NCBI RefSeq assembly: GCF_900104745.1
Contig: NZ_LT629732.1
Coordinates: 124,001-188,000, forward strand
Direction of reading: 5' to 3'
DNA from: Actinopolymorpha singaporensis
GTDB lineage: Bacteria > Actinomycetota > Actinomycetes > Propionibacteriales > Actinopolymorphaceae
Length of the DNA stretch: 64,000 bases
Every line of letters starts with the position of its first letter. Positions within the stretch are counted from its first letter, which is position 1. Below the pieces are notes generated by a model, which worked only from the letters and a program-made list of their open reading frames with translations, ran no database searches and had not been told where the DNA came from. The position numbers and the translations under genes are program-made. Below are positions 1-64,000 of this stretch, piece by piece.

Positions 1-328
1 AGGTGAGCCGCACCTGCGCAGGCTCTTCGTGGGTGACGACGTAGCACGGCGGTGCGGCCGACTGGTCCTGGTCGTGTCCGTACCCGACGTCGTCGCTCCA
101 GCCGTGAGGCCCGTCCACGATGTCGTACAGCCGACGGCCCATCACCACCGCACCGGTCTGCTCGAAGCTGCGCACCAGCACCGCCTCGTCGGTGGCTGAA
201 CGGGGCTCCTCGAGCACCCACGCGTGGATCGCCTCGCCACCGATGCCGAGGCCGTGCTCCAGGTCCACACCGCCCGCGGTCACGTATCCGTCCAGCGACA
301 TGGAGATGTCGGCGATCACCTTGCTCAT
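1..328 (-). CDS. RibD C-terminal/dihydrofolate-reductase-fold protein, 3' end outside the window
   Basis: The minus strand starts at ATG 328 with an SD-like GAGGAG about 6 nt upstream and reads MSKVIADISMSLDGYVT, then GRRLYDIVDGPHGW, and runs off the left edge after 109 codons. The opening strand-helix with SLDG and the later GRRLYD motif are typical of the dihydrofolate-reductase-like/RibD C-terminal family, which are NADPH-dependent reductases of mostly unknown substrate. The C-terminal half is missing, so no substrate can be suggested. It is divergent from the MFS gene that follows. Confidence 0.8.
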   Translation of the reverse strand, partial: MSKVIADISMSLDGYVTAGGVDLEHGLGIGGEAIHAWVLEEPRSATDEAVLVRSFEQTGAVVMGRRLYDIVDGPHGWSDDVGYGHDQDQSAAPPCYVVTHEEPAQVRLT

Positions 329-499
329 GTTCACTCCTCAGGGTCCGTTGCGGGCGTAGACCCGCCAGGTGTGCACAACTCATCGGTCGCGGTCAGGCTG
401 TGCCGCGCGATGCCGAGCGCCGACCGATCCCGGTCGTCGGAAGGAAACCGGGACGGCATCGCTGTAACGTCGCCGGGCCGCGTTCTCAGGGGGCTTCGG

Positions 500-1723
500 G
501 TGTCGGTGCAACAGCTCAGTGTGCGGGGACATCGAGACTTCCAGCGACTGTGGGCCGGCATGGCCGTCAGCCAGCTCGGCTCGGCAGTGGGCGGAGTGGC
601 TCTTCCGATCGTCGCCGTCACGGACATGCACGCGTCGACCTTCCAGATCTCCCTGCTCGCGGCGTTCACCGCGGTCACCACCGCCCTGCTCGCGTTTCCG
701 ATGGGCAACTTCGTGGAGTTCCGGCGCAAGCGCCCGGTGATGATCGCAGCCGACGTGGCCCGTTTCGTGAGCCTGGCGAGCGTCCCGCTGGCCGGCCTGT
801 TGCACGCTCTGACGTTCGCCCAGCTGTGTGTGGTCGCGGTGATCAACGCCACCAGCGGTATCGCCTTCGGCGGCGCGGCCCAGGCACACCTGAAGGCCCT
901 GGTGTCACCGGAGCGTCTCGTCGACGCCAACGGACGACTGGAGTCCACCAACTGGCTGCGCATGTCGGTCGGTCCCTCACTGGGGGGTGCGCTGGTCGGC
1001 CTGCTCACCGCGCTCGGCACTCTCCTGATCGACGCCGTGTCGTTCCTCGCCAGCGCGCTGGCCGTCCGCCTGATCCGTCAACCCGAGCCTGCGCCGCCCG
1101 TCCGCGACGGCGAGCGGTCCCGGCGCAGCGAACTCGCGGGAGGACTGCACTTCGTCTGGGGACACCAGGCCCTGCGCAACATGCTGATCAGCTGGGTCTG
1201 TTTCGCGGGCGCGACAGCCATGTCAGGGCCCGTCACCACGATCTTCTACCTGCGCGAACTGCACTTCACGGCTTTCCAGTACGGCCTGCTGATGGGGTTG
1301 CCGTCCCTGGGCGGTGTCGCCGGAGCCCGGCTCGCCCGGAGGATGGTCGCCCGTTTCGGCCCGGTGCGCGTCCTGTGGTGGGCCAGCCTGCTCCGAGGGC
1401 CGTGGAACTTCCTGATCCCGCTGGCCACACCCGGCCTGGCCGGTCTGGTCCAGTGCGGGATCGGCTTCGCGGGCCTGCTGTTCTTCGCCGCGATGGCGAA
1501 CTCCACCATGGCGAGCTACCGCCAGCTCACGACCCCGAACCACCTGATGTCACGCGTGTCCACGCTCTGGGTCTTCGCCACCACAGTTGCGCAGCCGCTG
1601 TTCATCCTCGTCGGCGGGCTGATGGCCGCCCAGCTCGGCTCGCGGGTGACCCTGGTCGTCTCCGCGATCCTGGTGTGCGGTACGGCGTTCCTGCTGCCAC
1701 GGCAGGAGATCACCGGCCCGTGA
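500..1723 (+). CDS. MFS transporter (drug-efflux type)
   Basis: A 407-aa integral membrane protein with about 12 hydrophobic segments. The N-terminal pattern (HRDFQRLWAGMAVSQLGSAV) is typical of the MFS_3/enterobactin-exporter-like group. The reading frame is open well upstream, but I start it at GTG 500: the family normally begins just before the xxFRxLW motif and the upstream translation looks non-coding. A purine-rich stretch (CAGGGGGC) lies just before this GTG. Substrate unknown; efflux is inferred from family only. Confidence 0.8.
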   Translation: MSVQQLSVRGHRDFQRLWAGMAVSQLGSAVGGVALPIVAVTDMHASTFQISLLAAFTAVTTALLAFPMGNFVEFRRKRPVMIAADVARFVSLASVPLAGLLHALTFAQLCVVAVINATSGIAFGGAAQAHLKALVSPERLVDANGRLESTNWLRMSVGPSLGGALVGLLTALGTLLIDAVSFLASALAVRLIRQPEPAPPVRDGERSRRSELAGGLHFVWGHQALRNMLISWVCFAGATAMSGPVTTIFYLRELHFTAFQYGLLMGLPSLGGVAGARLARRMVARFGPVRVLWWASLLRGPWNFLIPLATPGLAGLVQCGIGFAGLLFFAAMANSTMASYRQLTTPNHLMSRVSTLWVFATTVAQPLFILVGGLMAAQLGSRVTLVVSAILVCGTAFLLPRQEITGP

Positions 1724-1772
1724 ACGACGACGTAGCTTCCCGGCTCGTGCACGGTGCCTCTATGGTGAGCCG

Positions 1773-2207
1773 ATGACGTCGGTCAGGCAGGTCCAGGTCA
1801 CCTTCGACTGCGCGGAACCCGAGCGTGTCGCTCGCTTCTGGTGCGAGGTGCTGGGGTACGTCGTACCGCAGCCACCGGAGGGGTTTGCCAGCTGGGACGA
1901 CTTCGACCGCACGCTGCCGGCTGAGCATCAGGGTTCGGCGTTCGCGTGCGTCGATCCCTCGGGGGTGGGCCCTCGGCTGTTCTTCCAGCGCGTCCCCGAA
2001 GGCAAGGTCGTCAAGAACCGGCTGCATCTTGACGTACGGGCCGGCACCGGGCTCGTCGGTGCGGAGCGCCTGGCCGCGCTGGAGTCCGAATGCACCCGAC
2101 TGCTCGCGCTCGGCGCGGTGCGGGTGCGGCTCCTCCCCGCCGACGACCACAACGAGTCGTGCATCGTGATGCAGGACGTCGAGGGAAACGAGTTCTGTCT
2201 CGACTGA
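1773..2207 (+). CDS. VOC/glyoxalase-like domain protein
   Basis: A 144-aa single-domain protein. The start VQVTFDCAEPERVARFWCEVLGY and the end CIVMQDVEGNEFCLD frame a glyoxalase/bleomycin-resistance (VOC) fold, with the usual D..GNEF closing strand that carries a metal-binding Glu in family members. Members are metal-dependent enzymes or small-molecule binding proteins; the substrate cannot be read from the sequence. It starts 49 nt after the MFS gene on the same strand and may be cotranscribed. A strong hairpin follows at 2268-2301. Confidence 0.8.
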   Translation: MTSVRQVQVTFDCAEPERVARFWCEVLGYVVPQPPEGFASWDDFDRTLPAEHQGSAFACVDPSGVGPRLFFQRVPEGKVVKNRLHLDVRAGTGLVGAERLAALESECTRLLALGAVRVRLLPADDHNESCIVMQDVEGNEFCLD

Positions 2208-2267
2208 GGGCGCGGGGCAGTCGCCGGCAAGGGGGACCGATGAGGTCGTACCTTCCGACGAACGCGC

Positions 2268-2301
2268 GAAGGCCCTGCCGGGTGATCCCGACAGGGCCTT
2301 C
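2268..2301. terminator. Hairpin terminator between the glyoxalase-like gene and tRNA-Ala
   Basis: A perfect 10-bp stem (GAAGGCCCTG / CAGGGCCTTC) encloses a further CGGG-TGAT-CCCG hairpin. It lies between two convergent transcripts, so it can serve the plus-strand gene and the minus-strand tRNA. There is no U-tract, as is usual in actinobacteria. Confidence 0.75.
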
Positions 2302-2307
2302 GACCTG

Positions 2308-2384
2308 TGGTGGAGCTGAGGGGATTTGAACCCCTGACCCCCTCGATGCGAACGAGGTGCGCTACCGGACTGCGCTACAGCCCC
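2308..2384 (-). tRNA. tRNA-Ala(CGC)
   Basis: The minus strand folds into a full cloverleaf: acceptor GGGGCTG/CAGCTCC, anticodon stem CCTCG/CGAGG with loop TTCGCAT (anticodon CGC), T-arm AGGGG-TTCAAAT-CCCCT, and an encoded CCA. The third acceptor pair is G-U, the known alanine identity element. Positions 2308-2310 are the CCA end. Confidence 0.95.
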
Positions 2385-2509
2385 ATCCCGTGTCACGTCC
2401 CCGCGGTGTGCGGCGCGGGCGGCGAACGACCAAGACGATAGCACGCGCACTCACCCAGAACGCCACCGCGTCCGCTGCCCCGCCGGGGACGAACCGACCG
2501 GAATCCGGC

Positions 2510-3637
2510 TCAGTCGCCCACTGCTCGCCGGCCGGCGTCGCCGCTGTCCCGCTCACCCTGGCCGGTCCGCCGGTCCGCGTCGGAACGATCACCGGCGCCG
2601 GACTCGTCGAGCAGCATCTTCGGCGCGTCGTCCGGCCGGGTCAGCAGGCCGTCGGCAGGCGTTCCGGCGGCGGCCCAGATGCCCGACTGGGCGAGATCTA
2701 CCGTACGAACGGTCCGTGGCGCCTTGGCCTTGGTGACGTACGTCGGCAACGGCACCCGCACCGGGTCCCAGAGTTCGCCGGACGGCACCGCCGGTCCCAG
2801 CGACACCTGACTCGGCGCGACCGGGACGGGCGTCTCGACGGCCGGGCCAGGCGGCGCGGAGGGGACGGACGGTACGGACGGTGCATAGGCGGCCGCGGTC
2901 ATCGGGGGCGTCTCGACGGTGACGTCCCGGCCCCGATCCTGGTCGAAGGAAGGGCGGGCCTGCCGCTCGGCCTCCCGGTCGACCCGGCCTGCGGGTGTGC
3001 TCCACGTCGCGTCCCGTCCTGCGACCCGGCCTGGGTCGTATGTCCCGCCGGCGCCGGCCCGCGCGGCGCGAGCAGGCATCGCGTGCCGGGAGACGGTCCG
3101 CGGCGACGGCGCTTCGCGGCGGTCGTCGAACCCGCGACTGTCGGTCGTGCGCCGGGCAACGGGCTCTTCCGCCCACCGGCGCGCCCGCTCCCGTCGGGCA
3201 GCAGCGGCCGAGACCACCAGGAACCCGGCGGTCAGCCCGACCGACACCAGGACACTCCACCAGCCGACGACGCCGGCCATCGACAGGACGGCCGCCAGCG
3301 TGGTCAGGACGGTGAGCAGGAAGAGCGTGCGTCTGCGGCGGGCTGCCGCGGAAACACCCGGAGCGCTTCCCCGCCGGTGCGCATGCGCGTAAGCCGGTGA
3401 GAACTCCGGAGAGGTCGAGGAGGTGCGCTGCGGTGGCACCGCAACCTGCCCACCAGACTCGGCCGGACGGGCACTTTGACGGCGAGCCAGCACGCGCGAA
3501 GTCGACGGGACGTCCTCGGAAGGGACGTCGTCGACCGGCCGCGCGGCGGTCGCCTCGTCGTGCCGACGTAACCAGAGGGGGACGAGGTAGACGGCCCACG
3601 CAGCCACGATCGCTGCATAGATCAGGCCAGTACCCAC
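2510..3637 (-). CDS. sepX: SepX/GlpR-family divisome membrane protein
   Basis: A 375-aa protein. It begins with a membrane segment GTGLIYAAIVAAWAVYLVPL followed by WLRRHDE, the signature of the actinobacterial SepX family (formerly annotated GlpR), which acts with Z-ring components at the septum. A second hydrophobic pair lies around residues 110-145 (LFLLTVLTTLAAVLSMAGVVGW), followed by a long low-complexity cytoplasmic tail. GTG 3637 is chosen because the family starts right at GxGLIY; a TTG six codons upstream is possible. The neighbourhood (galU, moeA, moaC, RimJ) is the one this gene has in other actinobacteria. No clear SD, so it may be leaderless. Confidence 0.8.
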   Translation of the reverse strand: MGTGLIYAAIVAAWAVYLVPLWLRRHDEATAARPVDDVPSEDVPSTSRVLARRQSARPAESGGQVAVPPQRTSSTSPEFSPAYAHAHRRGSAPGVSAAARRRRTLFLLTVLTTLAAVLSMAGVVGWWSVLVSVGLTAGFLVVSAAAARRERARRWAEEPVARRTTDSRGFDDRREAPSPRTVSRHAMPARAARAGAGGTYDPGRVAGRDATWSTPAGRVDREAERQARPSFDQDRGRDVTVETPPMTAAAYAPSVPSVPSAPPGPAVETPVPVAPSQVSLGPAVPSGELWDPVRVPLPTYVTKAKAPRTVRTVDLAQSGIWAAAGTPADGLLTRPDDAPKMLLDESGAGDRSDADRRTGQGERDSGDAGRRAVGD

Positions 3638-3653
3638 GCGTACGAACGTACGC
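3638..3653. promoter_or_regulatory. Short inverted repeat touching the sepX start
   Basis: GCGTAC-GAAC-GTACGC is a perfect 6-bp inverted repeat with a 4-nt centre, ending one base before the chosen GTG. Its position would let a bound protein or an RNA hairpin affect initiation. Function is inferred only from place and symmetry. Confidence 0.3.
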
Positions 3654-3690
3654 AAAGAATCATGGAATCAGGCGCAAGTAACACGGTGTG

Positions 3691-3746
3691 TCGCCGGACT
3701 CGCCCGAGACTTGTCCCGGAGTCGTGCCGGACACGTCCCGGACTCG
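3691..3746. repeat. Three 12-nt repeats of the gtcccggactcg type
   Basis: Near-identical units start at 3691, 3713 and 3735, exactly 22 nt (about two helical turns) apart, in the spacer between the acetyltransferase and sepX. They could be an array of regulator sites or chance GC-rich repetition. No gene lies in this 149-nt spacer. Confidence 0.4.
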
Positions 3747-3786
3747 GCTCGGGTTGGTCCGACGTCGCGGCGTACCCCCTCCGGAC

Positions 3787-4488
3787 TCAGCCGGGCGGCG
3801 CGTTGCTGCCGTGTTGCTCGGAACTCCCCCGCTGCTCCGGCGGGGTGCTTCGCTGCGCACGGCGCCAGCGGTTCAGCAGACCCTCGGGCACCTCCTCGGC
3901 GTTCAGCGCGAACGCCAGATGGTCGCGCCAGTCGCCGTCGATGTGGAGGTAACGCGGACGCAAGCCCTCCTTGCGGAAGCCGAGCTTCTCCACCACCCGA
4001 AGGCTGGCGGCGTTCTCCGGGCGGATGTTGATCTCGATCCGGTGCAGACCGAGAACGAAGAAGCAGTGGTCGGCGGCCAGCGCCACCGCGGTCGGCATGA
4101 TGCCGCGCCCGGCGTAGGACTGGTCGATCCAGTAGCCGATCTGCGCCCAGCGGGCCGAGCCGAGTGTGATGCCGCTGACGGTCAACTGGCCGACGAGGCG
4201 TTCGACCTGCGTCCCCCGTCCGGGCGAGCCCGCCGGCACCGGCGGCTCGGTGTAGGTCACCACGAACGGCAGGCAGATGCCGGCGCGCGCCTGTGCCCGC
4301 AACATCCGCACCATCGACCGGAACGTGCGCGGACGCGGCTCGACGCCCGCCGGTGGCGTCGCCTCCCACGGCTGCAGCCAGCTGAGGTTGCGCGCGCGGA
4401 CGTCCCGCCAGGCCCGTGCGTCGCGGGTCCGCAGCGGGCGCAGCCCGACAGGTCCCTCGGAAAGCCGTACCGGCCAGGTCCTGGTCAG
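3787..4488 (-). CDS. RimJ/RimL-type GNAT N-acetyltransferase (apparent CTG start)
   Basis: A GNAT fold with the RimJ pattern: VRLSEGPVGLRPLRTRDA at the start, then IGYWIDQSYAGRGIMPTAV (acetyl-CoA pyrophosphate loop) and NAASLRVVEKLGFRKEG. Family members acetylate N-termini of ribosomal or other proteins. The conserved N-terminus lies upstream of the first ATG in frame (4314), and no ATG, GTG or TTG exists upstream to cover it. A CTG at 4488 has an ideal GGAGG six nt before it and overlaps the stop of mogA, giving 233 aa, the normal family length. An alternative is a short product from ATG 4314 (175 aa) lacking the first strand and helix, which is less likely. Confidence 0.85.
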   Translation of the reverse strand: MTRTWPVRLSEGPVGLRPLRTRDARAWRDVRARNLSWLQPWEATPPAGVEPRPRTFRSMVRMLRAQARAGICLPFVVTYTEPPVPAGSPGRGTQVERLVGQLTVSGITLGSARWAQIGYWIDQSYAGRGIMPTAVALAADHCFFVLGLHRIEINIRPENAASLRVVEKLGFRKEGLRPRYLHIDGDWRDHLAFALNAEEVPEGLLNRWRRAQRSTPPEQRGSSEQHGSNAPPG

Positions 4489-5000
4489 CGTGCACCTCCC
4501 GCGTGATCGCCCCGTACGTGATCTTTGGGTACGTGGTCGCCGCCGGCCACCTGGTCGACGGCATGGACGAGCACCGGTGCGAGCACCGCCAGGCCGTCCC
4601 GCGCCCCTCCGGTCGAGCCCGGCAGGTTGACCACGAGGGTTCTGCCCGCGAGCCCGGCAAGACCGCGGGACAGGCTCGCCGCGGGTACGCCGTGCCCGAG
4701 ACCATATGCCCGGATCGCCTCCGCCAAACCCGGAACCTCCCGGTCGAGCAGCGGCCGGGTGGCCTCCGGGGTCCGGTCGGTGGGGCTCAGGCCGGTGCCG
4801 CCGGTGGTGAGCACCACGTCGTACGCCGCGGCGACGGCCTCCCGCAGTGCCTGCCCGACGGGCTCGCCGTCGGGCACCACCCGTGGTCCGTCCACCTCGA
4901 ATCCGAGGCCCGCCAGCCCCTCGACCAGCACCGGACCGGCCCGGTCGGCGTAGACGCCCGCGGCCGCACGGTTGGACACCGTGACCACCAGCGCTCTCAC
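4485..5000 (-). CDS. mog: MogA/MoaB-family molybdopterin adenylyltransferase
   Basis: A 171-aa protein starting at GTG, overlapping the moaC stop as GTGA. It carries the MoCF-domain motifs TTGGTGLSPTDRTPEAT and NLPGSTGGARDG. This family activates molybdopterin by adenylylation before molybdenum insertion. It is translationally coupled to moaC upstream and to the acetyltransferase downstream, whose putative CTG overlaps its TGA. Whether it is MogA or the paralogous MoaB cannot be told from sequence alone. Confidence 0.9.
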   Translation of the reverse strand: MRALVVTVSNRAAAGVYADRAGPVLVEGLAGLGFEVDGPRVVPDGEPVGQALREAVAAAYDVVLTTGGTGLSPTDRTPEATRPLLDREVPGLAEAIRAYGLGHGVPAASLSRGLAGLAGRTLVVNLPGSTGGARDGLAVLAPVLVHAVDQVAGGDHVPKDHVRGDHAGGAR

Positions 5001-5500
5001 GAGGGCCGCCGCCAGTCGCCGGACACTCCGCCGGCCTTCTCCTCGACCCGGACGTCGGTGATCACCGCACCCGGGTCGACGGCCTTCACCATGTCGACCA
5101 CGGACAGGGCCGCCACCGAGACGGCGGTGAGCGCCTCCATCTCGACACCGGTCCGGTCCGCGGTGCGTACGGTCGCCGCGATCTCCACCGCGTCGTCGGC
5201 CACTGTCAGGTCGACCTTGACACCGGTCAGTGCGATGGGGTGGCACAGGGGTACGAGGTCGGGTGTCCGCTTCGCGCCCATGATCCCGGCGACCCGGGAG
5301 ACGCCGAGCGCGTCGCCCTTGGGCACGCCGTCACCGCGCAGCAGCGCGACGACTTCCGCGCTGACGAGCACCCGCCCGGTAGCGCGCGCCGTCCGGGCGG
5401 ACACCTGCTTGCCGGACACGTCGACCATCCGGGCCTCCCCGGACTCGTCCACGTGGGTGAGACCACGGGGCCGTGCCGGTCGCCGAGCTGGTTCGGACAT
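4997..5500 (-). CDS. moaC: Cyclic pyranopterin monophosphate synthase MoaC
   Basis: A 167-aa protein. It contains MVDVSGKQVSARTA, GIMGAKRTPDLVPLCHP, GVEMEALTAVSVA and DMVKAVD, the conserved blocks of MoaC that line the active site converting the MoaA product to cyclic pyranopterin monophosphate. ATG 5500 is preceded by an AAGGCGG-type SD. It lies 19 nt after moeA and overlaps mog by 4 nt, forming a tight cofactor operon. MoaA, MoaD and MoaE are not in the window. Confidence 0.95.
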   Translation of the reverse strand: MSEPARRPARPRGLTHVDESGEARMVDVSGKQVSARTARATGRVLVSAEVVALLRGDGVPKGDALGVSRVAGIMGAKRTPDLVPLCHPIALTGVKVDLTVADDAVEIAATVRTADRTGVEMEALTAVSVAALSVVDMVKAVDPGAVITDVRVEEKAGGVSGDWRRPS

Positions 5501-5519
5501 CCCGCCGCCTTCCTCTCGC

Positions 5520-6764
5520 TCAGCCGGACGACTGCCCGCCCGCGTCCTCGGCATCGAGCAACATGACATCCAGGGTCGCGCCCTCCGCGACCTGGGTGAC
5601 GTCCTCGGGCACGATCGCGAGCGCGTTCGCCCCCGCCAGGCCGGCCACGAGGTGCGAGCCGGGCCCGCCGACCGGGGCCACGTGGGCGCGGCCGTCCTCG
5701 CCGACGGAGTAGTGCACCCGGGTGTACTGCCGCTTCCCCTCCGGCGAGGTCCACCCACCGGTCGCGGTGGCGGTGACCGTCGGCGCGACGTGCGGGGCGA
5801 GTCCCAGCATCTTGCGCAGCACCGGCCGCACGAACACCTGGAACGAGACGTACGCGCTGACCGGGTTGCCGGGCAGGGTGAAGATCGGCGTGGCGTCCTC
5901 ACCGACCACCCCGAACCCCTGCGGCTTCCCCGGCTGCATCGCGACCGTGCTGAACTCCACCGTGCCGAGCCGGCTCAGCACGGCCTTGACCACGTCGTAC
6001 GCACCGACGCTGACCCCGCCGCTGGTGACCACGAGGTCGGCCCGGATCAGCTGGTCCTCCAGCACCCGCACGAACTCCCGCTCGTCGTCGGGCACGCCGA
6101 CAACGCGGTAGGCGATCGCGCCGGCCTCACGGGCAGCGGCAGCCAGGGTGAAGCTGTTGGAGTCGTAGATGGCGCCCACGCCGAGCGGCTGACCGGGTTC
6201 GCGCAGCTCCGAGCCGGTGGAGAGGACGACCACGCGAGGCCGCGGGCGTACCCACACGACGTCGCGGCCGACCGAGGCGAGCAACCCGATCTGGCGGGCG
6301 TCGAGCCGGGTACCGGCGCGCACCAGGAGCTGACCGGTGCGGACGTCCTCTCCGCGCCGCCGGATGTAGTCCCGCTCGCCGGGGGCGCGGGTGATCGAGA
6401 CCTTGGCCACGCCGCCGTCGGTCCACTCCACGGGGACGACCGCGTCGGCGCCGTGCGGGATCGGCGCGCCGGTCATGATCCGCAGCGCCATCCCGGGCGC
6501 CAGCGCCAGTGCCTCCACCCCGCCGGCCGGCAGGTCACCGCTGACGGGCAGCACCACCGGGGAGCCCTCGCTCGCGGTCTCGACGTCCTGGCGGCGGACG
6601 GCGTACCCGTCCATCGAGGAGTTGTCGAACGACGGAAGGTCGAGCCCGGCCTCGACGTCCTCGCACAACGCGCACCCGTGCGCATCAAGGAGGTGCTGCT
6701 GGAACGGCGGCAGCTGCTGGACGGCGGCCAGCGCCTGGGCGAGGTGCTCGTCGACGGTTCTCAC
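5520..6764 (-). CDS. moeA: Molybdopterin molybdotransferase MoeA
   Basis: A 414-aa, full-length MoeA. Visible blocks in order: FDNSSMDGYAVR, MTGAPIPHGADAVV, the MoCF domain with STGSEL, TSGGVSVGAYDVV, and LPGNPVSAYVSF, followed by the C-terminal beta domain. It catalyses molybdenum insertion into adenylylated molybdopterin. GTG 6764 has GGAGG eight nt upstream. It is first of the moeA-moaC-mog unit. A molybdate transporter lies about 16 kb away (22.4-24.5 kb). Confidence 0.95.
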   Translation of the reverse strand: MRTVDEHLAQALAAVQQLPPFQQHLLDAHGCALCEDVEAGLDLPSFDNSSMDGYAVRRQDVETASEGSPVVLPVSGDLPAGGVEALALAPGMALRIMTGAPIPHGADAVVPVEWTDGGVAKVSITRAPGERDYIRRRGEDVRTGQLLVRAGTRLDARQIGLLASVGRDVVWVRPRPRVVVLSTGSELREPGQPLGVGAIYDSNSFTLAAAAREAGAIAYRVVGVPDDEREFVRVLEDQLIRADLVVTSGGVSVGAYDVVKAVLSRLGTVEFSTVAMQPGKPQGFGVVGEDATPIFTLPGNPVSAYVSFQVFVRPVLRKMLGLAPHVAPTVTATATGGWTSPEGKRQYTRVHYSVGEDGRAHVAPVGGPGSHLVAGLAGANALAIVPEDVTQVAEGATLDVMLLDAEDAGGQSSG

Positions 6765-6860
6765 CGCGGATCCTCCGATCTCACCGCACGTACCGCGCGT
6801 CCTGTCCCGGCCGGGGCCTTCTCCACGACCCTGGCGTCCTGCTACCTGCCGTGCCTATTC

Positions 6861-6907
6861 GCCCTGCCTGGTTGCCCTGCCTGGTTGCCCTGCCTACTTG
6901 CCCTGCC
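6861..6907. repeat. 13-nt tandem repeat at the end of galU
   Basis: The unit GCCCTGCCTGGTT occurs at 6861, 6874 and, slightly changed, 6887, with a partial fourth copy at 6900. It spans the galU stop codon and its downstream spacer. It may have arisen by slippage; no hairpin terminator is obvious here. Confidence 0.6.
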
Positions 6908-7838
6908 GCCGGCCGCTCCGGCCGTTCTGCCCGTCCTTCTCCGCCACGAACTCCCGCAGCCAGGACAGGAACTCCGGTCCGAGGTCGTCCCGCTCGGCCG
7001 CCAGCCGCACCGTCGCGCGGAGGTAGTCGGCGCGGTCGCCGGTGTCGTAGCGGCGGCCGCGGAAGAGGACGCCGTGCACCGGGCCGCCTTCCTCCGCCTT
7101 CCGCCCGGCCAGCGTGCGCAGGGCGTCGGTGAGCTGGATCTCCCCGCCGCGCCCGGGCTCGGTCTCGCGGAGTACGTCGAACACCTCCGGCGCCAGCACG
7201 TAGCGGCCGATGACGGCGAGGTTGCTCGGCGCCTCCGACGGGTCCGGCTTCTCCACCAGGTCGGTGATCCGGACGACATCCTCGCGGTCGGTCGCCTCGA
7301 CGGCGGCGCAGCCGTAGAGGTGGGCCTGGGACGGGTCGACCTCGATCAGCGCCACGACGCTGCCGCCCTTCTCGCGCTGGACGTCGATCATCGCGGGCAG
7401 CAGCGGGTCACGCTCGTCGATGAGGTCATCGCCCAGCAGGACTGCGAACGGCGAGTAGCCCACGTGCGGCGCGGCGCACAGGACCGCGTGTCCCAGCCCC
7501 TTCGGCGCACCCTGCCGGACGTAGTGCACGTCGGCCAGCCGGCTGGACAGCTGCACCTCGGCCAGGCGTTCCTCGTCGCCCTTCTCCCGCAGCGCCTCCT
7601 CCAGCTCCCACGCCCGGTCGAAGTGGTCCTCCAGGGCGCGCTTGCCGCGGCCGGTGATCATCAGGACGTCCTCGAGTCCTGCGGCGACGGCCTCCTCCAC
7701 GACGTACTGGATCGCGGGCTTGTCGACTACCGGGAGCATCTCCTTCGGCGTCGCCTTCGTCGCGGGCAGGAAGCGGGTGCCGAGCCCAGCGGCGGGGATG
7801 ACGGCCTTACGGACTGCGGCGGAAGCGGAGTGACCCAT
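6894..7838 (-). CDS. galU: UTP-glucose-1-phosphate uridylyltransferase
   Basis: A 314-aa nucleotidyltransferase with the GalU signature AAGLGTRFLPATKATPKEML, the GLGHAVLCA block, GDDLIDE and the VEKPDPSEAPSNLA loop. It makes UDP-glucose for cell-wall and storage polysaccharides. ATG 7838 is chosen because MGHSASAAVRKAVIPAAGLG matches the family start; upstream in-frame sequence looks non-coding. No clear SD precedes it, so it may be leaderless. It is divergent from the folate enzyme at 8043. Confidence 0.95.
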   Translation of the reverse strand: MGHSASAAVRKAVIPAAGLGTRFLPATKATPKEMLPVVDKPAIQYVVEEAVAAGLEDVLMITGRGKRALEDHFDRAWELEEALREKGDEERLAEVQLSSRLADVHYVRQGAPKGLGHAVLCAAPHVGYSPFAVLLGDDLIDERDPLLPAMIDVQREKGGSVVALIEVDPSQAHLYGCAAVEATDREDVVRITDLVEKPDPSEAPSNLAVIGRYVLAPEVFDVLRETEPGRGGEIQLTDALRTLAGRKAEEGGPVHGVLFRGRRYDTGDRADYLRATVRLAAERDDLGPEFLSWLREFVAEKDGQNGRSGRRQGK

Positions 7839-8042
7839 GCGCCGAACCCTAGTGGGTGTAGGGGTATTCGCTCCGGAGCACCGCCGAGCCTGGCCGTTGA
7901 TCACTGCGCGTACAGCTTCGCCTACCGCGGTCGGTCACGATCTGTAGACACTGCCGGAAAATTTGCGCACGGTCGGTTTATCCGGTTGGTCATTTCCCGG
8001 AAGTGATGCGGTCACCCGAAGGTTGAGAGAAGATAACGAACC

Positions 8043-8678
8043 ATGCAGGCCGAGAGCTTCCCGCCGCCTGACAGGCAGCTTGCCAAGGAGAAGATGCGCC
8101 GCCGCGTACTGGCCCGGCGGGCTCGGCTGCGTCCGCCCGACCTGCAGGCGGCGGCCGTTGCGCTTCGTGACGTGCTGCTCAGCGTGTCCGAGGTGAGCAG
8201 GGCTGCCGTCGTCGCGGCGTACGTCGGGGTGGGCACCGAACCCGGCACGGGTCCGTTGTTGGACGCACTCCGCCAGCGCGGCGTCCGGGTCCTGCTGCCG
8301 GTCCTCGAGCCCGACTTCGACCTCGACTGGGCGGTCTACACCGGACCCGACGGGCTGGTCCGAGCGCCGCGCGGCCTGCTCGAACCGGCCGGCCCACGCC
8401 TCGGCCCCACCGCGGTCGGCACCGCCGACGCCGTCCTCGTGCCGGGGCTCGCCGTCGACCGCTCCGGCATGCGGCTCGGCCGCGGCGGCGGCAGCTACGA
8501 CCGGGTGCTCGGCCGGGCCGCCCGGGAGGCGTTCCGTTGCGCGGTCCTGCACGAGGGTGAGCTCCTGGACGACGACGTGCCCGCCCAGCGGCACGACCAG
8601 CGGGTGCAGGCGGTGGCGCTGCCTTCCGGGCTGGTGCGCTTCCCCCTCGCCAGGCACGAGAACACGCTCAGGGCCTAG
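8043..8678 (+). CDS. 5-formyltetrahydrofolate cyclo-ligase
   Basis: A 211-aa protein with KEKMRRRVLARRARL near the N-terminus, GTEPGTGPLL, and the C-terminal VPGLAVDRSGMRLGRGGGSYDR motif of the 5-FTHF cyclo-ligase family. These enzymes convert 5-formyl-THF to methenyl-THF with ATP. The 204-nt gap to galU must hold both divergent promoters; I see no confident -35/-10 pair there. Confidence 0.92.
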   Translation: MQAESFPPPDRQLAKEKMRRRVLARRARLRPPDLQAAAVALRDVLLSVSEVSRAAVVAAYVGVGTEPGTGPLLDALRQRGVRVLLPVLEPDFDLDWAVYTGPDGLVRAPRGLLEPAGPRLGPTAVGTADAVLVPGLAVDRSGMRLGRGGGSYDRVLGRAAREAFRCAVLHEGELLDDDVPAQRHDQRVQAVALPSGLVRFPLARHENTLRA

Positions 8679-8750
8679 GGTCCGTCCTGAGGTCCGCCGT
8701 TCGCCGGGCCTCCGGGTCGGTACGGAACGGTCCCGAGCGGTACGGATCGG

Positions 8751-11420
8751 CTAGGGAACCAGCGCCTGCAGGTGCGCGGCGGCCCGCTCCACCGCTGGTT
8801 TGGCGTACGGCCAGGCGAACGTGCCGCCGGCCTCCCAGGTTGGGAACTGGTCGTTGTAGTGCCCCGACCCCGGATGCCCGGAGATCCCGGTGAGGTTGAC
8901 CCACCGGGAACGGTCGAAGTCGGCGAGGTCGACCACCATCCGCATCGACGGGACGGCCCGCACGTCGAAGCCGGTCGCGGCGTTCCAGGCCGTCGCCAGC
9001 ACCGCGTCCGTCCCGCCGGGCAGGTCGTATGGCCCGCGGTTGAACAACCGCTCCAGCGGCGCCACCCCGCTTCGCCCGAACGACTGGTCGACGAGTTCCA
9101 GCCGGTGCAGCCGCCCCCACCGCCACTCGGCCGGGTCCTTGGCCAGCCGACGGGTGAGGTCCCGGCGGGCACCCTCCAGCGCCCGGCGCAGGATGTCGTC
9201 GCGGTCCTCGCGTACTCCCTTGGTGCGCACGTCGTCCCACCACTGGCTGTTCGGCTCGCGCAGCAGACCGCGCACGACCTCCCACCACCGGTCACCGCCG
9301 GACGGCCAGGCGGTCCTCGGCAGCTCGTCGTGGAAGGTGTGGCCGAGCAACCTCGCCCAGACCGCGTTGAAGTACGCCGCCGGTGCGGAGTCGGCGCCCT
9401 GGCTGTAGTTCCAGCCCCTGAAGAGCCGCTGTGCCTGCGCGGTGAAGGCATCCACCCGGATCCGCAGGAGGTACGGCACCAGCATGGCGGCCGCCTCGTT
9501 GCGGGTGTCGGTCTGGATGGCCTGCATGTCGGCCACGCCGAGCCGCCCCTTGCGGCGGATCAGCTCGGCGATCAGGTCGCCGATCCGGTCGCTGCGGTAG
9601 CCGTAGGACCAGTGGTCGGCGAGCTGGAAGGGGTACGACGCCGGCGCCACCGCCTGGTTGGCGGTGACGATGTAACCCCGCGGCGGGTCGAACTCGGCCG
9701 GCAGCCGGTCGAAGGGCACCCAGCCGGTCCAGTCGTAGTCGCTGCTCCACCCCGGCACCGGCCAGCGGCCGTCGCTTCCCTTGCGGATCGGGATCCGGCC
9801 CGGCGCCTGGTAGCCGATGTGGCCGTCGACGTCGGCGTAGACGAGGTTCTGCGCCGGTGAGTCGAACAACTCCGCCGCGGCGCGGAAGGACTGCCAGTCG
9901 CGGGCGGCGTCGATGCCGAACAGTGCCTCCGCGGCCCTGCCCGGCTCCAGCGCGGTCCACCGCAGCGCCACCGCGGTCTGCCAGCCGCCGGCGCGCGACC
10001 AGCGGCCGACCCGGGACCCTCCGATCGCACGGCCCACCGAACTGTTCGCGTCGGACAACAGCGGGCCGTGCCGGGTGGACCGGACGATGAGCTCCACCGG
10101 GTGCCGGCCCCTGACCTTGATCGTCTCCCGCCGGGTGGTCAGCGGCTCCCGGGCCCCGTCGTACAGATAGCTGTCGCCGTCGATCCGCTCGACGTAGAGG
10201 TCGGTGACGTCGGCGCCCAGGTTGGTGAGCCCCCACGCGATCCGGTCGTTGTGCCCGATCACCACGCCTGGCATGCCGGAGAAGCCGAAGCCCGCGACAT
10301 CGAACGGACAGTCCTGGCCGACCACGCGGCAGTGCAGGCCGATCTGGTACCACAGCGAGGGCATCTGGGGAGCCAGGTGCGGGTCGTTGGCGAGCATCGG
10401 CTTCCCGGTCGCGGTGTGGGAGCCCGCGACCACCCAGGAGTTCGAGCCGATGCCGGCGTTCGCGCCGTCGCCGACACCGAGCGATGAGGGCGCCGCGGCG
10501 AGGAACGCGCGGGCCTCCCGCAGCGCCCGCGCGGAGTCGGCGGGCAGGTCCGCGCGCAGGTCAGAATTCCGGCCGGCAGTCAGGTCGGCGGGCAGGTCTG
10601 CGGCGGCCGACGGCGAGTCGGGCGCCGGGGTGTCCGACTCGAGCGGGACGCCCGCCACGCGGCCGGGCATCCGGGCCGACCCCGCGCCGGGAACGGGACC
10701 GGACTCGCCCGCGCTGTCCGCCGTCGGCAGCCGGGTGACGATCGGCGGGTGCCGGTCGAAGGGGTACGCGGGGTAGAGCTGGTCGACGCGCTTCGGAGCG
10801 ACCCTGGCCGAGTCGAGCGCCCGGGCGATCTCGTCGTCGAGGTTGCCCCGCAGGTCCCACGCCATCGCCTTCAGCCACGCCAGCGAGTCGACCGGTGACC
10901 AGGGCTCGGGGCGCTGCTCGGGCCCCAGCAGGCCGAGGGTGTACTCCACCGACAGGCGCGAACCGCTGTGGGTGTCGAGGTAGGCGTTGACGCCGTCGGT
11001 GAACGCCAGCAGGTAGCCGCGTACCGACGTCGGCAGCTGGGGGTACTCCTGCGCCGCCACCCGGCGCCAGCCCATCGTGCGCACGAACCTGTCGGTGGAC
11101 ACCAGCCGCGGGCCGAACCACTCCGCCAGCCGCCCGGCGGTGAGGTGCCTCCGGAAGTCCATCTCGTAGAAGCGGTCCTGCGCCTGGACGTACCCCTGGG
11201 CCTGGAACAGGTCCTCGGGGGTGTCGGCGTAGATCTGCGGTACGCCCTGCGCGTCGCGCCGGACCTCCACGGCGGCGGACAGGCCGGGCAGCCGCGCCTC
11301 ACCGTCGTACCCGGGAAGCGACCGCCGAACCGCGACGATCACGGCGGCGCTGCCCGCGACCAGAACGAGCGCGAGCAGGGTCGCCAGGGCGACCGCGAGG
11401 CGCACCAGTCGTCGTTGCAC
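8751..11420 (-). CDS. Penicillin acylase family (Ntn-hydrolase), membrane-anchored or exported
   Basis: An 889-aa protein. A hydrophobic N-terminal segment (LAVALATLLALVLVAGSAAVIV) is followed by the alpha-chain region (AQGYVQAQDRFYEMDFRR), a Gly/Asp/Ala-rich linker around residues 275-320, and the beta-chain start GIGSNSWVVAGSHT. In this family the enzyme self-cleaves before a Ser, here probably Ser326 of GSNSW, which becomes the N-terminal nucleophile. NDPHLA and the later YADVDGHIGYQAPG fit. Members hydrolyse amide bonds of acylated molecules, including quorum signals or beta-lactams; substrate unknown. GTG 11420 is preferred because it immediately precedes the membrane segment; a longer start at 11528 is possible. 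Confidence 0.9.
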   Translation of the reverse strand: MQRRLVRLAVALATLLALVLVAGSAAVIVAVRRSLPGYDGEARLPGLSAAVEVRRDAQGVPQIYADTPEDLFQAQGYVQAQDRFYEMDFRRHLTAGRLAEWFGPRLVSTDRFVRTMGWRRVAAQEYPQLPTSVRGYLLAFTDGVNAYLDTHSGSRLSVEYTLGLLGPEQRPEPWSPVDSLAWLKAMAWDLRGNLDDEIARALDSARVAPKRVDQLYPAYPFDRHPPIVTRLPTADSAGESGPVPGAGSARMPGRVAGVPLESDTPAPDSPSAAADLPADLTAGRNSDLRADLPADSARALREARAFLAAAPSSLGVGDGANAGIGSNSWVVAGSHTATGKPMLANDPHLAPQMPSLWYQIGLHCRVVGQDCPFDVAGFGFSGMPGVVIGHNDRIAWGLTNLGADVTDLYVERIDGDSYLYDGAREPLTTRRETIKVRGRHPVELIVRSTRHGPLLSDANSSVGRAIGGSRVGRWSRAGGWQTAVALRWTALEPGRAAEALFGIDAARDWQSFRAAAELFDSPAQNLVYADVDGHIGYQAPGRIPIRKGSDGRWPVPGWSSDYDWTGWVPFDRLPAEFDPPRGYIVTANQAVAPASYPFQLADHWSYGYRSDRIGDLIAELIRRKGRLGVADMQAIQTDTRNEAAAMLVPYLLRIRVDAFTAQAQRLFRGWNYSQGADSAPAAYFNAVWARLLGHTFHDELPRTAWPSGGDRWWEVVRGLLREPNSQWWDDVRTKGVREDRDDILRRALEGARRDLTRRLAKDPAEWRWGRLHRLELVDQSFGRSGVAPLERLFNRGPYDLPGGTDAVLATAWNAATGFDVRAVPSMRMVVDLADFDRSRWVNLTGISGHPGSGHYNDQFPTWEAGGTFAWPYAKPAVERAAAHLQALVP

Positions 11421-12495
11421 GCTCCGCAGCCTAGTGGTTACACCAGGACGTTCAGGGCACGTCCAGGACACGCCCCGGACACCCCGGACGACGATCACAG
11501 CGGCCGCGACCGGCGGCGCAACAGCCACGGCCCACCGCCCGTAGCCCGCCGCCGCGGGCGGACCGGCCGGGAATTCGGCGCACGGCGATTAACGGAAATG
11601 CGGGAAAGCCGCCGCCGGAGAAACAAAAAACGGCAGCACAATTGAACGACGACAAAACCAGGCGCCTCGAAGAATAGCCCCCGACCGCCGTCGGTCGCGG
11701 AAGTATGGCACAACATCCGCAACGCCGTGGTCAAGAGGTGAACGTAGAGCCGGATCCGCGACGTCCCGGATCCGAAGGGTGGCCACCCGCCCTCGACCGG
11801 GACCGGCCAAGAACTTCACCGGGACCCCTTGCACTACAGGGCTTCCGACCGGTATAAGCAGATCACTTCGCTGGCTTCCGACCGCCCGGCCGGGGCGTCC
11901 GAGAAGGTCTGTGTGGGATCGATTCCAGCACGTAGCGCATTCTTGCCACAACCGGTTGTAGTTCCTTCCACATTCTGACGTTTAGTTTCTTCCAGACCCT
12001 TGGAACCCCGCCCCGGGCGGCATTAACATGCCCGAAATTACGCGCAGGTCTCCGAGTTGGGAGGCCTGACGCGCAGTGTCCGGAAGAGGTAACGAGACGG
12101 TCGCAAAACGATGACAATTCACCAGCACGCAACGCGGGTTCTGCGGGGGGATGCTCCCCGCCAGTGCCGTGCTGCCGTCTGCGCACCGCATGGCTCGCGC
12201 CGATGCGCTGGGCCTGTCGCCTCGGCGAGCCGGGCATGACCAACTTCACGACGCCGGGGGCCACGCCCACCAGGGCCGCCGCCCACCGCGCCGTCGTGAC
12301 ACCGGGGGGCGCCTGCGTTGGCTCTCTCCTGACCACTGCACAACGCGCACACGTATCCACGCGACCGGGGCGTCCAGATCGTCCTGCGGTGGGATCGCGC
12401 GGTACTGAATCACTTCGGGTTCGGCCAGTCGGCAACCTCCGGCGGTCCCTCGGGATGCCGGCCCGCAGCGCCTTGAAGGAAAGGGCACAGATCAA
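11421..12495. other. Long intergenic region upstream of the ABC transporter operon
   Basis: About 1.07 kb without a convincing gene on either strand. Parts are less GC-rich than the surroundings (11570-11720 and 11930-12130, with A-rich runs such as GAAACAAAAAACGG). A perfect 12-bp palindrome lies at 11948. The last 300 bp is GC-rich and ends with AAGGAAAGGG before the ATG at 12496. It probably holds divergent promoters for the acylase and the transporter, and a long 5' leader or upstream operators. Confidence 0.5.
11948..11959. promoter_or_regulatory. Perfect palindrome ACAACCGGTTGT, candidate operator
   Basis: A 12-bp perfect palindrome with a CG step at its centre, in a locally AT-richer stretch about 540 nt upstream of the substrate-binding-protein gene. 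Palindromes with a central CG are typical of LacI-family operators controlling sugar-uptake genes. The regulator is not encoded nearby, so this is inference. Confidence 0.4.
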
Positions 12496-14655
12496 ATGAC
12501 CGGAAAGGCCATGCTCAACCGGCGGACGTTCCTTTACGGGTCCGCCGCCGCCGCAGGTGGCGTCATGCTCGGTGCGTGTTCGAGCGGCGGAGGCTCGACC
12601 TCCGGTGGCGGCCCGAAGAAGGGGTCGGGCGGTGGTGGTGGCGGCAACACCACGGCCGCCAAGGGTTCGGAGACGAAGGCACTTCCCAAGCCGTCGAAGT
12701 TCCAGGAAGCTCCGATGCTCGCCGAGCAGGTGAAGGCGGGCAAGCTGGACGCGCTTGAGAAGCGTCTCCCCGAGAACCCCTTCGTGATTCCCCACAAGTG
12801 GGTCAAGCCGGGCAAGTACGGCGGCAACCTGCTGATGATCAGCCCCTCCGCCACCGGTGGTGCGATCGACGCCTCCAACAAGGAGTACATGTACGGCCAC
12901 ACGCTGCTGCGTTGGCTGAACGACGGTCTGGCCATCACCGGTGGACTGGTCGAGTCCTGGGAGCACAACGCCGACGCCAGCGAGTGGACCCTGCACTTCC
13001 GCAAGGGCCTGCGCTGGTCGGACGGGCACCCCTGGTCCACCGAGGACATCATGTTCTGGTGGAACGACCTGGTGCTCAACACCGATCACAGTGAGACTCC
13101 GCCGGACGAGTGCAAGTCGGGCACCGGCAAGGTCGCCCAGCTGAGCGCGCCGGACGAGAACACCCTCAAGATGAAGTTCGACGCCCCCGCGCCGCTGACC
13201 GCCGACCGGCTGGCCATGTGGGTGAAGGGCACGAACGGCAACGGGCCCAAGTGGATGGTGCCGGCGCACTTCGCCAAGCAGTACCACCCGAAGTACAACA
13301 AGAAGGTCGGCAAGAACTGGGCATCGGCCGGCGGGCTCTTCGAGACCAAGGTCGATTTCTCGCGCAACCCCGACTGCCCGACCATGACCGGGTGGCGCCT
13401 CAAGTCCCTCAAGGAGGGGCGCACGATCGTCTGGGAGCGCAACCCCTACTACCACTGCGTCATGCCGAACGGCGACCAGCTCCCGTACGTCGACACCCTC
13501 AACATGTCGATCGTCCAGGACAAGCAGGTCGGCAAGCTGCAGATGCAGCAGGGCAAGCTCGACTACGTGCACGGCGCGTTCTTCGGTGTGGACCTGCCCG
13601 ACATCTCCGCGATGAAGCAGTCGGCCAACACGTCCAAGCTGGACGTGATCTTGTGGGACGGCGGCTCGGGCACGAGCTCGGTCTTCTTCTTCAACTACGA
13701 CCACAAGGACCCGAAGTTCCGCAAGCTCATCCGGGAGCCGAAGTTCCGCAAGGCGCTGTCGATGGCGACCAACCGGGCCGACATCCAGAAGGCGATCTAC
13801 TTCAACACCGGTGAGAAGACCACCGGCACGCTGAGCCCGAAGGCCAAGGAGTACGTCGCCTACGACGAGGGCAAGCAGGTCTACCAGCAGTGGCGGGACT
13901 CCGCGCTGAAGTACGACCCGGAGGCGGCCAAGAAGCTGCTGGACGAGCTCGGCGTCGTCGACAAGGACGGCGACGGCTTCCGCGAGTTCCCCGACGGCAG
14001 CAAGCTGAAGATCTCGCTGGACTACCCCGCCGACACGGTGGACGAGCACAAGAAGAAGAACGCCTACCTCGAGCGGGACTGGAAGGCCATCGGCATCAAG
14101 GCCCAGCAGAACCCCGTCACGCCGGAGGGCTGGGGCGACCTGTGGAACACCGGCAAGCTCACCTCCACCACCGCGTGGGAGGTGGGTGACGGCCCCAACC
14201 ACCTCGTCTACCCGCAGTGGCTGGTGCCGATCGAGAACAGCCGGTACTGCCCGCTCGAAGGTCAGTGGTACAACGTCCGCGGCACGCCCGACGAGGGCAA
14301 GCAGTTGAACGTCGACCCGTTCAAGCGGACGCCGCCGCGGATGGAGCCCGAGAAGGGCGGTCCGATCGAGCAGCTGTGGAAGATCTACGACAAGACCAAG
14401 GTCGAGCCGGACGAGATGAAGCGGACCAAGATGGTGTGGGACATGATCAAGATTCATGTCGAGCACGGTCCGTTCTTCCAGGGCTCGGTCGCCAACACTC
14501 CTCGGGTCGTACTCGCCCGCCAGGGCCTGATGAACATCCCGAAGAAGGAAAACCTCGCCCAGGGTGGGTTCGCCAACCCGTGGATCCACCCCACACCGGC
14601 GGTCTATGACCCCGAGACCTTCTTCTGGGACAACCCCGACCAGCACAAGGTCTAA
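12496..14655 (+). CDS. ABC transporter family-5 substrate-binding lipoprotein (Tat signal)
   Basis: A 719-aa protein. The N-terminus MLNRRTFLYGSAAAAGGVML has a twin-arginine motif and is followed by the lipobox LGAC, so it should be exported folded by Tat and lipid-anchored. A Ser/Gly linker precedes the SBP_bac_5 domain (GGLVESWEHNADASEWTLHFRKGLRWSDG). Family-5 proteins bind peptides, nickel or oligosaccharides; the large size resembles oligosaccharide-binding members, but the ligand cannot be assigned. It is the first gene of an operon with two permeases and two ATPases. Codon use is strongly biased (AAG, GAG, CTG), suggesting high expression. Confidence 0.92.
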   Translation: MTGKAMLNRRTFLYGSAAAAGGVMLGACSSGGGSTSGGGPKKGSGGGGGGNTTAAKGSETKALPKPSKFQEAPMLAEQVKAGKLDALEKRLPENPFVIPHKWVKPGKYGGNLLMISPSATGGAIDASNKEYMYGHTLLRWLNDGLAITGGLVESWEHNADASEWTLHFRKGLRWSDGHPWSTEDIMFWWNDLVLNTDHSETPPDECKSGTGKVAQLSAPDENTLKMKFDAPAPLTADRLAMWVKGTNGNGPKWMVPAHFAKQYHPKYNKKVGKNWASAGGLFETKVDFSRNPDCPTMTGWRLKSLKEGRTIVWERNPYYHCVMPNGDQLPYVDTLNMSIVQDKQVGKLQMQQGKLDYVHGAFFGVDLPDISAMKQSANTSKLDVILWDGGSGTSSVFFFNYDHKDPKFRKLIREPKFRKALSMATNRADIQKAIYFNTGEKTTGTLSPKAKEYVAYDEGKQVYQQWRDSALKYDPEAAKKLLDELGVVDKDGDGFREFPDGSKLKISLDYPADTVDEHKKKNAYLERDWKAIGIKAQQNPVTPEGWGDLWNTGKLTSTTAWEVGDGPNHLVYPQWLVPIENSRYCPLEGQWYNVRGTPDEGKQLNVDPFKRTPPRMEPEKGGPIEQLWKIYDKTKVEPDEMKRTKMVWDMIKIHVEHGPFFQGSVANTPRVVLARQGLMNIPKKENLAQGGFANPWIHPTPAVYDPETFFWDNPDQHKV

Positions 14656-14666
14656 GGCGCACACGT

Positions 14667-14696
14667 GGGTGGGGGCGCCGATCGGCGCCCCCACCC
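14667..14696. terminator. 30-bp perfect palindrome between the binding protein and first permease
   Basis: The sequence from GGGTGGGGGCGCC to its exact complement is a 30-nt perfect palindrome beginning 11 nt after the stop of the binding-protein gene. It can form a very stable RNA hairpin. In binding-protein operons such hairpins attenuate downstream transcription or protect the 5' transcript, so the binding protein is made in excess over the permeases. That role is inferred. Confidence 0.7.
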
Positions 14697-14742
14697 TCTG
14701 CCGCCTCGCCCCACCGGGATCGACTGATCGGGAGACGCACAG

Positions 14743-15729
14743 ATGGTCGTTTTCATTGTTCGGCGTTTGCTCTACATGATCCTCACGCTCTTCATCATCT
14801 CGATCGTCAGCTTCGTGATGATCCAGGCGCCGCCCGGAGACGCACTGACGGCCGAGATCCAGCGACTGCGCAGTATCGGCAACAACGTGTCGCAGGACCA
14901 GATCGACGCTCTCAAGACGCGCTACGGCCTGGACGACCCGGTGATGGTGAAGTACGGCAAGTGGATCGGCGGTTTCGTGAAGGGCGACTTCGGTCAGTCG
15001 TTCACCTACCGCCAGCCGGTCGGCGACCTCATCTGGGGCCGTCTCGGGCTCTCGGTCATGCTCGCCGGCGGCGCGCTCGTCATCGCCTGGTTGATAGCCA
15101 TACCCATCGGGGTCTACTCAGCGACCCATCGATATTCGTTACCCGACTACATCATCACTCTGTTCCAGTTCATCGGCGTGGCCGTGCCCGAGTTCCTGCT
15201 GGCACTGGTCGTCCTGGTGTTCGCCGCGAGGTTCCTGGGGTCCGACGTCGGCGGGTTGTTCTCCGCGCAGTATCAGGACGCCCCCTGGAGCGGCGCGAAG
15301 TTCGTCGACTTCCTCAAGCACCTGTGGATTCCGCTGGTCGTCATCTCCGCGAGCAGCACCGCCTGGCTCACCCGCGTGATGCGGGCCAACCTGCTGGACG
15401 TTCTGAACCAGCAGTACGTCCAGACCGCCCGTGCGAAGGGCGTCCTGGAACGCCGGGTGATCTGGAAGCACGCCACCCGCAACGCCGTGCACCCGCTCAT
15501 CATGGCGCTGGGTACGACGTTGCCGGTCCTCATCTCCGGTGAGGCGATCGTGAGCATCGTGCTCAACCTGCCCACGACCGGACCGCTGTACCTGCAGGCG
15601 CTGCTGAACCAGGACATGTATCTTGCGGCCACGCTGCTGATGTTCTTGTCGATGCTGCTGATCGTCGGCAACCTGCTCGCCGACATCGCACTGGCCTGGG
15701 TCGACCCCCGGGCCCGGTCCGCCGAGTGA
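14743..15729 (+). CDS. ABC transporter permease, DppB/OppB type
   Basis: A 328-aa integral membrane protein starting MVVFIVRRLLYMILTLFII, with about six transmembrane segments and the BPD_transp_1 EAA-like loop RAKGVLERRVIWKHATRNAVHPLI that contacts the ATPase. DppB-type features include MIQAPPGDAL after the first segment and YGLDDPVMVKYGKW. It forms the translocation pore with the next gene. Confidence 0.93.
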   Translation: MVVFIVRRLLYMILTLFIISIVSFVMIQAPPGDALTAEIQRLRSIGNNVSQDQIDALKTRYGLDDPVMVKYGKWIGGFVKGDFGQSFTYRQPVGDLIWGRLGLSVMLAGGALVIAWLIAIPIGVYSATHRYSLPDYIITLFQFIGVAVPEFLLALVVLVFAARFLGSDVGGLFSAQYQDAPWSGAKFVDFLKHLWIPLVVISASSTAWLTRVMRANLLDVLNQQYVQTARAKGVLERRVIWKHATRNAVHPLIMALGTTLPVLISGEAIVSIVLNLPTTGPLYLQALLNQDMYLAATLLMFLSMLLIVGNLLADIALAWVDPRARSAE

Positions 15730-15742
15730 GAGGGCGCCACTG

Positions 15743-16861
15743 ATGGCGATTCTGCAAGAACCAATCTCCCAAGAGCACGCGGCGCCCGTGGAGAAGGGCT
15801 CCGACGTCGGCGAGATCCCCCAGTGGCGGTTGATGGCGCGGCGCTTCAAGCAGAGCAAGCTCGCGGTGGCCGGCGGGATCATTCTGCTGGTGATGTACGG
15901 CATCGCGTTGTTCGCGCCGTTCCTCGCGCCGTACGACGCGAACGCCGTCAACTCCGACCGGGCCAACGCCTCACCGGCGAAGCTCACCTGGAAGGGCGGG
16001 CCGGCGGTCTGCGGCGTGGCCCAGACGCTGAACAAGGACACCTTCACCTGGGAGTACAAGACCGACTGCAACAAGCCGACGCCCATCCACTTCTTCGTCA
16101 AGGGTGCCGACTACAAGATCTTCGGTCTCATCCCGACCACCACGCACCTGTTCGGGGTGGACAAGCCCAACACCGTCTACGTCTGGGGCGCCGACGACCA
16201 GGGCCGGGACATCTTCAGCCGTACGATCATCGGCTCGCGGGTCTCCCTGACCATCGGTCTGGTGGGTGTCGGTATCGGCACGATCCTGGGCGCCATCATC
16301 GGCACGATCTCCGGCTACTTCGGTGGCCTCGTGGACAACGCCCTCCAGCGCATCATCGAGATCATCCTCTCGGTGCCGACGCTGCCGCTGTGGGCGATGC
16401 TGGCGGCGATCCTTCCCCGCGACATGACGGTGACCAAGCGATATCTGTTCATCACCGTCATCCTGTCGCTGGTGGGCTGGGCAGGCCTGGCCCGGCAGAT
16501 CCGCGGAAAGGTGATGTCGTACGCCGGTGCGGACTACGTGGCCGCGGCCCGGGCCGCCGGCAGCGGGCACGCCCGGGTCATCCTCACCCACATGGTGCCC
16601 AACGCGATCAGCCACCTGGTGGTGGTGACCATGCTGGCGATTCCGACGACCATCATCGCCGAGACGTCGCTGTCGTTCCTCGGTATCGGCATGCTTCCAC
16701 CGGCGGTCAGCTGGGGTGTGCTCCTGCAGGACGCGCAGAAGGTGCAGGCCGTCCAGCAGTACCCCTGGATGCTCATCCCCGCCGTGGCGGTGGTGCTGGC
16801 GGTGACGTGTTACCAGCTGCTCGGTGACGGCGTACGCGACGCGGTGGACCCCTATGGCTAG
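15743..16861 (+). CDS. ABC transporter permease, DppC/OppC type
   Basis: A 372-aa protein with an N-terminal cytoplasmic stretch and a first TM (LAVAGGIILLVMYGIALFAPF). A roughly 100-residue external segment follows with GADDQGRDIFSRTIIGSRVS, the OppC_N/DppC signature. Further TMs carry the EAA loop ARAAGSGHARVILTHMVPNAISHL. It follows the DppB-type permease by 13 nt. The external insert (residues ~65-150) is longer than in E. coli DppC, as in other actinobacterial family-5 systems. Confidence 0.93.
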   Translation: MAILQEPISQEHAAPVEKGSDVGEIPQWRLMARRFKQSKLAVAGGIILLVMYGIALFAPFLAPYDANAVNSDRANASPAKLTWKGGPAVCGVAQTLNKDTFTWEYKTDCNKPTPIHFFVKGADYKIFGLIPTTTHLFGVDKPNTVYVWGADDQGRDIFSRTIIGSRVSLTIGLVGVGIGTILGAIIGTISGYFGGLVDNALQRIIEIILSVPTLPLWAMLAAILPRDMTVTKRYLFITVILSLVGWAGLARQIRGKVMSYAGADYVAAARAAGSGHARVILTHMVPNAISHLVVVTMLAIPTTIIAETSLSFLGIGMLPPAVSWGVLLQDAQKVQAVQQYPWMLIPAVAVVLAVTCYQLLGDGVRDAVDPYG

Positions 16862-16962
16862 GCCGTACCCGCACACCATCGGCATCCGCGGCACGAGCGA
16901 GGCGGGGCGCCACCTGGGCGTCCCGGCCTCGTTCGGCAACGAGGAGAGACAGGGGTCTCGAC

Positions 16963-18171
16963 ATGAGTGAGGCAACCATCAGCAACCCCTCCACCAAGAT
17001 GGCCGCCGACGCCGTCGTCAGCGTCCGCGACCTGCAGGTGGAGTTCCCGACCCAGATCGGCGTCGTACGGGCGCTGAACGGCGTCACCTTCGACGTTCCC
17101 CGCGGCCGGGTCCTCGGGATCGTCGGCGAGAGCGGCTCCGGCAAGAGCGTCACCGCCCGCGCGATCCTGCGGATCATCGAGCGGCCGGGCCGGATCACCA
17201 ACGGCGACATCCTGTTCCGGCCTGGTCTGGAACGGAAGGGCGGTGGCCGGGCCACCAAGCGCAACCGGGGCCGCACAGGAGGGGCCAAGGAAGCCGCGCC
17301 CGAGGCCGGCACGACGGACGGGAGCGACACCGCGACGCGGGCGCCCGCCGAGAACTCCCAGGGCGTGGTCGACCTGACCTCGCTCGACCCGACCGGTGAC
17401 CGGATCCGGGCCATCCGCGGCCAGGAGATCTCGATGATCTTCCAGGAGCCGATGACCTCGCTGAACCCCGTCTACACCGTGGGCGACCAGATCGCCGAGG
17501 CGATCCTGCTCCACCAGACGCCGGACCGGAACGAGGCCAACAAGCGGTCCGTGGAGATGCTGCGCCGGGTGGGCATGCCCAACCCCGAGCGCATCGCCAA
17601 GAGCTATCCCCACCAGCTCAGTGGTGGTATGCGTCAACGCGCGATGATCGCGATGGCGCTGTCGTGCACGCCGACCCTGCTGATCGCCGACGAGCCGACC
17701 ACTGCGCTCGACGTGACCACCGAGGCGCAGATCCTGGAGCTGATGCGCGAGCTGCAGGACGAGTACGGCATGTCGATCATGTTCATCACCCACAGCATGG
17801 GCGTCGTGGCCCAGTTGTGCGACGAGGTGGTCGTCATGTACCTCGGGCGGGTGGTCGAACGCGCTCCGGTCGACGACATCTTCCACGACCCGAAGCACCC
17901 CTACACCGTCTCGCTGCTGCGGTCGATCCCCCGGATCGGCGTCAACCGCGGGACGCCGCTGGAGGTCATCAAGGGCTCGGTGCCCGATCCGTACTCCGTC
18001 GTTCCGGGCTGCCCCTTCCACCCGCGCTGTCCAAGTGCGATGAAGGGGTTGTGCGACACGGTGCTGCCGATCGAGGCTCCGGTGGAAGGAAAACCCGACC
18101 ACAACGTGCGGTGCCACCTCTACCCGGGCAGCACACCTGCCGAGGCCGCGTCCGCCGCCGCGGGCAAGTAG
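16963..18171 (+). CDS. ABC transporter ATP-binding protein, DppD/OppD type, with a charged insert
   Basis: A 402-aa ATPase: Walker [10 protein letters not shown]-loop [12 protein letters not shown], signature LSGGMRQR, Walker [12 protein letters not shown] and H-loop ITHSMG. The C-terminus has the oligopeptide-ATPase Cys motif [15 protein letters not shown]. Between Walker A and the Q-loop, around residues 87-145, sits an unusual hydrophilic insert rich in Arg, Gly, Thr and Glu ([20 protein letters not shown]) in place of a few residues normally found there. It pairs with the next ATPase. Confidence 0.93.
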
Positions 18172-18179
18172 GAGGAATC

Positions 18180-19274
18180 GTGAACGACGTTTTGCTCGAG
18201 GTCACCGACCTCAAGAAGCACTTCCCCATCAAGCAGGGCTTCCTGAGGCGGACCGTCGGCCACGTGAAAGCCGTGGACGGAGTCAACCTCTCGGTCAAGC
18301 GCGGCGAGACCTTCTCGGTCGTCGGGGAGAGCGGTTGCGGCAAGAGCACCACCGGCCGGACCATCCTCCGGCTGGAGGAGCCCACCGACGGCTCGGTGGT
18401 CTTCGACCACTCCGAGCTGGGCAAGGTCAACATCGAGAAGGCCGACAACAAGACACTGAAGCGGATCCGGCCGGAGATGCAGATCATCTTCCAGGACCCG
18501 TTCTCGTCGCTCGATTCGCGGATGACGGTCGGCCGGATCATCGCCGAGCCGATGATCATCAACAACACGCTGTCCGGGCGGGCGCTGCGGGACCGGATCG
18601 CCGAGCTGCTCACCGTGGTCGGGCTGCGGCCCGAGCACGCCAGCCGCTACCCGCACGCGTTCAGTGGCGGCCAGCGCCAGCGCATCGGGATCGCCCGGGC
18701 ACTGGCGCTGAACCCCAAGCTGATCATCTGTGACGAGCCGGTGTCAGCGCTGGACGTGTCGGTGCAGGCCCAGGTGCTCAACCTGCTGGAGGACCTCCAG
18801 CAGCGCTTCGACCTGACGTACCTCTTCATCTCCCACGACCTCAGCGTGGTCGAGCACATCTCGGACCGGGTCGCGGTGATGTACGTCGGGAAGGTGGTCG
18901 AGGTCGGCACCACCGACCAGCTCTTCTACAACCCGAAGATGCCCTACACCGAGGCGCTGCTGTCGTCCCTTCCGCAGCCGGACCCGCGCAAGCGGACCCG
19001 GCCCACGCTGCTCACCGGCGACGTGCCCAGCCCGGCCAACCCCCCGTCCGGCTGCTACTTCCACACCCGGTGTCCGTACGCTCAGGACATCTGCCGGACC
19101 GAGGAGCCGCCGCTCCGCGACACCGGTGACAACCACATGGCAGCCTGTCACTTCTCCGACACCCTCGAGCTCAAGGGCGCGAGCCGCCTCACCGAGGTCC
19201 CGGTGGCGCCGGAGGTCATGACCAAGCAGGCGGAGAAGCAGCAGGCGCAAAGGCAGCAGGAGGCAACGAAGTGA
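18180..19274 (+). CDS. ABC transporter ATP-binding protein, DppF/OppF type
   Basis: A 364-aa ATPase: Walker [11 protein letters not shown]-loop [14 protein letters not shown], signature [15 protein letters not shown], Walker [13 protein letters not shown], and the C-terminal [17 protein letters not shown] 18180 has a strong AGGAGGA SD and starts 8 nt after the previous stop. The C-terminus ends in a Lys/Gln-rich tail ([16 protein letters not shown]). Its TGA overlaps the next start as GTGA, so the following small gene is translationally coupled. Confidence 0.93.
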
Positions 19275-19807
19275 CCACTCCCGTCCGCGAGGGGCGGCCC
19301 CGGTTCACCGGGGTGAGCACCTACCAGGACCCGATGGGGCGGTTCTCGTTCCGGTTCCCGTCCGACTGGTACCAGTTCGAGTTGGACGAGGACCGGGAGG
19401 GCGTGCTGTTCTCCCCCGAGGAGGACGACCCCAAGACGTACTTCGCGGCGTGGGTCAGCAAGCTCGACGACCACGTGGTCGCCGAGGACCTGGACACGAT
19501 CCGTGAGGGCATCGAGGCGGGGCTCGCCCAGCTGCCCGGGTGCGAGGTCGAGAGCCGCAAGGACGACCTGCTCGGCAACCTCGTCAAGCTGGAGCGGGTC
19601 TACACCTTCGAGGAGGAGGGCACCGTCCGGAAGCGGCGGGTCTGGACCCTCTACGTCGACACCTGGCGGATCGTGCTGGTCTGGCAGGGTTCGACCGTCG
19701 ACGAGTACGACTACTGGCTGCCGATGGGCAACTACTCGTACGCCACGTTCGAGATCCCCGAGGCGCTGTGGTTCGCCACCGACCGGGACCTGAAGGCGTT
19801 CGACTGA
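19271..19807 (+). CDS. Unknown small protein coupled to the ABC transporter
   Basis: A 178-aa soluble protein with no signal peptide or TM, beginning at a GTG overlapping the ATPase stop. The layout ([35 protein letters not shown], then a strand-rich middle and a helix before [14 protein letters not shown]) resembles the PsbP/Mog1-like (DUF1795-type) alpha-beta sandwich, where a 'F.FP..W' strand is typical. That fold call is by eye. Coupling suggests a role with the transporter, for example as an accessory cytoplasmic factor; no function is assigned. Confidence 0.75.
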
Positions 19808-19846
19808 GGTGCCGCGCCGGTGGAAGTCCGGTGATCGTCGTTGGTC

Positions 19847-19883
19847 TCCGAGGCAAGGACGGCTTAGCAGTCCTTGCCTCGGA
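19847..19883. terminator. Strong hairpin terminator after the ABC operon
   Basis: A perfect 14-bp stem (TCCGAGGCAAGGAC and its complement) with a 9-nt loop, 39 nt after the last gene of the transporter operon. It separates that operon from fmdB. Confidence 0.85.
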
Positions 19884-19981
19884 GTGCTAATCTTTGCTGC
19901 GGTATCGCCTTGGCCAGGCCGCCTTCGACCGGGTCGCCGAGGCCGGCGAAGGTCTTCAGACCGTGCACATGGAGGGTGGCA

Positions 19982-20371
19982 GTGCCTACCTATCAGTACT
20001 CCTGCGTCGACTGCGGCGAGCAGCTTGAGGCCGTCCAGAAGTTCTCCGACGACCCGCTGACCGTGTGCCCCGCGTGCAGCGGCAAGCTTCGCAAGGTCTT
20101 CAGCGCCGTCGGTGTGGTCTTCAAGGGTTCCGGCTTCTACCGCACCGACAGCCGTAACGGCCAGCAGCGGTCCGGTGGCAACGGCAGCAACGGCAGCAAG
20201 GACTCCGGGTCCAAGGAGTCCAGCGGGTCCGGCAAGGAGTCCGCGAGCACCTCGTCCGACTCCGGTTCGTCCGGCTCGAACGGCTCCTCCGGCTCGGGCA
20301 GCGGGTCCGGCAAGGACTCCGGGTCCAAGGCGGGCACCGCCAGCGGCTCCGGATCCTCCAACGCCGCCTAG
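19982..20371 (+). CDS. FmdB-family zinc-ribbon protein with Ser/Gly tail
   Basis: A 129-aa protein. The first 42 residues (VPTYQYSCVDCGEQLE...CPACSGKLRKVFS) form the FmdB/CxxC_CxxC_SSSS zinc ribbon with four cysteines, followed by VGVVFKGSGFYRTDSR, the conserved end of the domain. The rest is a low-complexity Ser/Gly/Lys tail (about 75 residues), probably disordered. GTG 19982 is chosen because the zinc ribbon begins immediately after it. Function unknown in general; the name comes from a putative regulator of formamidase genes. Confidence 0.88.
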   Translation: MPTYQYSCVDCGEQLEAVQKFSDDPLTVCPACSGKLRKVFSAVGVVFKGSGFYRTDSRNGQQRSGGNGSNGSKDSGSKESSGSGKESASTSSDSGSSGSNGSSGSGSGSGKDSGSKAGTASGSGSSNAA

Positions 20372-20383
20372 TTCGTTTCCTGA

Positions 20384-20403
20384 CCGCCGGCGTGAGCCGG
20401 CGG
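20384..20403. terminator. Hairpin terminator after fmdB
   Basis: CCGCCGGC-GTGA-GCCGGCGG: a perfect 8-bp stem with a tetraloop, 12 nt after the stop codon. Confidence 0.7.
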
Positions 20404-20414
20404 AACTTCGTTCG

Positions 20415-20452
20415 TACGCACTGCCGCCCTCGGTCGAGGGCGGCAGTGCGTA
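20415..20452. terminator. Second, larger hairpin after fmdB
   Basis: A perfect 17-bp stem (TACGCACTGCCGCCCTC and its complement) with a GGTC loop, directly downstream of the first hairpin. Two strong hairpins in tandem make a robust block between fmdB and the SAF-domain gene. Confidence 0.8.
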
Positions 20453-20477
20453 TGTCCGGGTCAGGTGGGCCGTCGTG

Positions 20478-20541
20478 GGCCGGCCGTCCGCGCCGGCCGT
20501 CCGTGCCGGCCGTCCGTGCCGGCCGTCTGTGCCGGCCGTCC
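20478..20541. repeat. About five tandem copies of a 13-nt GC repeat
   Basis: The unit GTGCCGGCCGTCC is repeated head to tail with single-base changes. It lies in the 274-nt spacer downstream of the two hairpins. No coding sense is apparent. Confidence 0.8.
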
Positions 20542-20645
20542 TGGGCGGCCCCGGTTTTCGTCCACAGACCGTGGTTCGGCGCTTCTGAGCGGCCCGGCTG
20601 TGGACAACCGCCTCCGGGTGAGCTCGGCTGCCTAGCCTCGTTGGC

Positions 20646-21509
20646 ATGTCCCGCCGCCGCTTCGTCACCTCGCGCCCCGACGCCTCGCCCACCGACCCGT
20701 TCGGCGCGGGTGGGCTGTCCTCGGCAGCCTCGAGTGCCGGCCTGCCCGGCTCCCCCGGGCGGGCACACGACCGCACCGGCCGGCGAGGGGTCCTGAGAGA
20801 GGTCACCCGGGCGATCTCCCGGCATCGCCGACTGGTCGCGGCCGGGCTGGCCGCCGCGGGCGTCGCGCTGGCCCTTCACCTGCTGGCACCCGAACCCCCG
20901 CGCACCGTCGCCGTCCTGGCGGCAGCACGCGACCTCTCCGGCGGTGCGCCGCTCACGCCGGCTGACGTGCGCGAGGTCGCGCTCCCTCCCCAGGTCGTCC
21001 CCGCCGGTGTCCTGCTGCCCGGCGACCCGCGCTCCGGTGGGCCGGGACGCCGCGGTGCCGTGGTTGCCGGTCCCGTCCGGGCGGGCGAGCCGCTCACCGA
21101 CGTCCGGCTGCTCGGCCCCGACCTGCTGGCCCGGGTGCGATCCTCCACCCAGGTGGTGGCGGCTCCCGTACGCGTCGCCGACCCCGGCTCACTTGCCCTC
21201 GTCCGGCCCGGCGACCGGATCGACCTGCTGGCCGCCGACACCGGCGTCGACCAGGCGGCTGCCCGTCCGGCCCGGGTGGTGGCCACCCACGTCCGGGTGC
21301 TCGCACTGCCGGGCAGCACCGGCGAAGGGGCGAACGGCTCGGGAGGCGACGACGGCGAGCCGCTCGGCGGCCTCGGCTCCGGCGGCTCGGTCGAGACCGG
21401 CGGCGAGGGCGGCCTGGTCGTGGTGGCGGTGCCGGCGGAGACGGCCGCCGACCTTGCCCGCGCGGCCGTGACGTCGCGGATCTCCCTCGTGCTGCGGGCG
21501 GTTCCCTGA
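20646..21509 (+). CDS. SAF-domain protein, RcpC/CpaB-like, membrane anchored
   Basis: A 287-aa protein. A disordered N-terminus of about 55 residues is followed by one TM (LVAAGLAAAGVALALHLLA) and a SAF domain (VAVLAAARDLSGGAPLTPADVREVALP), then LVRPGDRIDLLAAD. The pattern resembles the Flp-pilus assembly protein CpaB/RcpC, which is periplasmic. No other pilus genes are in the window, so the relation to pili is unproven. ATG 20646. Confidence 0.8.
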   Translation: MSRRRFVTSRPDASPTDPFGAGGLSSAASSAGLPGSPGRAHDRTGRRGVLREVTRAISRHRRLVAAGLAAAGVALALHLLAPEPPRTVAVLAAARDLSGGAPLTPADVREVALPPQVVPAGVLLPGDPRSGGPGRRGAVVAGPVRAGEPLTDVRLLGPDLLARVRSSTQVVAAPVRVADPGSLALVRPGDRIDLLAADTGVDQAAARPARVVATHVRVLALPGSTGEGANGSGGDDGEPLGGLGSGGSVETGGEGGLVVVAVPAETAADLARAAVTSRISLVLRAVP

Positions 21510-21605
21510 CCCCGCCCCGGGCCTGACTCGGACAGCGGGTGATGTGGCGAAGCCGGGGGACGGTAGGTTCCGGCAACGACCGAACACGGCCTGGGAAGGA
21601 GCCCG

Positions 21606-22118
21606 ATGTTCAAGGGGTTCAAGCAGTTCCTGATGCGCGGAAACGTCCTCGACCTCGCGGTCGCGGTCGTCCTGGGCGCGGCGTTCACCAAGATCGTCAC
21701 CGGGCTGCTCGACGGTTTCATCAACCCGCTGGTGGCGGCGATCTTCGGCAAGCCCGACCTCACCAACGTGGGAGGCTTCACGGTTCACCACGCGCACTTC
21801 AGCCTCGGGCTGATCATCGACGCGGTGTTCAACTTCCTGATCATCGCCGCCACGATCTACTTCCTCGTGGTGGTGCCGGTCAACCGGCTGGCGGCCCTGC
21901 GCCGGCACCGTCACGACCCCGAGGCCGCCCCGGAGGTTCCACCTGCCGAGGACATCCTGCTGCTCCGCGACATCCGCGACCTGCTGGCCGAAGCGCGCGA
22001 GCAGCGAGACGGCCAACATGGCCGTGCCGGCGAACTGCGGCGAGACGGAGCCGGCGACCAGAGCCCGGGCCGCGACCTGCCACCGGCTCCACCCGGGCAA
22101 CCGACGGTCTCCCGCTGA
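21606..22118 (+). CDS. mscL: Large-conductance mechanosensitive channel
   Basis: A 170-aa protein. MFKGFKQFLMRGNVLDLAVAVVLGAAF gives the amphipathic N-terminal helix and TM1 with its Gly/Ala-rich constriction. TM2 is LIIDAVFNFLIIAATIYFLV, followed by the charged cluster VPVNRLAALRRH and a cytoplasmic helix (EDILLLRDIRDLLAEAR). It is an osmotic safety valve. The tail after the helix is extended and Gly/Arg/Pro-rich relative to the usual ~130-150 aa. Confidence 0.95.
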   Translation: MFKGFKQFLMRGNVLDLAVAVVLGAAFTKIVTGLLDGFINPLVAAIFGKPDLTNVGGFTVHHAHFSLGLIIDAVFNFLIIAATIYFLVVVPVNRLAALRRHRHDPEAAPEVPPAEDILLLRDIRDLLAEAREQRDGQHGRAGELRRDGAGDQSPGRDLPPAPPGQPTVSR

Positions 22119-22166
22119 CGGCCGCCCCCAGCCGGGCTGGGGTTGCCACTGCTTCCTACCGGCTTC

Positions 22167-22340
22167 CTACTGGCCGTGGTGGGGCGGCACCTCGTCGCGC
22201 AGGCGGCGGTCGGCGTCGTCCTCGGACCCGTCCCGGTCGCCCCAGCGCTCCGGGTCGTCCTCAGCCGCTCGATCTGGCAGCAACGGGCCGATCGCATCCG
22301 CACGTCGGCCGGAGCGGCGAGGCTGCCTGGGTTCGTCCAT
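22167..22340 (-). CDS. Small acidic conserved-looking actinobacterial protein
   Basis: A 57-aa protein on the opposite strand between mscL and the molybdate genes. ATG 22340 is preceded by GAGGAGG. The sequence runs from MDEPRQPRRSGRRADA through LLPDRAAEDDPERWGDRD to a closing RRLRDEVPPHH. The acidic middle with W-G and the final 'PPHH' resemble short uncharacterised proteins I associate with actinobacteria, so I think it is real. No function can be suggested. Confidence 0.6.
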   Translation of the reverse strand: MDEPRQPRRSGRRADAIGPLLPDRAAEDDPERWGDRDGSEDDADRRLRDEVPPHHGQ

Positions 22341-22445
22341 GTCCTCGATGATGCCTCCTCGTCGCGGCGCCGGGGTGATCCGCCCCGCCCACACCTTCCC
22401 CGTCCCCGTCACCTGGCGGAACGGGGGCCGACCTAGGATCCCGGC

Positions 22446-23381
22446 ATGGCCCGACGGACCGGTGGACCCGCTCCGCGCACCGGTCCCGACACCGGTGCCG
22501 GCCAACCGGGCTCCGCCGGCTGGTCCCCCACAGAGCAGGACGCTCAGCCCGACGGCGCACGAACCGCCCAGAGGGAAGCCGGCGAGCGGCGCCGGGCCGG
22601 CGTGCGCGCCCGGGTTCCCGTCGTCCTCGCCGTTCCCGCCTTCGTCGGGTTGGCATTCCTGGTCGTCCCGCTGTTGGGCCTGGTGGTCCGGGCACCCTGG
22701 TCCGGACTGGTCGAGGAGCTGGGCCGGCCGGAGGTCTGGCAGGCCCTGCGGCTGTCCCTGGTGTCGGCCACACTCGCCACCCTGGTCGCGCTGGTGCTCG
22801 GCGTCCCGCTCGCCTGGGTGCTCGCCCGCAGCACGCTCCCGGGTCGCGGACTGGCGCGCGCCCTGGTGACCGTCCCGCTCGTCCTGCCCCCCGTCGTCGG
22901 TGGGGTCGCGTTGCTGCTCGTCCTCGGCCGTCGCGGCCTGGTGGGCCAGTGGCTGGACGCGTGGTTCGGCCTGTCCCTGCCGTTCACCACCGCGGCCGTG
23001 GTCCTCGCCGAGGCCTTCGTCGCCACGCCGTTCCTGGTGCTGAGCGTCGAGGGAGCCCTCAGGGCGGCGGACCGTCGTTACGAGGACGCCGCCGCCACGC
23101 TCGGCGCCTCGGGCTGGCTGACGTTCCGCCGGGTCACCCTCCCCCTGGTCGCCCCCGGCGTCGCGGCCGGCGCGGTGCTCGCCTGGGCCAGGGCGCTGGG
23201 CGAGTTCGGGGCCACGATCACGTTCGCCGGCAACTTCCCGGGGACGACGCAGACGATGCCGCTCGCGGTGTACGTCGCGATGGAGACCAGCCCCGACGCC
23301 GCCATCGTCCTCAGCCTCCTGCTCCTCGTCGTCTCGGTGGTGGTGCTCGCCGCGCTGCGCGACCGCTGGGTGCCCCGATGA
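22446..23381 (+). CDS. modB: Molybdate ABC transporter permease ModB
   Basis: A 311-aa protein. A poorly conserved N-terminus of about 55 residues is followed by about six TMs with PWSGLVEELGRPEVWQALRLS, PLVLPPVVGGVALLLVLGRRG, and the EAA loop EDAAATLGASGWLTFRRVTLPLVAPGV, ending with ARALGEFGATITFAGN. This is the ModB/CysT-type permease pattern. It is followed 25 nt later by modC. No periplasmic molybdate-binding gene (modA) lies on either side. Confidence 0.88.
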   Translation: MARRTGGPAPRTGPDTGAGQPGSAGWSPTEQDAQPDGARTAQREAGERRRAGVRARVPVVLAVPAFVGLAFLVVPLLGLVVRAPWSGLVEELGRPEVWQALRLSLVSATLATLVALVLGVPLAWVLARSTLPGRGLARALVTVPLVLPPVVGGVALLLVLGRRGLVGQWLDAWFGLSLPFTTAAVVLAEAFVATPFLVLSVEGALRAADRRYEDAAATLGASGWLTFRRVTLPLVAPGVAAGAVLAWARALGEFGATITFAGNFPGTTQTMPLAVYVAMETSPDAAIVLSLLLLVVSVVVLAALRDRWVPR

Positions 23382-23406
23382 GAACGACGCGAACGGGTGA
23401 ACGCCG

Positions 23407-24462
23407 ATGAGTCTGCGCGCCCACGTCGTCGTCCGGCGGCCGGCTTTCACCCTCGACCTCGACCTGGCCGCGGGCCCCGGTGAGGTGGTCGCGCTGCTCG
23501 GGCCCAACGGTGCCGGGAAGTCGACCACGCTGCGGGCGCTGGCCGGGCTGCAGCCACTGAGCGCGGGCGAGATCCACCTCGACGAACGGGTGCTCGACCG
23601 GCCGGCGACGAAGGACTACCTGCGCGTGGACCAGCGCCCGATCGGCGTGGTCTTCCAGGACTACCTGCTGTTCCCGCATCTGTCCGCGCTGGACAACGTG
23701 GCGTTCGGTCCGCGCGCGCACGGCGTGGCGAAGGCACCGGCGCGGGCGGCGGCACTGTCCTGGCTGGAACGCGTCGGGCTCGCCCATGTCGCGGGCGCCA
23801 GGCCCCGCGCCCTGAGCGGCGGGCAGGCGCAGCGGGTCGCGCTGGCCCGGGCGCTCGCGGTGAAGCCCCGTCTGCTCCTGCTGGACGAGCCGCTCGCCGC
23901 GCTGGACGCCGCCACCCGGGTGGACGTCCGAGCCGACCTTCGCCGGCACCTCTCGGCGTACGACGGAACCTGCGTCCTCGTCACCCACGAACCCCTGGAC
24001 GCCATGGTGCTTGCCGACCGGCTGGTCGTCCTGGAGAACGGCCGGGTCACCCAGTACGGCTCACCGGCGGAGGTGGCCCGTACGCCGCGCACCGAGTACG
24101 TCGCCCGGCTCGTCGGCCTCAACCTCTTCCGCGGCCACACCGACAAGGCCGGCGTCGTACGCCTGGCCGACGGCGGCGAGCTGACCACGGGAACGCGAGC
24201 GGCGGGCGAGGTGTTCGTGGCGTTCGCACCGTCGGCGGTGGCGTTGTACCGCACCGCGCCCGGGGGCAGTCCGCGCAACTGCTGGCAGGTGGACGTCGCC
24301 GGCGTCGAACGCCACGGCGACCTCATGCGCGTACGCCTGACGGGCCGGCCGCCGGTGCTCGCCGACGTCACCGCCGACGCGGTCGCCGACCTCGGCCTGC
24401 AGCCGGGCGCCCGGGTCTGGGCGAGTGTGAAGGCGGCCGAGATCCGCTGCTACCCCGCGTGA
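23407..24462 (+). CDS. modC: Molybdate ABC transporter ATP-binding protein ModC
   Basis: A 351-aa ATPase: Walker A GPNGAGKST, Q-loop GVVFQDYLLFPHLSALDNV, signature LSGGQAQRVALARAL, Walker B LLLLDEPLAALD, and H-loop VTHEPLDA. The C-terminal 90 residues form a TOBE/MOP-like beta domain (FVAFAPSAVALYRTAP...VRLTGRPPVLADVT) typical of ModC. It overlaps tail to tail by 13 nt with the acetyltransferase on the other strand. Confidence 0.9.
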   Translation: MSLRAHVVVRRPAFTLDLDLAAGPGEVVALLGPNGAGKSTTLRALAGLQPLSAGEIHLDERVLDRPATKDYLRVDQRPIGVVFQDYLLFPHLSALDNVAFGPRAHGVAKAPARAAALSWLERVGLAHVAGARPRALSGGQAQRVALARALAVKPRLLLLDEPLAALDAATRVDVRADLRRHLSAYDGTCVLVTHEPLDAMVLADRLVVLENGRVTQYGSPAEVARTPRTEYVARLVGLNLFRGHTDKAGVVRLADGGELTTGTRAAGEVFVAFAPSAVALYRTAPGGSPRNCWQVDVAGVERHGDLMRVRLTGRPPVLADVTADAVADLGLQPGARVWASVKAAEIRCYPA

Positions 24463-25019
24463 CTGTCGGCCGGCCGGGCTCGGCGCATGCCAGCGGCTTT
24501 GATCCGGTAGAGCACGTTCCGCCGCAGCGGACCGTCCGGCACCGAAGGATCATCGAAGTCCTCAGCGGGATCGCGGGTCATGCCGATGCGCCGCATCACC
24601 GCCTGCGACCGGTGGTTCCCAGCTGTCGTCACGGCCAGAATCTCCGGCAGTGCGAGCGTCCCGAAGCCGAACGCCAGGGTGGCGAGCGCGGCCTCGGTGG
24701 CGTAGCCGTTTCCCCAGGCGTGGCGAGCAAGCCGCCAGCCGATCTCGACCCCGTCGAACGGCATGTCCTCCTCCACCGGGTCCAGGCCCGCGAAGCCGAT
24801 GAACGTCCCAGTGGCGAGTTCCTCGACGGCCCACCATCCGTAGCCGCGCTCGTCGAACTCCGCCTGGAACATCTTCACCGAGGCCGCGCTCTGTTCGGGT
24901 GTCAGCAGGTCACCCAGGTGCTCACGGACGGCCGGGTCGGCGTTCATCGCTGCCCACGGTGCCAGGTCGGCGGCCTGCCAGCGGCGGAGCAGAAGGCGAT
25001 CGGTGCGAATGTCGGTCAC
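24450..25019 (-). CDS. GNAT N-acetyltransferase (RimL-like)
   Basis: A 189-aa protein starting TDIRTDRLLLRRWQAADLAPW, with VEIGWRLARHAWGNGYATEAALA (acetyl-CoA loop) and NHRSQAVMRRIGMTRD, the usual GNAT_3 pattern. GTG 25019 is chosen because the conserved domain begins right there; a TTG 12 codons upstream (25055) is also possible. No SD precedes either. Substrate unknown. Confidence 0.85.
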   Translation of the reverse strand: MTDIRTDRLLLRRWQAADLAPWAAMNADPAVREHLGDLLTPEQSAASVKMFQAEFDERGYGWWAVEELATGTFIGFAGLDPVEEDMPFDGVEIGWRLARHAWGNGYATEAALATLAFGFGTLALPEILAVTTAGNHRSQAVMRRIGMTRDPAEDFDDPSVPDGPLRRNVLYRIKAAGMRRARPADSHAG

Positions 25020-25077
25020 GGGATGAGCGTGCGGGCGCGGCGAGCCCGAGTGCAAACCAATTGCATCCGGTCTCCGG

Positions 25078-26193
25078 CTACCCAGCGCGGGATCCGCCCT
25101 TGACGCCTCCGCCGGTCCAGGCCTGGGCGAGGAGTTCGAAGCTGCGCAGGCGTTCGGGCAGTCCGTGCGTCATCGTCGTCACCATCAGCTCGTTGGCGCC
25201 GGTGGCAGCCACCAGGTCGGAGAGTTCGGCGAGCACGGACTTCGGGTCACCGATCGTGGGCCTGCTCGGGCCCTGCTCGATGATCCGGAGCTCGGCGTCG
25301 GTCCATTCATGGGCGGCGGCCTCCTCCGGCGTGGGCGTCCGCCGCGGACGGCCGGTGTACAGCGAGACCTGGGCCAGCCGGGCCGGGCGGGCGATGGCCT
25401 CCGCCTCCTCGGCGGTGTCCGCGACGTACGCCGACTGGGTGACCATCGCGTACGGCTCGGCCAGCCGCGCGGACGGCCGGAAGGTCGAGCGGTACAACTC
25501 CATCGCGGGCAGCGTGTTGGCCGCGCTGAAGTGGTGGGCGAACGCGAACGGCAGCCCCAGCATCCCGGCGACCTGCGCGCTGTAGCCGCTGGACCCGAGC
25601 AGCCACACGTCGGGTGCCGAGGTCGCCACGGGCGTCGCGCTCATCCGCCGCAGGGCGAGCCGTCCACCGCCCTCCCCGATCCCCAGCAGGTCGAGCAGGT
25701 CGGCGAGCTCCTGCGGGAAGTCCTCGGCGCCGAGCCCTTCCTTCGTCCGGCGCAGCGCCGCCGCGGTCGCCGGGTCGGTGCCCGGCGCGCGGCCGATGCC
25801 GAGGTCGATCCGCCCCGGGCTCAGCGCCTCCAGCATCGCGAACTGTTCGGCGACCACCAGCGGCGGGTGGTTGGGCAACATCACCCCGCCCGAGCCGACC
25901 CGGATGCTCCTGGTCCGCGCGGCCAGGTGCCCGATGAACACACCCGGTGACGTGGACGCCACTCCAGGCATGTTGTGGTGCTCGGCCACCCAGAAGCGGC
26001 GGTAGCCGAGTTCCTCCGCCCGCTGGGCTAGGGTCGCGGCCGCGTTCAGCGCCTCCGCGCTCGTATGCCCCTCACCGACCGGGGCGAGTTCGAGTACGGA
26101 GATCGGGATCCGGCCGGTCGACGAGGCGTCGGCGAGGTCGGTCGCGTCTGCCGGCCGGGTCGGCGGCTGGACCGCGGGCTGAGGCTGGGACAT
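25078..26193 (-). CDS. LLM-class flavin-dependent oxidoreductase
   Basis: A 371-aa protein in the bacterial luciferase-like family: PISVLELAPVGEGHTSAEAL, YRRFWVAEHHNMPGVASTSPGVFI, RIRVGSGGVMLPNHPPLVVAEQF, and RIDLGIGRAPGTDPATAAALRR are the standard 'group 1' LLM motifs. It probably uses reduced flavin (FMNH2 or F420) to oxidise a small molecule. ATG 26193 has AAGGG about 11 nt upstream; a GTG four codons earlier is possible. The divergent neighbour is an aldo/keto reductase. Confidence 0.88.
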   Translation of the reverse strand: MSQPQPAVQPPTRPADATDLADASSTGRIPISVLELAPVGEGHTSAEALNAAATLAQRAEELGYRRFWVAEHHNMPGVASTSPGVFIGHLAARTRSIRVGSGGVMLPNHPPLVVAEQFAMLEALSPGRIDLGIGRAPGTDPATAAALRRTKEGLGAEDFPQELADLLDLLGIGEGGGRLALRRMSATPVATSAPDVWLLGSSGYSAQVAGMLGLPFAFAHHFSAANTLPAMELYRSTFRPSARLAEPYAMVTQSAYVADTAEEAEAIARPARLAQVSLYTGRPRRTPTPEEAAAHEWTDAELRIIEQGPSRPTIGDPKSVLAELSDLVAATGANELMVTTMTHGLPERLRSFELLAQAWTGGGVKGGSRAG

Positions 26194-26310
26194 CGAGTCG
26201 GACACCCTTCGAACGTACCTCCGCGAGCCGGTTCGGCCACATCTGGCCAGCCCGCCCCCGCCACGCCCACTGGTTGGCGTTCGGCGGGTCCCACGGGGTA
26301 GGACCGATGC

Positions 26311-27105
26311 ATGACTGACATCGGCCTGTCCTCCCAACTCACCGCACCGCTCTCCCCCGACGCCCGCATCCCGCTGATCGGGTTCGGCACCTGGCAGCTC
26401 TCCGGCGACGAGGCCCGTCAGGCCGTCAGCTGGGCGCTGGAAGCCGGCTACCGCCACCTCGACACGGCCACCGGCTACGGCAACGAGGACCAGGTTGGCG
26501 CCGCACTTCGCGACAGCGGCGTACCCCGCGACGAGGTCTTCGTCACCACCAAGCTGCCACCGGACCACGTCGGCCGGGAGCGGCAGACCCTCCAGGAGAG
26601 CCTGGACAAGCTCGGCGTGGACCACCTCGACCTGTGGCTGATCCACTGGCCGCCGAACGGCACCGCCGGCGTCGAGTCGTGGAAGGTGTTCGTCGAGGCG
26701 CAGAAGGAGGGCCTCGTACGCCACATCGGCGTGAGCAACTACTCCCTGGACCAGATCGACGAACTCACCTCGCAGACCGGCGTGACGCCCGCGGTGAACC
26801 AGATCAAGTGGAGCCCCGTGCAGTTCGACCGCGACCTGCTCGAGGGCAGCCGGGAACGCGGCGTCGTCGTGGAGGGCTACAGCCCGTTCCGCGCCGCCAA
26901 GTTGGACGACCCGGTGCTGACCGGGCTCGCCGACAAGTACGGCAAGAACGTCCCGCAGGTGATCGTGCGCTGGCACCTGCAACGCGGCGTCGTGGTGATC
27001 CCCAAGTCGGCCAAGCGCGAGCGCATCGAGTCCAACATCGACGTGTTCGACTTCGAGCTGTCCGCGGACGAGCTCACCGCGATCGACAACCTGTCCGAGG
27101 CGTGA
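26311..27105 (+). CDS. Aldo/keto reductase
   Basis: A 264-aa AKR with the full catalytic set: GFGTWQL, HLDTATGYGNEDQVGAALR (Asp and Tyr of the tetrad), FVTTKLPP (Lys), LWLIHWP (His), GVSNYS, and IPKSAKRERIESN for NADPH binding. It is an NADPH-dependent carbonyl reductase of unknown physiological substrate, related to the 2,5-diketogluconate reductase group. A strong terminator follows at 27166. Confidence 0.92.
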   Translation: MTDIGLSSQLTAPLSPDARIPLIGFGTWQLSGDEARQAVSWALEAGYRHLDTATGYGNEDQVGAALRDSGVPRDEVFVTTKLPPDHVGRERQTLQESLDKLGVDHLDLWLIHWPPNGTAGVESWKVFVEAQKEGLVRHIGVSNYSLDQIDELTSQTGVTPAVNQIKWSPVQFDRDLLEGSRERGVVVEGYSPFRAAKLDDPVLTGLADKYGKNVPQVIVRWHLQRGVVVIPKSAKRERIESNIDVFDFELSADELTAIDNLSEA

Positions 27106-27165
27106 TCGGTCGAGGTGATGCGGACGACCTGTGATCGGGAGGCCGCACCGCTGAACCGCTGAACC

Positions 27166-27213
27166 GACGCCGCACCCGGCCCGGACCCTGGCTCCCGGGC
27201 CGGGTGCGGCGTC
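27166..27213. terminator. Strong hairpin terminator after the aldo/keto reductase gene
   Basis: A perfect 19-bp stem (GACGCCGCACCCGGCCCGG and its complement) with a 10-nt loop, 60 nt after the stop. Confidence 0.88.
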
Positions 27214-27316
27214 AGCCGTTTCGGGCCAGGCGGCGACCGCAGGCGGCCAAGAGGTGGAACACCCGCCCGGAGGCGGCGAACCATGGTGCACGGGAGACGA
27301 CCGAACGGAGCGCACC

Positions 27317-28102
27317 ATGGACATGGCGACCGCACTACGCGACCTCGCCGTCACCGACGAGACCCTGTCCACGAAGGAGAAGGACCAGCTCGACCGGGAC
27401 GGGTTCCTCCCGCTGCCGGGCATCCTCAGCTCCGAGCAGGTCGCGGCGTTCAACGCCCGCCTGGCCGAGCTCACCGCCGCCGAGGGCGAGCGGGCCGGCC
27501 TCGAGGTCCACCAGGAGGAGGGCGCGGACCGGCTGTCGGACCTGATCAACAAGGACCCGATGTTCGACGTCTGCTTCACCCATCCGCGGGTGCTGGCGGG
27601 GATGGGTCACGTACTCGGCGACTTCAAGGTGTTCTCCCTCAACAGCCGCGCCTCCCGCCCGGGCAAGGGACTACAGGCCCTGCACGCCGACTACGGCGAG
27701 CCCGTCCAGCCTGGTGCGTACCGTGTGTGCAACTCCATCTGGCTGCTGGACGACTTCACCGCCGACAACGGCGCCACCCGTGTCGTTCCGGGCTCGCACC
27801 GGTGGGCCAAGCTTCCCGGCCAAGAGATGGCCGACCCCAGGGATGCCCACCCCCACGAGGTTCAGCTGCTCGCGCCCGCCGGCACGGTGGTGATCTTCAA
27901 CAGCCACCTGTGGCACGGCGGGACACTGAACAGCTCCGACCGTCCCAGGCGTGCGATGCACATGGCCTTCTGCACCCGAGACCTTGCCCAGCAGCTGGAC
28001 CAGAAGGCCTACATCCGTTCCACGACGTACGACCGGCTCAGCCCCGCTCAGCGGTTCCTGCTCGACGTCACTGCCGAGGACGTCGCCCGGCGGGCAAGCT
28101 GA
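27317..28102 (+). CDS. Phytanoyl-CoA dioxygenase (PhyH) family protein
   Basis: A 261-aa protein. QLDRDGFLPLPGILSSEQVAAF is the PhyH opening. Metal-binding candidates are the HADYGEP motif (His-x-Asp) and a distal His in FNSHLWHGG, with Arg in SDRPRRAMH binding 2-oxoglutarate; WLLDDFTADNGATRVVPGSHRW is typical. It is a non-haem Fe(II)/2-oxoglutarate oxygenase acting on an unknown small molecule. ATG 27317 has a GGAG-type SD. The next gene starts 79 nt downstream and may be cotranscribed. Confidence 0.88.
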   Translation: MDMATALRDLAVTDETLSTKEKDQLDRDGFLPLPGILSSEQVAAFNARLAELTAAEGERAGLEVHQEEGADRLSDLINKDPMFDVCFTHPRVLAGMGHVLGDFKVFSLNSRASRPGKGLQALHADYGEPVQPGAYRVCNSIWLLDDFTADNGATRVVPGSHRWAKLPGQEMADPRDAHPHEVQLLAPAGTVVIFNSHLWHGGTLNSSDRPRRAMHMAFCTRDLAQQLDQKAYIRSTTYDRLSPAQRFLLDVTAEDVARRAS

Positions 28103-28181
28103 CAACGACGGCAAGCTGAGGTTGGCGAAGGGCCCACCACCGCTGGTCGCGGGTGAGACCGGCGCGGAGATACTGGGACGC

Positions 28182-29105
28182 ATGACCTCCGGTGCACGTA
28201 CTCCCAAGATCTACGTCGGCCCGCAGCAACTGCCCGAACTCCTCGAGGCCGTGAAGACGGCCGGCGGGGAGGTGACCGACGATGCCGCGCAGGCCGAGGC
28301 GCTGGTGTGGTGGGGCGGCTCGCCCGAGCAGTTCGAGGACGTCGACCACGACGGCATCCGGTGGGTGCAGCTCCCGTCGGCCGGCATCGAGTCGTGGTTC
28401 CGGGCCGGCATCTTCACCTCCGGCAAGGTGTACACCTGTGCGGTCGGCAGCTACGCCGACGGTGTCGCCGAGCACACGCTGGCGCTCATGCTCGCCGGCG
28501 TACGCCAGCTGCACACCCTCGCCGGCGAGCGCACCTGGACGGGCGTGCGGTCGGGAACGCTGCTGGACTCCACGGTCGGCATCGTCGGCTGCGGCGGGAT
28601 CGGCCGCGCGCTGATCCGGATGCTGGAGCCGCTGCGGGTACGCGTGCTGGCGATCACCCGGTCGGGTACGCCGGTGCCGGGTGCCGCTGAGACGTACACC
28701 CCCGACCGGCTGGACGACGTACTCACCGCCTCGGACGTGGTCGTGATCGGCGCCCCCTCGACCCCCGAGACCAAGCACCTGATCGGCGCCCGGGAGCTCA
28801 AGCTGATGCAGCCGCACGCCTGGCTGGTCAACATCGCCCGGGGCTCGCTGATCGACACCGACGCGCTGGTCGAGGCCCTGCGTACGGGCAGCATCGCCGG
28901 CGCCGGCCTGGACGTCACCGACCCCGAGCCGCTGCCGGACGGCCACCCACTGTGGGACGAGCCGCGGGCGCTGATCACGCCCCACTCGGCCAACCCGCCG
29001 AATCTGCTCATCCCCGGACTCACCAAGCGGGTGCACGAGAACGTCCGACGCTACATCGCGGGCGAGGACCTGGTCGGGCTGGTCGAGGTGGAACGCGGCT
29101 ACTGA
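28182..29105 (+). CDS. D-isomer-specific 2-hydroxyacid dehydrogenase
   Basis: A 307-aa protein: VGIVGCGGIGRALIRML (Rossmann GxGxxG), DVVVIGAPSTPETKHLIG, LMQPHAWLVNIARGSLIDTDALVEAL (catalytic Arg), GLDVTDPEPLPDGHPLW (Glu), and ITPHSA (His). It interconverts a 2-hydroxy acid and 2-oxo acid with NAD(P). With the preceding dioxygenase it could form a short catabolic unit (hydroxylation then oxidation), which is inference. Confidence 0.9.
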   Translation: MTSGARTPKIYVGPQQLPELLEAVKTAGGEVTDDAAQAEALVWWGGSPEQFEDVDHDGIRWVQLPSAGIESWFRAGIFTSGKVYTCAVGSYADGVAEHTLALMLAGVRQLHTLAGERTWTGVRSGTLLDSTVGIVGCGGIGRALIRMLEPLRVRVLAITRSGTPVPGAAETYTPDRLDDVLTASDVVVIGAPSTPETKHLIGARELKLMQPHAWLVNIARGSLIDTDALVEALRTGSIAGAGLDVTDPEPLPDGHPLWDEPRALITPHSANPPNLLIPGLTKRVHENVRRYIAGEDLVGLVEVERGY

Positions 29106-29191
29106 ACGCCGGCGGGCGCGCCTGTCGTCGACCGGCGCGCCCGCTGCTCCTGCTCTGGTGCCCTGGTGCGTGTTGCTCCCTGGTCGTTCCC

Positions 29192-31057
29192 CTAGCGGTT
29201 CTGGTCCGCAGGCGGGCCGAACTGCCGGCGACCCGTCTGCCTGACGAGACCTTCGGCGACGGCGGTCCGCAGCGCTGCGTCGAACCTTCGGGGTCCCCAC
29301 CGGCGGGCGCCGAGCTCGCGGAACAAGGCGTCGCGGTCCATCGTCCCGCGATCGCGTACCAGGTTGGCGATCCGGGCGACCTCCTCGTCGAGGGCACGTT
29401 CCCCGGCCACGCGGCTCTGGCTCGGCGAGGTGCCGGAAGCGTGCATCCCGGGCGAGTAGAACGACGTACCCGGGCCGGGGCGATACCGCTGCGTGCGCAG
29501 GCGTTCGGACCGCCGGGCGATGCGTTCGTCGCGTTCGGCCTCGGCTGCACGCGCCCGCGCCCACTCGTCGTCCTCGGGTCCTGCTTCCGCCTGCTCCCCC
29601 GCACCCGCACCTTCGTCGGCCTCCTCCGCGGTGAGCGGGCGGGCGATGTTCTCCAGCGACTGCTGCTCGGCGCGCACCCCGAACACCAGCTCGGCGATAC
29701 CGCCGAAGGCCATCGCGATGGCACCGATGAAGAAGCCCAGTGCCACCAGCCCGAGGTTGCCGCTGTGGATGAACTGGCCGAACAGCAGCGGCCCGGTGAT
29801 GCCGCCGATGGCCGTACCGACCGCGTAGAACAACGCGATCGCGAGCGCCCGGGTCTCCATCGGGAAGATCTCGCTGACCGTGAGGTACGCCGAGCTGGCG
29901 CCGGCCGAGGCGATGAAGAACCCGAGGGCCAGCAACACGATGAACGACACGGAGCTCAGCGAGTTGCTCAGGAGCAGGAAGCCGACCACGGCCGTCACCA
30001 CAGCGGCGCCGAGATAGCTGCCCGCAATCATCGGTTTACGTCCGACAGTGTCGAAAAGCCTTCCCAGCAACAGCGGACCGAGGAAGTTGCCGACCGCGAA
30101 CACGGCCAGGAAGAACGGCACCGAACCGGACGCCACCTTGAAGTACGTGCTGAGGATGGTGCCCAGGTCGAAGGTCACCGCGTTGTAGAGGAACGCCTGC
30201 CCGATGAACAACGCCAGGCCGAGCAGCGTGCGGTGGGGGTACTTCTTGATCGCGACCTTGGCGAGCTCCCGAAAGGGGATGGTCTTGCGCTGGCGAACCG
30301 TGATGCTCTCGCCGGGTTCGGGAAGATCCTCGTCGGCTTCGGCGCGAACCTCGCGTTCGATCGAGTCGACGATCTTCTCCGCCTCGTCCTCGCGCCCGTG
30401 GATGAACAACCACCGCGGGCTTTCGGGGACGTGACGGCGGACGATGAGGATGGCCAGGCCGAAGATGCCACCCAGCCCGAACGCCAGCCGCCAGCCCAGG
30501 TCGGTGGCGAAGAGGTCGGAGAGCAGAACGATCGCGGCCAGGCTGCCGAGCGCGGAACCGACCCAGTAGCTGCCGTTGATGGCGATGTCCGTCTGGCCGC
30601 GGTTGCGGGCGGGGATGAGCTCGTCGATCGCGGAGTTGATCGCGGAGTACTCACCGCCGATACCCATGCCGGTGAAGAACCTGGCCAGGAAGAAGTACCA
30701 CGGTGCGAACGCGAACGCCGTGGCCACCGTGGCGACGATGTAGACGCCCAACGTGAGCAGGAAGAGCTTCTTGCGGCCGAACCGGTCGGTGAGCTGACCG
30801 AACAGCAACGCGCCCAGGCAGGCGCCCAGGACGTAGATCGCGGCGGCGGTACCGATGTCGCCGGCAGTGAGGTGGATCCCACTGCCCTTCTCGATCATCC
30901 GGGAGGCGACCGAGCCGACGATCGTCACCTCGAGGCCGTCGAGGATCCAGACCGTGCCGAGACCGATCACCACCCGCCAGTGGAAACGCGACCATGGCAG
31001 GCGGTCGAGCCGGGCCGGCACCCGGGTTCGAATGGTGTCCAACGTGGTTGACGACAT
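29192..31057 (-). CDS. MFS sugar/metabolite transporter with C-terminal winged-helix-like tail
   Basis: A 621-aa protein. Residues ~25-455 form a 12-TM MFS carrier of the sugar-porter/metabolite-H+ symporter type (GQLTDRFGRKKLFLL, PESPRWLF, GRLFDTVGRKPMIAGSY, EIFPMETRALAIA). It is followed by about 150 cytoplasmic residues: an acidic linker (LTAEEADEGAGAGEQAEAGPED), an Arg/Glu-rich helix, and a final segment (ALDEEVARIANLVRDRGTMDRDALFRELGARRWG...FDAALRTAVAEGLVRQTGRRQFGPP) that reads like a winged helix-turn-helix. The substrate is unknown. Confidence 0.88.
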   Translation of the reverse strand: MSSTTLDTIRTRVPARLDRLPWSRFHWRVVIGLGTVWILDGLEVTIVGSVASRMIEKGSGIHLTAGDIGTAAAIYVLGACLGALLFGQLTDRFGRKKLFLLTLGVYIVATVATAFAFAPWYFFLARFFTGMGIGGEYSAINSAIDELIPARNRGQTDIAINGSYWVGSALGSLAAIVLLSDLFATDLGWRLAFGLGGIFGLAILIVRRHVPESPRWLFIHGREDEAEKIVDSIEREVRAEADEDLPEPGESITVRQRKTIPFRELAKVAIKKYPHRTLLGLALFIGQAFLYNAVTFDLGTILSTYFKVASGSVPFFLAVFAVGNFLGPLLLGRLFDTVGRKPMIAGSYLGAAVVTAVVGFLLLSNSLSSVSFIVLLALGFFIASAGASSAYLTVSEIFPMETRALAIALFYAVGTAIGGITGPLLFGQFIHSGNLGLVALGFFIGAIAMAFGGIAELVFGVRAEQQSLENIARPLTAEEADEGAGAGEQAEAGPEDDEWARARAAEAERDERIARRSERLRTQRYRPGPGTSFYSPGMHASGTSPSQSRVAGERALDEEVARIANLVRDRGTMDRDALFRELGARRWGPRRFDAALRTAVAEGLVRQTGRRQFGPPADQNR

Positions 31058-31183
31058 GAGCAGTCCGTTTCACTCGCTCAGACAAGGCGGATGGGACGCG
31101 TGCAGAGATGCTCCGCACGCGCCGGGGGGACTTCCTCGCGGCGAAATGGCGTACGTCCAGGTGGCGCCGTAGGATGCGCCGTC

Positions 31184-31441
31184 ATGGTGCGCTGTCGGGT
31201 TCTCGGCCATCGGTATCGCTTCTCGGCCGAGGGCGAGACCATGGTCTGGCGGTGCCAGCGCGGCTGCGGTGCCGCCGGCAGCAAGAGGTACCCCACCGCC
31301 TCCGACGCCGTCCGGTACGCCGCCGCCTTCGACCGCGAGGACAGCAAGGATCTCGGCCGGCGTGCCCCGCTTGTCGGACTGCTCCCGCTTCGCGTGGTGC
31401 GCGCCGTACGTGCCCTGCGTGAGCGCCGGGCGAACGGCTGA
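31184..31441 (+). CDS. Small conserved-looking Cys-containing protein
   Basis: An 85-aa protein starting MVRCRVLGHRYRFSAEG, with WRCQRGCGAAGSKRYPTASDAVRYAAAFDRED and a basic C-terminus (LRVVRAVRALRERR). Cys4, His9, Cys24 and Cys28 could form a C-H-C-C zinc site. I recognise the overall pattern as a recurrent actinobacterial hypothetical protein. It is divergent from the MFS carrier. The 237 nt after it, up to the tRNA, hold nothing I can support. Confidence 0.65.
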   Translation: MVRCRVLGHRYRFSAEGETMVWRCQRGCGAAGSKRYPTASDAVRYAAAFDREDSKDLGRRAPLVGLLPLRVVRAVRALRERRANG

Positions 31442-31678
31442 CCAGGCTCCGGGCCCGGCCTGCGGGCGCGTCCGGGGGCCCACCAGGGGGCCTACCAGCG
31501 GGGCTCCTGCCAGGCCTGCTACTGGGCGTACGTCTGCCGGGGGCCGGGACATGGGCGGCAACATACTCCTGCGAAACGGTTGTCGCAGGTCTCATCCGGG
31601 CGGCCCCGGCGGTACAGTCCACACCGGGCAGTCCTGGGCATTGGTGCCCCTCCGGCGCCCGGTAAGGTGAGCAACCGC

Positions 31679-31754
31679 GCCCTCGTAGCTCAGGGGATAG
31701 AGCAACGGTTTCCTAAACCGTGTGTCGCAGGTTCGAATCCTGCCGGGGGCACCA
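31679..31754 (+). tRNA. tRNA-Arg(CCT), integration site of the 9.9-kb element
   Basis: Full cloverleaf: acceptor GCCCTCG/CGGGGGC, D-arm GCTC..GAGC, anticodon stem ACGGT/ACCGT with loop TTCCTAA (anticodon CCT), T-arm GCAGG-TTCGAAT-CCTGC, and an encoded CCA at 31752-31754. The 3' half from the anticodon loop onward is repeated at 41602, marking it as an attachment site; the tRNA itself stays intact. Confidence 0.95.
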
Positions 31755-31772
31755 GCAGAACCGCAGGTCAGC
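31710..31772. repeat. attL of the integrative element
   Basis: 63-nt attachment repeat matching 41602-41664 with three mismatches; the first 40 nt (anticodon loop to the end of the acceptor stem) are identical. It sits just downstream of the int stop codon as read on the minus strand. Confidence 0.9.
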
Positions 31773-31779
31773 GACATGA

Positions 31780-32896
31780 TCACCGGCCGACCTCCGCCCT
31801 CGTCGCCTCCGAACCGTCGTTCTGGCCACGTTCTGGCCACACCCCCGACTGGCCCGCGACCTCGTTGAGCCGCGCCGCCCAGGTGTCCATCTCGTCGGGG
31901 TACAGGTGGCCATACAGGTCCATCGTCATGACCACGGACGCGTGGCCGAGCACCCGCTGGACGACCTTCGGCGGCGTGCACGCGGAGATGTAGAGCGAGG
32001 CGGCCGTGTGCCGGAGGCCGTGGATGGTGAACCCATCGAGGCCGGCCGCCTTCACCGCCGGCGTCCACACCCGCTGCCGGAAGTTGCCGACCCGCAGTGG
32101 CCCACCTTCGGGGGCGGTGAACACCAGCGCGTCACGATCGCGGCCGGCGACCAGGGCGCCGAGCTCGTCGCGGAGTGCAGCAGGCAGCGGGACCGACCGC
32201 GACTGGTGAGTTTTGGGCTTCCCCTCCACCAGCTGGCCGTCGATGTCGACGTACGCACGCCGCACGTCCAGCCGCCCACGCGCCAGGTCGAGGTCACGAA
32301 CGCGGAGCGCGATCACCTCACCCCAGCGCAGCCCTGTGTAGGCAAGGGTGCGGACCAAGGTGCCGTATGGACCGGCCTCGTCCGAGCTTGGCCACCTCCT
32401 CGTGACTCAGGAACCGCCGTTCCCCCGACGACACCAGCTTCGGCAGCTTGATGCCGGCCACCGGGTTCGCGAGTAGCCGACCGGTCCGGATCGCGTGCTG
32501 GCACACCGAGGAGAACACGTATACCGTCTGCCGCACCTGCGACGCCGACAGCCCCGACGAGGCAAGGTCAGAGATCCATTCGGGCAGCATCCCGGCGACC
32601 TTGCCCATCGGGATCCGCTCCCACCGGGGCAACACTCGCAAGTCCAGCAGCCGCCGGTACGACGAGCGAGTCCGCGGCTTCAGGTGCAAGGTGCCGTCGA
32701 ACCACTCCCGCGCAACGGCGCCGAACTCCACCCGCAGCGCCGCCGGGTCCACCCACTCACCCCGCGAGAGCCGCACCTTCTGGTCGGCAAGCCACCGTTG
32801 CGCGTCGAGCTTGCGCCGGAAGCTCTTGTTGCGCTCCCGCCCATCCGGGCCGCGGTACCGGGCTCGCCACTTGTCGCCGCGCTTCTCCACGCTCAT
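31780..32896 (-). pseudogene. int: Tyrosine-recombinase integrase, frameshifted
   Basis: Two overlapping frames together encode one AICE integrase. The N-terminal part (MSVEKRGDKWRARYRGPDGR...LSHEEVAKL, from ATG 32896) contains the AP2-like arm-binding and SAM-like core-binding domains. The C-terminal part carries the whole catalytic set: Arg in TGLRWGEV, HGLRHTAASL, GHASVVMTMDLYGH. At about 32383 the reading changes frame: after AAG CTC a single G precedes the GAC GAG GCC expected next, so two bases are missing or one is extra. The full protein would be about 370 aa. The catalytic part could start at a TTG near 32358, but without arm binding it should not work. Confidence 0.85.
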
Positions 32897-33078
32897 GCGG
32901 CGGTCGCCTTCTGCTCCTCCACCCAGGCATATACGTCGGCCGGGTCGTAGCGCAGATGCTTCCCGATCCGCGCGGCCCGAGGACCGGTGCCGATGTAGCG
33001 CCACCGGTACAGCGTCTCGACCGGCACGCCCAGGTACTCACACACCTGGGCGGGCGTCCACAGTCGCTCGTGACTCAC
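32893..33078 (-). CDS. xis: Excisionase / MerR-like HTH (Xis)
   Basis: A 61-aa protein: SHERLWTPAQVCEYLGVPVETLYRWRYIGTGPRAARIGKHLRY. This is the HTH_17 excisionase fold (winged helix with the LYRWR recognition helix) found next to int in AICEs. GTG 33078 is preceded by AGGAG. Its TGA overlaps the int ATG (ATGA), so the two are translationally coupled. It would steer the integrase towards excision. Confidence 0.88.
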   Translation of the reverse strand: MSHERLWTPAQVCEYLGVPVETLYRWRYIGTGPRAARIGKHLRYDPADVYAWVEEQKATAA

Positions 33079-33116
33079 GCTCCTGATCCCTTCCCTGCAA
33101 TGCAGTCCGATGTGCG

Positions 33117-34880
33117 TCAACCCGAAGTTGCGATCTCCAGCCGTCCGACTTGCCGCCGCTCGCGGGCCATGGCGGCTGCGGTGTTGGCGAGCATGGCGTC
33201 GCCGGTGGTGTGCCAGCCCGAACCGGCGAACACGAGTTCACCGACCGACTCCAGGACCTCGTTCTCCTCGAGGTGCTCGGCCGACTCGTGGTGGGCGCGG
33301 CGGTAGTCGACGCGGGCTTGGCGGAGTCGTTTGAAGGTGGTGGAGTAGCGGCGAGACTTGGAGAAGAAGTGCCCGCCGTAGCCGAGCATGTGTGCCCACC
33401 GCCGCAGCGCGTAGTACTTGCTGTCCCGCCACTCCTGAGCCGACTGGTCGCCTTTCTGGCTGAGCCGCCAGCACGCCTCGATGAGCCGTCCGGGGTGGGT
33501 GTCGTTGGCGTAGAAGTCGACCGTCTCGTCGGTGATCTTGCGGGAGGTGTGCCCGGCAGCCTCGGTCGCCTTCGTGGCGTACTTCGCCAGATACCCCGCC
33601 ACCGCGGGGCCGGACAGCAACCGCCGCCGTCCATGCTTGTCGAGCTGGCCGGTGCCGCCGGTGGCGTCACTGTGGTCGAGCTCGTCGACGACCCGTTCGC
33701 CGGACAACTTGTCCTCACCGCGAAGCCGTACCGGTCGGACGTCCACCTGCGATCCCCACCGCAGGAGCCACCCGTCGGGTCGGTCGACGAGGGTACGGCC
33801 GTCGTGGTCGTGGACCACGTGCGGCGGGGTGCGGTACGCCGTTGCGGCGAGGGCCTGTTCGAGAATCCAGGACAGCAAGAACACGTTCGCCCAGTCAGGC
33901 GGCGGAACTACCAGGTCCGTGTCCAGAGGGTGGATACCGTCGAAGCGAGCGAGGACGTGGAAGTGGACCAGGCCGCGGCGCTGGAACTCCGCGACCTTCC
34001 CGAACGAGATCCGCACCGGCACCTTCGACGAGACCTTGCCCGTCTCGGGGTCCTCGACCCGTTCGGCGTAGCCGTGGCGGCGGGCCCACTTCCGCAGCTC
34101 GCGGTTGGCTTTCATGGTGGTGTAGCGCCACAGTTCGCCGGCGAAGGTGTTCCACACCGCGTGGTGGTCGTAGTCGTAGCAGTCCGGGCACAGGGGCCGG
34201 CCGAGCCGCTCGTCCCCCTCGGCGTGGCTGGTCATGCACCGCATGTCGACGCCGTGCGGGCACAGGTCCGGGGCACGACGAGCCCGGCAGGGTTCGGGCT
34301 TTCCACTCTTCTTGTTGGTGCGGGTGGTGTGCACCACCCCGAAGCCGGGCGCGGTGGCGGTGGCGAACACCGCCGGATGCCCCGACACGGTCTCGGGGAC
34401 GCCTTTGCCGCCGCGCATCCCGGCGAGCACCAGCTGGTAGGCATCGGCGCGGTAGATCTCCGAACACGACGGACACACCGACGCCCGGCGATTGCCGCAG
34501 GCCTTGTAGATCACCCCGTCGGGCATGTCCTCGGTCACCGTCTTGGTCTCGGTGACCTCACCCGTTCTGGTGTTGACGTTGGTGGTGCGGACCATGCCCG
34601 CCAACCGCACAGGCTGAGAACAACCCGCCGCCGAATGCACGTGCGAGAGCCAGCGCCGGTAATCGGGCGAAGCACCGCGGACCATCGCGGTCGTCGACGC
34701 GGAGAACCTGTCCGCGCCCCGCAGGTCCGTGAGGTCCAGTCCGTCGGGCTTGGGTCGGGGCGGGGTGTGCAACCAGACCGCGCCGTTGGCGTCGACGGTC
34801 CGGATCGTCTCGGCCACGGCCACCGCCCCCGCCACCGTGGGTGTGGTGTCGGGGGTGATGGTCGCCGTCGAGTCGGTCAC
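33117..34880 (-). CDS. repSA: Replication initiator RepSA family (rolling circle)
   Basis: A 587-aa protein. Cys-rich region CGNRRASVCPSCSEIYRADAYQL at residues ~125-150, a second Cys cluster (LCPHGVDMRCMT, LCPDCYDYDHHAVWN), the HUH-like motif RRGLVHFHVLARFDGI, and the catalytic-Tyr-type segment VAGYLAKYATKATE. These are the features of pSAM2 RepSA-type rolling-circle initiators. GTG 34880 overlaps the stop of the zinc-ribbon gene (GTGA) and follows GGCGAGG. It appears intact, unlike int. A matching double-strand origin was not pinpointed. Confidence 0.9.
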   Translation of the reverse strand: MTDSTATITPDTTPTVAGAVAVAETIRTVDANGAVWLHTPPRPKPDGLDLTDLRGADRFSASTTAMVRGASPDYRRWLSHVHSAAGCSQPVRLAGMVRTTNVNTRTGEVTETKTVTEDMPDGVIYKACGNRRASVCPSCSEIYRADAYQLVLAGMRGGKGVPETVSGHPAVFATATAPGFGVVHTTRTNKKSGKPEPCRARRAPDLCPHGVDMRCMTSHAEGDERLGRPLCPDCYDYDHHAVWNTFAGELWRYTTMKANRELRKWARRHGYAERVEDPETGKVSSKVPVRISFGKVAEFQRRGLVHFHVLARFDGIHPLDTDLVVPPPDWANVFLLSWILEQALAATAYRTPPHVVHDHDGRTLVDRPDGWLLRWGSQVDVRPVRLRGEDKLSGERVVDELDHSDATGGTGQLDKHGRRRLLSGPAVAGYLAKYATKATEAAGHTSRKITDETVDFYANDTHPGRLIEACWRLSQKGDQSAQEWRDSKYYALRRWAHMLGYGGHFFSKSRRYSTTFKRLRQARVDYRRAHHESAEHLEENEVLESVGELVFAGSGWHTTGDAMLANTAAAMARERRQVGRLEIATSG

Positions 34881-35113
34881 CCTCGCCGTCCAGCGTTGTT
34901 CCGCCGGTCGGCGAGGTGGGTGATTTTGCGGTCTTCGGGTCGGGTGCCCTCGCGTGCCGCGCAGGCCGGGCACAGTGCGTTGTGACCGTCGACGGCCCAG
35001 CCGAAGTCCGCCAGATCCTCCGGCTCACACGGCATCTCGTTGTGGTTGGTCTCGAACTCGGCGTCGCAGGAGTCACAGGCGGCGCCCCACCACTGGTACG
35101 AACGCACGGCCAT
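34877..35113 (-). CDS. Small zinc-ribbon protein upstream of repSA
   Basis: A 78-aa protein: MAVRSYQWWGAACDSCDAEFETNHNE...WAVDGHNALCPACAAREG. Two CxxC pairs (CDSC, CPAC) about 40 residues apart suggest a zinc ribbon. ATG 35113 has GAAGGAAG upstream; the TGA overlaps the repSA start. Such small genes are common in AICE replication modules; a role in replication control is possible but not shown. Confidence 0.75.
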   Translation of the reverse strand: MAVRSYQWWGAACDSCDAEFETNHNEMPCEPEDLADFGWAVDGHNALCPACAAREGTRPEDRKITHLADRRNNAGRRG

Positions 35114-35237
35114 GGCTGGGCTTCCTTCTTCGTCTGATGAGCGTGGCAGATGTCGCTGCAGGTTCCTCGCCATGGACTGCAGGCGGAACCGCAGGACACC
35201 GAGGTCCGTTGCCTGGAATCAAATGGAAGGAGGCACC

Positions 35238-35306
35238 ATGCCTCACCACACGCCACCGTGTGGCCACATGTACGCGCCCGATTCGAAGAAGCTCAAGCCG
35301 ATCTGA
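35238..35306 (+). CDS. Possible 22-aa peptide gene
   Basis: MPHHTPPCGHMYAPDSKKLKPI has an excellent ribosome site (GGAAGGAGG, 5 nt before ATG) in the gap between divergent repSA and regulator genes. It may be a real micro-protein or leader peptide; the gene is too short to judge by coding statistics. Confidence 0.3.
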   Translation: MPHHTPPCGHMYAPDSKKLKPI

Positions 35307-35432
35307 CGGCGAGCCGTGCGCAAACTAGGTTGCCCATGAAGAGGGCTGGTCGTCCGCCCTGCGGACAGTTCGACCATGGTGGGACGGATGAGTCCCGTTG
35401 TCAAGAAGAACACGTCCCTGGAAGATGTAGGC

Positions 35433-35712
35433 ATGGAAATGTCGAAGGTGCTCCGAGGCCGACGCCGTGAGCTGGGGTTGTCACAGGCGCAGCTGGCCCA
35501 GGCAGCCGGCGTGCACATGCGACAGATCCGAAGATACGAAGCAGGCGACCAACAACCGTTGTTCCCGTCGCAGTAGCCATCGCAAAGGCACTGGACATCT
35601 CACTCGCCGAGCTCGCCGGCATGCCCACTCATCCCATCCCTCCACCGGAGACCGGTGGGCGTCCTTGCAGACGTCGAAGAACCACGAGCACCTCGACCTC
35701 GAAGCCGACTAA
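35433..35712 (+). pseudogene. XRE/HTH_3 regulator with two frameshifts
   Basis: Three successive frames spell one regulator: MEMSKVLRGRRRELGLSQAQ and AAGVHMRQIRRYEAGDQQP (frame 1), VAVAIAKALDISLAELAGMP (frame 2, from about 35567), then GDRWASLQTSKNHEHLDLEA (frame 3, from about 35650). The HTH is intact but the protein from frame 1 stops at 35576. Intact relatives as I know them continue with 'WWA.WQT' plus a beta-rich effector domain, of which only the first part is traceable. It was probably the element's repressor. Confidence 0.65.
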
Positions 35713-36253
35713 TGTCGAGGCCGGCGCAACACACTGAAGAGCTCGGGATTATCCGCTACGACCAACCTGGCTTGGGGCACATGGAGGGGCACGCCGCGCT
35801 CAGTCCATGCGTTCGAACCAGGACGAGGACAGGTTCGTGGGAGGGCCAGGCGATTCAGGCTGTCTCGGTCCGGACGCTTCCACTTCCACTCGTCTGTCTC
35901 GCGGTGCCTGGATGGCGTCGCCAAGGTCACAAGGTGACGTACCGGCCGTACCAGTGAGCCGAGCTACGCATTACGAGTGGGTTCTCGTGCGCCGGGCCTC
36001 GCAGCGCGTGTCTGACGCCGAGCATGGTTCGAGGCGGCGAGACTTGATCATTAACGGCTGCTGTGGGCCGGTCGGGGGCACGTCAGGGGCACAGCTCCGC
36101 CTGGACGACGGTCAGCTTGGGAATCTGAGGCGGGTCGCGCTCGACCGGCGTTCTGCCGCTCGCGAGCGTGCTCCGTGGGTGCCCGGGATTGACCCCTCAG
36201 AGCCCGTGACGGATAGCACGCGGATAGCACGCAGATGGCACGCCGGCCGGGGA
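35713..36253. other. 541-bp stretch without a supportable gene
   Basis: This follows the broken regulator and may contain its decayed 3' part. Near 36205-36235 the short motif GGATAGCACGC/AGATGGCACGC recurs. No ORF has both a start signal and a protein-like sequence. Confidence 0.4.
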
Positions 36254-36589
36254 CTAGCAACGTGCATCGAAGCCAAGGAGGTTGTCCTCACCGCTACGCC
36301 AAATCATGGCGGTATAGGTCAGGCCGTCGGCGTCCGGCTGAGGGCCAGGCGGCGCCTCACTTGAACGGAAGTGCTCACGGATTGACGCCCAGAAGAGCTC
36401 GCTCCGTTCTGCAGGGATCCACACCATGGGCCGTCCGAAGCCGTGCACCACGATGCGCCGGCCTTCGCGCAAGAGTCGCTCGACATCCTGCACACTCGCC
36501 CAGCCGGCGCCGGAACGAATCCAGACCCTGCCCTCGTCATCCCACAGTCGGTCACCGTGCACCCGGTTCCGGGATACATGCTTGGCCAC
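36254..36589 (-). CDS. Unknown small protein
   Basis: A 111-aa protein beginning (from GTG) AKHVSRNRVHGDRLWDDEGR, with VWIRSGAGWASVQDVERLLREGRRIVVHGFGRPMVWIP in the middle. The composition is protein-like and compact with no TM. I do not recognise a family. The start signal is weak. It sits as possible cargo inside the AICE. Confidence 0.5.
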   Translation of the reverse strand: MAKHVSRNRVHGDRLWDDEGRVWIRSGAGWASVQDVERLLREGRRIVVHGFGRPMVWIPAERSELFWASIREHFRSSEAPPGPQPDADGLTYTAMIWRSGEDNLLGFDARC

Positions 36590-36694
36590 CGGGCAATGAT
36601 GCCTTGCATGACCTCAGCGGCCTGGAGTGACCTACAGGATCCGGTCCTGGCCCGCCGTAACGGCACGTGGATGGCACGGCCCGATCCATGGCCG

Positions 36695-36845
36695 ACGCGC
36701 GGGTTAGGAACCCATCCTCGCTCGTCCAGACCTGTTCGCTGGCAGCTCGTTTACGCGGCCAGGACGGCTCGGGCGCCATTGACAGTCCGAGATCATCCGG
36801 GATGGTCTTGCTCGTAGTTGCACGGGGGTTGCACGGGTGGAGGGT
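36695..36845. repeat. Dispersed direct repeat, copy A
   Basis: About 150 bp, starting at a GGTTAGGAACCCATCC block and ending with a doubled TTGCACG motif, is imperfectly repeated at 38130-38285 in the same orientation. Conserved islands alternate with diverged sequence, and no protein is evident, so it may be a regulatory or replication-linked module. Confidence 0.6.
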
Positions 36846-36892
36846 GCTGTAGATCGCTGCTGTACTCGTGCTGGCGGGGGTAGCCTGCGCCC

Positions 36893-37156
36893 GTGGCCAC
36901 CGAGGAGTCTGCGCCGGCGTGGTCGGCCGACAGGATAGGACGACAGCTGCGCGCGTTCGCGGACGAGCTTGAAGGCGAGCTGGGCCCCCCTGCACGGTGC
37001 GACGCCAGTGGGAGAGCTTCGACGAGGGGGCCGGCCCCATCTTGGGCCGGGACAGGTCGGCTCTGGTCGTTGCCGTTGCTGTACTTCGCTCCTGTACGCG
37101 GCTCCTGCGCGATGGGCCTTAACCCGCTCGCCTTCGAGTGGGCTCACGTCGGATGA
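36893..37156 (+). CDS. Doubtful small ORF
   Basis: From GTG 36893 it reads MATEESAPAWSADRIGRQLRAFADELEGELGPP, which looks like a helical N-terminus, but the rest runs through the 46-bp repeat (37049-37094) and is not protein-like. It may be the 5' remnant of a gene truncated by repeat insertion. Confidence 0.25.
   Translation: MATEESAPAWSADRIGRQLRAFADELEGELGPPARCDASGRASTRGPAPSWAGTGRLWSLPLLYFAPVRGSCAMGLNPLAFEWAHVG
37049..37094. repeat. 46-bp dispersed repeat, copy A
   Basis: A segment containing TCTGGTCGTTGCCGTTGCTG and TACTTCGCTCCTGT is repeated with few changes at 38851-38896. Each copy follows one of the 150-bp repeats by a few hundred bases and precedes a cargo gene, suggesting duplication of a larger block followed by divergence. 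Confidence 0.6.
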
Positions 37157-37163
37157 TGGCGAC

Positions 37164-37448
37164 GTGGACAAGACGGAGGCCCGGCGGCTGGCGGTGGACC
37201 GGATCGCTGAGCTACGTCAGATGTCGTACGCAGAGCTTCGTGATCGCTTCCTCGACCAGCCACAGTGCGACGAAGTACGCGCCGTATCCGGCACCGTCTA
37301 CCAGGTAGAGACCGAGGGGTTCTGGGACGATCAGGAGGCGGTTCACCTGAGGATCTTGGTCTACGTGGATGACGGTGGCTGGGCAGCGTTCTCTCCTGTC
37401 GGAGATAGCTTCATCGTCGCGCCAGACGGCTCCTTCGTGGGTGAGTAG
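37164..37448 (+). CDS. Unknown small acidic protein
   Basis: A 94-aa protein: DKTEARRLAVDRIAELRQMSYAELRDRFLDQP, then VYQVETEGFWDD and VYVDDGGWAAFSPVGDSFIVAPDGSFVGE. A helix followed by a beta-sheet ending in a D-G hairpin gives a compact alpha+beta domain. The pattern looks like a recurrent small prokaryotic protein, but I cannot name a function; an immunity-like role is only a guess. GTG 37164. Confidence 0.65.
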   Translation: MDKTEARRLAVDRIAELRQMSYAELRDRFLDQPQCDEVRAVSGTVYQVETEGFWDDQEAVHLRILVYVDDGGWAAFSPVGDSFIVAPDGSFVGE

Positions 37449-37587
37449 CCCCTCCAAGAGATCCGACTGACCTCATTATCCGTAGAGACAGGCAGCTTGA
37501 TCGCGAACTGCTGCTTTGCGCTCCGATGCTCGTCGACCAGGTGCTCATCGTCGCCCGATGTGGCAGGTCGTCGGGGTCACGCTGGGG

Positions 37588-38061
37588 TCAGAATGAACAT
37601 CCATCAAGGCGCCTTCTCGGCGGCTGGGGGATTATGGCGTTGGGATCCGCGCCGCGGGTGAGGAGCCGTTCACGGACTTCGCTGTGTTCCCTCGGTGTCA
37701 GCGCCATCCACAGCCCAGTTCCTGTGTCGCTCGCGCTGTAGATCTGCTCGTCGGACTCAGCCCAGCCTTCCGCACTGATTGTGAACGGTGACAGGGCCAC
37801 TACCAGGTCGAACTGATCGTCATCGCTAACATCCAACTCGATGCCGGTGTCGCTGGTGTGATGAAGTTCGGCGAGGTCGAGCAGAGCGCGGAGGGCGACT
37901 TGCGCCTGCTCAGGCCACGGACTGTCGGAGATGGCGTCTATCCAGACGCGCCGAAGCGCTCCGCGCACGACACGCAGGCCTTCCTGGTGAGCGGCGATCG
38001 CGGTGGCCTCATCGGCGTCGTCGGCAAGGGCGAAAGCGGACCGACCGGCTGACATTGCCAC
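37588..38061 (-). CDS. Unknown 157-aa protein
   Basis: It starts MAMSAGRSAFALADDADEAT, has a helix-rich N-terminal half (EEGL-type helix AIAAHQEGLRVVRGALRRVW), and an acidic central part (GIELDVSDDDQFDLVVALSPF). A GGAGG lies 4 nt before GTG 38061 and 10 nt before an internal ATG at 38055, so either may be used. No recognised domain. Convergent with the gene at 37164. Confidence 0.6.
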   Translation of the reverse strand: MAMSAGRSAFALADDADEATAIAAHQEGLRVVRGALRRVWIDAISDSPWPEQAQVALRALLDLAELHHTSDTGIELDVSDDDQFDLVVALSPFTISAEGWAESDEQIYSASDTGTGLWMALTPREHSEVRERLLTRGADPNAIIPQPPRRRLDGCSF

Positions 38062-38129
38062 GGCGCCTCCTTGAGCAGGGCCTTGGACTCGATTCTGGCG
38101 GACCTCGGCTAATGGCCCGTGAATGGCCC

Positions 38130-38285
38130 GGCGAGGGGCGGGTTAGGAACCCATCCCCACTCGTCCGTAGCGGTCCGCCGGTCGTTCGTTCACGCCTGCA
38201 GGAAGGCTCGTACGCCCGGTGATGGTCCAAGATCATCCATGGCTGTCCCGCCGACTGTTGCACGCAGGTTGCACGCCTGGGTGGC
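38130..38285. repeat. Dispersed direct repeat, copy B
   Basis: Second copy of the ~150-bp repeat at 36695, with the same GGTTAGGAACCCATCC block and the paired TTGCACG motif (GTTGCACGCAGGTTGCACGC). Confidence 0.6.
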
Positions 38286-38367
38286 GCAGGTCGTTGGCGC
38301 CAGGCTGGTTCAGGTTGAGGAGGCCGAATCGGTGCCCGTGGTCGTGCGGAACTGCCATGATCGCGTC

Positions 38368-38763
38368 ATGTCTTCCAACGCTTGGGCAAGCCGCTCGTTC
38401 GTCGTCCGCCTCCCGATCGGTATCGCCGCGATTGTCGGCGCGTTATTGGTCGGTGGGCTGGTTGGCGTGAAGCTGCCTGTCGGAGCGAAGCCTGTCACAG
38501 TCAGTCGGGGGACAGCCTTCTTCCGCAACACCGACAACTTGGGCACCTTCCAAGCCAACAGGGGCGGCGTCAGCGCGCTAATCCCGGGAGAGGTCGAGTG
38601 GACGGACAGGAGCAGCCGCCGCGAGAGCGGTTCGGTGCCGAGTTGCCTTCGACGACGCGGCGAGGAGGCTGTGGCGCAGGCGTCAGTGGAGGCCGGCTAC
38701 ACATGGCTTCGGCTGCCGGACGGCGGATCTTCCCTGATCGTCGGATGGATCCGCTGCCTGTGA
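38368..38763 (+). CDS. Small membrane-anchored or exported unknown protein
   Basis: A 131-aa protein with one N-terminal TM (VVRLPIGIAAIVGALLVGGLVGV) and an extracytoplasmic part. The C-terminal segment VPSCLRRRG...YTWLRLPDGGSSLIVGWIRCL has a Cys pair that could form a disulphide. The overall form is that of small actinobacterial cell-surface hypotheticals. No function suggested. Confidence 0.6.
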   Translation: MSSNAWASRSFVVRLPIGIAAIVGALLVGGLVGVKLPVGAKPVTVSRGTAFFRNTDNLGTFQANRGGVSALIPGEVEWTDRSSRRESGSVPSCLRRRGEEAVAQASVEAGYTWLRLPDGGSSLIVGWIRCL

Positions 38764-38850
38764 TGCGGGTACGGCTGGTCCCTTCGTCCCGAACTATCGG
38801 CGGCAAGGTTGATGGCGGTCGTACGGGCGCGAGTCACGCCATTGCACGTC

Positions 38851-38896
38851 GGGATAAGTCGGTTCTGGTCGTTGTCGTTGCTGTACTCCGCTGCTG
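38851..38896. repeat. 46-bp dispersed repeat, copy B
   Basis: Matches 37049-37094 (GTCGTTGTCGTTGCTGTACT core) in the same orientation. Confidence 0.6.
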
Positions 38897-38921
38897 TGCG
38901 ACCCCGCCCAGAAGCGGCGAC

Positions 38922-39801
38922 CTATCGAGGCGCAGACGTGGTTGTGGCTGCGGCGATCCATCGCGCGAGTACGTTGGCCGCCGCACCGGAGTTGACGGCC
39001 TCGGCGCAGTGGGCGAGCGCCTCTGTCAGATCCTGCGACAAACATTCTTCCGTGGGATTCATCGCCACAATGGCGGCTGCGGCGTTGAGAAGCACGATGT
39101 CGCGGACTGGGCCGCGCTCACCGTCGAGGACTCTCCGGACGGTGGTCGCGTTCTCTCTAGCGTTCCCGCCGCGCAGGTCGGATTGCGTGGCCTGAGGTAT
39201 GCCGAGGTCCCTTGGGTCAAGCTGCACTCGGCGGCCTACCTGGCCGTCTCGAACGACCCAGATCTGTGAGGTCGTCGTCGTGGTCAGCTTGTCCATCCCG
39301 TCGTCACCGCGAACGACCAGGGCCGTACCTCCTCGCCGCGCCAGGACGCCCGCGACAACTCTGGTCATCTTCGACGGCGCAACACCGACGAGCTGGTGCG
39401 GAGGCCGCGCAGGGTTGATCAGAGGGGCCAGCACGTTGAACGCCGTCGGCACACCCAGTTCGCGTCGTGTCGGGCTCGCGTGGCGCAGACCCGGATGGAA
39501 TTTGGGCGCGAAGCAGAACGTGATGCCCACCTCTTCGGCCATTTGAGCTACCCGCTCGACCGGAAGATCGAGGTTGAGGCCTAGGCACTCTAGGACATCC
39601 ATGGGCCAGACCCGCGATTTCCTCCGCTGTCTCCCCTTTCGCCCGCAAGGCCACGAGGAAGGCAGCAAGACGAGCAGGCGAGGCGTCGTTACGGATGACC
39701 TGGGCCATCACCCAGGAGGTATCCGCCATGCTCAGATCAGAGCCGGCCAGGAGAGCGCTTAGTAGAGCAGGCCACAAGCGAGTCGACGACATCTGCCGCA
39801 T
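38922..39801 (-). pseudogene. trpD: Anthranilate phosphoribosyltransferase with internal deletion
   Basis: The N-terminal part (from ATG 39801: MRQMSSTRLWPALLSALLAG...AAFLVALRAKGETAEEIAGLA) and the C-terminal part (DVLECLGLNLDLPVERVAQMAEEVGITFCFAPKFHPGLRHA...GPVRDIVLLNAAAAIV) both match TrpD. They lie in different frames and meet near 39602. About 60 residues normally between them are missing, including the GTGGD glycine-rich loop and the KHGNRAASS motif that bind PRPP and metal. The enzyme cannot work. It is an element-borne copy, perhaps once part of a secondary-metabolism anthranilate pathway. Confidence 0.88.
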
Positions 39802-39964
39802 GGTGCCAGCCGACTCCTGCCTGTCGCCACCGGCCGCCATCCAGCGGACGGGATGAAGGAGCGGCAGGGTTTGCTCGGTGTCCTGCATCGGGTCGCGGAG
39901 ACCGGGGGGCCGTAAGCTTCCGCGGCTCGGGCGGGTTCCTGGCCTGCCCGTTGTGCCCCGAGCC

Positions 39965-40131
39965 GGTCCCCCGGTCTTAGGGTCCTCGATCCGAGGGAGG
40001 TGGGTAAAGCCTGCCGGTTCGGCGACTACCTCAGCCACGCTCCCACACCGTCGTGTCGCCCGGTGAGCCCGAGGACGGCGCGCCAGCGCCGCCCGCAGGG
40101 CGGCCGGGCGACTGCGCCGCGTCAGCGGCGC
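39965..40131. repeat. Hairpin-rich module, copy 1 (inverted relative to 40815-41045)
   Basis: It contains GAGGTGGGTAAAGCCT (around 39990), whose inverted copy lies near 40990, with similar sequence on both sides (CGGGTCC... and CAGCCACGC). Towards the gene it has two perfect hairpins: GCCGCCC-GCA-GGGCGGC (40088-40104) and GCGCCGC-GTCA-GCGGCGC (40114-40131). Confidence 0.65.
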
Positions 40132-40183
40132 CTTGACACATCAGAGCCCAGCTCGGCAATGAATGCCCTAGCGTGTTGGCCAG

Positions 40184-40732
40184 CTAATCTCTGCGTTCGT
40201 GTGGCCCCCACCACGGGAGGATCGGCGGCAGCTCGGCGAGGAGCTGCGCTGGCTGCTTCGGTGCCGGCAGGTCGCCATCGTCGCCGTCCCACCGGCGCCC
40301 GTACTGATCAGGCAAGTCACCCCAGCCGAAGTACGGGACCGGTTCGGTGGGCACCACACCCAATTGGTCCAGGGGATCGATGCGGCCGGTGGTGACGGTG
40401 CACAGGTGCGCCCAGTTGTCGCCGAGGTCGAACACGTACGCGAACTGTTCACCCGGGCTGAGGCGGCTCAACTTGGTCCTGTGGCTGTCGAGGCTGCCAT
40501 CCGGCGCCTCGCCGTCCCACCGATCCAAAGCGGTGATCTCGGTCCTGTCGGCGAGGGTGAACACGTCCAGGTGGGCCAGGTCCCACCGGGCGAACGCCAG
40601 GTTAATCGCATCGGCGAGCTGGCCGAAGGAATGCGATCTCGCGGCCGCGAAAATGCGGCCAGGGCGGGGCCACAGGTCCGTGCCCCTCCCACCGACCAGC
40701 TCTACCCGGACCGACAACCACGTACGAGCCAC
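40184..40732 (-). CDS. Plasmid pRiA4b ORF-3-like protein
   Basis: A 182-aa protein: RVELVGGRGTDLWPRPGRIFAAARSHSFGQLADAINLAFARWDLAHLDVFTLAD, later EQFAYVFDLGDNWAHLCTV. The conserved 'F..LGD.W.H' strand and the N-terminal half match the PRiA4_ORF3 family, found on plasmids and in transposon cargo; function unknown. GTG 40732 has GGAGG nine nt upstream. It is bracketed by two inverted hairpin modules, so gene and modules may have moved as a unit. Confidence 0.85.
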   Translation of the reverse strand: MARTWLSVRVELVGGRGTDLWPRPGRIFAAARSHSFGQLADAINLAFARWDLAHLDVFTLADRTEITALDRWDGEAPDGSLDSHRTKLSRLSPGEQFAYVFDLGDNWAHLCTVTTGRIDPLDQLGVVPTEPVPYFGWGDLPDQYGRRWDGDDGDLPAPKQPAQLLAELPPILPWWGPHERRD

Positions 40733-40814
40733 AATCAACTACCTCCACGCCCAACGACGACGACCGAAAAGTCTATTGAACGACTCCGGTGATGAGTTTC
40801 CCTACGTCTTTAAA

Positions 40815-41045
40815 GGCGGCCTCACGGCCGCCGCGCGCCCGCCTGAACGGCGCCGGCCCTCCCTCCGCGCCTTCGGCGCCGGTCGGCCGGCGCGGCTGGG
40901 CGCGACAAGAGGGCCGCCAGAACACTGGCGACCCTCATCAACGTCCCGCTACGCGGGACCAGAACCGTGCGTGGCTGGTGGCGGGCCGGAGGCTTTACCC
41001 ACCTCGCTTGGCCCGGGACCCGAAGGCCGGCGGCCCACGGCGGGC
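40815..41045. repeat. Hairpin-rich module, copy 2 (candidate single-strand origin or transfer site)
   Basis: Four perfect hairpins within 145 bp: GGCGGCC-TCAC-GGCCGCC (40815-40832), GCGCC-TTC-GGCGC (40867-40879), CGCCAG-AACA-CTGGCG (40915-40930), and GTCCCGC-TAC-GCGGGAC (40943-40959). Then comes AGGCTTTACCCACCTCG, the inverted match to copy 1. No gene is plausible here. Such clusters act as single-strand origins or oriT in rolling-circle elements. Confidence 0.55.
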
Positions 41046-41197
41046 GGTCAAGGGCGGGCAGCCAAGCTGCCCACCGCGCCCGGGCAGGCTACGGGCCGCC
41101 GACCTCCCGGACCAAGCCAGGCCACCGGGTAAACCCTCCGCCCCTCGGAGCTTCCTGAAGCGCTGCAGGTGGTCTCGTGGGCCGGGAGGATGGCGAC

Positions 41198-41482
41198 GTG
41201 GGCACGAGTGACGCCGGCGACGAGTGGGACGAGCGCCACAAGCAGCGCGTCCGCTGGATGACCTACGCTCGCCCATCACCAGGCGGATGGAGACCGCCAG
41301 CAGGAGTCCGACCCGGATGGAACTGGACCCCACCCGATGGCGTCGAACCGCACCTCGAGCGAGTACCGCGATGGGCACGAATCTGGTTCTGGACACCATG
41401 GCTCGACCGGTACGCCTACGAGTGGCTCTGGCACCGCGGCGGCTTCGACGTCCTCCCTCCCGACGCTCCAGGGCAGGCTTGA
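41198..41482 (+). CDS. Small Trp-rich unknown protein
   Basis: A 94-aa protein with many Trp and Pro residues: WMTYARPSPGGWRPPAGVRPGWNWTPPDG, then RWARIWFWTPWLDRYAYEWLWHRGGFDVLPP. GTG 41198 has GGGAGG eight nt before it. The aromatic C-terminal segment may associate with membranes. I do not recognise a family. It is the last gene before the right attachment site. Confidence 0.55.
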   Translation: MGTSDAGDEWDERHKQRVRWMTYARPSPGGWRPPAGVRPGWNWTPPDGVEPHLERVPRWARIWFWTPWLDRYAYEWLWHRGGFDVLPPDAPGQA

Positions 41483-41484
41483 AA

Positions 41485-41503
41485 GTGGCCGCATTTTGGC
41501 CAC
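41485..41503. terminator. Small hairpin after the Trp-rich gene
   Basis: GTGGCC-GCATTTT-GGCCAC begins 3 nt after the stop codon. The stem is only 6 bp, so it is a weak terminator candidate. Confidence 0.35.
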
Positions 41504-41552
41504 ACGGCATCCCCAGGAGACGCCAAACGATCACCAATGGCGTCAAGAGAAG

Positions 41553-41567
41553 CCGCAGGTCAGCCGC
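41553..41567. repeat. 15-nt direct repeat inside the right end
   Basis: CCGCAGGTCAGCCGC here recurs exactly 100 bp downstream (41653-41667, beyond the attR core), and its first 12 nt recur beside attL (31761-31772). It could be an integrase arm-type site or a scar from an earlier insertion at the same tRNA. Confidence 0.5.
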
Positions 41568-41601
41568 CATTTTGAGCCTAAACGAGAACGCCCGGACCAG
41601 C

Positions 41602-41664
41602 TTCCTAAACCGTGTGTCGCAGGTTCGAATCCTGCCGGGGGTACCGACAGAACCGCAGGTCAGC
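41602..41664. repeat. attR of the integrative element
   Basis: Second copy of the tRNA-Arg 3' half; identical to attL over 40 nt and similar over 63. The 5' half of the tRNA is absent here, so this is not a second tRNA gene. From about 41668 to 41862 I see no gene. Confidence 0.9.
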
Positions 41665-41862
41665 CGCAATGCGGATGATCAGCTTCGCCTCATTCCTCAG
41701 CCTCCCGGGCCCGGCCGTGCAACCAATGTGCAACATCATCCCGTGGGCAACCTGTCCAGGCTCGCCGCGATCTCCACGTCACGACCGGCCATCCGCAGCC
41801 ACGATGGAGAACACCTCGCGCCATGACCGAGAGCGTTACGTCACATCCATCCGAGGCCTGCA

Positions 41863-42828
41863 CTACTCATGAGCGATGGAGGGAGTGCGCGGGATGGATT
41901 CGACCACTCGAGCAAGTTGCTCAGCGGCCAGAGGCTCGTCGACTGCGAGACTCCATCGCCATGCGTCGTCGGACCACTCGTGGCGGTGTCGACCGGCAGT
42001 CCGCTCACGCCACCAGGCCGGCTCGCTACTGGCAACCGGCCACCTCGCTAACGACGGATACCCGGGCACCTCGAGATGAACGCTGAACGCACCGGTCTGC
42101 GGGTCACCGTGATCCGCGGTGTAACCCACGCCGTCCGGCCACCAGCGCGGAACCGGCAGCTGCTGCTCCGCCAGCCACTCCTCTGACTGTCGTAGGGCGG
42201 CCAGCTCGTCCTCATGATCCTCGTCCACCGGGCCGTCCCAGGTGAACAGCGCAGGCTCAAGTTCCACATCCGGGTGAAACTCGACGGCTGTGACATGGGC
42301 CCCAAGCTCGGGCACCTGCATCCGCAGCACTGCGCCGGTGGCATCGTCGACGGCGACCCGCAGCAGGTGCGGCTTGCTGGTGTTTTCGGGCGACGCTGCA
42401 AGCCTGAACTCCCAGCAGGGACGATCCGCTACCTCGACTGGGACGGGCGGGCCCTGCGGGACGGAGAAGTCGTCGCCTCGGGTGAATCGCTCCACCCGAT
42501 CGTCATCGTTTCCCAGCAGCGTCGCCGGATGACCGCCGAAGTCCGCGAAACCCATCGTGGGGCGATGAAGCCGCAGCATCCCCCCACCGGGCCGGCGCAG
42601 GTATGTCCACTCGGAATCCTGAACGTGGCGCACACCCGCCTGGTCCTCGACCCGCCACGAACGCGGAGCCGCGTACCAGAACCGACAGCTCCCCTCCTCG
42701 ACCTGTCCATACTCGTCCGCGTCGACAGGTTGGCGATACTCGACGACACCAACTGCCGTCCGCACGCCGAAAGCAGCGATCCGACCCAGTGCCTGTGCCC
42801 AAGCCGGCGGCTCGCGATCCATGGCCAC
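41863..42828 (-). CDS. Unknown 321-aa protein
   Basis: A soluble protein with many Trp and Asp residues. The middle (RPCWEFRLAASPENTSKPHLLRVAVDDATGAVLRMQVPELGAHVTAVEFHPDVELEPALFTW) resembles the outer-membrane-lipoprotein-carrier/LppX-type beta strand pattern in which a predicted quantity is followed by 'VDDATGAVLRM'. That comparison is by eye. No signal peptide. GTG 42828 or ATG 42822 could start it. It lies just outside the AICE. Confidence 0.65.
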   Translation of the reverse strand: MAMDREPPAWAQALGRIAAFGVRTAVGVVEYRQPVDADEYGQVEEGSCRFWYAAPRSWRVEDQAGVRHVQDSEWTYLRRPGGGMLRLHRPTMGFADFGGHPATLLGNDDDRVERFTRGDDFSVPQGPPVPVEVADRPCWEFRLAASPENTSKPHLLRVAVDDATGAVLRMQVPELGAHVTAVEFHPDVELEPALFTWDGPVDEDHEDELAALRQSEEWLAEQQLPVPRWWPDGVGYTADHGDPQTGAFSVHLEVPGYPSLARWPVASSEPAWWRERTAGRHRHEWSDDAWRWSLAVDEPLAAEQLARVVESIPRTPSIAHE

Positions 42829-42999
42829 AGGTTAGGGCCTCGGTCGAAGCCACAAGCCGATCGCGGTCTGATGTCGCACATCATTCGACCGAGCACACGG
42901 GTCCAGCGCTGTTGTCTTGACTCAGGAGGTGCTTGGCGGATCTGTGGAGCAAAGTGCCCATGCAACGGGTAGCTCGCTCCTTCCAGTTGCCGGAGGACT

Positions 43000-43992
43000 T
43001 CACACCGATAACGCCGAAGACCAATGCGTCCGAGCTTCTCTGGTCGTGCCAGGTTCCGCGGGACTGGAGGACGGTATGGTGCGTTGGCGTTCCCCGGATA
43101 GTTCGACGAAGCGTATTTCGATGTTGACGTCGGCGAGGCTGGCGATCTCGGTTGCGATTGCCGGTGTGGGGGTGGAGGAGAAGCGACCGCTGGGTGCGGA
43201 GGTGAGCAGGGTGGTGATCTCGCCTTGGCGGAGCACTGCGCCCAGGGCGATCACGAAGTCCAGGAGTCCCCGGGGTGCGACGATGCGTTCGAGGGCGGAG
43301 AGTGTGTCGACGACCATCCTGTTGGGTTCGTAGTCCTCGATTTCTCTCCGCATGCCGAGGAAGTGGTCCTCCAGCGAGGCTTCCTCCGGGTAGGAGGAGA
43401 CGACGCGGACCAGTCCGGACCTCTCCATCGCTTCCAGGTCCATGCCCCACCCTCGTGCGTTGCGGACGAGGCGGTCGTGGGTCTCGTCGTAGGTGTAGAG
43501 CAGGCACTTCTCCCCGGCCTCGAACGCAGCGTTGGCGAACATCAGCCCGGCCAGCGTCTTGCCGGCTCCGGTGGGGCCGGTGAGGAGCGCGATCGCGTCC
43601 TTGTAGAACCCGCCGCCGCACATTTCGTCCAGGTCTGGGGTGCCGGTGGACACCTTCGCGGCGGAGGCCTCCTCCCGGGGAGTGAGGAACGCCAGCGGGA
43701 TGATGACCATGCCCTGGGTGGGGTCGATGGTGAACAGCCACTCACCGGTGCGGTGCGGGGCGCCGCGGAACTTGACGATCTCGATGGGTCGGCGACGGCG
43801 TTCGGCCTGGAGGACGTTCCGCAGGACGATCACGTTGTCCAGGACGAATTCCTCGACTCCGAGGTGGGAGACCCCGTCATGCTCCTGGAGGCGTTCGGCG
43901 GTGAGGACATAGATGATGCCAAGGGCTTTGAGATGGTTGGAGAAGCGGAAGAGTTCGGTACGGACCTCCCCGACATTCGGATAGTGGGACAA
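43000..43992 (-). pseudogene. KaiC-like RecA-family ATPase, 5' truncated and 3' frameshifted
   Basis: The sequence matches KaiC: end of the first domain (RTELFRFSNHLKALGIIYVLTAERLQEHDGVSHLGVEEFVLDNVIVLRN) and the whole second domain with Walker A LLTGPTGAGKT, CLLYTYDETHDRL, and Walker B NRMVVDTLSALE. The first domain's own Walker A half is absent; only a TTG is available as start. After FVELSGERQRT the reading changes to another frame (TVLQSRGTWHD continues in frame 3), so the C-terminus is also damaged. KaiC-like proteins in actinobacteria usually pair with histidine kinases; none is here. Confidence 0.75.
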
Positions 43993-44327
43993 AAGGACGC
44001 ATCCGGCGAAGCCATTGGTACCCCCAAAATCAGCCTGATATTAGGGGCCGATGCAGTATCCGGCCGCTATCCGGCCGACGGGAAAGGCATTCAATTCACG
44101 ACACGCCCGCCGGTTGAATCATCACAGCGCTGATCGGAAGATCACCAGACCTGTCCCGGACTCTTGTACCTCATATCAGCCACCACACCGAACCGGACCG
44201 CCCGGACACAGGGTCCTACGAGCCGACCTTTCACCGGCATGTGCGCCCAAAGGCCACGTCGGCACCCACCGCCGGATGGACCTACACGGCTCCGAACGGG
44301 GACGAAATTCCCTATCCCTTTAATTTC
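43993..44327. other. Gap between the KaiC remnant and the IS element
   Basis: 335 bp, less GC-rich than average (for example CCTTTAATTTC before the IS). No start of the KaiC-like gene and no other gene found. It ends at the target site of the IS3-family element. Confidence 0.5.
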
Positions 44328-44381
44328 TGAATCGCCCTGGGTCGCTTGGAGGCTCCTGACCTTGGATACGAGGATGGAGCC

Positions 44382-44726
44382 ATGCCGAAGGAGCAGGTGC
44401 CTGGGAAGCCGCAGACGCGGCGGTACAGCCCAGAGGAGAAGGCTGCGGCGGTGCGGATGGTGCGCACGTTGCGGACCGAGTTGGGGTCTGAGCACGGGAC
44501 GGTGCAGCGGGTCGCGGAACAGTTGGGCTACGGGGTGGAGTCCCTGCGGACGTGGGTGCGTCAGGCCGACATCGACGACGGCGCGAAGCCTGGGATGACC
44601 TCGGCTGAAGCTGCGCGGATCGCTGAGCTGGAGCAGGAGAACCGGGAGCTGCGCCGGGCGAATGAGATCCTCAAGCGTGCGGCGTCTTTCTTCGGGGCGG
44701 AGCTCGACCGCCAGCACAAGAAGTAG
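44382..44726 (+). CDS. IS3-family transposase OrfA
   Basis: A 114-aa protein: RRYSPEEKAAAVRMVRTLR...VAEQLGYGVESLRTWVRQADID (HTH), then AARIAELEQENRELRRANEILKRAASFF, the leucine-zipper-like helix of OrfA. A putative frameshift near its end would join it to orfB. Confidence 0.93.
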   Translation: MPKEQVPGKPQTRRYSPEEKAAAVRMVRTLRTELGSEHGTVQRVAEQLGYGVESLRTWVRQADIDDGAKPGMTSAEAARIAELEQENRELRRANEILKRAASFFGAELDRQHKK

Positions 44727-44752
44727 CTACCTTCATCGACGCGAACCGTCAC

Positions 44753-45661
44753 GTGGTGTTTGAGGGTAGGGAGCTTGGAGTCGAGCCCATCTGCGCGGTC
44801 CTGCGGTCCGCAGGAGTGCGGGTGGCGTCCAGCACCTACTACGCGATCAAGTCCCGCACACCGTCGGCGCGGGCACGCCGCGACGCACAGCTGCGGGCGG
44901 TACTGCGCAAGCTGTGGGAGGACAACTACTCCGTCTACGGGGCACACAAGTTGTGGAAGGCGGCCCGACGGGCCGGGCACGACATCGGCCGGGACCAGAC
45001 CGCCCGGCTGATGCGGGCCGAACACATCGCCGGCGCCCGCCGCAGTAAACGGGTGATCACCACCCGTCCCGGTGAGGGCATACCGCGGCATCCGGACCTG
45101 GTGCGGCGCGACTTCACCGCCACCGCGCCGAACCAGCTGTGGGTGACCGACCTGACCTACGTGCCGACCTTCGCCGGTGTCGCCTACGTGTGCTTCATCG
45201 TCGACGCGTTCTCGAGGGCGATCGTGGGCTGGCGGGTCGCCTCCCACATGCGCACCCAGATGGTGCCCGACGCGATCGAGATGGCCCGATGGTCACGGGG
45301 CACCCGGCTGGGTGGGCTGCGCTGTCACTCCGATGCCGGGTCGCAGTTCACCAGCGTGCGCTACGGAGAACGGCTCGCCGAGATCGGTGCGGTGCCCTCG
45401 ATCGGCACGGTCGGGGACTCCTACGACAACGCCCTGGCCGAGACGGTCAACGGCTACTACAAGACCGAACTCATCCGCGGCCCAGCACACACGGGCCCGT
45501 GGCGCACCGTCGACGACGTCGAATTGGCCACCCTGGGCTGGGTGCACTGGCACAACACCACCCGGCTCCACGGCTACCTCAACGACCTACCGCCCACCGA
45601 GTTCGAAGCAGCGTTCTACGCTACCCAACAGGGCGACAAGCCACTGGCCGAAATCACATAG
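44753..45661 (+). CDS. IS3-family transposase OrfB (DDE)
   Basis: A 302-aa integrase-core protein. The DDE residues are seen in LWVTDLTYVPTFAG, RCHSDAGSQFTS and NALAETVNGYYKTELI. The frame is open upstream of the GTG, reading VATFIDANRHVVFEGRELG, so the active product is probably an OrfAB fusion made by -1 frameshifting around CAC AAG AAG at the end of orfA. Confidence 0.93.
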   Translation: MVFEGRELGVEPICAVLRSAGVRVASSTYYAIKSRTPSARARRDAQLRAVLRKLWEDNYSVYGAHKLWKAARRAGHDIGRDQTARLMRAEHIAGARRSKRVITTRPGEGIPRHPDLVRRDFTATAPNQLWVTDLTYVPTFAGVAYVCFIVDAFSRAIVGWRVASHMRTQMVPDAIEMARWSRGTRLGGLRCHSDAGSQFTSVRYGERLAEIGAVPSIGTVGDSYDNALAETVNGYYKTELIRGPAHTGPWRTVDDVELATLGWVHWHNTTRLHGYLNDLPPTEFEAAFYATQQGDKPLAEIT

Positions 45662-45809
45662 CCAGAGCCTCCACAAGACCCAGGGCGATTCATTCCGCGT
45701 CTCGAGGGCGGTCACGGCCGCCGCGTGCCCACCTCGCCAGCCCGGCCCACGGAGTATCCCCCTGCCGAGGCTGCGACAGTTCAGCGGCCCGCCGCGCTAC
45801 GTTGAAGAC

Positions 45810-46472
45810 ATGCCCACCGCCGACGACGGTCGGCAGTACGAACCGATCGAGATCCCCCGAAGGCAGCGGATCGCCCTGACCTTCCGGCAGCGAGCCGCCC
45901 AGACGCGCGCGCTCGCGGCGCGGCTGCGGAAGGGAGCGTCGGAGAGAAGGAGACTCCTCGCGGCCCAGGAGGATGAGGCCGCCACGGGGCGCCGCCGAGC
46001 ACGGGACGAACGCGCCGCCGCCACCGAAGGCCGCGAAGACTCCACCAAAGAACGGCACCGCAAGACCTACATCCGCAACGTGGCGTCCGACGCCCGCCGT
46101 CGGCTCGAAGAACTTCGATACATCGAAGCCGACGAACGTTCGCGCGCCGGCGACCAACGAGACCAACTCGGTAACCAGCGCAACCACGAGGCCGACGAAC
46201 GCGACCGCGATGCCGACGAACGTGAACGAATCGCTGACAAACGGGAGACAATCGCCGACCAGCGCGACCGCGAAGCCCACCAACGGGAAAGACTCGCAGA
46301 CGACCGCGAGCGCGACGCAGACCAGCGCGACCACGAAGCCGACCGGCGTGACCGCGACGCTGACCGGCGTGAACAAGCCGCCGACGAACGCGAACAAGCC
46401 CTCGACGAGACCGGAGGAATCAGCCACGAGGGCGACAGTCATGGCGGACCCCATCACCCCCGCGCCACCTGA
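45810..46472 (+). CDS. Highly charged coiled-coil protein with Asp-Arg repeats
   Basis: A 220-aa protein. After a basic N-terminal region (RQRIALTFRQRAAQTRALAARLRKG), residues ~95-205 consist of degenerate 7-residue units such as DERDRDA, DQRDREA, DDRERDA, DRRDRDA. The regular D/E-x-R pattern suggests a single long charged helix or coiled coil. Similar repeats occur in some actinobacterial proteins of unknown role. ATG 45810. It starts 118 nt after the IS and may have lost its original upstream region. Confidence 0.65.
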   Translation: MPTADDGRQYEPIEIPRRQRIALTFRQRAAQTRALAARLRKGASERRRLLAAQEDEAATGRRRARDERAAATEGREDSTKERHRKTYIRNVASDARRRLEELRYIEADERSRAGDQRDQLGNQRNHEADERDRDADERERIADKRETIADQRDREAHQRERLADDRERDADQRDHEADRRDRDADRREQAADEREQALDETGGISHEGDSHGGPHHPRAT

Positions 46473-46645
46473 CGCCGCTCAAGCCGGCCACCCATCCACC
46501 GGGCCGTTCACCGGCGATCCATGTCAGGCCCCACGCCCGACCGCAGCAGCGTGGCCCGGGACGGCGAGGGCGGTGTGGTCGAGCGCATGAGCGGTACGGA
46601 AGACCTTCCCTCCGGGATGTCTGCGTTCGCGCCTACCATGCCGCC

Positions 46646-47068
46646 ATGGTCGCCCGGATTCCGATCGCAACCGCCGCACTTGTGCACGACGGTCTCGTGC
46701 TGATGGCCCATCGCCACCCAATGCGTCAGGCGTATCCCGACCGCTGGAGCCTTGTCGGCGGACATGTCGAGCCGGGCGAGTTACCTCGCCAGGCCGTCAT
46801 TCGGGAATGCCGCGAAGAACTCGGTGTTCACGTCCACGACCCGCTGCCCATCCCGATGACAGTCAGCGACTCCGCCCTCGACATGCACGGGTTCCTCATC
46901 ACGCGTTGGGACGGGGAACCCGTCATCGCCGCGCCCGAGGAGCACGACGATCTTCGCTGGTTCCGGCCCAACGATCTCGCAGACCTGAACCTGGCCCACC
47001 CGGAAAGCCTGTCGAGCATCCTGAGAGCCGTCCGGGCCGCAACCGAAGAGCGACGGGGGACGGAGTGA
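46646..47068 (+). CDS. Nudix hydrolase
   Basis: A 140-aa protein. The Nudix box is complete: GGHVEPGELPRQAVIRECREELG (G-x5-E-x7-REUxEE-x-G form), preceded by YPDRWSLVG. Strand and helix order fits the whole fold (ALVHDGLVLMAHRH at the start, ALDMHGFLITRWDGEP in the middle). Substrate is a nucleoside diphosphate linked to an unknown group. ATG 46646. Confidence 0.9.
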   Translation: MVARIPIATAALVHDGLVLMAHRHPMRQAYPDRWSLVGGHVEPGELPRQAVIRECREELGVHVHDPLPIPMTVSDSALDMHGFLITRWDGEPVIAAPEEHDDLRWFRPNDLADLNLAHPESLSSILRAVRAATEERRGTE

Positions 47069-47519
47069 AGGTGATACCCCGGCCCGGCGTGGCCGCTGGT
47101 TTGTCGGTCTGACACCCAGCCGCCGCCGCGAGAGACACCACCAGAAGCCCCGCGCGCAGCAACCGTCCCGAAACGCCGACACCGCATCGCCAGGTTCCTC
47201 GCAAGCCTGGCCCCTCCGGTCGACACGCGAGGCCTCTCATTCGCATCGCCCGGGCTGCCCGGTCGCCCGATCGTTGGATCGCCAAGTGGCGTTGGGTGAT
47301 GCAACGCCACGTCCAGCACACCGGCACCCGAGAACCCGGTGCCGTCGCGCTGGGATCGCGACAAACCTCGCATCTCCTCGCCTCCCGCCGACCTCCGGGC
47401 GATATGCGTAGGTCTGCGCTGTGACCCTGGCCGTCGCGAGTGGGGCACCCACGCCGGTCGCGTGCGGCAGGATGATTCGTGGAGCCGACTTCTGCTGGAC
47501 GCCTGGGGGGAGGAGTGCC
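47069..47519. other. Intergenic stretch with a possible lipoprotein-signal remnant
   Basis: 451 bp without a full gene. On the minus strand around 47060-47180 the frame reads RLLRAGLLVVSLAAAAGCQTDKPAATPG, which looks like a lipoprotein signal and Cys, but the frame then runs antisense through the Nudix gene. It is probably the surviving 5' end of a deleted lipoprotein gene, or chance. Confidence 0.3.
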
Positions 47520-48023
47520 ATGAACCAGGCTGTTCTCAACTCGATGACCGCAGCCGAGCGCCGCCTTGTTGCCGAGACGTCGCGTGAGGCGATGGCGGAT
47601 CTGGACGAGGAGGAGCTGCTCGCGCTCCATTCCCGGATCCGGCGGGCACGCTCGAAGTACGTGTCCAAGTACAGGCGAAAGGCCAGCCGGACCGTGGTGA
47701 AGCGTGGCGGGCGGGGATTCAGCTATCCGAAGAACCAGCGGGACCGGAACAAGGCCGAGATCTTCGAGGTGGCGCTCGCATCGGTCAGCAAGCAGGTCGG
47801 CCAGCATGCCACCCGGGCCGCGGACGAGCTCAAGGCGTCCCGCCTGGCTGCCGCCCGGTCAGGCCAATCCGGTCCGGCGAAGACAGCTCCGCGGGCTGTG
47901 TCCTCACGAAGGCCCGCGACGTCTCGGCCACGGGGGGTCAAGAAGACGACCGGGGGCATCAAGAAGGACGCGTCGAGCCGCGCAGCGGGGGCCAGGCGGC
48001 AGGCCAGGCGAGATTCCCGCTGA
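47520..48023 (+). CDS. Basic unknown protein with Lys/Arg-rich tail
   Basis: A 167-aa protein: SMTAAERRLVAETSREAMADLDEEELLALHSRIRRARSKYVSKYRRKA, then GRGFSYPKNQRDRNKAEIFEVALASVSKQV and a tail rich in Ala, Lys, Arg, Ser and Pro. ATG 47520 has GGAGG with good spacing. I recognise the front part as a recurrent actinobacterial hypothetical. The basic tail suggests nucleic-acid binding, but this is not established. Confidence 0.7.
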   Translation: MNQAVLNSMTAAERRLVAETSREAMADLDEEELLALHSRIRRARSKYVSKYRRKASRTVVKRGGRGFSYPKNQRDRNKAEIFEVALASVSKQVGQHATRAADELKASRLAAARSGQSGPAKTAPRAVSSRRPATSRPRGVKKTTGGIKKDASSRAAGARRQARRDSR

Positions 48024-48134
48024 AAGAACGAGTTCGGCGGTCAGCGGTGCCTCGAGGGAGTTGTCGAAAGGCGGTACGCCGTTCCCCGCCATCAGCAGGC
48101 CCCCAGGCTGCCCAGGACGGGCCCACCCTCGGGT

Positions 48135-48242
48135 TCAGTGCACGGTACGCCGCATGACGCAGTTCCCGCTGCCCTTGCTGCGAAGGAATTCGAAGCCCGC
48201 CCGTTCGAACAGGGACCGGGTGCCGTTGTAGAGCACCGCTCG
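48135..48242 (-). pseudogene. C-terminal remnant of a GNAT acetyltransferase
   Basis: The minus strand reads LYNGTRSLFERAGFEFLRSK followed by GSGNCVMRRTVH and a stop. 'GTRSLFERAGF' is the C-terminal motif of a GNAT subgroup (acetyl-CoA loop helix and last strand). No upstream domain can be found in any frame, so only about 35 codons survive. Confidence 0.5.
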
Positions 48243-48330
48243 GCTCTCCCATCGTCCCGGCGCAGCTGTTCCCGTACGCCGTGCAGGATCGCACAGAACC
48301 CGGACGAGATCGGGTCGGAACACAATTGGA

Positions 48331-49404
48331 GTGGTGCGAACCGACCGGGCAGGCGACCATGTCTGCGTGCTGAGGGACCAGAGGCTGCCCCCGCAAGGCG
48401 GACTGCCGCCGGCGGACGGCGTCGGTGGGACCGTCGTGGAGATCGCCTGCGACGAGTCCGGGTTCTCCGGCACCAACCTGCTGGACACGGCCACCCCGTT
48501 GTTCACGCACGCGAGCGTCGACCTGCGGGTGGACGAGGCGGACGACCTCCTCCGGGCGCTGCGGTCCGGGTCCGGATGGTCGCTCAACGAGTTCAAGTCC
48601 GGGAGATTCCTGCGCAGCCAGCGTTCGAGTGACGCGCTGGAGTGGTTGCTGACGGCCCTGCACGGCCGGGCGCACGTCCACCTGGTCGACAAGGAGTACT
48701 TCCTCGTCACCCGCATCGTCGACCTGTTCCTGGTCGAGCCCTCCTACGCGGCGGGTACCCGGCTGACCCAGGAGCACCGTCCCGCCGCCCTCGCCCTGTA
48801 CCGCGCGGGACGATCGGGCGGTCACGACTGGACGGCGTTCCTCGCGGCGTTCGTCAGACTGGTGCGTACGAAACGGCAGCACCAGCCGGATCGCAACGTC
48901 ATGGAACGCTTCTTCCAGGCGCGCGACTCGCTGGCCGGAGCCCGGCTCGGCGCCGAGGCCGACGTCGTCCTCGATGCGCTCACCCGGGCGCGCGTGTGGG
49001 AAGTCGTGAACCGGCTGATGAACGACGACCGCTCGATCCCGCCACCGCTGGAGCCGATGCTGCCGGCGCTGGCCGAGACAGTCCTGTTCTGGAGCGGCGG
49101 AACACGGCGGGTGCTGGTGATCCACGACGAGCAGAGCGCTCTCACGGCCGGCCGGTTGCGGCGTCTCCAGCAGGTACTCGCCTACGGTGCCGACTCGCCG
49201 GCAGTCGACCCGGACGAGGGCGAAGCCCCGTGGGCGAGGGAGTCGCCGTTGGCCGGCCTGGTGACCGTCGACTCCCGGGACGACCCGCGAGTTCAGGTCG
49301 CCGACCTGCTGGCCGGTGTCGCCCGGCGGACACCGAACGTCGGCGGCGACGGCCTGCTCCGGCCGTTCCTCTCCCCTACGTCGCTGCGAGATCCCGAGGG
49401 ATGA
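48331..49404 (+). CDS. DUF3800-like (RNase H-fold-like) protein
   Basis: A 357-aa protein: VVEIACDESGFSGTNLLDTATPLFTHASVDL at the front, LVIHDEQSALT in the middle, and VDSRDDPRVQVADLLAGVARRT near the end. The opening 'DESG' and closing 'D...QVADLLAG' are the landmarks of DUF3800 proteins, whose acidic residues resemble a metal-dependent nuclease site. Some relatives occur in defence loci, but there is no such context here. GTG 48331. Confidence 0.75.
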   Translation: MVRTDRAGDHVCVLRDQRLPPQGGLPPADGVGGTVVEIACDESGFSGTNLLDTATPLFTHASVDLRVDEADDLLRALRSGSGWSLNEFKSGRFLRSQRSSDALEWLLTALHGRAHVHLVDKEYFLVTRIVDLFLVEPSYAAGTRLTQEHRPAALALYRAGRSGGHDWTAFLAAFVRLVRTKRQHQPDRNVMERFFQARDSLAGARLGAEADVVLDALTRARVWEVVNRLMNDDRSIPPPLEPMLPALAETVLFWSGGTRRVLVIHDEQSALTAGRLRRLQQVLAYGADSPAVDPDEGEAPWARESPLAGLVTVDSRDDPRVQVADLLAGVARRTPNVGGDGLLRPFLSPTSLRDPEG

Positions 49405-49459
49405 CGAACGTGTCGATTCCGGCAGTACGACGTCCGGGATCGGCGCTACTTTGTCCGGC

Positions 49460-50410
49460 ATGAACGAGCGAACCCCGCCGATCGACTGGCTGCTCGACTC
49501 CGACCCGGCGCTGCGGTGGCAGGTCCTGCGTGATTTGACCGACACGCCCGCCGACGCGGTGGCCGCCGAGCGTGCCCGGGTGGCGAGCGAGGGCTGGGGA
49601 GCCCGGTTGCTGGCCGCTCGCGACCCGGACGGCCAGTGGATGGGAGGCGCGTGCTTCCCCGGCCGCGGCGAGCCGCCGAAGGACGGCAGCCAACCATGGA
49701 CGTCGACCCTGCCCGCCATGATGGAGCTGTACGACTTCGGCCTCGACCCGGCCTGCGAGACAGCTCGCGAGATGACCTCGCTGGTCGCCGCGAACTGCCG
49801 CTGGGAGTACGACGATCTGCCCTTCTTCGACGGCGAGGTCGAGCCGTGCATCAACGGCCGCACGGTCGCCCTCGGCGCCTACTTCGGCGCCGACGTGAGC
49901 CAGATCGTCACTCGCCTGCTCACCGACCAGCTCCCCGACGGCGGATGGAACTGCTGGACCGAACACGGTGCCAAGGTGTCGTCGTTCCACTCGACGATCT
50001 GCGTGCTCGAGGGACTGCTGGAGTACGAACGTGCCACCGGCGGATCGGCGGAGCTGCGGGCCGCGCGGCGCGGCGGTGAGGCGTACCTGCTCGAACGCGC
50101 GCTGTTCCGCCGGAGAACCACCGGCGAAGTGGTGGACGACGCCTGGTTGTCGTTCTCGTTCCCGACCAGATGGCACTACGACGTGCTCCGTGGGCTGGAG
50201 TACTTCCGCGCGGCCGACGTCAGGGACCCACTGCTGGACGAGGCGGTAGAACTCGTACGCTCCAAGCGCCAGGGCGACGGAACGTGGCTGCTGGAGAACA
50301 CCCATCCCGGCGCGGTGCACTTCCGGCTCGAGGACGGCGACGGTCGGCCGAGCAGATGGAACACCCTGCGGGCGTCCCGGGTGCTCGCCTGGTGGGACCG
50401 GCGCGGCTGA
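49460..50410 (+). CDS. Prenyltransferase/squalene-cyclase-like (alpha/alpha toroid) protein
   Basis: A 316-aa protein with repeated 'DG.W' type motifs: DPDGQWMGGACFPG, LPDGGWNCWTEHG, RQGDGTWLLENTHPG, and helices between them (VRSKRQ, ICVLEGLLEYERAT). This is the alpha-toroid of terpene cyclases, but it lacks an obvious DxDD. Activity unknown. ATG 49460 follows a CTTTGTCCGGC stretch with no clear SD. Confidence 0.75.
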   Translation: MNERTPPIDWLLDSDPALRWQVLRDLTDTPADAVAAERARVASEGWGARLLAARDPDGQWMGGACFPGRGEPPKDGSQPWTSTLPAMMELYDFGLDPACETAREMTSLVAANCRWEYDDLPFFDGEVEPCINGRTVALGAYFGADVSQIVTRLLTDQLPDGGWNCWTEHGAKVSSFHSTICVLEGLLEYERATGGSAELRAARRGGEAYLLERALFRRRTTGEVVDDAWLSFSFPTRWHYDVLRGLEYFRAADVRDPLLDEAVELVRSKRQGDGTWLLENTHPGAVHFRLEDGDGRPSRWNTLRASRVLAWWDRRG

Positions 50411-50419
50411 CGCGTGGCG

Positions 50420-50977
50420 TCAACCGAAGGCCGAGCGCAGTGACGCGTCCAGCTGACGGATCAGTTCGCCGACCCGGCCACCTCCGCGCGGGGCGGGCGG
50501 ATAGCGCCGCAGTACTTCCACCACGGCGGGGTCCGCGAGGGACCGGGCCCGTGCGAGGTGGTCGGCGCCGGCGGCCGGATCGTCTCCGGCGGACAGCTCG
50601 AACGCCCGTGCCGCATGGGCCGCTGCCCCGAGGATGTGCTTGACCTGGGTGGCTTTCGCCAACGGGTGAAGGAACGCCGCACCCGCCGCCGCGAGCCCCG
50701 CCCGAGCAGCTTCAGCTGCCGCAGCCTGTCCTGCGTCGCGCGCCTGCGAAGCCGCGCGCTGGGCCGCCCAGGCGTTGTCCCGCAGTGCCTTGGTTCGCTC
50801 GGCCCCGTCCGCGAACGCCTGCGCGGCGTCGATCGCATCTCGTGGGCGTTGGTCGTCCAGGCGTTCACGTTCGAAGATCACCAACGCCGGTCGCGCGCAC
50901 GCCACGGCGTAACCGGCGACCTCTCGAAGCTCGGCCAGGCTGAGCTCGACCGTCGTGGAGCCGTCCGCCATGGTCAT
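50420..50977 (-). CDS. Imm-5-like putative immunity protein
   Basis: A 185-aa, almost entirely helical protein: LSLAELREVAGYAVACARPALVIFERERLDDQRPRDAIDAAQAFADG, followed by many Ala-rich helices. This matches the layout of proteins annotated as Imm-5-like putative immunity proteins. No toxin gene is next to it; it overlaps the PHP gene stop as ATGA and so is coupled to it. A GTG three codons upstream is possible. Confidence 0.65.
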   Translation of the reverse strand: MTMADGSTTVELSLAELREVAGYAVACARPALVIFERERLDDQRPRDAIDAAQAFADGAERTKALRDNAWAAQRAASQARDAGQAAAAEAARAGLAAAGAAFLHPLAKATQVKHILGAAAHAARAFELSAGDDPAAGADHLARARSLADPAVVEVLRRYPPAPRGGGRVGELIRQLDASLRSAFG

Positions 50978-51825
50978 CGGGTCCACACGTCCGCCGGCCG
51001 GCGGCCCGGCCGGAACCCGAAGTGCTCGACCATGGCCACGGCTTCGGGGAAGTTGTTGGCGAGTGCTCGTGGTTCGTGCGCGTCACTGCCGAACGTGATC
51101 GCGCGGCCGCCCTCCTCGCTCCACCACTGCGGAATCCACGGGCGCAGCTGACCGCCGACATTCATCTCCAGCGCACGCCCGCTGCCTGCCAGCGCGCGCA
51201 TCGCCTGCCGGAAGCCGTCCTCGAACCGCCTCGGTTCGAACGGCCCGTTCACCTCACGCGGCCAGTAGCGAACGGCGTAGTCGATGTGGGTGAGCACCTC
51301 GAAGGCATCGGAACCGTCGACCATGCGGGGCACCTCGGCGAGGTACTCCCAGATCACCTTGTCCGCCGGCCACATCCCATACAGGGTGGGTGGTTCGTGC
51401 CGCCGGCCGTCGACCACCAGCGTGTGCAAGGAGCCGTTGACACGATCCAGTTTCGACACGTCCAGTACGTGCGACGCCACCTCCTCGTCAAGGTGCGGTT
51501 GCCCGAACTCCACTCCGGTGAGAATCCTCAGGTCGCGGAAACTGCGCCGGCAGCGTTCGATCGACTCGAGGTAGCCGTCGACCTCCAGGGGCGGAGGGAC
51601 CAGCGTCTGGTCGGGGCCGACCAGACGCTGCAGGTGACCGGCCAGGTCCGTGGGATCGACCTGCCAGCCCACGAAGTCCAGGTGCTCGGTGAACACGACC
51701 GCCGATAGGCCGATCCGCGCCGCGCGTGCGCAGGTCCGCTCCATGGTCCCCGCTGCCGGCGAGTCCGGCCCGCCGGTGTCCCAGGAGTACTCGCTGTGTA
51801 CGTGGGTGTCCGCCGGAAGCGTCAT
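50974..51825 (-). CDS. PHP-domain phosphoesterase, histidinol-phosphatase-like
   Basis: A 283-aa protein: LPADTHVHSEYSWDTGG (HxH metal motif), AVVFTEHLDF (EH), LTGVEFGQPH, VNGSLHTLV, EVLTHIDYAVRYWP, and FGSDAHEP (DxH). These are the metal ligands of a PHP phosphoesterase. Relatives include HisK-type histidinol phosphatases, but no other histidine gene is present, so the substrate is open. ATG 51825. Confidence 0.85.
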   Translation of the reverse strand: MTLPADTHVHSEYSWDTGGPDSPAAGTMERTCARAARIGLSAVVFTEHLDFVGWQVDPTDLAGHLQRLVGPDQTLVPPPLEVDGYLESIERCRRSFRDLRILTGVEFGQPHLDEEVASHVLDVSKLDRVNGSLHTLVVDGRRHEPPTLYGMWPADKVIWEYLAEVPRMVDGSDAFEVLTHIDYAVRYWPREVNGPFEPRRFEDGFRQAMRALAGSGRALEMNVGGQLRPWIPQWWSEEGGRAITFGSDAHEPRALANNFPEAVAMVEHFGFRPGRRPADVWTR

Positions 51826-51862
51826 GCGTACGCACCCCCTGCCGATGCCCGCTGGGCAACGC

Positions 51863-52465
51863 TCACCAGGCGGCGTTCGGGACGTTGCGGCCGAGCAGCG
51901 CGGCGAGCCGGTCGATGGCCGGGGCGTCGTCGGCGACCGGCTGCGAGGCACCGAACGGCCCGCGTGGTCCGGTCCGGGCCCTGCCGACGTTCGCCTGCGT
52001 GAACGCCAGCTCCTGCTCGGCCAGCGCCTCGGGAAAGTCCGCCGGCTGCCCGGTCGCCTGGGCGAGGTCCCAGCCATGGACGAGAGTTTCGGTGGTCCGC
52101 AGGTGTACGAGGGCGGCGCCGGGAACCTGGCCGACCGGCGAGGGATGGATGCGTTCGAGCACCCCGGGCTGTTCGAAGGCCGCGATCAGGTCGTCGAGGG
52201 ACTGGCTGCCGGCCGCCGGCGGATCGGTGCCGAGCCGGTCGACCTGGCTGAGCCGGGCGCGTTCCTCCGGCGGCGGAAGGTCGGCGCCGCCAAGGACCGC
52301 CGCGGTGAGGATGTTCCCGGCGACGAGGTGGTTGAGCAACGTACGGACGTTCCAGTCCGTGCACGGGGTCGGTGCATCCCACTGGTCCGCACGGATGCCG
52401 GCCACGATCCGGTTGGTCACCTCGCCTGCTGACCGCAGGGACTGAAGAGCGGCCGTCGTACTCAT
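51863..52465 (-). CDS. TIGR03086-family DinB/MDMPI-like metal-binding protein
   Basis: A 200-aa protein: IVAGIRADQWDAPTPCTDWNVRTLLNHLVAGN (the first metal His is in NHLV), ERARLSQVD, and RTTETLVHGWDLAQATGQP. This is the mycothiol-dependent maleylpyruvate-isomerase-like DinB fold (TIGR03086), a mycothiol-linked family typical of actinobacteria. Substrate unknown. ATG 52465; SD of the GGAAGGAG type. Confidence 0.88.
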   Translation of the reverse strand: MSTTAALQSLRSAGEVTNRIVAGIRADQWDAPTPCTDWNVRTLLNHLVAGNILTAAVLGGADLPPPEERARLSQVDRLGTDPPAAGSQSLDDLIAAFEQPGVLERIHPSPVGQVPGAALVHLRTTETLVHGWDLAQATGQPADFPEALAEQELAFTQANVGRARTGPRGPFGASQPVADDAPAIDRLAALLGRNVPNAAW

Positions 52466-52551
52466 CCACGGCTCCTTCCGGCGAGCAACGATGATGTGCT
52501 CGACAATCTAGGGCAGACCTCCGACAGGACGGTGGCGGTACGCTCCGGTCG

Positions 52552-53508
52552 ATGGCCACGACACATCCGCTCACCGCTGCATCGACCCTGCGCGCGGTCG
52601 AGGGCGCGGCGTCGGCCCACCTCGGCCGGCCCTGGACCGCGACCGGCTTCGCCGACCTGGACGACCGAGCGTCCCACCCGTGCGGAATCTTCCGGGGCGA
52701 GCCGTTCTCGGTGTTCGTCAAGCTGGACCGGACGCTCGCGGACAGTGAGCAGTTCACCGCGGAGCTACGAGGTCTGGAGCTGCTGCGGCGACGTGCCGGA
52801 GTAGGCACTCCCACCCCCGTCGCCACCGGGCAAGTACGTGTTGACACCGGTTCGCTGCTGTTACTGGAAGCGATCCCCGAGGTGTTCCCGCAGGCACGTT
52901 CTGCCGAGCAGTGGCGGTCGATCGGCCGGGCACTGGCGACGGTGCACCAGGTGCACGGACAGCGGTTCGGCCTCGCCGAGTTCGACGGGTTCTTCGGACC
53001 GCTGCCCCAGGACAACCGTCCGGTCGACACCGGCCTCTGGCCGGACTTCTACGCCGAGCGCCGGGTGTTGCCCCGCCTGCGGCAGGCGGTCGACAGCGGC
53101 CATCTACCGCCCGACCTGGCCCGGGACGTCGAACACCTCGTCGGCCGCTTTCCCACACTCTGCGGACCCGAACCCAAACCGACCCTGCTGCACGGCGACG
53201 CCCAGCAGAACAACTTCCTGACGCCGAGCATCGTCGCCGGCACGGCAGCCGATGCCGTGCTGCTCGACCCCGCGCCGTCGTTCGGGCATCCGGAGGTCGA
53301 CCTGGCACTGGTCGACTACTTCGCACCGGTTCCGGAGGACGTCTTCGACGGCTACCGCGAGATCACCCCGATCGACCCGGACTTCGCGCAGCGACGCGAA
53401 CTGTGGCGGGTGTTCGGCTACCTCGCTGTGATCACGGTGGACGGCGCGTCGGCGTTCGGGCGTCTGTTCGTCGACCGGCTGGCAACGGCGGTCCGTCTCT
53501 ACCGATAG
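52552..53508 (+). CDS. Fructosamine-kinase/aminoglycoside-phosphotransferase-fold protein
   Basis: A 318-aa protein with an N-lobe strand carrying Lys (FSVFVKLDRTL), LLLLEAIPE hinge, catalytic loop LLHGDAQQNNFL, and metal motif LLDPAPSFGHPEVDLAL. The 'GHPEVDLA' ending and W-x-DFY..RR.LP block are typical of the FN3K family. It probably phosphorylates a glycated amine or a related sugar, not proven. Divergent from the DinB-family gene with an 86-nt gap. Confidence 0.85.
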   Translation: MATTHPLTAASTLRAVEGAASAHLGRPWTATGFADLDDRASHPCGIFRGEPFSVFVKLDRTLADSEQFTAELRGLELLRRRAGVGTPTPVATGQVRVDTGSLLLLEAIPEVFPQARSAEQWRSIGRALATVHQVHGQRFGLAEFDGFFGPLPQDNRPVDTGLWPDFYAERRVLPRLRQAVDSGHLPPDLARDVEHLVGRFPTLCGPEPKPTLLHGDAQQNNFLTPSIVAGTAADAVLLDPAPSFGHPEVDLALVDYFAPVPEDVFDGYREITPIDPDFAQRRELWRVFGYLAVITVDGASAFGRLFVDRLATAVRLYR

Positions 53509-53519
53509 CGGCGTGCGGC

Positions 53520-54020
53520 TCAGTCGGCCAGTTTGAACGCCAGGTCGGTCTCCCACCTGTTCAGGTCCGGCTCGTCCTGCGGGTCCGTCAGGTAGATCTC
53601 GAGCCGGGCGGCCCAGCGCTCGCCGGCCGGGCTGTCGGTGACGTCCCAGTGCAGGTCCTCGCTGTCGGCCCACCTGAGCAGCGCCCCCGTGGCGTCGACC
53701 AGCTCGTCGGGATGGCCGACGTGCCGCAGCGTGGCGTACCGGCCGGCCGGAAGTACTCCGCACCGGACCCGGTCGTCACCGGTGACCTCCTCGGACACGG
53801 GTACGCCGACCTCGATCTCCAGGTCGCCGTCCATGTCGATCACGTTGTACTTCCACAGCGGGGCGCCGGCTGGCTCGATGCCGCGTGCCTCGAGCCAGCC
53901 GAAGACCTCGGCGTTCAGTGGCGGGAGGGTGGCGGCCATCCGGGTCATCGGGACCGACGCCGTGATCGCGACGTAGGGTTGCGCGGCGCGCTCGACGATC
54001 CTGGGCTCGCTGGTCTGCAC
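53520..54020 (-). CDS. GyrI-like effector-binding protein
   Basis: A 166-aa protein: EPRIVERAAQPYVAITASVPM, LNAEVFGWLEARGIEPAGAPLWKYNVID, LEIEVGVPV, CGVLPAGRYATLRHVG. This is a stand-alone GyrI-like/AraC-E-binding domain, which binds small hydrophobic cations or acts as a hydrolase in some relatives. GTG 54020 has a strong GGAGGAGG SD. Confidence 0.85.
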   Translation of the reverse strand: MQTSEPRIVERAAQPYVAITASVPMTRMAATLPPLNAEVFGWLEARGIEPAGAPLWKYNVIDMDGDLEIEVGVPVSEEVTGDDRVRCGVLPAGRYATLRHVGHPDELVDATGALLRWADSEDLHWDVTDSPAGERWAARLEIYLTDPQDEPDLNRWETDLAFKLAD

Positions 54021-54126
54021 GGTCGGACCTCCTCCTTCGGCTTCCCCGGATCCCCCCGGAACCGGAAGCAAACCAGACCGGCCGTCGTCGGGTCTACGAT
54101 TCGGGGACACTCTGCTGGGAGGACTT

Positions 54127-54534
54127 GTGACGTCCAAGGCCCGCGAACCCGTCATCTCACTCATGCTGGCCGTGCCCGACGCTACGGCCGCAGCGCGGTG
54201 GTACGCCAAGGCCGTAGGTGCCCGTGAGTTGTGGAACCTCGGCTCGGTCGTCGGCCTGGAGGTCGAGGGGGCACCGATCTTCCTCGGCGAACCGGAGAAG
54301 AACGGCTGGGCCAGTCCCGGCGAGGCCGGCACGACGACCGTCAGGGTGGAGGTCTTCGTGGACGACCCGGACAACTTCGTCGCCCGCGCGGTCGCCGCGG
54401 GGGCGAACTGCGACGACCCAGTACGCGACCACCAGATGCCGTGGGGAGCGCACCGCCAGGGCGCCTTCTTCGACCCGTTCGGGCATCGCTGGCTGGTCGG
54501 TGACCGCTCTCCGCTTGGCCCGCATCCCACCTGA
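54127..54534 (+). CDS. VOC-family protein (PhnB-like)
   Basis: A 135-aa protein: ISLMLAVPDATAAARWYAKAVGARELW, APIFLGEPEKNGWASP, TTTVRVEVFVDDPDNFVARAVAAGA, and WGAHRQGAFFDPFGHRWLVGD. The WG.RQG..DPFGH.W ending is typical of the PhnB-type VOC subgroup. Function unknown. GTG start with GGGAGGA seven nt before. Divergent from the GyrI-like gene. Confidence 0.88.
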   Translation: MTSKAREPVISLMLAVPDATAAARWYAKAVGARELWNLGSVVGLEVEGAPIFLGEPEKNGWASPGEAGTTTVRVEVFVDDPDNFVARAVAAGANCDDPVRDHQMPWGAHRQGAFFDPFGHRWLVGDRSPLGPHPT

Positions 54535-54565
54535 GCCCGGACAGGTCGGGACGCTCGGCGGCGGG

Positions 54566-55270
54566 TCAGATTCGCCGTGCCGTCGCCAACCGCACCGGCC
54601 GGGTCTGGTCCGTCCACGCGCCGAGCAGCGCGCCACCCTGGTCGTCACCATCGGTGCGGTCCGTGTCGCCGGTGTCCCCGCCCGGAAGATCCACCAGCCG
54701 AAAGATCGTGAGCTCCAGCCCGGGGATCCGTACGACCGTGCGTCCGCTGCCGCCGGCGTCACCCTGCTCCCCCACCGCGTTCACGTCCTCGACCGCCTCG
54801 ACGACCGAGGGAGTCGCACCACGCGTACCGGTCCCCACCACCGAGACGGTGGGCGTACGCCGCTGCGGACCGTCCGCGACGCTGCCCTCGACGAGTTCCT
54901 CCGCCTGCACCGCGTGCCCGAGAACCACCGCGGCCAGCGCGGACAGGTAGACCGGATCACCACACCCGTCGTACACCCAGCGCCGGCCCAGGACCGAGTG
55001 GTCCATCGTGCCCACCAGGAACGGCTCACCACCGGCGAGCGGGGCGCCCCGGTAGGTCAGCGGGACCTGCACCACCTGGCCGTCTGCAGTGCGAACCAGC
55101 AACGTCTCGATGCCCACCTCGCCACGCGGGTCGTCGAACCTGTACGCCCCCACGGAGGCCGGCTTCTCACCCGGCGCTCCGGCACCGGCGAACCAGGTCT
55201 GCTTCGGCAACCAATCGCCGAGGAGCTCGAGCTTGGTCGGACGGATCTCGGCTCGGTGGATGACGGCCAC
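54566..55270 (-). CDS. Maltokinase N-terminal-cap-like domain protein
   Basis: A 234-aa protein: IHRAEIRPTKLELLGDWLPKQTWFAG, VGIETLLVRTADGQVVQVPLTYRGAPL, LVGTMDHSVLGRRWVYDGCGDPVYLSAL. This is the cap domain that precedes the kinase domain in actinobacterial maltokinase (Pep2), here on its own as in CG0192-like proteins. No kinase domain or glucan genes adjoin it, so it may act as a stand-alone regulatory domain. GTG start with AAGGAG upstream. Confidence 0.85.
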   Translation of the reverse strand: MAVIHRAEIRPTKLELLGDWLPKQTWFAGAGAPGEKPASVGAYRFDDPRGEVGIETLLVRTADGQVVQVPLTYRGAPLAGGEPFLVGTMDHSVLGRRWVYDGCGDPVYLSALAAVVLGHAVQAEELVEGSVADGPQRRTPTVSVVGTGTRGATPSVVEAVEDVNAVGEQGDAGGSGRTVVRIPGLELTIFRLVDLPGGDTGDTDRTDGDDQGGALLGAWTDQTRPVRLATARRI

Positions 55271-55364
55271 GGCGGCTCCTTCGTTCGTACCCGAAACGCC
55301 CGATAGGCACCCAAGTCTGCCCCATGCGTAACCCGCCCCCGCAGGGCGATCCTAGGCTCGAAGC

Positions 55365-56756
55365 GTGCACAGGCTGCGGGATCTCGCCGACCGGACGCCG
55401 GCGTCGCGTGAGCGCTACGTCGACCTGTTGCGTGCACTCGCGATCACCGCAGTGGTTCTCGGACACTGGCTGCTCAGCGTCGTCACCTACGACACCCACG
55501 GACGGCTCACCGGACACTCCGCGCTGGAGTCGTTGCCGTGGGCGTACCCGATCACCTGGGTGGCGCAGGTGATGCCGATCTTCTTCGTGGTCGGTGGGTA
55601 CGCCAATGCCGCTTCCCTGCAGGCCCATCGCCGACAGGGCGAGAACGCCACCGACTGGCTCCTCGGCCGCACCGGCCGGCTGGTCTCGCCGACCTCGGCA
55701 TTGCTGGTGACGCTCGCCGCTGCCGGCCTGGTGGCCAACCTGGCGGGAGTCCGGTGGATGGGGCTCTCGCCCGGCCTGGTGCGGTTCGGAGTCTGGGTGG
55801 CATCGATCCCACTGTGGTTCCTCACCGCGTACCTGCTGGTTGTCCTGTTGGCCCCGACGATGTACCGCCTGCACCGGCGGTTCGGCGTCCGGGTGGTCCT
55901 CGTCCTCATCGTGCTGGTCGCCGTGGGCGACGTTGCGCGGCTGGCGGGCTCGGAGTCGATGGCCGCCGGCAACTTCGTCTTCGGCTGGCTGGTCATCCAC
56001 CAACTGGGCTTCTTCTGGCGGGACGGGCAACTTCCCGACACCCCGCGGGTGTGGATCCCCTTGCTGGTGGGCGGTTTCGGCGTGCTGGCGTTGCTGACAC
56101 TCGTCGGCCCGTATCCGGTCAGCATGATCGACGTGACCGGACAGCACCCGCACAACGCGTCTCCGCCCACGCTCGCGCTCCTCGCCGCCGCGACCATGCA
56201 ACTCGGCCTGGTCCTGATGCTGCGCAGACCCGCCGAACGCTGGCTTCACCGGCCGAGTCCGTGGCTCCTGGTGGTGGCGGTGAACTCCGTGGTGCTGACG
56301 ATCTTCCTGTGGCACATGAGCGCGGTAGTTGTGCTCGTCGGCGTACTCGACGCTCTGCACGTCCTGCCCACCCCGGCGGTGGCGACCCTCCCCTGGTGGC
56401 TGTGGCGACTGCCGTGGCTGGTCATGCTGTCCGCGTCGCTGGCCCTTCTGGTGGCGATCTTCGGACGCCTGGAGACCCGGCCACGTCCTCGCCCCACCGA
56501 GACCCCGCGCGGTCTGCCGGACGGCGTGGCCCGCACTGTGAGCCGCACGGCACCACGCCTCGTCCTCGCCGCCTCGGGATACGTGGCCGTCATGCTCGGC
56601 CTGCTCGACAACAACCTCGCGCCGAACACCCATGCGTACCTGTTCGGCATGCCGGCCGGGGGACTCCTGTGCTACTTGCTCGGCGCGGGCACGCTGCGAC
56701 TGCTCCGCTCGGTTGCGACGACCTCCGTCAGCCGGGAGAAGCCGTCCGAACCATGA
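55365..56756 (+). CDS. Acyltransferase-3-family membrane protein
   Basis: A 463-aa polytopic membrane protein with about 10 TMs. RERYVDLLRALAITAVVLGHWL carries the conserved Arg and His of the acyltransferase-3 family, with the later IFFVVGGY and NSVVLTIFLWHMSAVVVL segments. It probably transfers an acyl group to a cell-envelope or secreted molecule. Substrate unknown. GTG 55365 follows AAGC; the SD is weak. Confidence 0.85.
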   Translation: MHRLRDLADRTPASRERYVDLLRALAITAVVLGHWLLSVVTYDTHGRLTGHSALESLPWAYPITWVAQVMPIFFVVGGYANAASLQAHRRQGENATDWLLGRTGRLVSPTSALLVTLAAAGLVANLAGVRWMGLSPGLVRFGVWVASIPLWFLTAYLLVVLLAPTMYRLHRRFGVRVVLVLIVLVAVGDVARLAGSESMAAGNFVFGWLVIHQLGFFWRDGQLPDTPRVWIPLLVGGFGVLALLTLVGPYPVSMIDVTGQHPHNASPPTLALLAAATMQLGLVLMLRRPAERWLHRPSPWLLVVAVNSVVLTIFLWHMSAVVVLVGVLDALHVLPTPAVATLPWWLWRLPWLVMLSASLALLVAIFGRLETRPRPRPTETPRGLPDGVARTVSRTAPRLVLAASGYVAVMLGLLDNNLAPNTHAYLFGMPAGGLLCYLLGAGTLRLLRSVATTSVSREKPSEP

Positions 56757-56805
56757 CCGGCCCGGATCGCCCGCCGGGCGACGTCGAGGGCGGCGCGGTC
56801 CTCGG

Positions 56806-57228
56806 TCAACTGTGGGCAGCCTGGCCGGAACGCCGCTCGCCGGAGTGCCGATAGCCGGAGTGCCGATGGCCGGGAGGACCCTCAGTGCCGTCGCCGCCGG
56901 CGGGCAGGTCGCGATCGAGATGGTCGGCGTGGAAGAGGCCCTGGGTGAGCAGCCGGCGTACGTGCTCGTCGGCCGCGGTGTAGTAGACGAACGTGCCTTC
57001 GCGGCGCCCCCGCACCAGCCCGGCGAGGCGGAGCTTGGCCAGGTGCTGGCTGACCGCCGTCGGGGTGGCGTCGGCGAGTTCGGCGAGACAGGCGACCGAC
57101 GACTCACCCTGCAGAAGCGCCCAGAGGATCCTGATCCGGGTCGGATCGGACAACAGCCGGAACGACTCCGCGGCCAGGTGGACCTGCTCGTCGTTGGGCA
57201 TGTCGAAGTCCGGCAGCGACTCGTGCAT
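56806..57228 (-). CDS. ArsR-family metal sensor, KmtR-like, with His-rich tail
   Basis: A 140-aa protein: DEQVHLAAESFRLLSDPTRIRILWALLQGE, CLAELADATPTAVSQHLAKLRLAGLVRGRREGTFVYY, ADEHVRRLLTQGLFHADH. The pattern matches KmtR, the Ni/Co-responsive ArsR of mycobacteria, including His in the last helix. The C-terminus (GHRHSGYRHSG) has extra His residues made by a 15-nt tandem repeat. ATG 57228 is chosen over 57255, because 57253-57278 is an operator and a TATGCT -10 lies just upstream of 57228, implying leaderless expression. It probably represses the divergent ATPase gene. Confidence 0.85.
   Translation of the reverse strand: MHESLPDFDMPNDEQVHLAAESFRLLSDPTRIRILWALLQGESSVACLAELADATPTAVSQHLAKLRLAGLVRGRREGTFVYYTAADEHVRRLLTQGLFHADHLDRDLPAGGDGTEGPPGHRHSGYRHSGERRSGQAAHS
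56824..56883. repeat. Four 15-nt tandem units encoding the His-rich tail of the ArsR protein
   Basis: The unit GCCGGAGTGCCGATA is repeated in register with the codons (identical units at 56839 and 56854 except one base, diverged units at 56824 and 56869). On the minus strand it encodes HRHSG and YRHSG. Slippage has lengthened a metal-binding tail. Confidence 0.7.
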
Positions 57229-57252
57229 GGCGCCAGCATAGTCCCGTACCTT

Positions 57253-57278
57253 CATACCTGCGTGTATGCGCAGGTATG
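57253..57278. promoter_or_regulatory. ArsR-type inverted-repeat operator with divergent promoters
   Basis: CATACCTGCG-TGTATG-CGCAGGTATG: perfect 10-bp arms, 6-nt centre. It is 9 nt from the ATPase GTG on one side. A TATGCT -10 follows the right arm (57275-57280), placing the ATPase transcript start near its GTG; a second TATGCT on the other strand lies just upstream of the regulator's ATG 57228. Confidence 0.8.
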
Positions 57279-57286
57279 CTGCCACG

Positions 57287-59356
57287 GTGACCGTCGACGT
57301 CAACTCCTCCCCCGCCGGGTCCGCCGCGGCATCCGACTCCCACGACACCGCCCAGGCCTGGGCGGTAGGGCAACCTTCGCGCTGGTGGCACGGCATCTGG
57401 TCGCTGCCGGAGGTGCGCTGGGCGGTGATCGCGACCACATTCTTCGCCGTGGGCGGGATCTGCCACCTGGCCGGGGCACCGGCCTGGCTGTGGTGGGGGC
57501 TGTACCTCACCTGCTACGCCGCCGGCGGCTGGGAGCCGGGCCTCGCCGGACTCCGTGCGCTGCGGGACAAGACCCTGGACGTCGACCTGCTGATGGTCGC
57601 CGCGGCGATCGGCGCCGCCTCGATCGGCCAGGTCTTCGACGGCGCCTTGCTGATCGTCATCTTCGCCACTTCCGGGGCGCTGGAGGCGGTGGCCACCAAA
57701 CGCACCGAGGACTCGGTACGCGGGTTGCTGGACCTCACGCCTGAGCGCGCCACCTGGCTGCGGCTCACCGAACAGCCCAAGGGTGCCGAAGGCAGCAGGG
57801 AGGCGTACGGCAACGCCGTGGAGGAACAGGTCGAGGCCGCCTCGCTGCGGGTGGGCGACGTGATCCTGGTCCGCCCGGGCGAGCGGATCGGCGCGGACGG
57901 CCAGGTCGTCGTCGGCGCCAGCGCGGTCGACCAGGCGAGCATCACCGGCGAGAGCATCCCGGTGGACAAGCGCCCTGGAGACGAGGTCTTCGCAGGTACG
58001 TCGAACGGCACCGGCGCCCTGCACGTACGGGTGAGCCGCCCGGCGGCGGAGACGGTGATCGCGCGCATCGTCGCCATGGTCGAAGAGGCCAGTGCCACCA
58101 AGGCGCGCACCCAGCTGTTCATCGAGAAGGTCGAGCAGCGTTACTCCGTCGCGATGGTCGCGGCCACGGTGGCGTTGTTCGCGCTGCCGCTGCTGTGGGG
58201 CGTCGCGTTGCAGGACAGCCTCCTGCGTGCCATGACGTTCATGATCGTCGCCTCGCCCTGCGCGGTGGTGCTTGCAACGATGCCGCCGCTGCTGGCCGCC
58301 ATCGCGACCGCCGGGCGGCACGGGGTACTGGTGAAGTCGGCGGTGGTGATGGAACAGCTCGGCACCGTCGACCGGATCGCGTTCGACAAGACCGGCACGC
58401 TGACCGAAGGCCGCCCGCATCTGACCGGCGTACGGGTTCTGCCTGGTGGCCACCTCACCGAGGAACGCCTGCTGGCGTTGGCGGCCACCGCCGAGCAGTA
58501 CTCCGAACACCCGCTGGGCGCGGCCGTGGTGCGGGCGGCTCGCGACGCGGGCCTGCCGCTCGGAACCCTGGCGGACTTCACCTCCGAGCCCGGCCGGGGC
58601 GTCCGCGCGCGGGTGGACGGACTCACGGTCGAGGTGAGCAGCCCCGCGCACCCCACGTCCGCCGGCGTGCGGTCCGACGACAGCGCTGTGCGTACCGTCG
58701 CCACCGAACTCCAGGACGCGGGTCACACCGCTGTGGTCGTACGCGTGAACGACGTGCCCGTAGGCGTACTGGCCCTGGCCGACCGGATGCGCCCCGGTGC
58801 GCCCGAGGCGGTCACCCACCTCACCGAACTGACCGGGACCGCACCGGTCCTGCTGACCGGTGACAACGCCCGGGCCGCGAACCGGCTGGCCGGGCAGGTG
58901 GGGATCACCGGCGTCCGCGCGGATCTGCTGCCCGCCGACAAGGTGGCGGCGGTCCACGAACTCCAGGGCGACGGAACCCGGATCGGACTGGTCGGCGACG
59001 GTGTGAACGACGCACCCGCACTGGCGACCGCACACACCGGCATCGCCATGGGACGCGCCGGGGCCGACCTCGCCCTGGACACCGCCGACGCCGTGGTGAC
59101 CCGCGACGAACTGGCGGGGATCCCCGCGGTGATCGCGTTGGCGCGGCGGGCCCGCCGACTGGTGGCCGCCAACCTCGTCATCGCCGCGGCGTTCATCGCC
59201 GTCCTGGTGGCGTGGGACCTGCTCGGCGACCTGCCGCTGCCGCTCGGCGTCGCGGGCCACGAGGGTTCGACGGTGATCGTCGGCCTCAACGGCCTGCGCC
59301 TGTTGCGCGGCGCCGCCTGGCAGCGAGCCCTGCGCGTCGGCGCCCAGCGCAGCTGA
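57287..59356 (+). CDS. P1B-4-type heavy-metal ATPase (CtpD/CtpJ-like)
   Basis: A 689-aa P-type ATPase: ITGESIPVDKRPGDEVFAGT (actuator), membrane metal motif SPC near residue 323 (VASPCAVVLATMPP) in place of CPC, phosphorylated DKTGT near 367, EHPLGAAVV (HP), GDGVNDAPAL, and HEGST near 658 in the last TM. SPC with HEGST is the P1B-4 signature, linked to Co(II), Fe(II) or Zn(II) export. There is no N-terminal metal-binding domain. GTG 57287 is likely leaderless (TATGCT just upstream). The KmtR-like sensor is divergent. Confidence 0.93.
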   Translation: MTVDVNSSPAGSAAASDSHDTAQAWAVGQPSRWWHGIWSLPEVRWAVIATTFFAVGGICHLAGAPAWLWWGLYLTCYAAGGWEPGLAGLRALRDKTLDVDLLMVAAAIGAASIGQVFDGALLIVIFATSGALEAVATKRTEDSVRGLLDLTPERATWLRLTEQPKGAEGSREAYGNAVEEQVEAASLRVGDVILVRPGERIGADGQVVVGASAVDQASITGESIPVDKRPGDEVFAGTSNGTGALHVRVSRPAAETVIARIVAMVEEASATKARTQLFIEKVEQRYSVAMVAATVALFALPLLWGVALQDSLLRAMTFMIVASPCAVVLATMPPLLAAIATAGRHGVLVKSAVVMEQLGTVDRIAFDKTGTLTEGRPHLTGVRVLPGGHLTEERLLALAATAEQYSEHPLGAAVVRAARDAGLPLGTLADFTSEPGRGVRARVDGLTVEVSSPAHPTSAGVRSDDSAVRTVATELQDAGHTAVVVRVNDVPVGVLALADRMRPGAPEAVTHLTELTGTAPVLLTGDNARAANRLAGQVGITGVRADLLPADKVAAVHELQGDGTRIGLVGDGVNDAPALATAHTGIAMGRAGADLALDTADAVVTRDELAGIPAVIALARRARRLVAANLVIAAAFIAVLVAWDLLGDLPLPLGVAGHEGSTVIVGLNGLRLLRGAAWQRALRVGAQRS

Positions 59357-59360
59357 GTGG

Positions 59361-59930
59361 TCAGCCCTTGTTCGAGCGGCTCCAGTCGCGGACGGCGTCC
59401 CGCATCCGGTCGAACACCGCGACCGGCGGTCCGAGCAGCATGTTCCCCACCGCGGACTCACCGGCCGCGGGGTGCGGACGGGTCGGCGCGATCGCCTCGG
59501 CAGCTCGCAACGCTCCGGCCATCTTGCGCAGCTCGTCCTCCGACACCGCCTTGCGCAGCTGGGAGAACTCCTCGCGTTCCTCGTGGTCGGCGTGCGCGCT
59601 CACCGCCTCGGCGAGTTCGGCCAGCTTCCCGTCGAACTCCGGGTGGTCCACGCCGAGGTCGTGGAGGTGGGCGAGCTCCTCCTTCGCCTCGGACTCCTCC
59701 TTCAGCCGGCCCGCGACCACCTTCTCACCGGAGGGGATCTTCTCCCGGGAGGCCGGGTGGACGATCTCCTCCTCGGCGGTCTCGTGCACCGCGAGCAGCC
59801 GCACCAGGTCCGAGAACAACTCCTCCTTGCGCTTCCCGCGCGCTTTCTGCACCTTCGCGAAGAGGTCGCGGATCTGCTCGTGCTGCTCGAGCAGCAGGTC
59901 GACGACGTTCTGTTGCCTGGTGTCGGTCAT
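59361..59930 (-). CDS. Hemerythrin HHE-domain protein
   Basis: A 189-aa helical protein: VVDLLLEQHEQIRDLFAKVQK, LLAVHETAEEEIVHPASRE, EELAHLHDLGVDHPEF, EAVSAHADHEEREEF. The spaced His and Glu residues give the carboxylate-bridged diiron site of hemerythrin-like domains. It may sense or store O2, NO or iron. It lies tail to tail with the metal ATPase (4 nt gap). ATG 59930, preceded by AGGACG, is chosen over 59945. Confidence 0.88.
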   Translation of the reverse strand: MTDTRQQNVVDLLLEQHEQIRDLFAKVQKARGKRKEELFSDLVRLLAVHETAEEEIVHPASREKIPSGEKVVAGRLKEESEAKEELAHLHDLGVDHPEFDGKLAELAEAVSAHADHEEREEFSQLRKAVSEDELRKMAGALRAAEAIAPTRPHPAAGESAVGNMLLGPPVAVFDRMRDAVRDWSRSNKG

Positions 59931-60086
59931 AGCGTTCGTCCTCATTCATGTCGGGGAGACCGCCGGGCCCAGGTGCCCGCACCGCGACCAAGCGCGGCTA
60001 CGGCGGGGGTCGAAGACACCGGCACGTTCTCCCATGGCGTACCACCGGCACCGCCAGCCAAACGGAACGGCGCAGTCCTGCGACTT

Positions 60087-60467
60087 TCAGGCCACCCACA
60101 CGAGGTCGGCCGGCCACGGAAACGTTTCCGGACACCGGCCGGTACCGCGTTTCCTCCACGCCTGCCAGCTGCGTTCGGGCGCGACCTGAACGACTGGAAC
60201 GCCCTCCGGGCCGGGCACGACGTCCGAGGCCGCCCGGTGACCATGGGTGTAGTGGGCGGTCTCGTTCTCCTCGTCCACGTCGATGAGGACGACCCGCCGG
60301 CCGGCCAGATGCGGCTCGGTGACCGCGGGGCGGGGCCCCTTCGGGCCGGTCACCTCACCGCCGGGTCTCGCCGACTCCGGTTCCGGGCCCGGTTCCGGCT
60401 GATCTGGGCCTTCCGAATGATCCGGCCGGTTGGTGGCGGCCAGGTCTGCCACAGCCGATTCCCCCAT
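60087..60467 (-). CDS. Unknown small actinobacterial protein
   Basis: A 126-aa protein. An acidic, Pro-rich N-terminus (ATNRPDHSEGPDQPEPGPEPE) precedes a conserved-looking segment RRVVLIDVDEENETAHYTHGHRAASDVV and a basic end (SWQAWRKRGTGRCPETFPWP). No TM or known domain. ATG 60467 has no clear SD. The 216 nt between this gene and the next show nothing. Confidence 0.55.
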   Translation of the reverse strand: MGESAVADLAATNRPDHSEGPDQPEPGPEPESARPGGEVTGPKGPRPAVTEPHLAGRRVVLIDVDEENETAHYTHGHRAASDVVPGPEGVPVVQVAPERSWQAWRKRGTGRCPETFPWPADLVWVA

Positions 60468-60682
60468 ACAACTCGACGCCGCGGCGGGTGCCGCTCGGCT
60501 GCTGCTCAACCGAACCTCCTGTACCCACACCGATCGGGATCAATCGTGCGGACGCGGAGGTCGGACGGAGTGCATCACGTGGGCCGGACACCTACCGGGC
60601 GGTTGCCATCCATTGATCTGCTGTCCCTTCGGGCGAGTGCGCGCAGGCTGGAGGTAGGCGTTCAACCGCGTAGGGGGATCTC

Positions 60683-60922
60683 GTGAACAGTACACAGACA
60701 GACCAGGAACGACAGGGATTCTGGGCACGGCCGAGCGTCCGCCGGGCGGCGAAGTTCGCCGTCGTCGCCTTGATCGCGTTGGTCTTCATCTTCGAGAACA
60801 CCGCGATCACCACGGTCAGGCTGCTCGTACCGGAGGTGACGATGCCGCTGTGGGGTGCCCTCCTCATCGCCTGGGTGCTCGGCCTGCTGGCGGGCACGCT
60901 CAGCATCCGCCGCCGCCGCTGA
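60683..60922 (+). CDS. LapA-family (DUF1049) small membrane protein
   Basis: A 79-aa protein with two TMs: AAKFAVVALIALVFIFENTAITTVRLLV and MPLWGALLIAWVLGLLAGTL, then RRRR. The FENT.......LVPEVTMPLW linker between the helices is the LapA signature. GTG 60683 has AGGGGGA just upstream. Roles in envelope assembly are known for E. coli LapA only. Confidence 0.85.
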   Translation: MNSTQTDQERQGFWARPSVRRAAKFAVVALIALVFIFENTAITTVRLLVPEVTMPLWGALLIAWVLGLLAGTLSIRRRR

Positions 60923-61101
60923 ACCTCCGATCCGCCGACGGTCCGCTCTCCGGGACCGGCGTTCACCGAGATCGGGTCGTTCGGCAGGTGTCGGCAGACC
61001 TGCGGCTCTGCCTGCCGGCGATCACCGATGCTCACGATGGCCCTACCGCGTCGACCGGCGCAGGGCCGCGTCGACGGTCGCCCGCGGATCGGAGACGAGC
61101 A

Positions 61102-61428
61102 ATGTTCTGGTACGGCGCCGGCATGGGCTGGTGGGGCTACGTACTCATGACGATCAGCATGATCGTGTTCTGGGGCCTGCTGATCGCCGGAGTGGTGGCA
61201 CTGGTCCGGTACGCCGGCCGCGGCCCGCTGATCGGCCCGGGCGGTGAACAGCCGCGCGTTCCCGCACAGGGGCAGGCTCCGGCCCCGCACGCGCCGCCGC
61301 CGGCCACGCGTCCGACTCCGGACGATGTTCTGGCCGAGCGCTTCGCCCGCGGCGAGATCGACGAGGACGAGTACCGCCATCGGCTCGACGTCCTCCACGC
61401 GACCGGATCCGCCTCCGCGCGGCACTGA
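61102..61428 (+). CDS. SHOCT-domain small membrane protein
   Basis: A 108-aa protein: an N-terminal TM (GWWGYVLMTISMIVFWGLLIAGVVALV), a Pro/Ala-rich linker, and a C-terminal SHOCT motif (DDVLAERFARGEIDEDEYRHRLDVL). Such proteins are common in actinobacteria and have no assigned role. ATG 61102; SD GGAGACGAGC. Confidence 0.85.
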   Translation: MFWYGAGMGWWGYVLMTISMIVFWGLLIAGVVALVRYAGRGPLIGPGGEQPRVPAQGQAPAPHAPPPATRPTPDDVLAERFARGEIDEDEYRHRLDVLHATGSASARH

Positions 61429-61649
61429 TCCGACGCGACCGAATCTCCAAGTGCCACCGAGGGTTCGGCGGTTCTCGTGCCACGGCATCGAGGTCGCCGC
61501 CGGCCGTCAGGTGTTCGTTGACACCTGCACGGTCACCGATGACCTCGACCACTGGACAGCTGCATGCCTGAGTTGACATACCGGAAGCCGCACACAGATG
61601 CCTACCATGGAAGGAGCCGTGACTCCATGGCATCAATGGGGAGAGCATC

Positions 61650-62033
61650 ATGGACTACCCACTTCTCAACGCATTTCTCACCATGTTCTGGTTGTTTCTG
61701 TGGATCCTGTGGATCTTCCTTCTGGTGAAGGTGATCACCGACATCTTCCGCAGCCAGGACCTCGGCGGCTGGGGCAAGGCCGGCTGGACACTGTTCGTCA
61801 TCGTGTTGCCGTTCCTCGGAGTCTTCGTGTACCTCGTCGCGCACGGCCGCGAGATGAGCGAGCGCGAGATGACCCGGGCCAGGGAGCAGGAACAGGCGAT
61901 CCAGGAGTACGTCCGGTCGACGGCGCGGGTACCCAGCCAGGCCGACGAGTTGGGCAAGCTCGCCCAACTGCGCGACCACGGCGACATCTCCGATGCGGAG
62001 TTCCAGCAGGCGAAGGCGAAGATCCTCACCTGA
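61650..62033 (+). CDS. PLDc_N-like/SHOCT small membrane protein
   Basis: A 127-aa protein: two TMs (LTMFWLFLWILWIFLLVKVITDIF; LFVIVLPFLGVFVYLVAHG) in the arrangement of the phospholipase D N-terminal (PLDc_N) domain, then a charged helix and a SHOCT-type end (DELGKLAQLRDHGDISDAEFQQAKAKIL). ATG 61650. Unknown role; perhaps a stress-related envelope protein. No gene is visible at 61429-61649. Confidence 0.85.
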   Translation: MDYPLLNAFLTMFWLFLWILWIFLLVKVITDIFRSQDLGGWGKAGWTLFVIVLPFLGVFVYLVAHGREMSEREMTRAREQEQAIQEYVRSTARVPSQADELGKLAQLRDHGDISDAEFQQAKAKILT

Positions 62034-62067
62034 CCCGGGGTGGCCAGGGGCCGGGCGATCGCCGGGA

Positions 62068-63630
62068 TCAGTCCGGTGAGCTTGTCTGCCGGCCGCCCCC
62101 GTGCGCGTACTGGTCCGCGTTGTCGTGGGCGGGATGGGCCCGGCCGGCGGGCCCCGCCGCGAACGCCCTGAGCAGGTTGGCCGTGACAACTTCGACGAAC
62201 CGCCAGGTGCGGGCCTCGAAGCGCTTGGAGTGCGACAGGGCCGGAACCCACCGCAAGGTGCCCGTGGCGAAGACTCCGGCCCCCGAGTCGTCGGTGTAGT
62301 AGGAGGAGTTGGCCCAGGTACTTCGCGCCGAACCACACTGGACCGCTGAGTTGGAGAGGATCTCGATCGGCCGTGGTGTCGGATAGCTCAGGTCCAGGCG
62401 GTCGGACTCCACGCCCACCAGATGGGGAAAACTTGAGCCCTTGCGCACTCCGGTCCTGACGAACAACCAGTTCTTCGGGTTGACCACGACGAAGGCGGCG
62501 TCGGCCGGGAAACAGTCGTAGACCAGGCCGGTGAGTTCGCTTTCCGGCCGCGGGTCAGGTGGCAGCCGCCAGTCCTGCGTCGTGTCCGTCGGATCCCGCT
62601 TCCGCATCGGGTCCTCCGAGTCGGACTTGAAGCAGACCACCAGCCGGTTCGAACCGTGCGGCGTCCCGGCGAACCGGATGTGCCGGAAAACGGCGTTCGC
62701 GCCGAGGAACGCGAGGTTCGTGCCCGCGTCGCGCGCCCGGATCGCGTTGTCCCGCATCGCCTTCGACCAGTACTCGTCGTGGCCCAGACTGATGACCGCC
62801 CGCGCGCCGGCGAGGAGTTTCGGCTCCGTCGCGAGTTCCACGTCGGTGATGTAGGCCAGCGGGAGGTTCATCCGCTCCGCGAACACGACCGCGGCACGCT
62901 CCCCGGTCATGAACCGCGAGATGCCGGCGTCGTCGTAGGGCCGGTCGAAGCTCACCGCCCGGGACCGGTCCGCGAACCCGGTCGGTCCCTGGTAGAGGTC
63001 GTAGCCACCCCACAGGTTGTACGCCTGCCAGGTGGTGACCGCGTTGACCAGCACCACCTTCCCGCGCGTTTCGGTGGAGCGGACCGTGACCGGGACGTAG
63101 CGCTCGTACCCCGCGGTCGAGATCAGCTTGATCAGGTAGTTGCCCTCCGGCCAGCCTGTCGTCCGGACCGTCATCGACGGTTTCCACGCTGCAGCGGTCA
63201 CGGTGTTGAGCGGCCGCGTCACGACCGGATGCGCCTGCCGGTGCCCTCGCATCGCCGGAGACCGCCACACCTCCCGGCCGCCGGTGCCGCCGTACCATCC
63301 GATCCGGTACGCCACGGCCCGGAAGCCGTCGGCGGTCGTGGAGACGAAGAGCCGGAAGGACTCACCGGGCCGAACCGCGATCCGGTCGGCGTATCCCTCG
63401 ATCGCCGCATTCGGCCCCTTCTTGTCAAGCTTCCATTGCGTCGTCCCGGGCCGGGAGTTCTCGACCTCGGCCGCGGGGCGGGCTGGAGTCGGCTTCGCGG
63501 ACGCGCCACGGCCGGGTGACGGCGAGGACTTCGGGCCGGCCGCACCCGAACACCCCGCCGTCACCAGGACGAGGGCCGCCAGTGCCAGCCAGGCGACCGC
63601 ACCTCCAGTTCGCCGACACCTCGCAGCCAC
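62068..63630 (-). CDS. Secreted lipoprotein with N,N-dimethylformamidase-beta-like domain
   Basis: A 520-aa protein: signal AWLALAALVLVTAGCSG with a lipobox (TAGC), a Ser/Pro linker, then a beta-rich domain (SFRLFVSTTADGFRAVAYRIGWYGGTGGREVW). The core follows with SLGHDEYWSKAMRDNAIRARDAGTNLAFLGANAV. The 'GHDEYW' and 'FLGANA' motifs mark the N,N-dimethylformamidase beta-subunit C-terminal family, here as a stand-alone extracytoplasmic protein. Whether it has amidase activity is unknown. GTG start. Confidence 0.88.
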   Translation of the reverse strand: MAARCRRTGGAVAWLALAALVLVTAGCSGAAGPKSSPSPGRGASAKPTPARPAAEVENSRPGTTQWKLDKKGPNAAIEGYADRIAVRPGESFRLFVSTTADGFRAVAYRIGWYGGTGGREVWRSPAMRGHRQAHPVVTRPLNTVTAAAWKPSMTVRTTGWPEGNYLIKLISTAGYERYVPVTVRSTETRGKVVLVNAVTTWQAYNLWGGYDLYQGPTGFADRSRAVSFDRPYDDAGISRFMTGERAAVVFAERMNLPLAYITDVELATEPKLLAGARAVISLGHDEYWSKAMRDNAIRARDAGTNLAFLGANAVFRHIRFAGTPHGSNRLVVCFKSDSEDPMRKRDPTDTTQDWRLPPDPRPESELTGLVYDCFPADAAFVVVNPKNWLFVRTGVRKGSSFPHLVGVESDRLDLSYPTPRPIEILSNSAVQCGSARSTWANSSYYTDDSGAGVFATGTLRWVPALSHSKRFEARTWRFVEVVTANLLRAFAAGPAGRAHPAHDNADQYAHGGGRQTSSPD

Positions 63631-63724
63631 CGACGCCGCCCCCGATCACGAGTCACGATCCAAAGATCACTCATCGCGTCGATACCCATTCGGTGCGGCA
63701 CTCACCCGTCGCCCCGGCCGGTCC

Positions 63725-63790
63725 GGTCAGCCCCGGTCAGGCCCGGTCAGGCCCGACCAGGCCCAGTCAGCTCCTGTCAGGCCCAGTCGG
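63725..63790. repeat. Decanucleotide tandem repeat
   Basis: About seven 10-nt units of the form GGTCAGGCCC with substitutions, ending at the stop codon of the partial gene at the right edge. It lies in the 160-nt space upstream of the dimethylformamidase-like gene. Confidence 0.75.
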
Positions 63791-64000
63791 TCAGCCGACT
63801 CGTCCGGCGAGCGTGACGAACGAGTGCGGTGGCAACTCGACCGTCAACCCGACACCGAACGCACCGGCCTCCCGATCCGCCACGGTGAAGCCGTCGAACG
63901 ACGCCGGCACCACGGCGTCCGGTTCCCCGGGCCGGTTGTGGCCGTCGATCGCGGCGGCTGTGAGGATCCTGCCGGTGAGGTCGGCGACGACGCCGCCGCG
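63791..64000 (-). CDS. C-terminus of a GH51 alpha-L-arabinofuranosidase-like protein (partial)
   Basis: The minus strand enters from the right edge and reads VADLTGRILTAAAIDGHNRPGE, PASFDGFTVADREA, then LTVELPPHSFVTLAGRVG and a stop. 'LTGRILTA...HN' and the final 'VELPPHSFV' strand are the C-terminal beta-sandwich pattern of GH51 arabinofuranosidases. Only 69 residues are present, so the catalytic domain cannot be checked. Confidence 0.7.
   Translation of the reverse strand, partial: RGGVVADLTGRILTAAAIDGHNRPGEPDAVVPASFDGFTVADREAGAFGVGLTVELPPHSFVTLAGRVG

Follow-up and report, generated by a model that had tools for sequence, protein, structure and literature searches.

Two probable copies of a RepSA-type rolling-circle origin region in an AICE-derived element of Actinopolymorpha singaporensis

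Two related modules in inverted orientation flank a pRiA4b ORF-3-like gene in the window analyzed here, a stretch of 64,000 nucleotides from Actinopolymorpha singaporensis (contig NZ_LT629732.1, positions 124,001 to 188,000). We suggest, with a probability of about three in four, that these modules, A and B, both represent the rolling-circle origin region of a RepSA-type actinomycete integrative and conjugative element (AICE), as related copies in which the 5' part would be a single-strand origin (sso) and the 3' part a double-strand origin (dso), and that the gene between them is cargo. The origin assignment draws on the homology of the modules, a covarying strand-specific fold, a setting that is bounded by att repeats and contains repSA, a fixed strand and order relative to RepSA genes, a nick-like motif, and a cargo breakpoint. 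The nicking, the priming, and the division of roles between the two halves are what we infer from these observations, and we are less sure of the sso label than of the origin assignment. Module A is most likely the combined sso-like/dso origin of the element itself, and module B most likely a diverged, inverted second copy. The modules most likely represent a mostly known kind of thing, previously undescribed here, and not a new kind of transposon.

An earlier note, made from the sequence alone, had described two homologous, inverted, hairpin-forming modules, and this description holds. The 15-bp core AGGTGGGTAAAGCCT has two exact matches in the window, at 39998-40012 (plus strand) and 40990-41004 (minus strand), and lies within a 22-nt arm pair with 91% complementarity. 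BLAST in the host genome aligns A with B over about 128 nt (70% identity, E 3.5e-5), and a covariance model built from copies of A, with B excluded, matches B at 39857-40030 (92.7 bits, E 4e-15). Since a model built without B still detects B, and the BLAST alignment agrees, the two modules are homologous and their likeness is no chance match. Folded as single-stranded DNA and compared with shuffled sequences, A has a z-score of -7.0 and B of -4.7. The extents given earlier were too small, however. Judged by the constant edges of copies in relatives, A spans approximately 40786-41151 on the minus strand and B approximately 39856-40140 on the plus strand. Module A, represented by full copies in the host genome and in relatives, shares its strand with repSA and lies upstream of this gene. 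Module B, recognized by the A-only model and present in full in genomes G002-G004, is oriented opposite to both A and repSA, and differs from A in length and in the 3' part.

The host genome contains four additional full-length copies of A, with 88-91% identity and constant edges, and many partial copies; these copy counts come from searches that scored a limited number of candidates per genome. The family of module A was found in Actinopolymorpha, Streptomyces, and other Actinomycetes. In a BLAST search of a plasmid database, A as a query yielded nothing useful, and B retrieved a 27.8-kb plasmid of S. formicae. In this plasmid, a 10.4-kb AICE with int, an excisionase-like gene, rep, SpdD, FtsK, and NUDIX genes is repeated in tandem.

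The whole module-gene-module unit lies inside a 9.9-kb integrated element (31709-41641), in agreement with the earlier proposal that the modules belong to mobile DNA; this element, with its att repeats, integrase, and RepSA, is the mobile unit. It is delimited by a perfect 40-bp direct repeat on the plus strand. One copy (31709-31748), at the integrase end, coincides with the 3' part of the tRNA-Arg(CCT) gene that is the integration target (31679-31754, plus strand; ARAGORN, Rfam), and the other (41602-41641) forms the outer end beside A. The tyrosine integrase gene (31780-33004, minus strand; PF00589, E 3.7e-20) is frameshifted, its pieces 31780-32358 and 32318-33004 being in different frames, while its homologue in the related element L183 is in one frame. 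It is followed by repSA, encoding a pSAM2-type rolling-circle replication initiator (33117-34973, minus strand; PF20199, 481 bits), and by the broken gene of an XRE-type regulator (35376-35690, plus strand; PF01381), recovered in three tblastn pieces. Two FtsK queries gave no tblastn match to an FtsK/TraB translocase gene in the window. About 450 bp separate the module-gene-module unit from the att end that lies away from the integrase.

The element thus has the att repeats of an AICE, with one copy in tRNA-Arg, and a RepSA-type initiator. Frameshifts in the integrase gene and in a trpD-like gene, the broken XRE gene, and the failure to detect an FtsK gene indicate that it is decayed or Tra-less, and given the missing FtsK/TraB match we call it AICE-derived or decayed and not a complete AICE. 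Matching geometry was observed in three other elements of the host genome or its relatives, with att repeats of 44, 38, and 35 bp. The integrative element L183 (G002, 9386000-9396000), inserted in tRNA-Arg, is compact at 6.3 kb and carries module A together with XRE, RepSA, and integrase genes, and tblastn found no FtsK in it; it is possibly a minimal or mobilisable relative of AICEs. The pSAM2-family AICEs, which depend on RepSA (PMC3218068), resemble the window element in the att repeats at a tRNA 3' end, the tyrosine integrase, RepSA, accessory cargo, and decay, whereas the window element has no detected FtsK/TraB, a broken integrase and regulator, and two origin-like modules instead of one.

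The first 170 nt of the family form, according to alignment and folding, one long irregular hairpin. It was recognized initially in 11 copies, and a later alignment of 20 sequences, among them B, S. violaceusniger, and the S. formicae plasmid, shows it as well. Compensatory changes occur in 22 of 50 pairs (65 cells) of the 20-sequence alignment; none of 500 shuffles reaches any of five covariation measures, and slid controls collapse to 3-8 compensatory pairs. The stems contain many G-U pairs. In module A this imperfect, sso-like hairpin of about 170 nt with covarying stems occupies 40972-41145 on the minus strand (169 bits with model R1). Covariance-model scores are 88-181 bits on the forward strand versus at most 38 bits on the opposite one. 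Strand-specific secondary structure on the displaced strand, by which an sso is recognized, is thus evident from both the covariation and the strand asymmetry. The sso (sti) of Streptomyces rolling-circle plasmids such as pIJ101 is likewise a long imperfect hairpin, strand-specific and non-coding, though the module has no detectable similarity to it, and the hairpin model gave no match to pIJ101, whose sso is experimentally known.

In a class-wide sample the hairpin was found in 23 of 296 genomes, mostly from one genus with Streptomyces-like genome size; this count includes the host genome, and the search for RepSA genes covered the 22 others. Of 40 elements, 13 have no RepSA gene within 25 kb. 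The other 27, counted in genomes outside the genus Actinopolymorpha, do, and every one of them is on the same strand as RepSA and upstream of it (binomial p 1.5e-8). Location on the strand of the rep gene, as expected of a dso, therefore holds in 27 of 27 class-wide cases and for A in the window, but not for B. All four RepSA genes of the host genome have A, and A also precedes, on the same strand, 11 RepSA genes or gene fragments of Actinopolymorpha and its sister genus, the one exception (G001:C14) being a partial A opposite in strand to the nearest RepSA. The element accompanies 25 of 37 high-scoring RepSA genes and none of the six mid-scoring ones (Fisher p 0.003). The 12 high-scoring genes without a model match indicate that the 5' hairpin is not universal. 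The six mid-scoring proteins perhaps belong to the RepSA-MR2 subfamily (PMC3218068), an assumption on our part.

A non-coding module tied to AICE-type elements could also be the clt site of conjugal transfer (TraB). The S. formicae AICE fits such a role, as its homologous element of matching architecture lies in the gap beside the NUDIX gene, distant from rep. We consider this explanation unlikely: the clt sites known so far are short loci of direct or inverted repeats (PMC3583192), unlike a strand-specific single-strand fold with a nick-like motif at its end, and both L183 and the window element keep the module though no FtsK gene was detected in either.

It is similarly improbable that the 5' module is an ncRNA gene, involved for example in copy control or acting as the partner of a neighboring reverse transcriptase. 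Its fold is covarying, strand-specific, and rich in G-U pairs, a UG22 reverse transcriptase has one copy immediately on its 5' side, and ncRNAs can take part in DRT systems. However, this is one copy of many; the others adjoin NACHT, TPR, MmeI, ApeA, or methyltransferase genes or nothing at all, in either orientation, and no Rfam family matches. Furthermore, a strand rule that refers to rep and is independent of the adjacent gene fits DNA replication better. Several narrower candidates were rejected: a known Rfam RNA (the module has no covariance-model match in Rfam 15), a companion ncRNA of the UG22 reverse transcriptase (adjoined by a single copy), TnpB/omega-RNA (the genome has no PF07282 gene), and a 5'-UTR regulator of the downstream gene (neighbors vary and occur in both orientations).

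The 3' half of the presumed origin consists of GC hairpins followed by CTTGA(N)GTARRGAAA. The strict pattern CTTGA..GTARRGAA is present in 23 of 33 sequences, with 0 expected. CTTG^A is the pC194-type cut in rolling-circle plasmids, and by this resemblance the motif is a putative rolling-circle nick site. In A it is located at 40796-40815 on the minus strand and reads CTTTAAAGACGTAGGGAAAC, a degenerate form of CTTGAAGACGTAGGGAAAC (alignment and motif scan), with CTTTA instead of CTTGA. In B, a candidate nick motif CTTGA follows the GC hairpins (40132-40136, plus strand), but the GTARRGAAA part downstream is not recognizable. Thus a conserved nick motif beside hairpins, as in a dso, characterizes the family, while window A retains a degenerate version and B the CTTGA only. 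Common to the module and the dso of the pC194 family is CTTGA beside GC hairpins, on the same strand as the initiator gene; the module differs in its 3' flank (GTARRGAAA) and in lying usually kilobases from rep, and its nicking is predicted. According to te Poele et al. (as cited in PMC3218068), the nick site places pSAM2 close to pC194.

Among six RepSA elements in which no hairpin was matched, five have the motif, located 4.9-9.0 kb upstream and restricted to the rep strand; it was not found in any of three elements with a lower-scoring RepSA. Since these five keep the motif, it appears to be conserved more constantly, and the hairpin to be the half that can be replaced, which by analogy is the pattern that a dso nick region and an sso would be expected to show. 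In L204 and L219, CTTGA is the exact point at which origin sequence passes into integrase or rep coding sequence; such junctions would be expected if DNA ends arise there, though microhomology alone could also produce them. A dso directly upstream of repSA was considered as well and rejected, as that region looks coding and lacks a shared CTTG site.

We propose the following course of replication. The GC hairpins together with CTTGA-N-GTARRGAAA are probably the nick region of the double-strand origin, where RepSA would nick CTTG^A, and extension of the 3' end would start leading-strand synthesis. The long 5' hairpin, probably the single-strand origin, would form on the rep-coding strand, that is, the displaced one, and would prime the complementary strand; with its position just before the nick, it would be exposed late. 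The origin assignment is opposed by the CTTTA of window A, by the strand of B, opposite to repSA, and by the hairpin model missing pIJ101. Also counting against it are the 13 class-wide elements with no RepSA nearby, the strand of the partial A in G001:C14, and the 12 high-scoring RepSA genes lacking a model match. Judging from its CTTTA, window A may be dead as an origin.

The gene enclosed by the modules (40184-40738, minus strand) encodes a protein of 184 amino acids, and its earlier identification as pRiA4b ORF-3-like is confirmed by a match to PF07929 (PRiA4_ORF3) above the cut-off of 26.6 (32.7 bits, E 7.8e-8). It is most likely one of several AICE cargo genes placed against the origin. 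A further cargo gene, the frameshifted trpD-like gene (38922-40038, minus strand; PF00591 and PF02885 in two frames), overlaps module B at its listed 5' end (40038). At its break near 39601, about 184 bp are missing compared to a relative (G005:C112). The orthologous element L183, which occupies a tRNA site of the same kind, can be aligned to the window up to 40786, the 3' edge of A, and again from window position 35690; its 1.5-kb intervening stretch, GNAT-like by eye, corresponds to 5.1 kb of the window that contain the pRiA4b ORF-3-like gene, module B, and what remains of trpD. As homology ends exactly at the 3' end of A, a cargo breakpoint is located at the edge of the presumed origin.

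Elsewhere in Actinopolymorpha, the 3' neighbors of A include a UG22 reverse transcriptase with a HEPN partner, NACHT and TPR genes, and an MmeI-type enzyme. In Streptomyces-like genomes, ApeA, type II methyltransferase, and AriA/OLD or Schlafen-like genes are 5' neighbors, and the 3' side of the module adjoins AICE core genes. Cargo abutting the origin often consists of predicted anti-phage genes; resistance- and restriction-type cargo in AICEs has already been described (PMC9513070). In L177 (G000:C1:3374000-3392000), a UG22-class reverse transcriptase and its HEPN partner (approximately 2180-4520) lie between module A and the GntR/FtsK/RepSA core, and this pair is an AICE-borne DRT candidate.

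That the module pair and the gene form an independent non-autonomous transposon (a MITE or passenger unit) moved in trans is very improbable. Homologous inverted ends around a gene and many dispersed copies, full and partial, with sharp edges are compatible with it, and the earlier note had indeed proposed a small mobile unit of this composition. This proposal is contradicted by singly standing copies: A is mostly alone beside unrelated genes, and at AICE-borne loci both modules are found as single copies, adjoined by a variety of genes or by none. The pair was not found as a fixed unit around other genes among the loci examined; B is close to A in just three AICE loci, with different genes or none between them. 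Moreover, the outer edges of the pair show no convincing target-site duplication, just 5-bp chance matches, and the DNA of the pRiA4b ORF-3-like gene was not found in six relatives. Finally, A and B are unequal in length and 3' part, and A obeys the strand and order of RepSA. The 3' part of B facing A is located at 4692-4800 in L186, 6044-6132 in L083, and 40057-40163 in the window; in one of these three elements it is only tens of bases from A, and no gene intervenes.

With the modules as origin regions, a sequence-defined and testable candidate origin becomes available for a class of mobile elements that is very common in actinobacteria. The covariance model and the nick motif track one RepSA subgroup, and would help in finding and delimiting AICEs and their decayed remnants and in designing mini-replicons. 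The abrupt change to cargo at the origin, next to which defence genes lie, points to a specific, testable route for gaining and losing immunity genes. Among published ideas, the nearest to an exchange of cargo linked to the origin concerns the 'DSO-gene-SSO' mobile genes qacC and lnuA of staphylococcal plasmids, a proposed route of gene spread (PMC5037232). Common to both is an exchangeable gene against rolling-circle origins with no transposase, whereas here the origin halves are adjacent, the cargo is diverse, and its movement by that route is only proposed. As a DNA-level analogue of that model, we tentatively envisage, as a rather doubtful possibility, that the origin serves as a loading dock, where cutting and joining by RepSA at CTTG^A would swap neighboring genes, many of them anti-phage, without a transposase; the gene in the window would then have been trapped between two opposed origins.

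Two further observations concern the DNA around the 3' end of A. IS481-like terminal sequences occur 20-40 bp past this end in four loci (G001:C12, G005:C56, G002:1667k, and G003:1360k), as if an insertion sequence prefers a site beyond A. At three loci of G002:C1 (near 3173k, 3272k, and 5025k), A and its upstream flanks are near-identical, and the sequences diverge from the 3' end of A onward; by this pattern they appear to be a recent duplication with different cargo.
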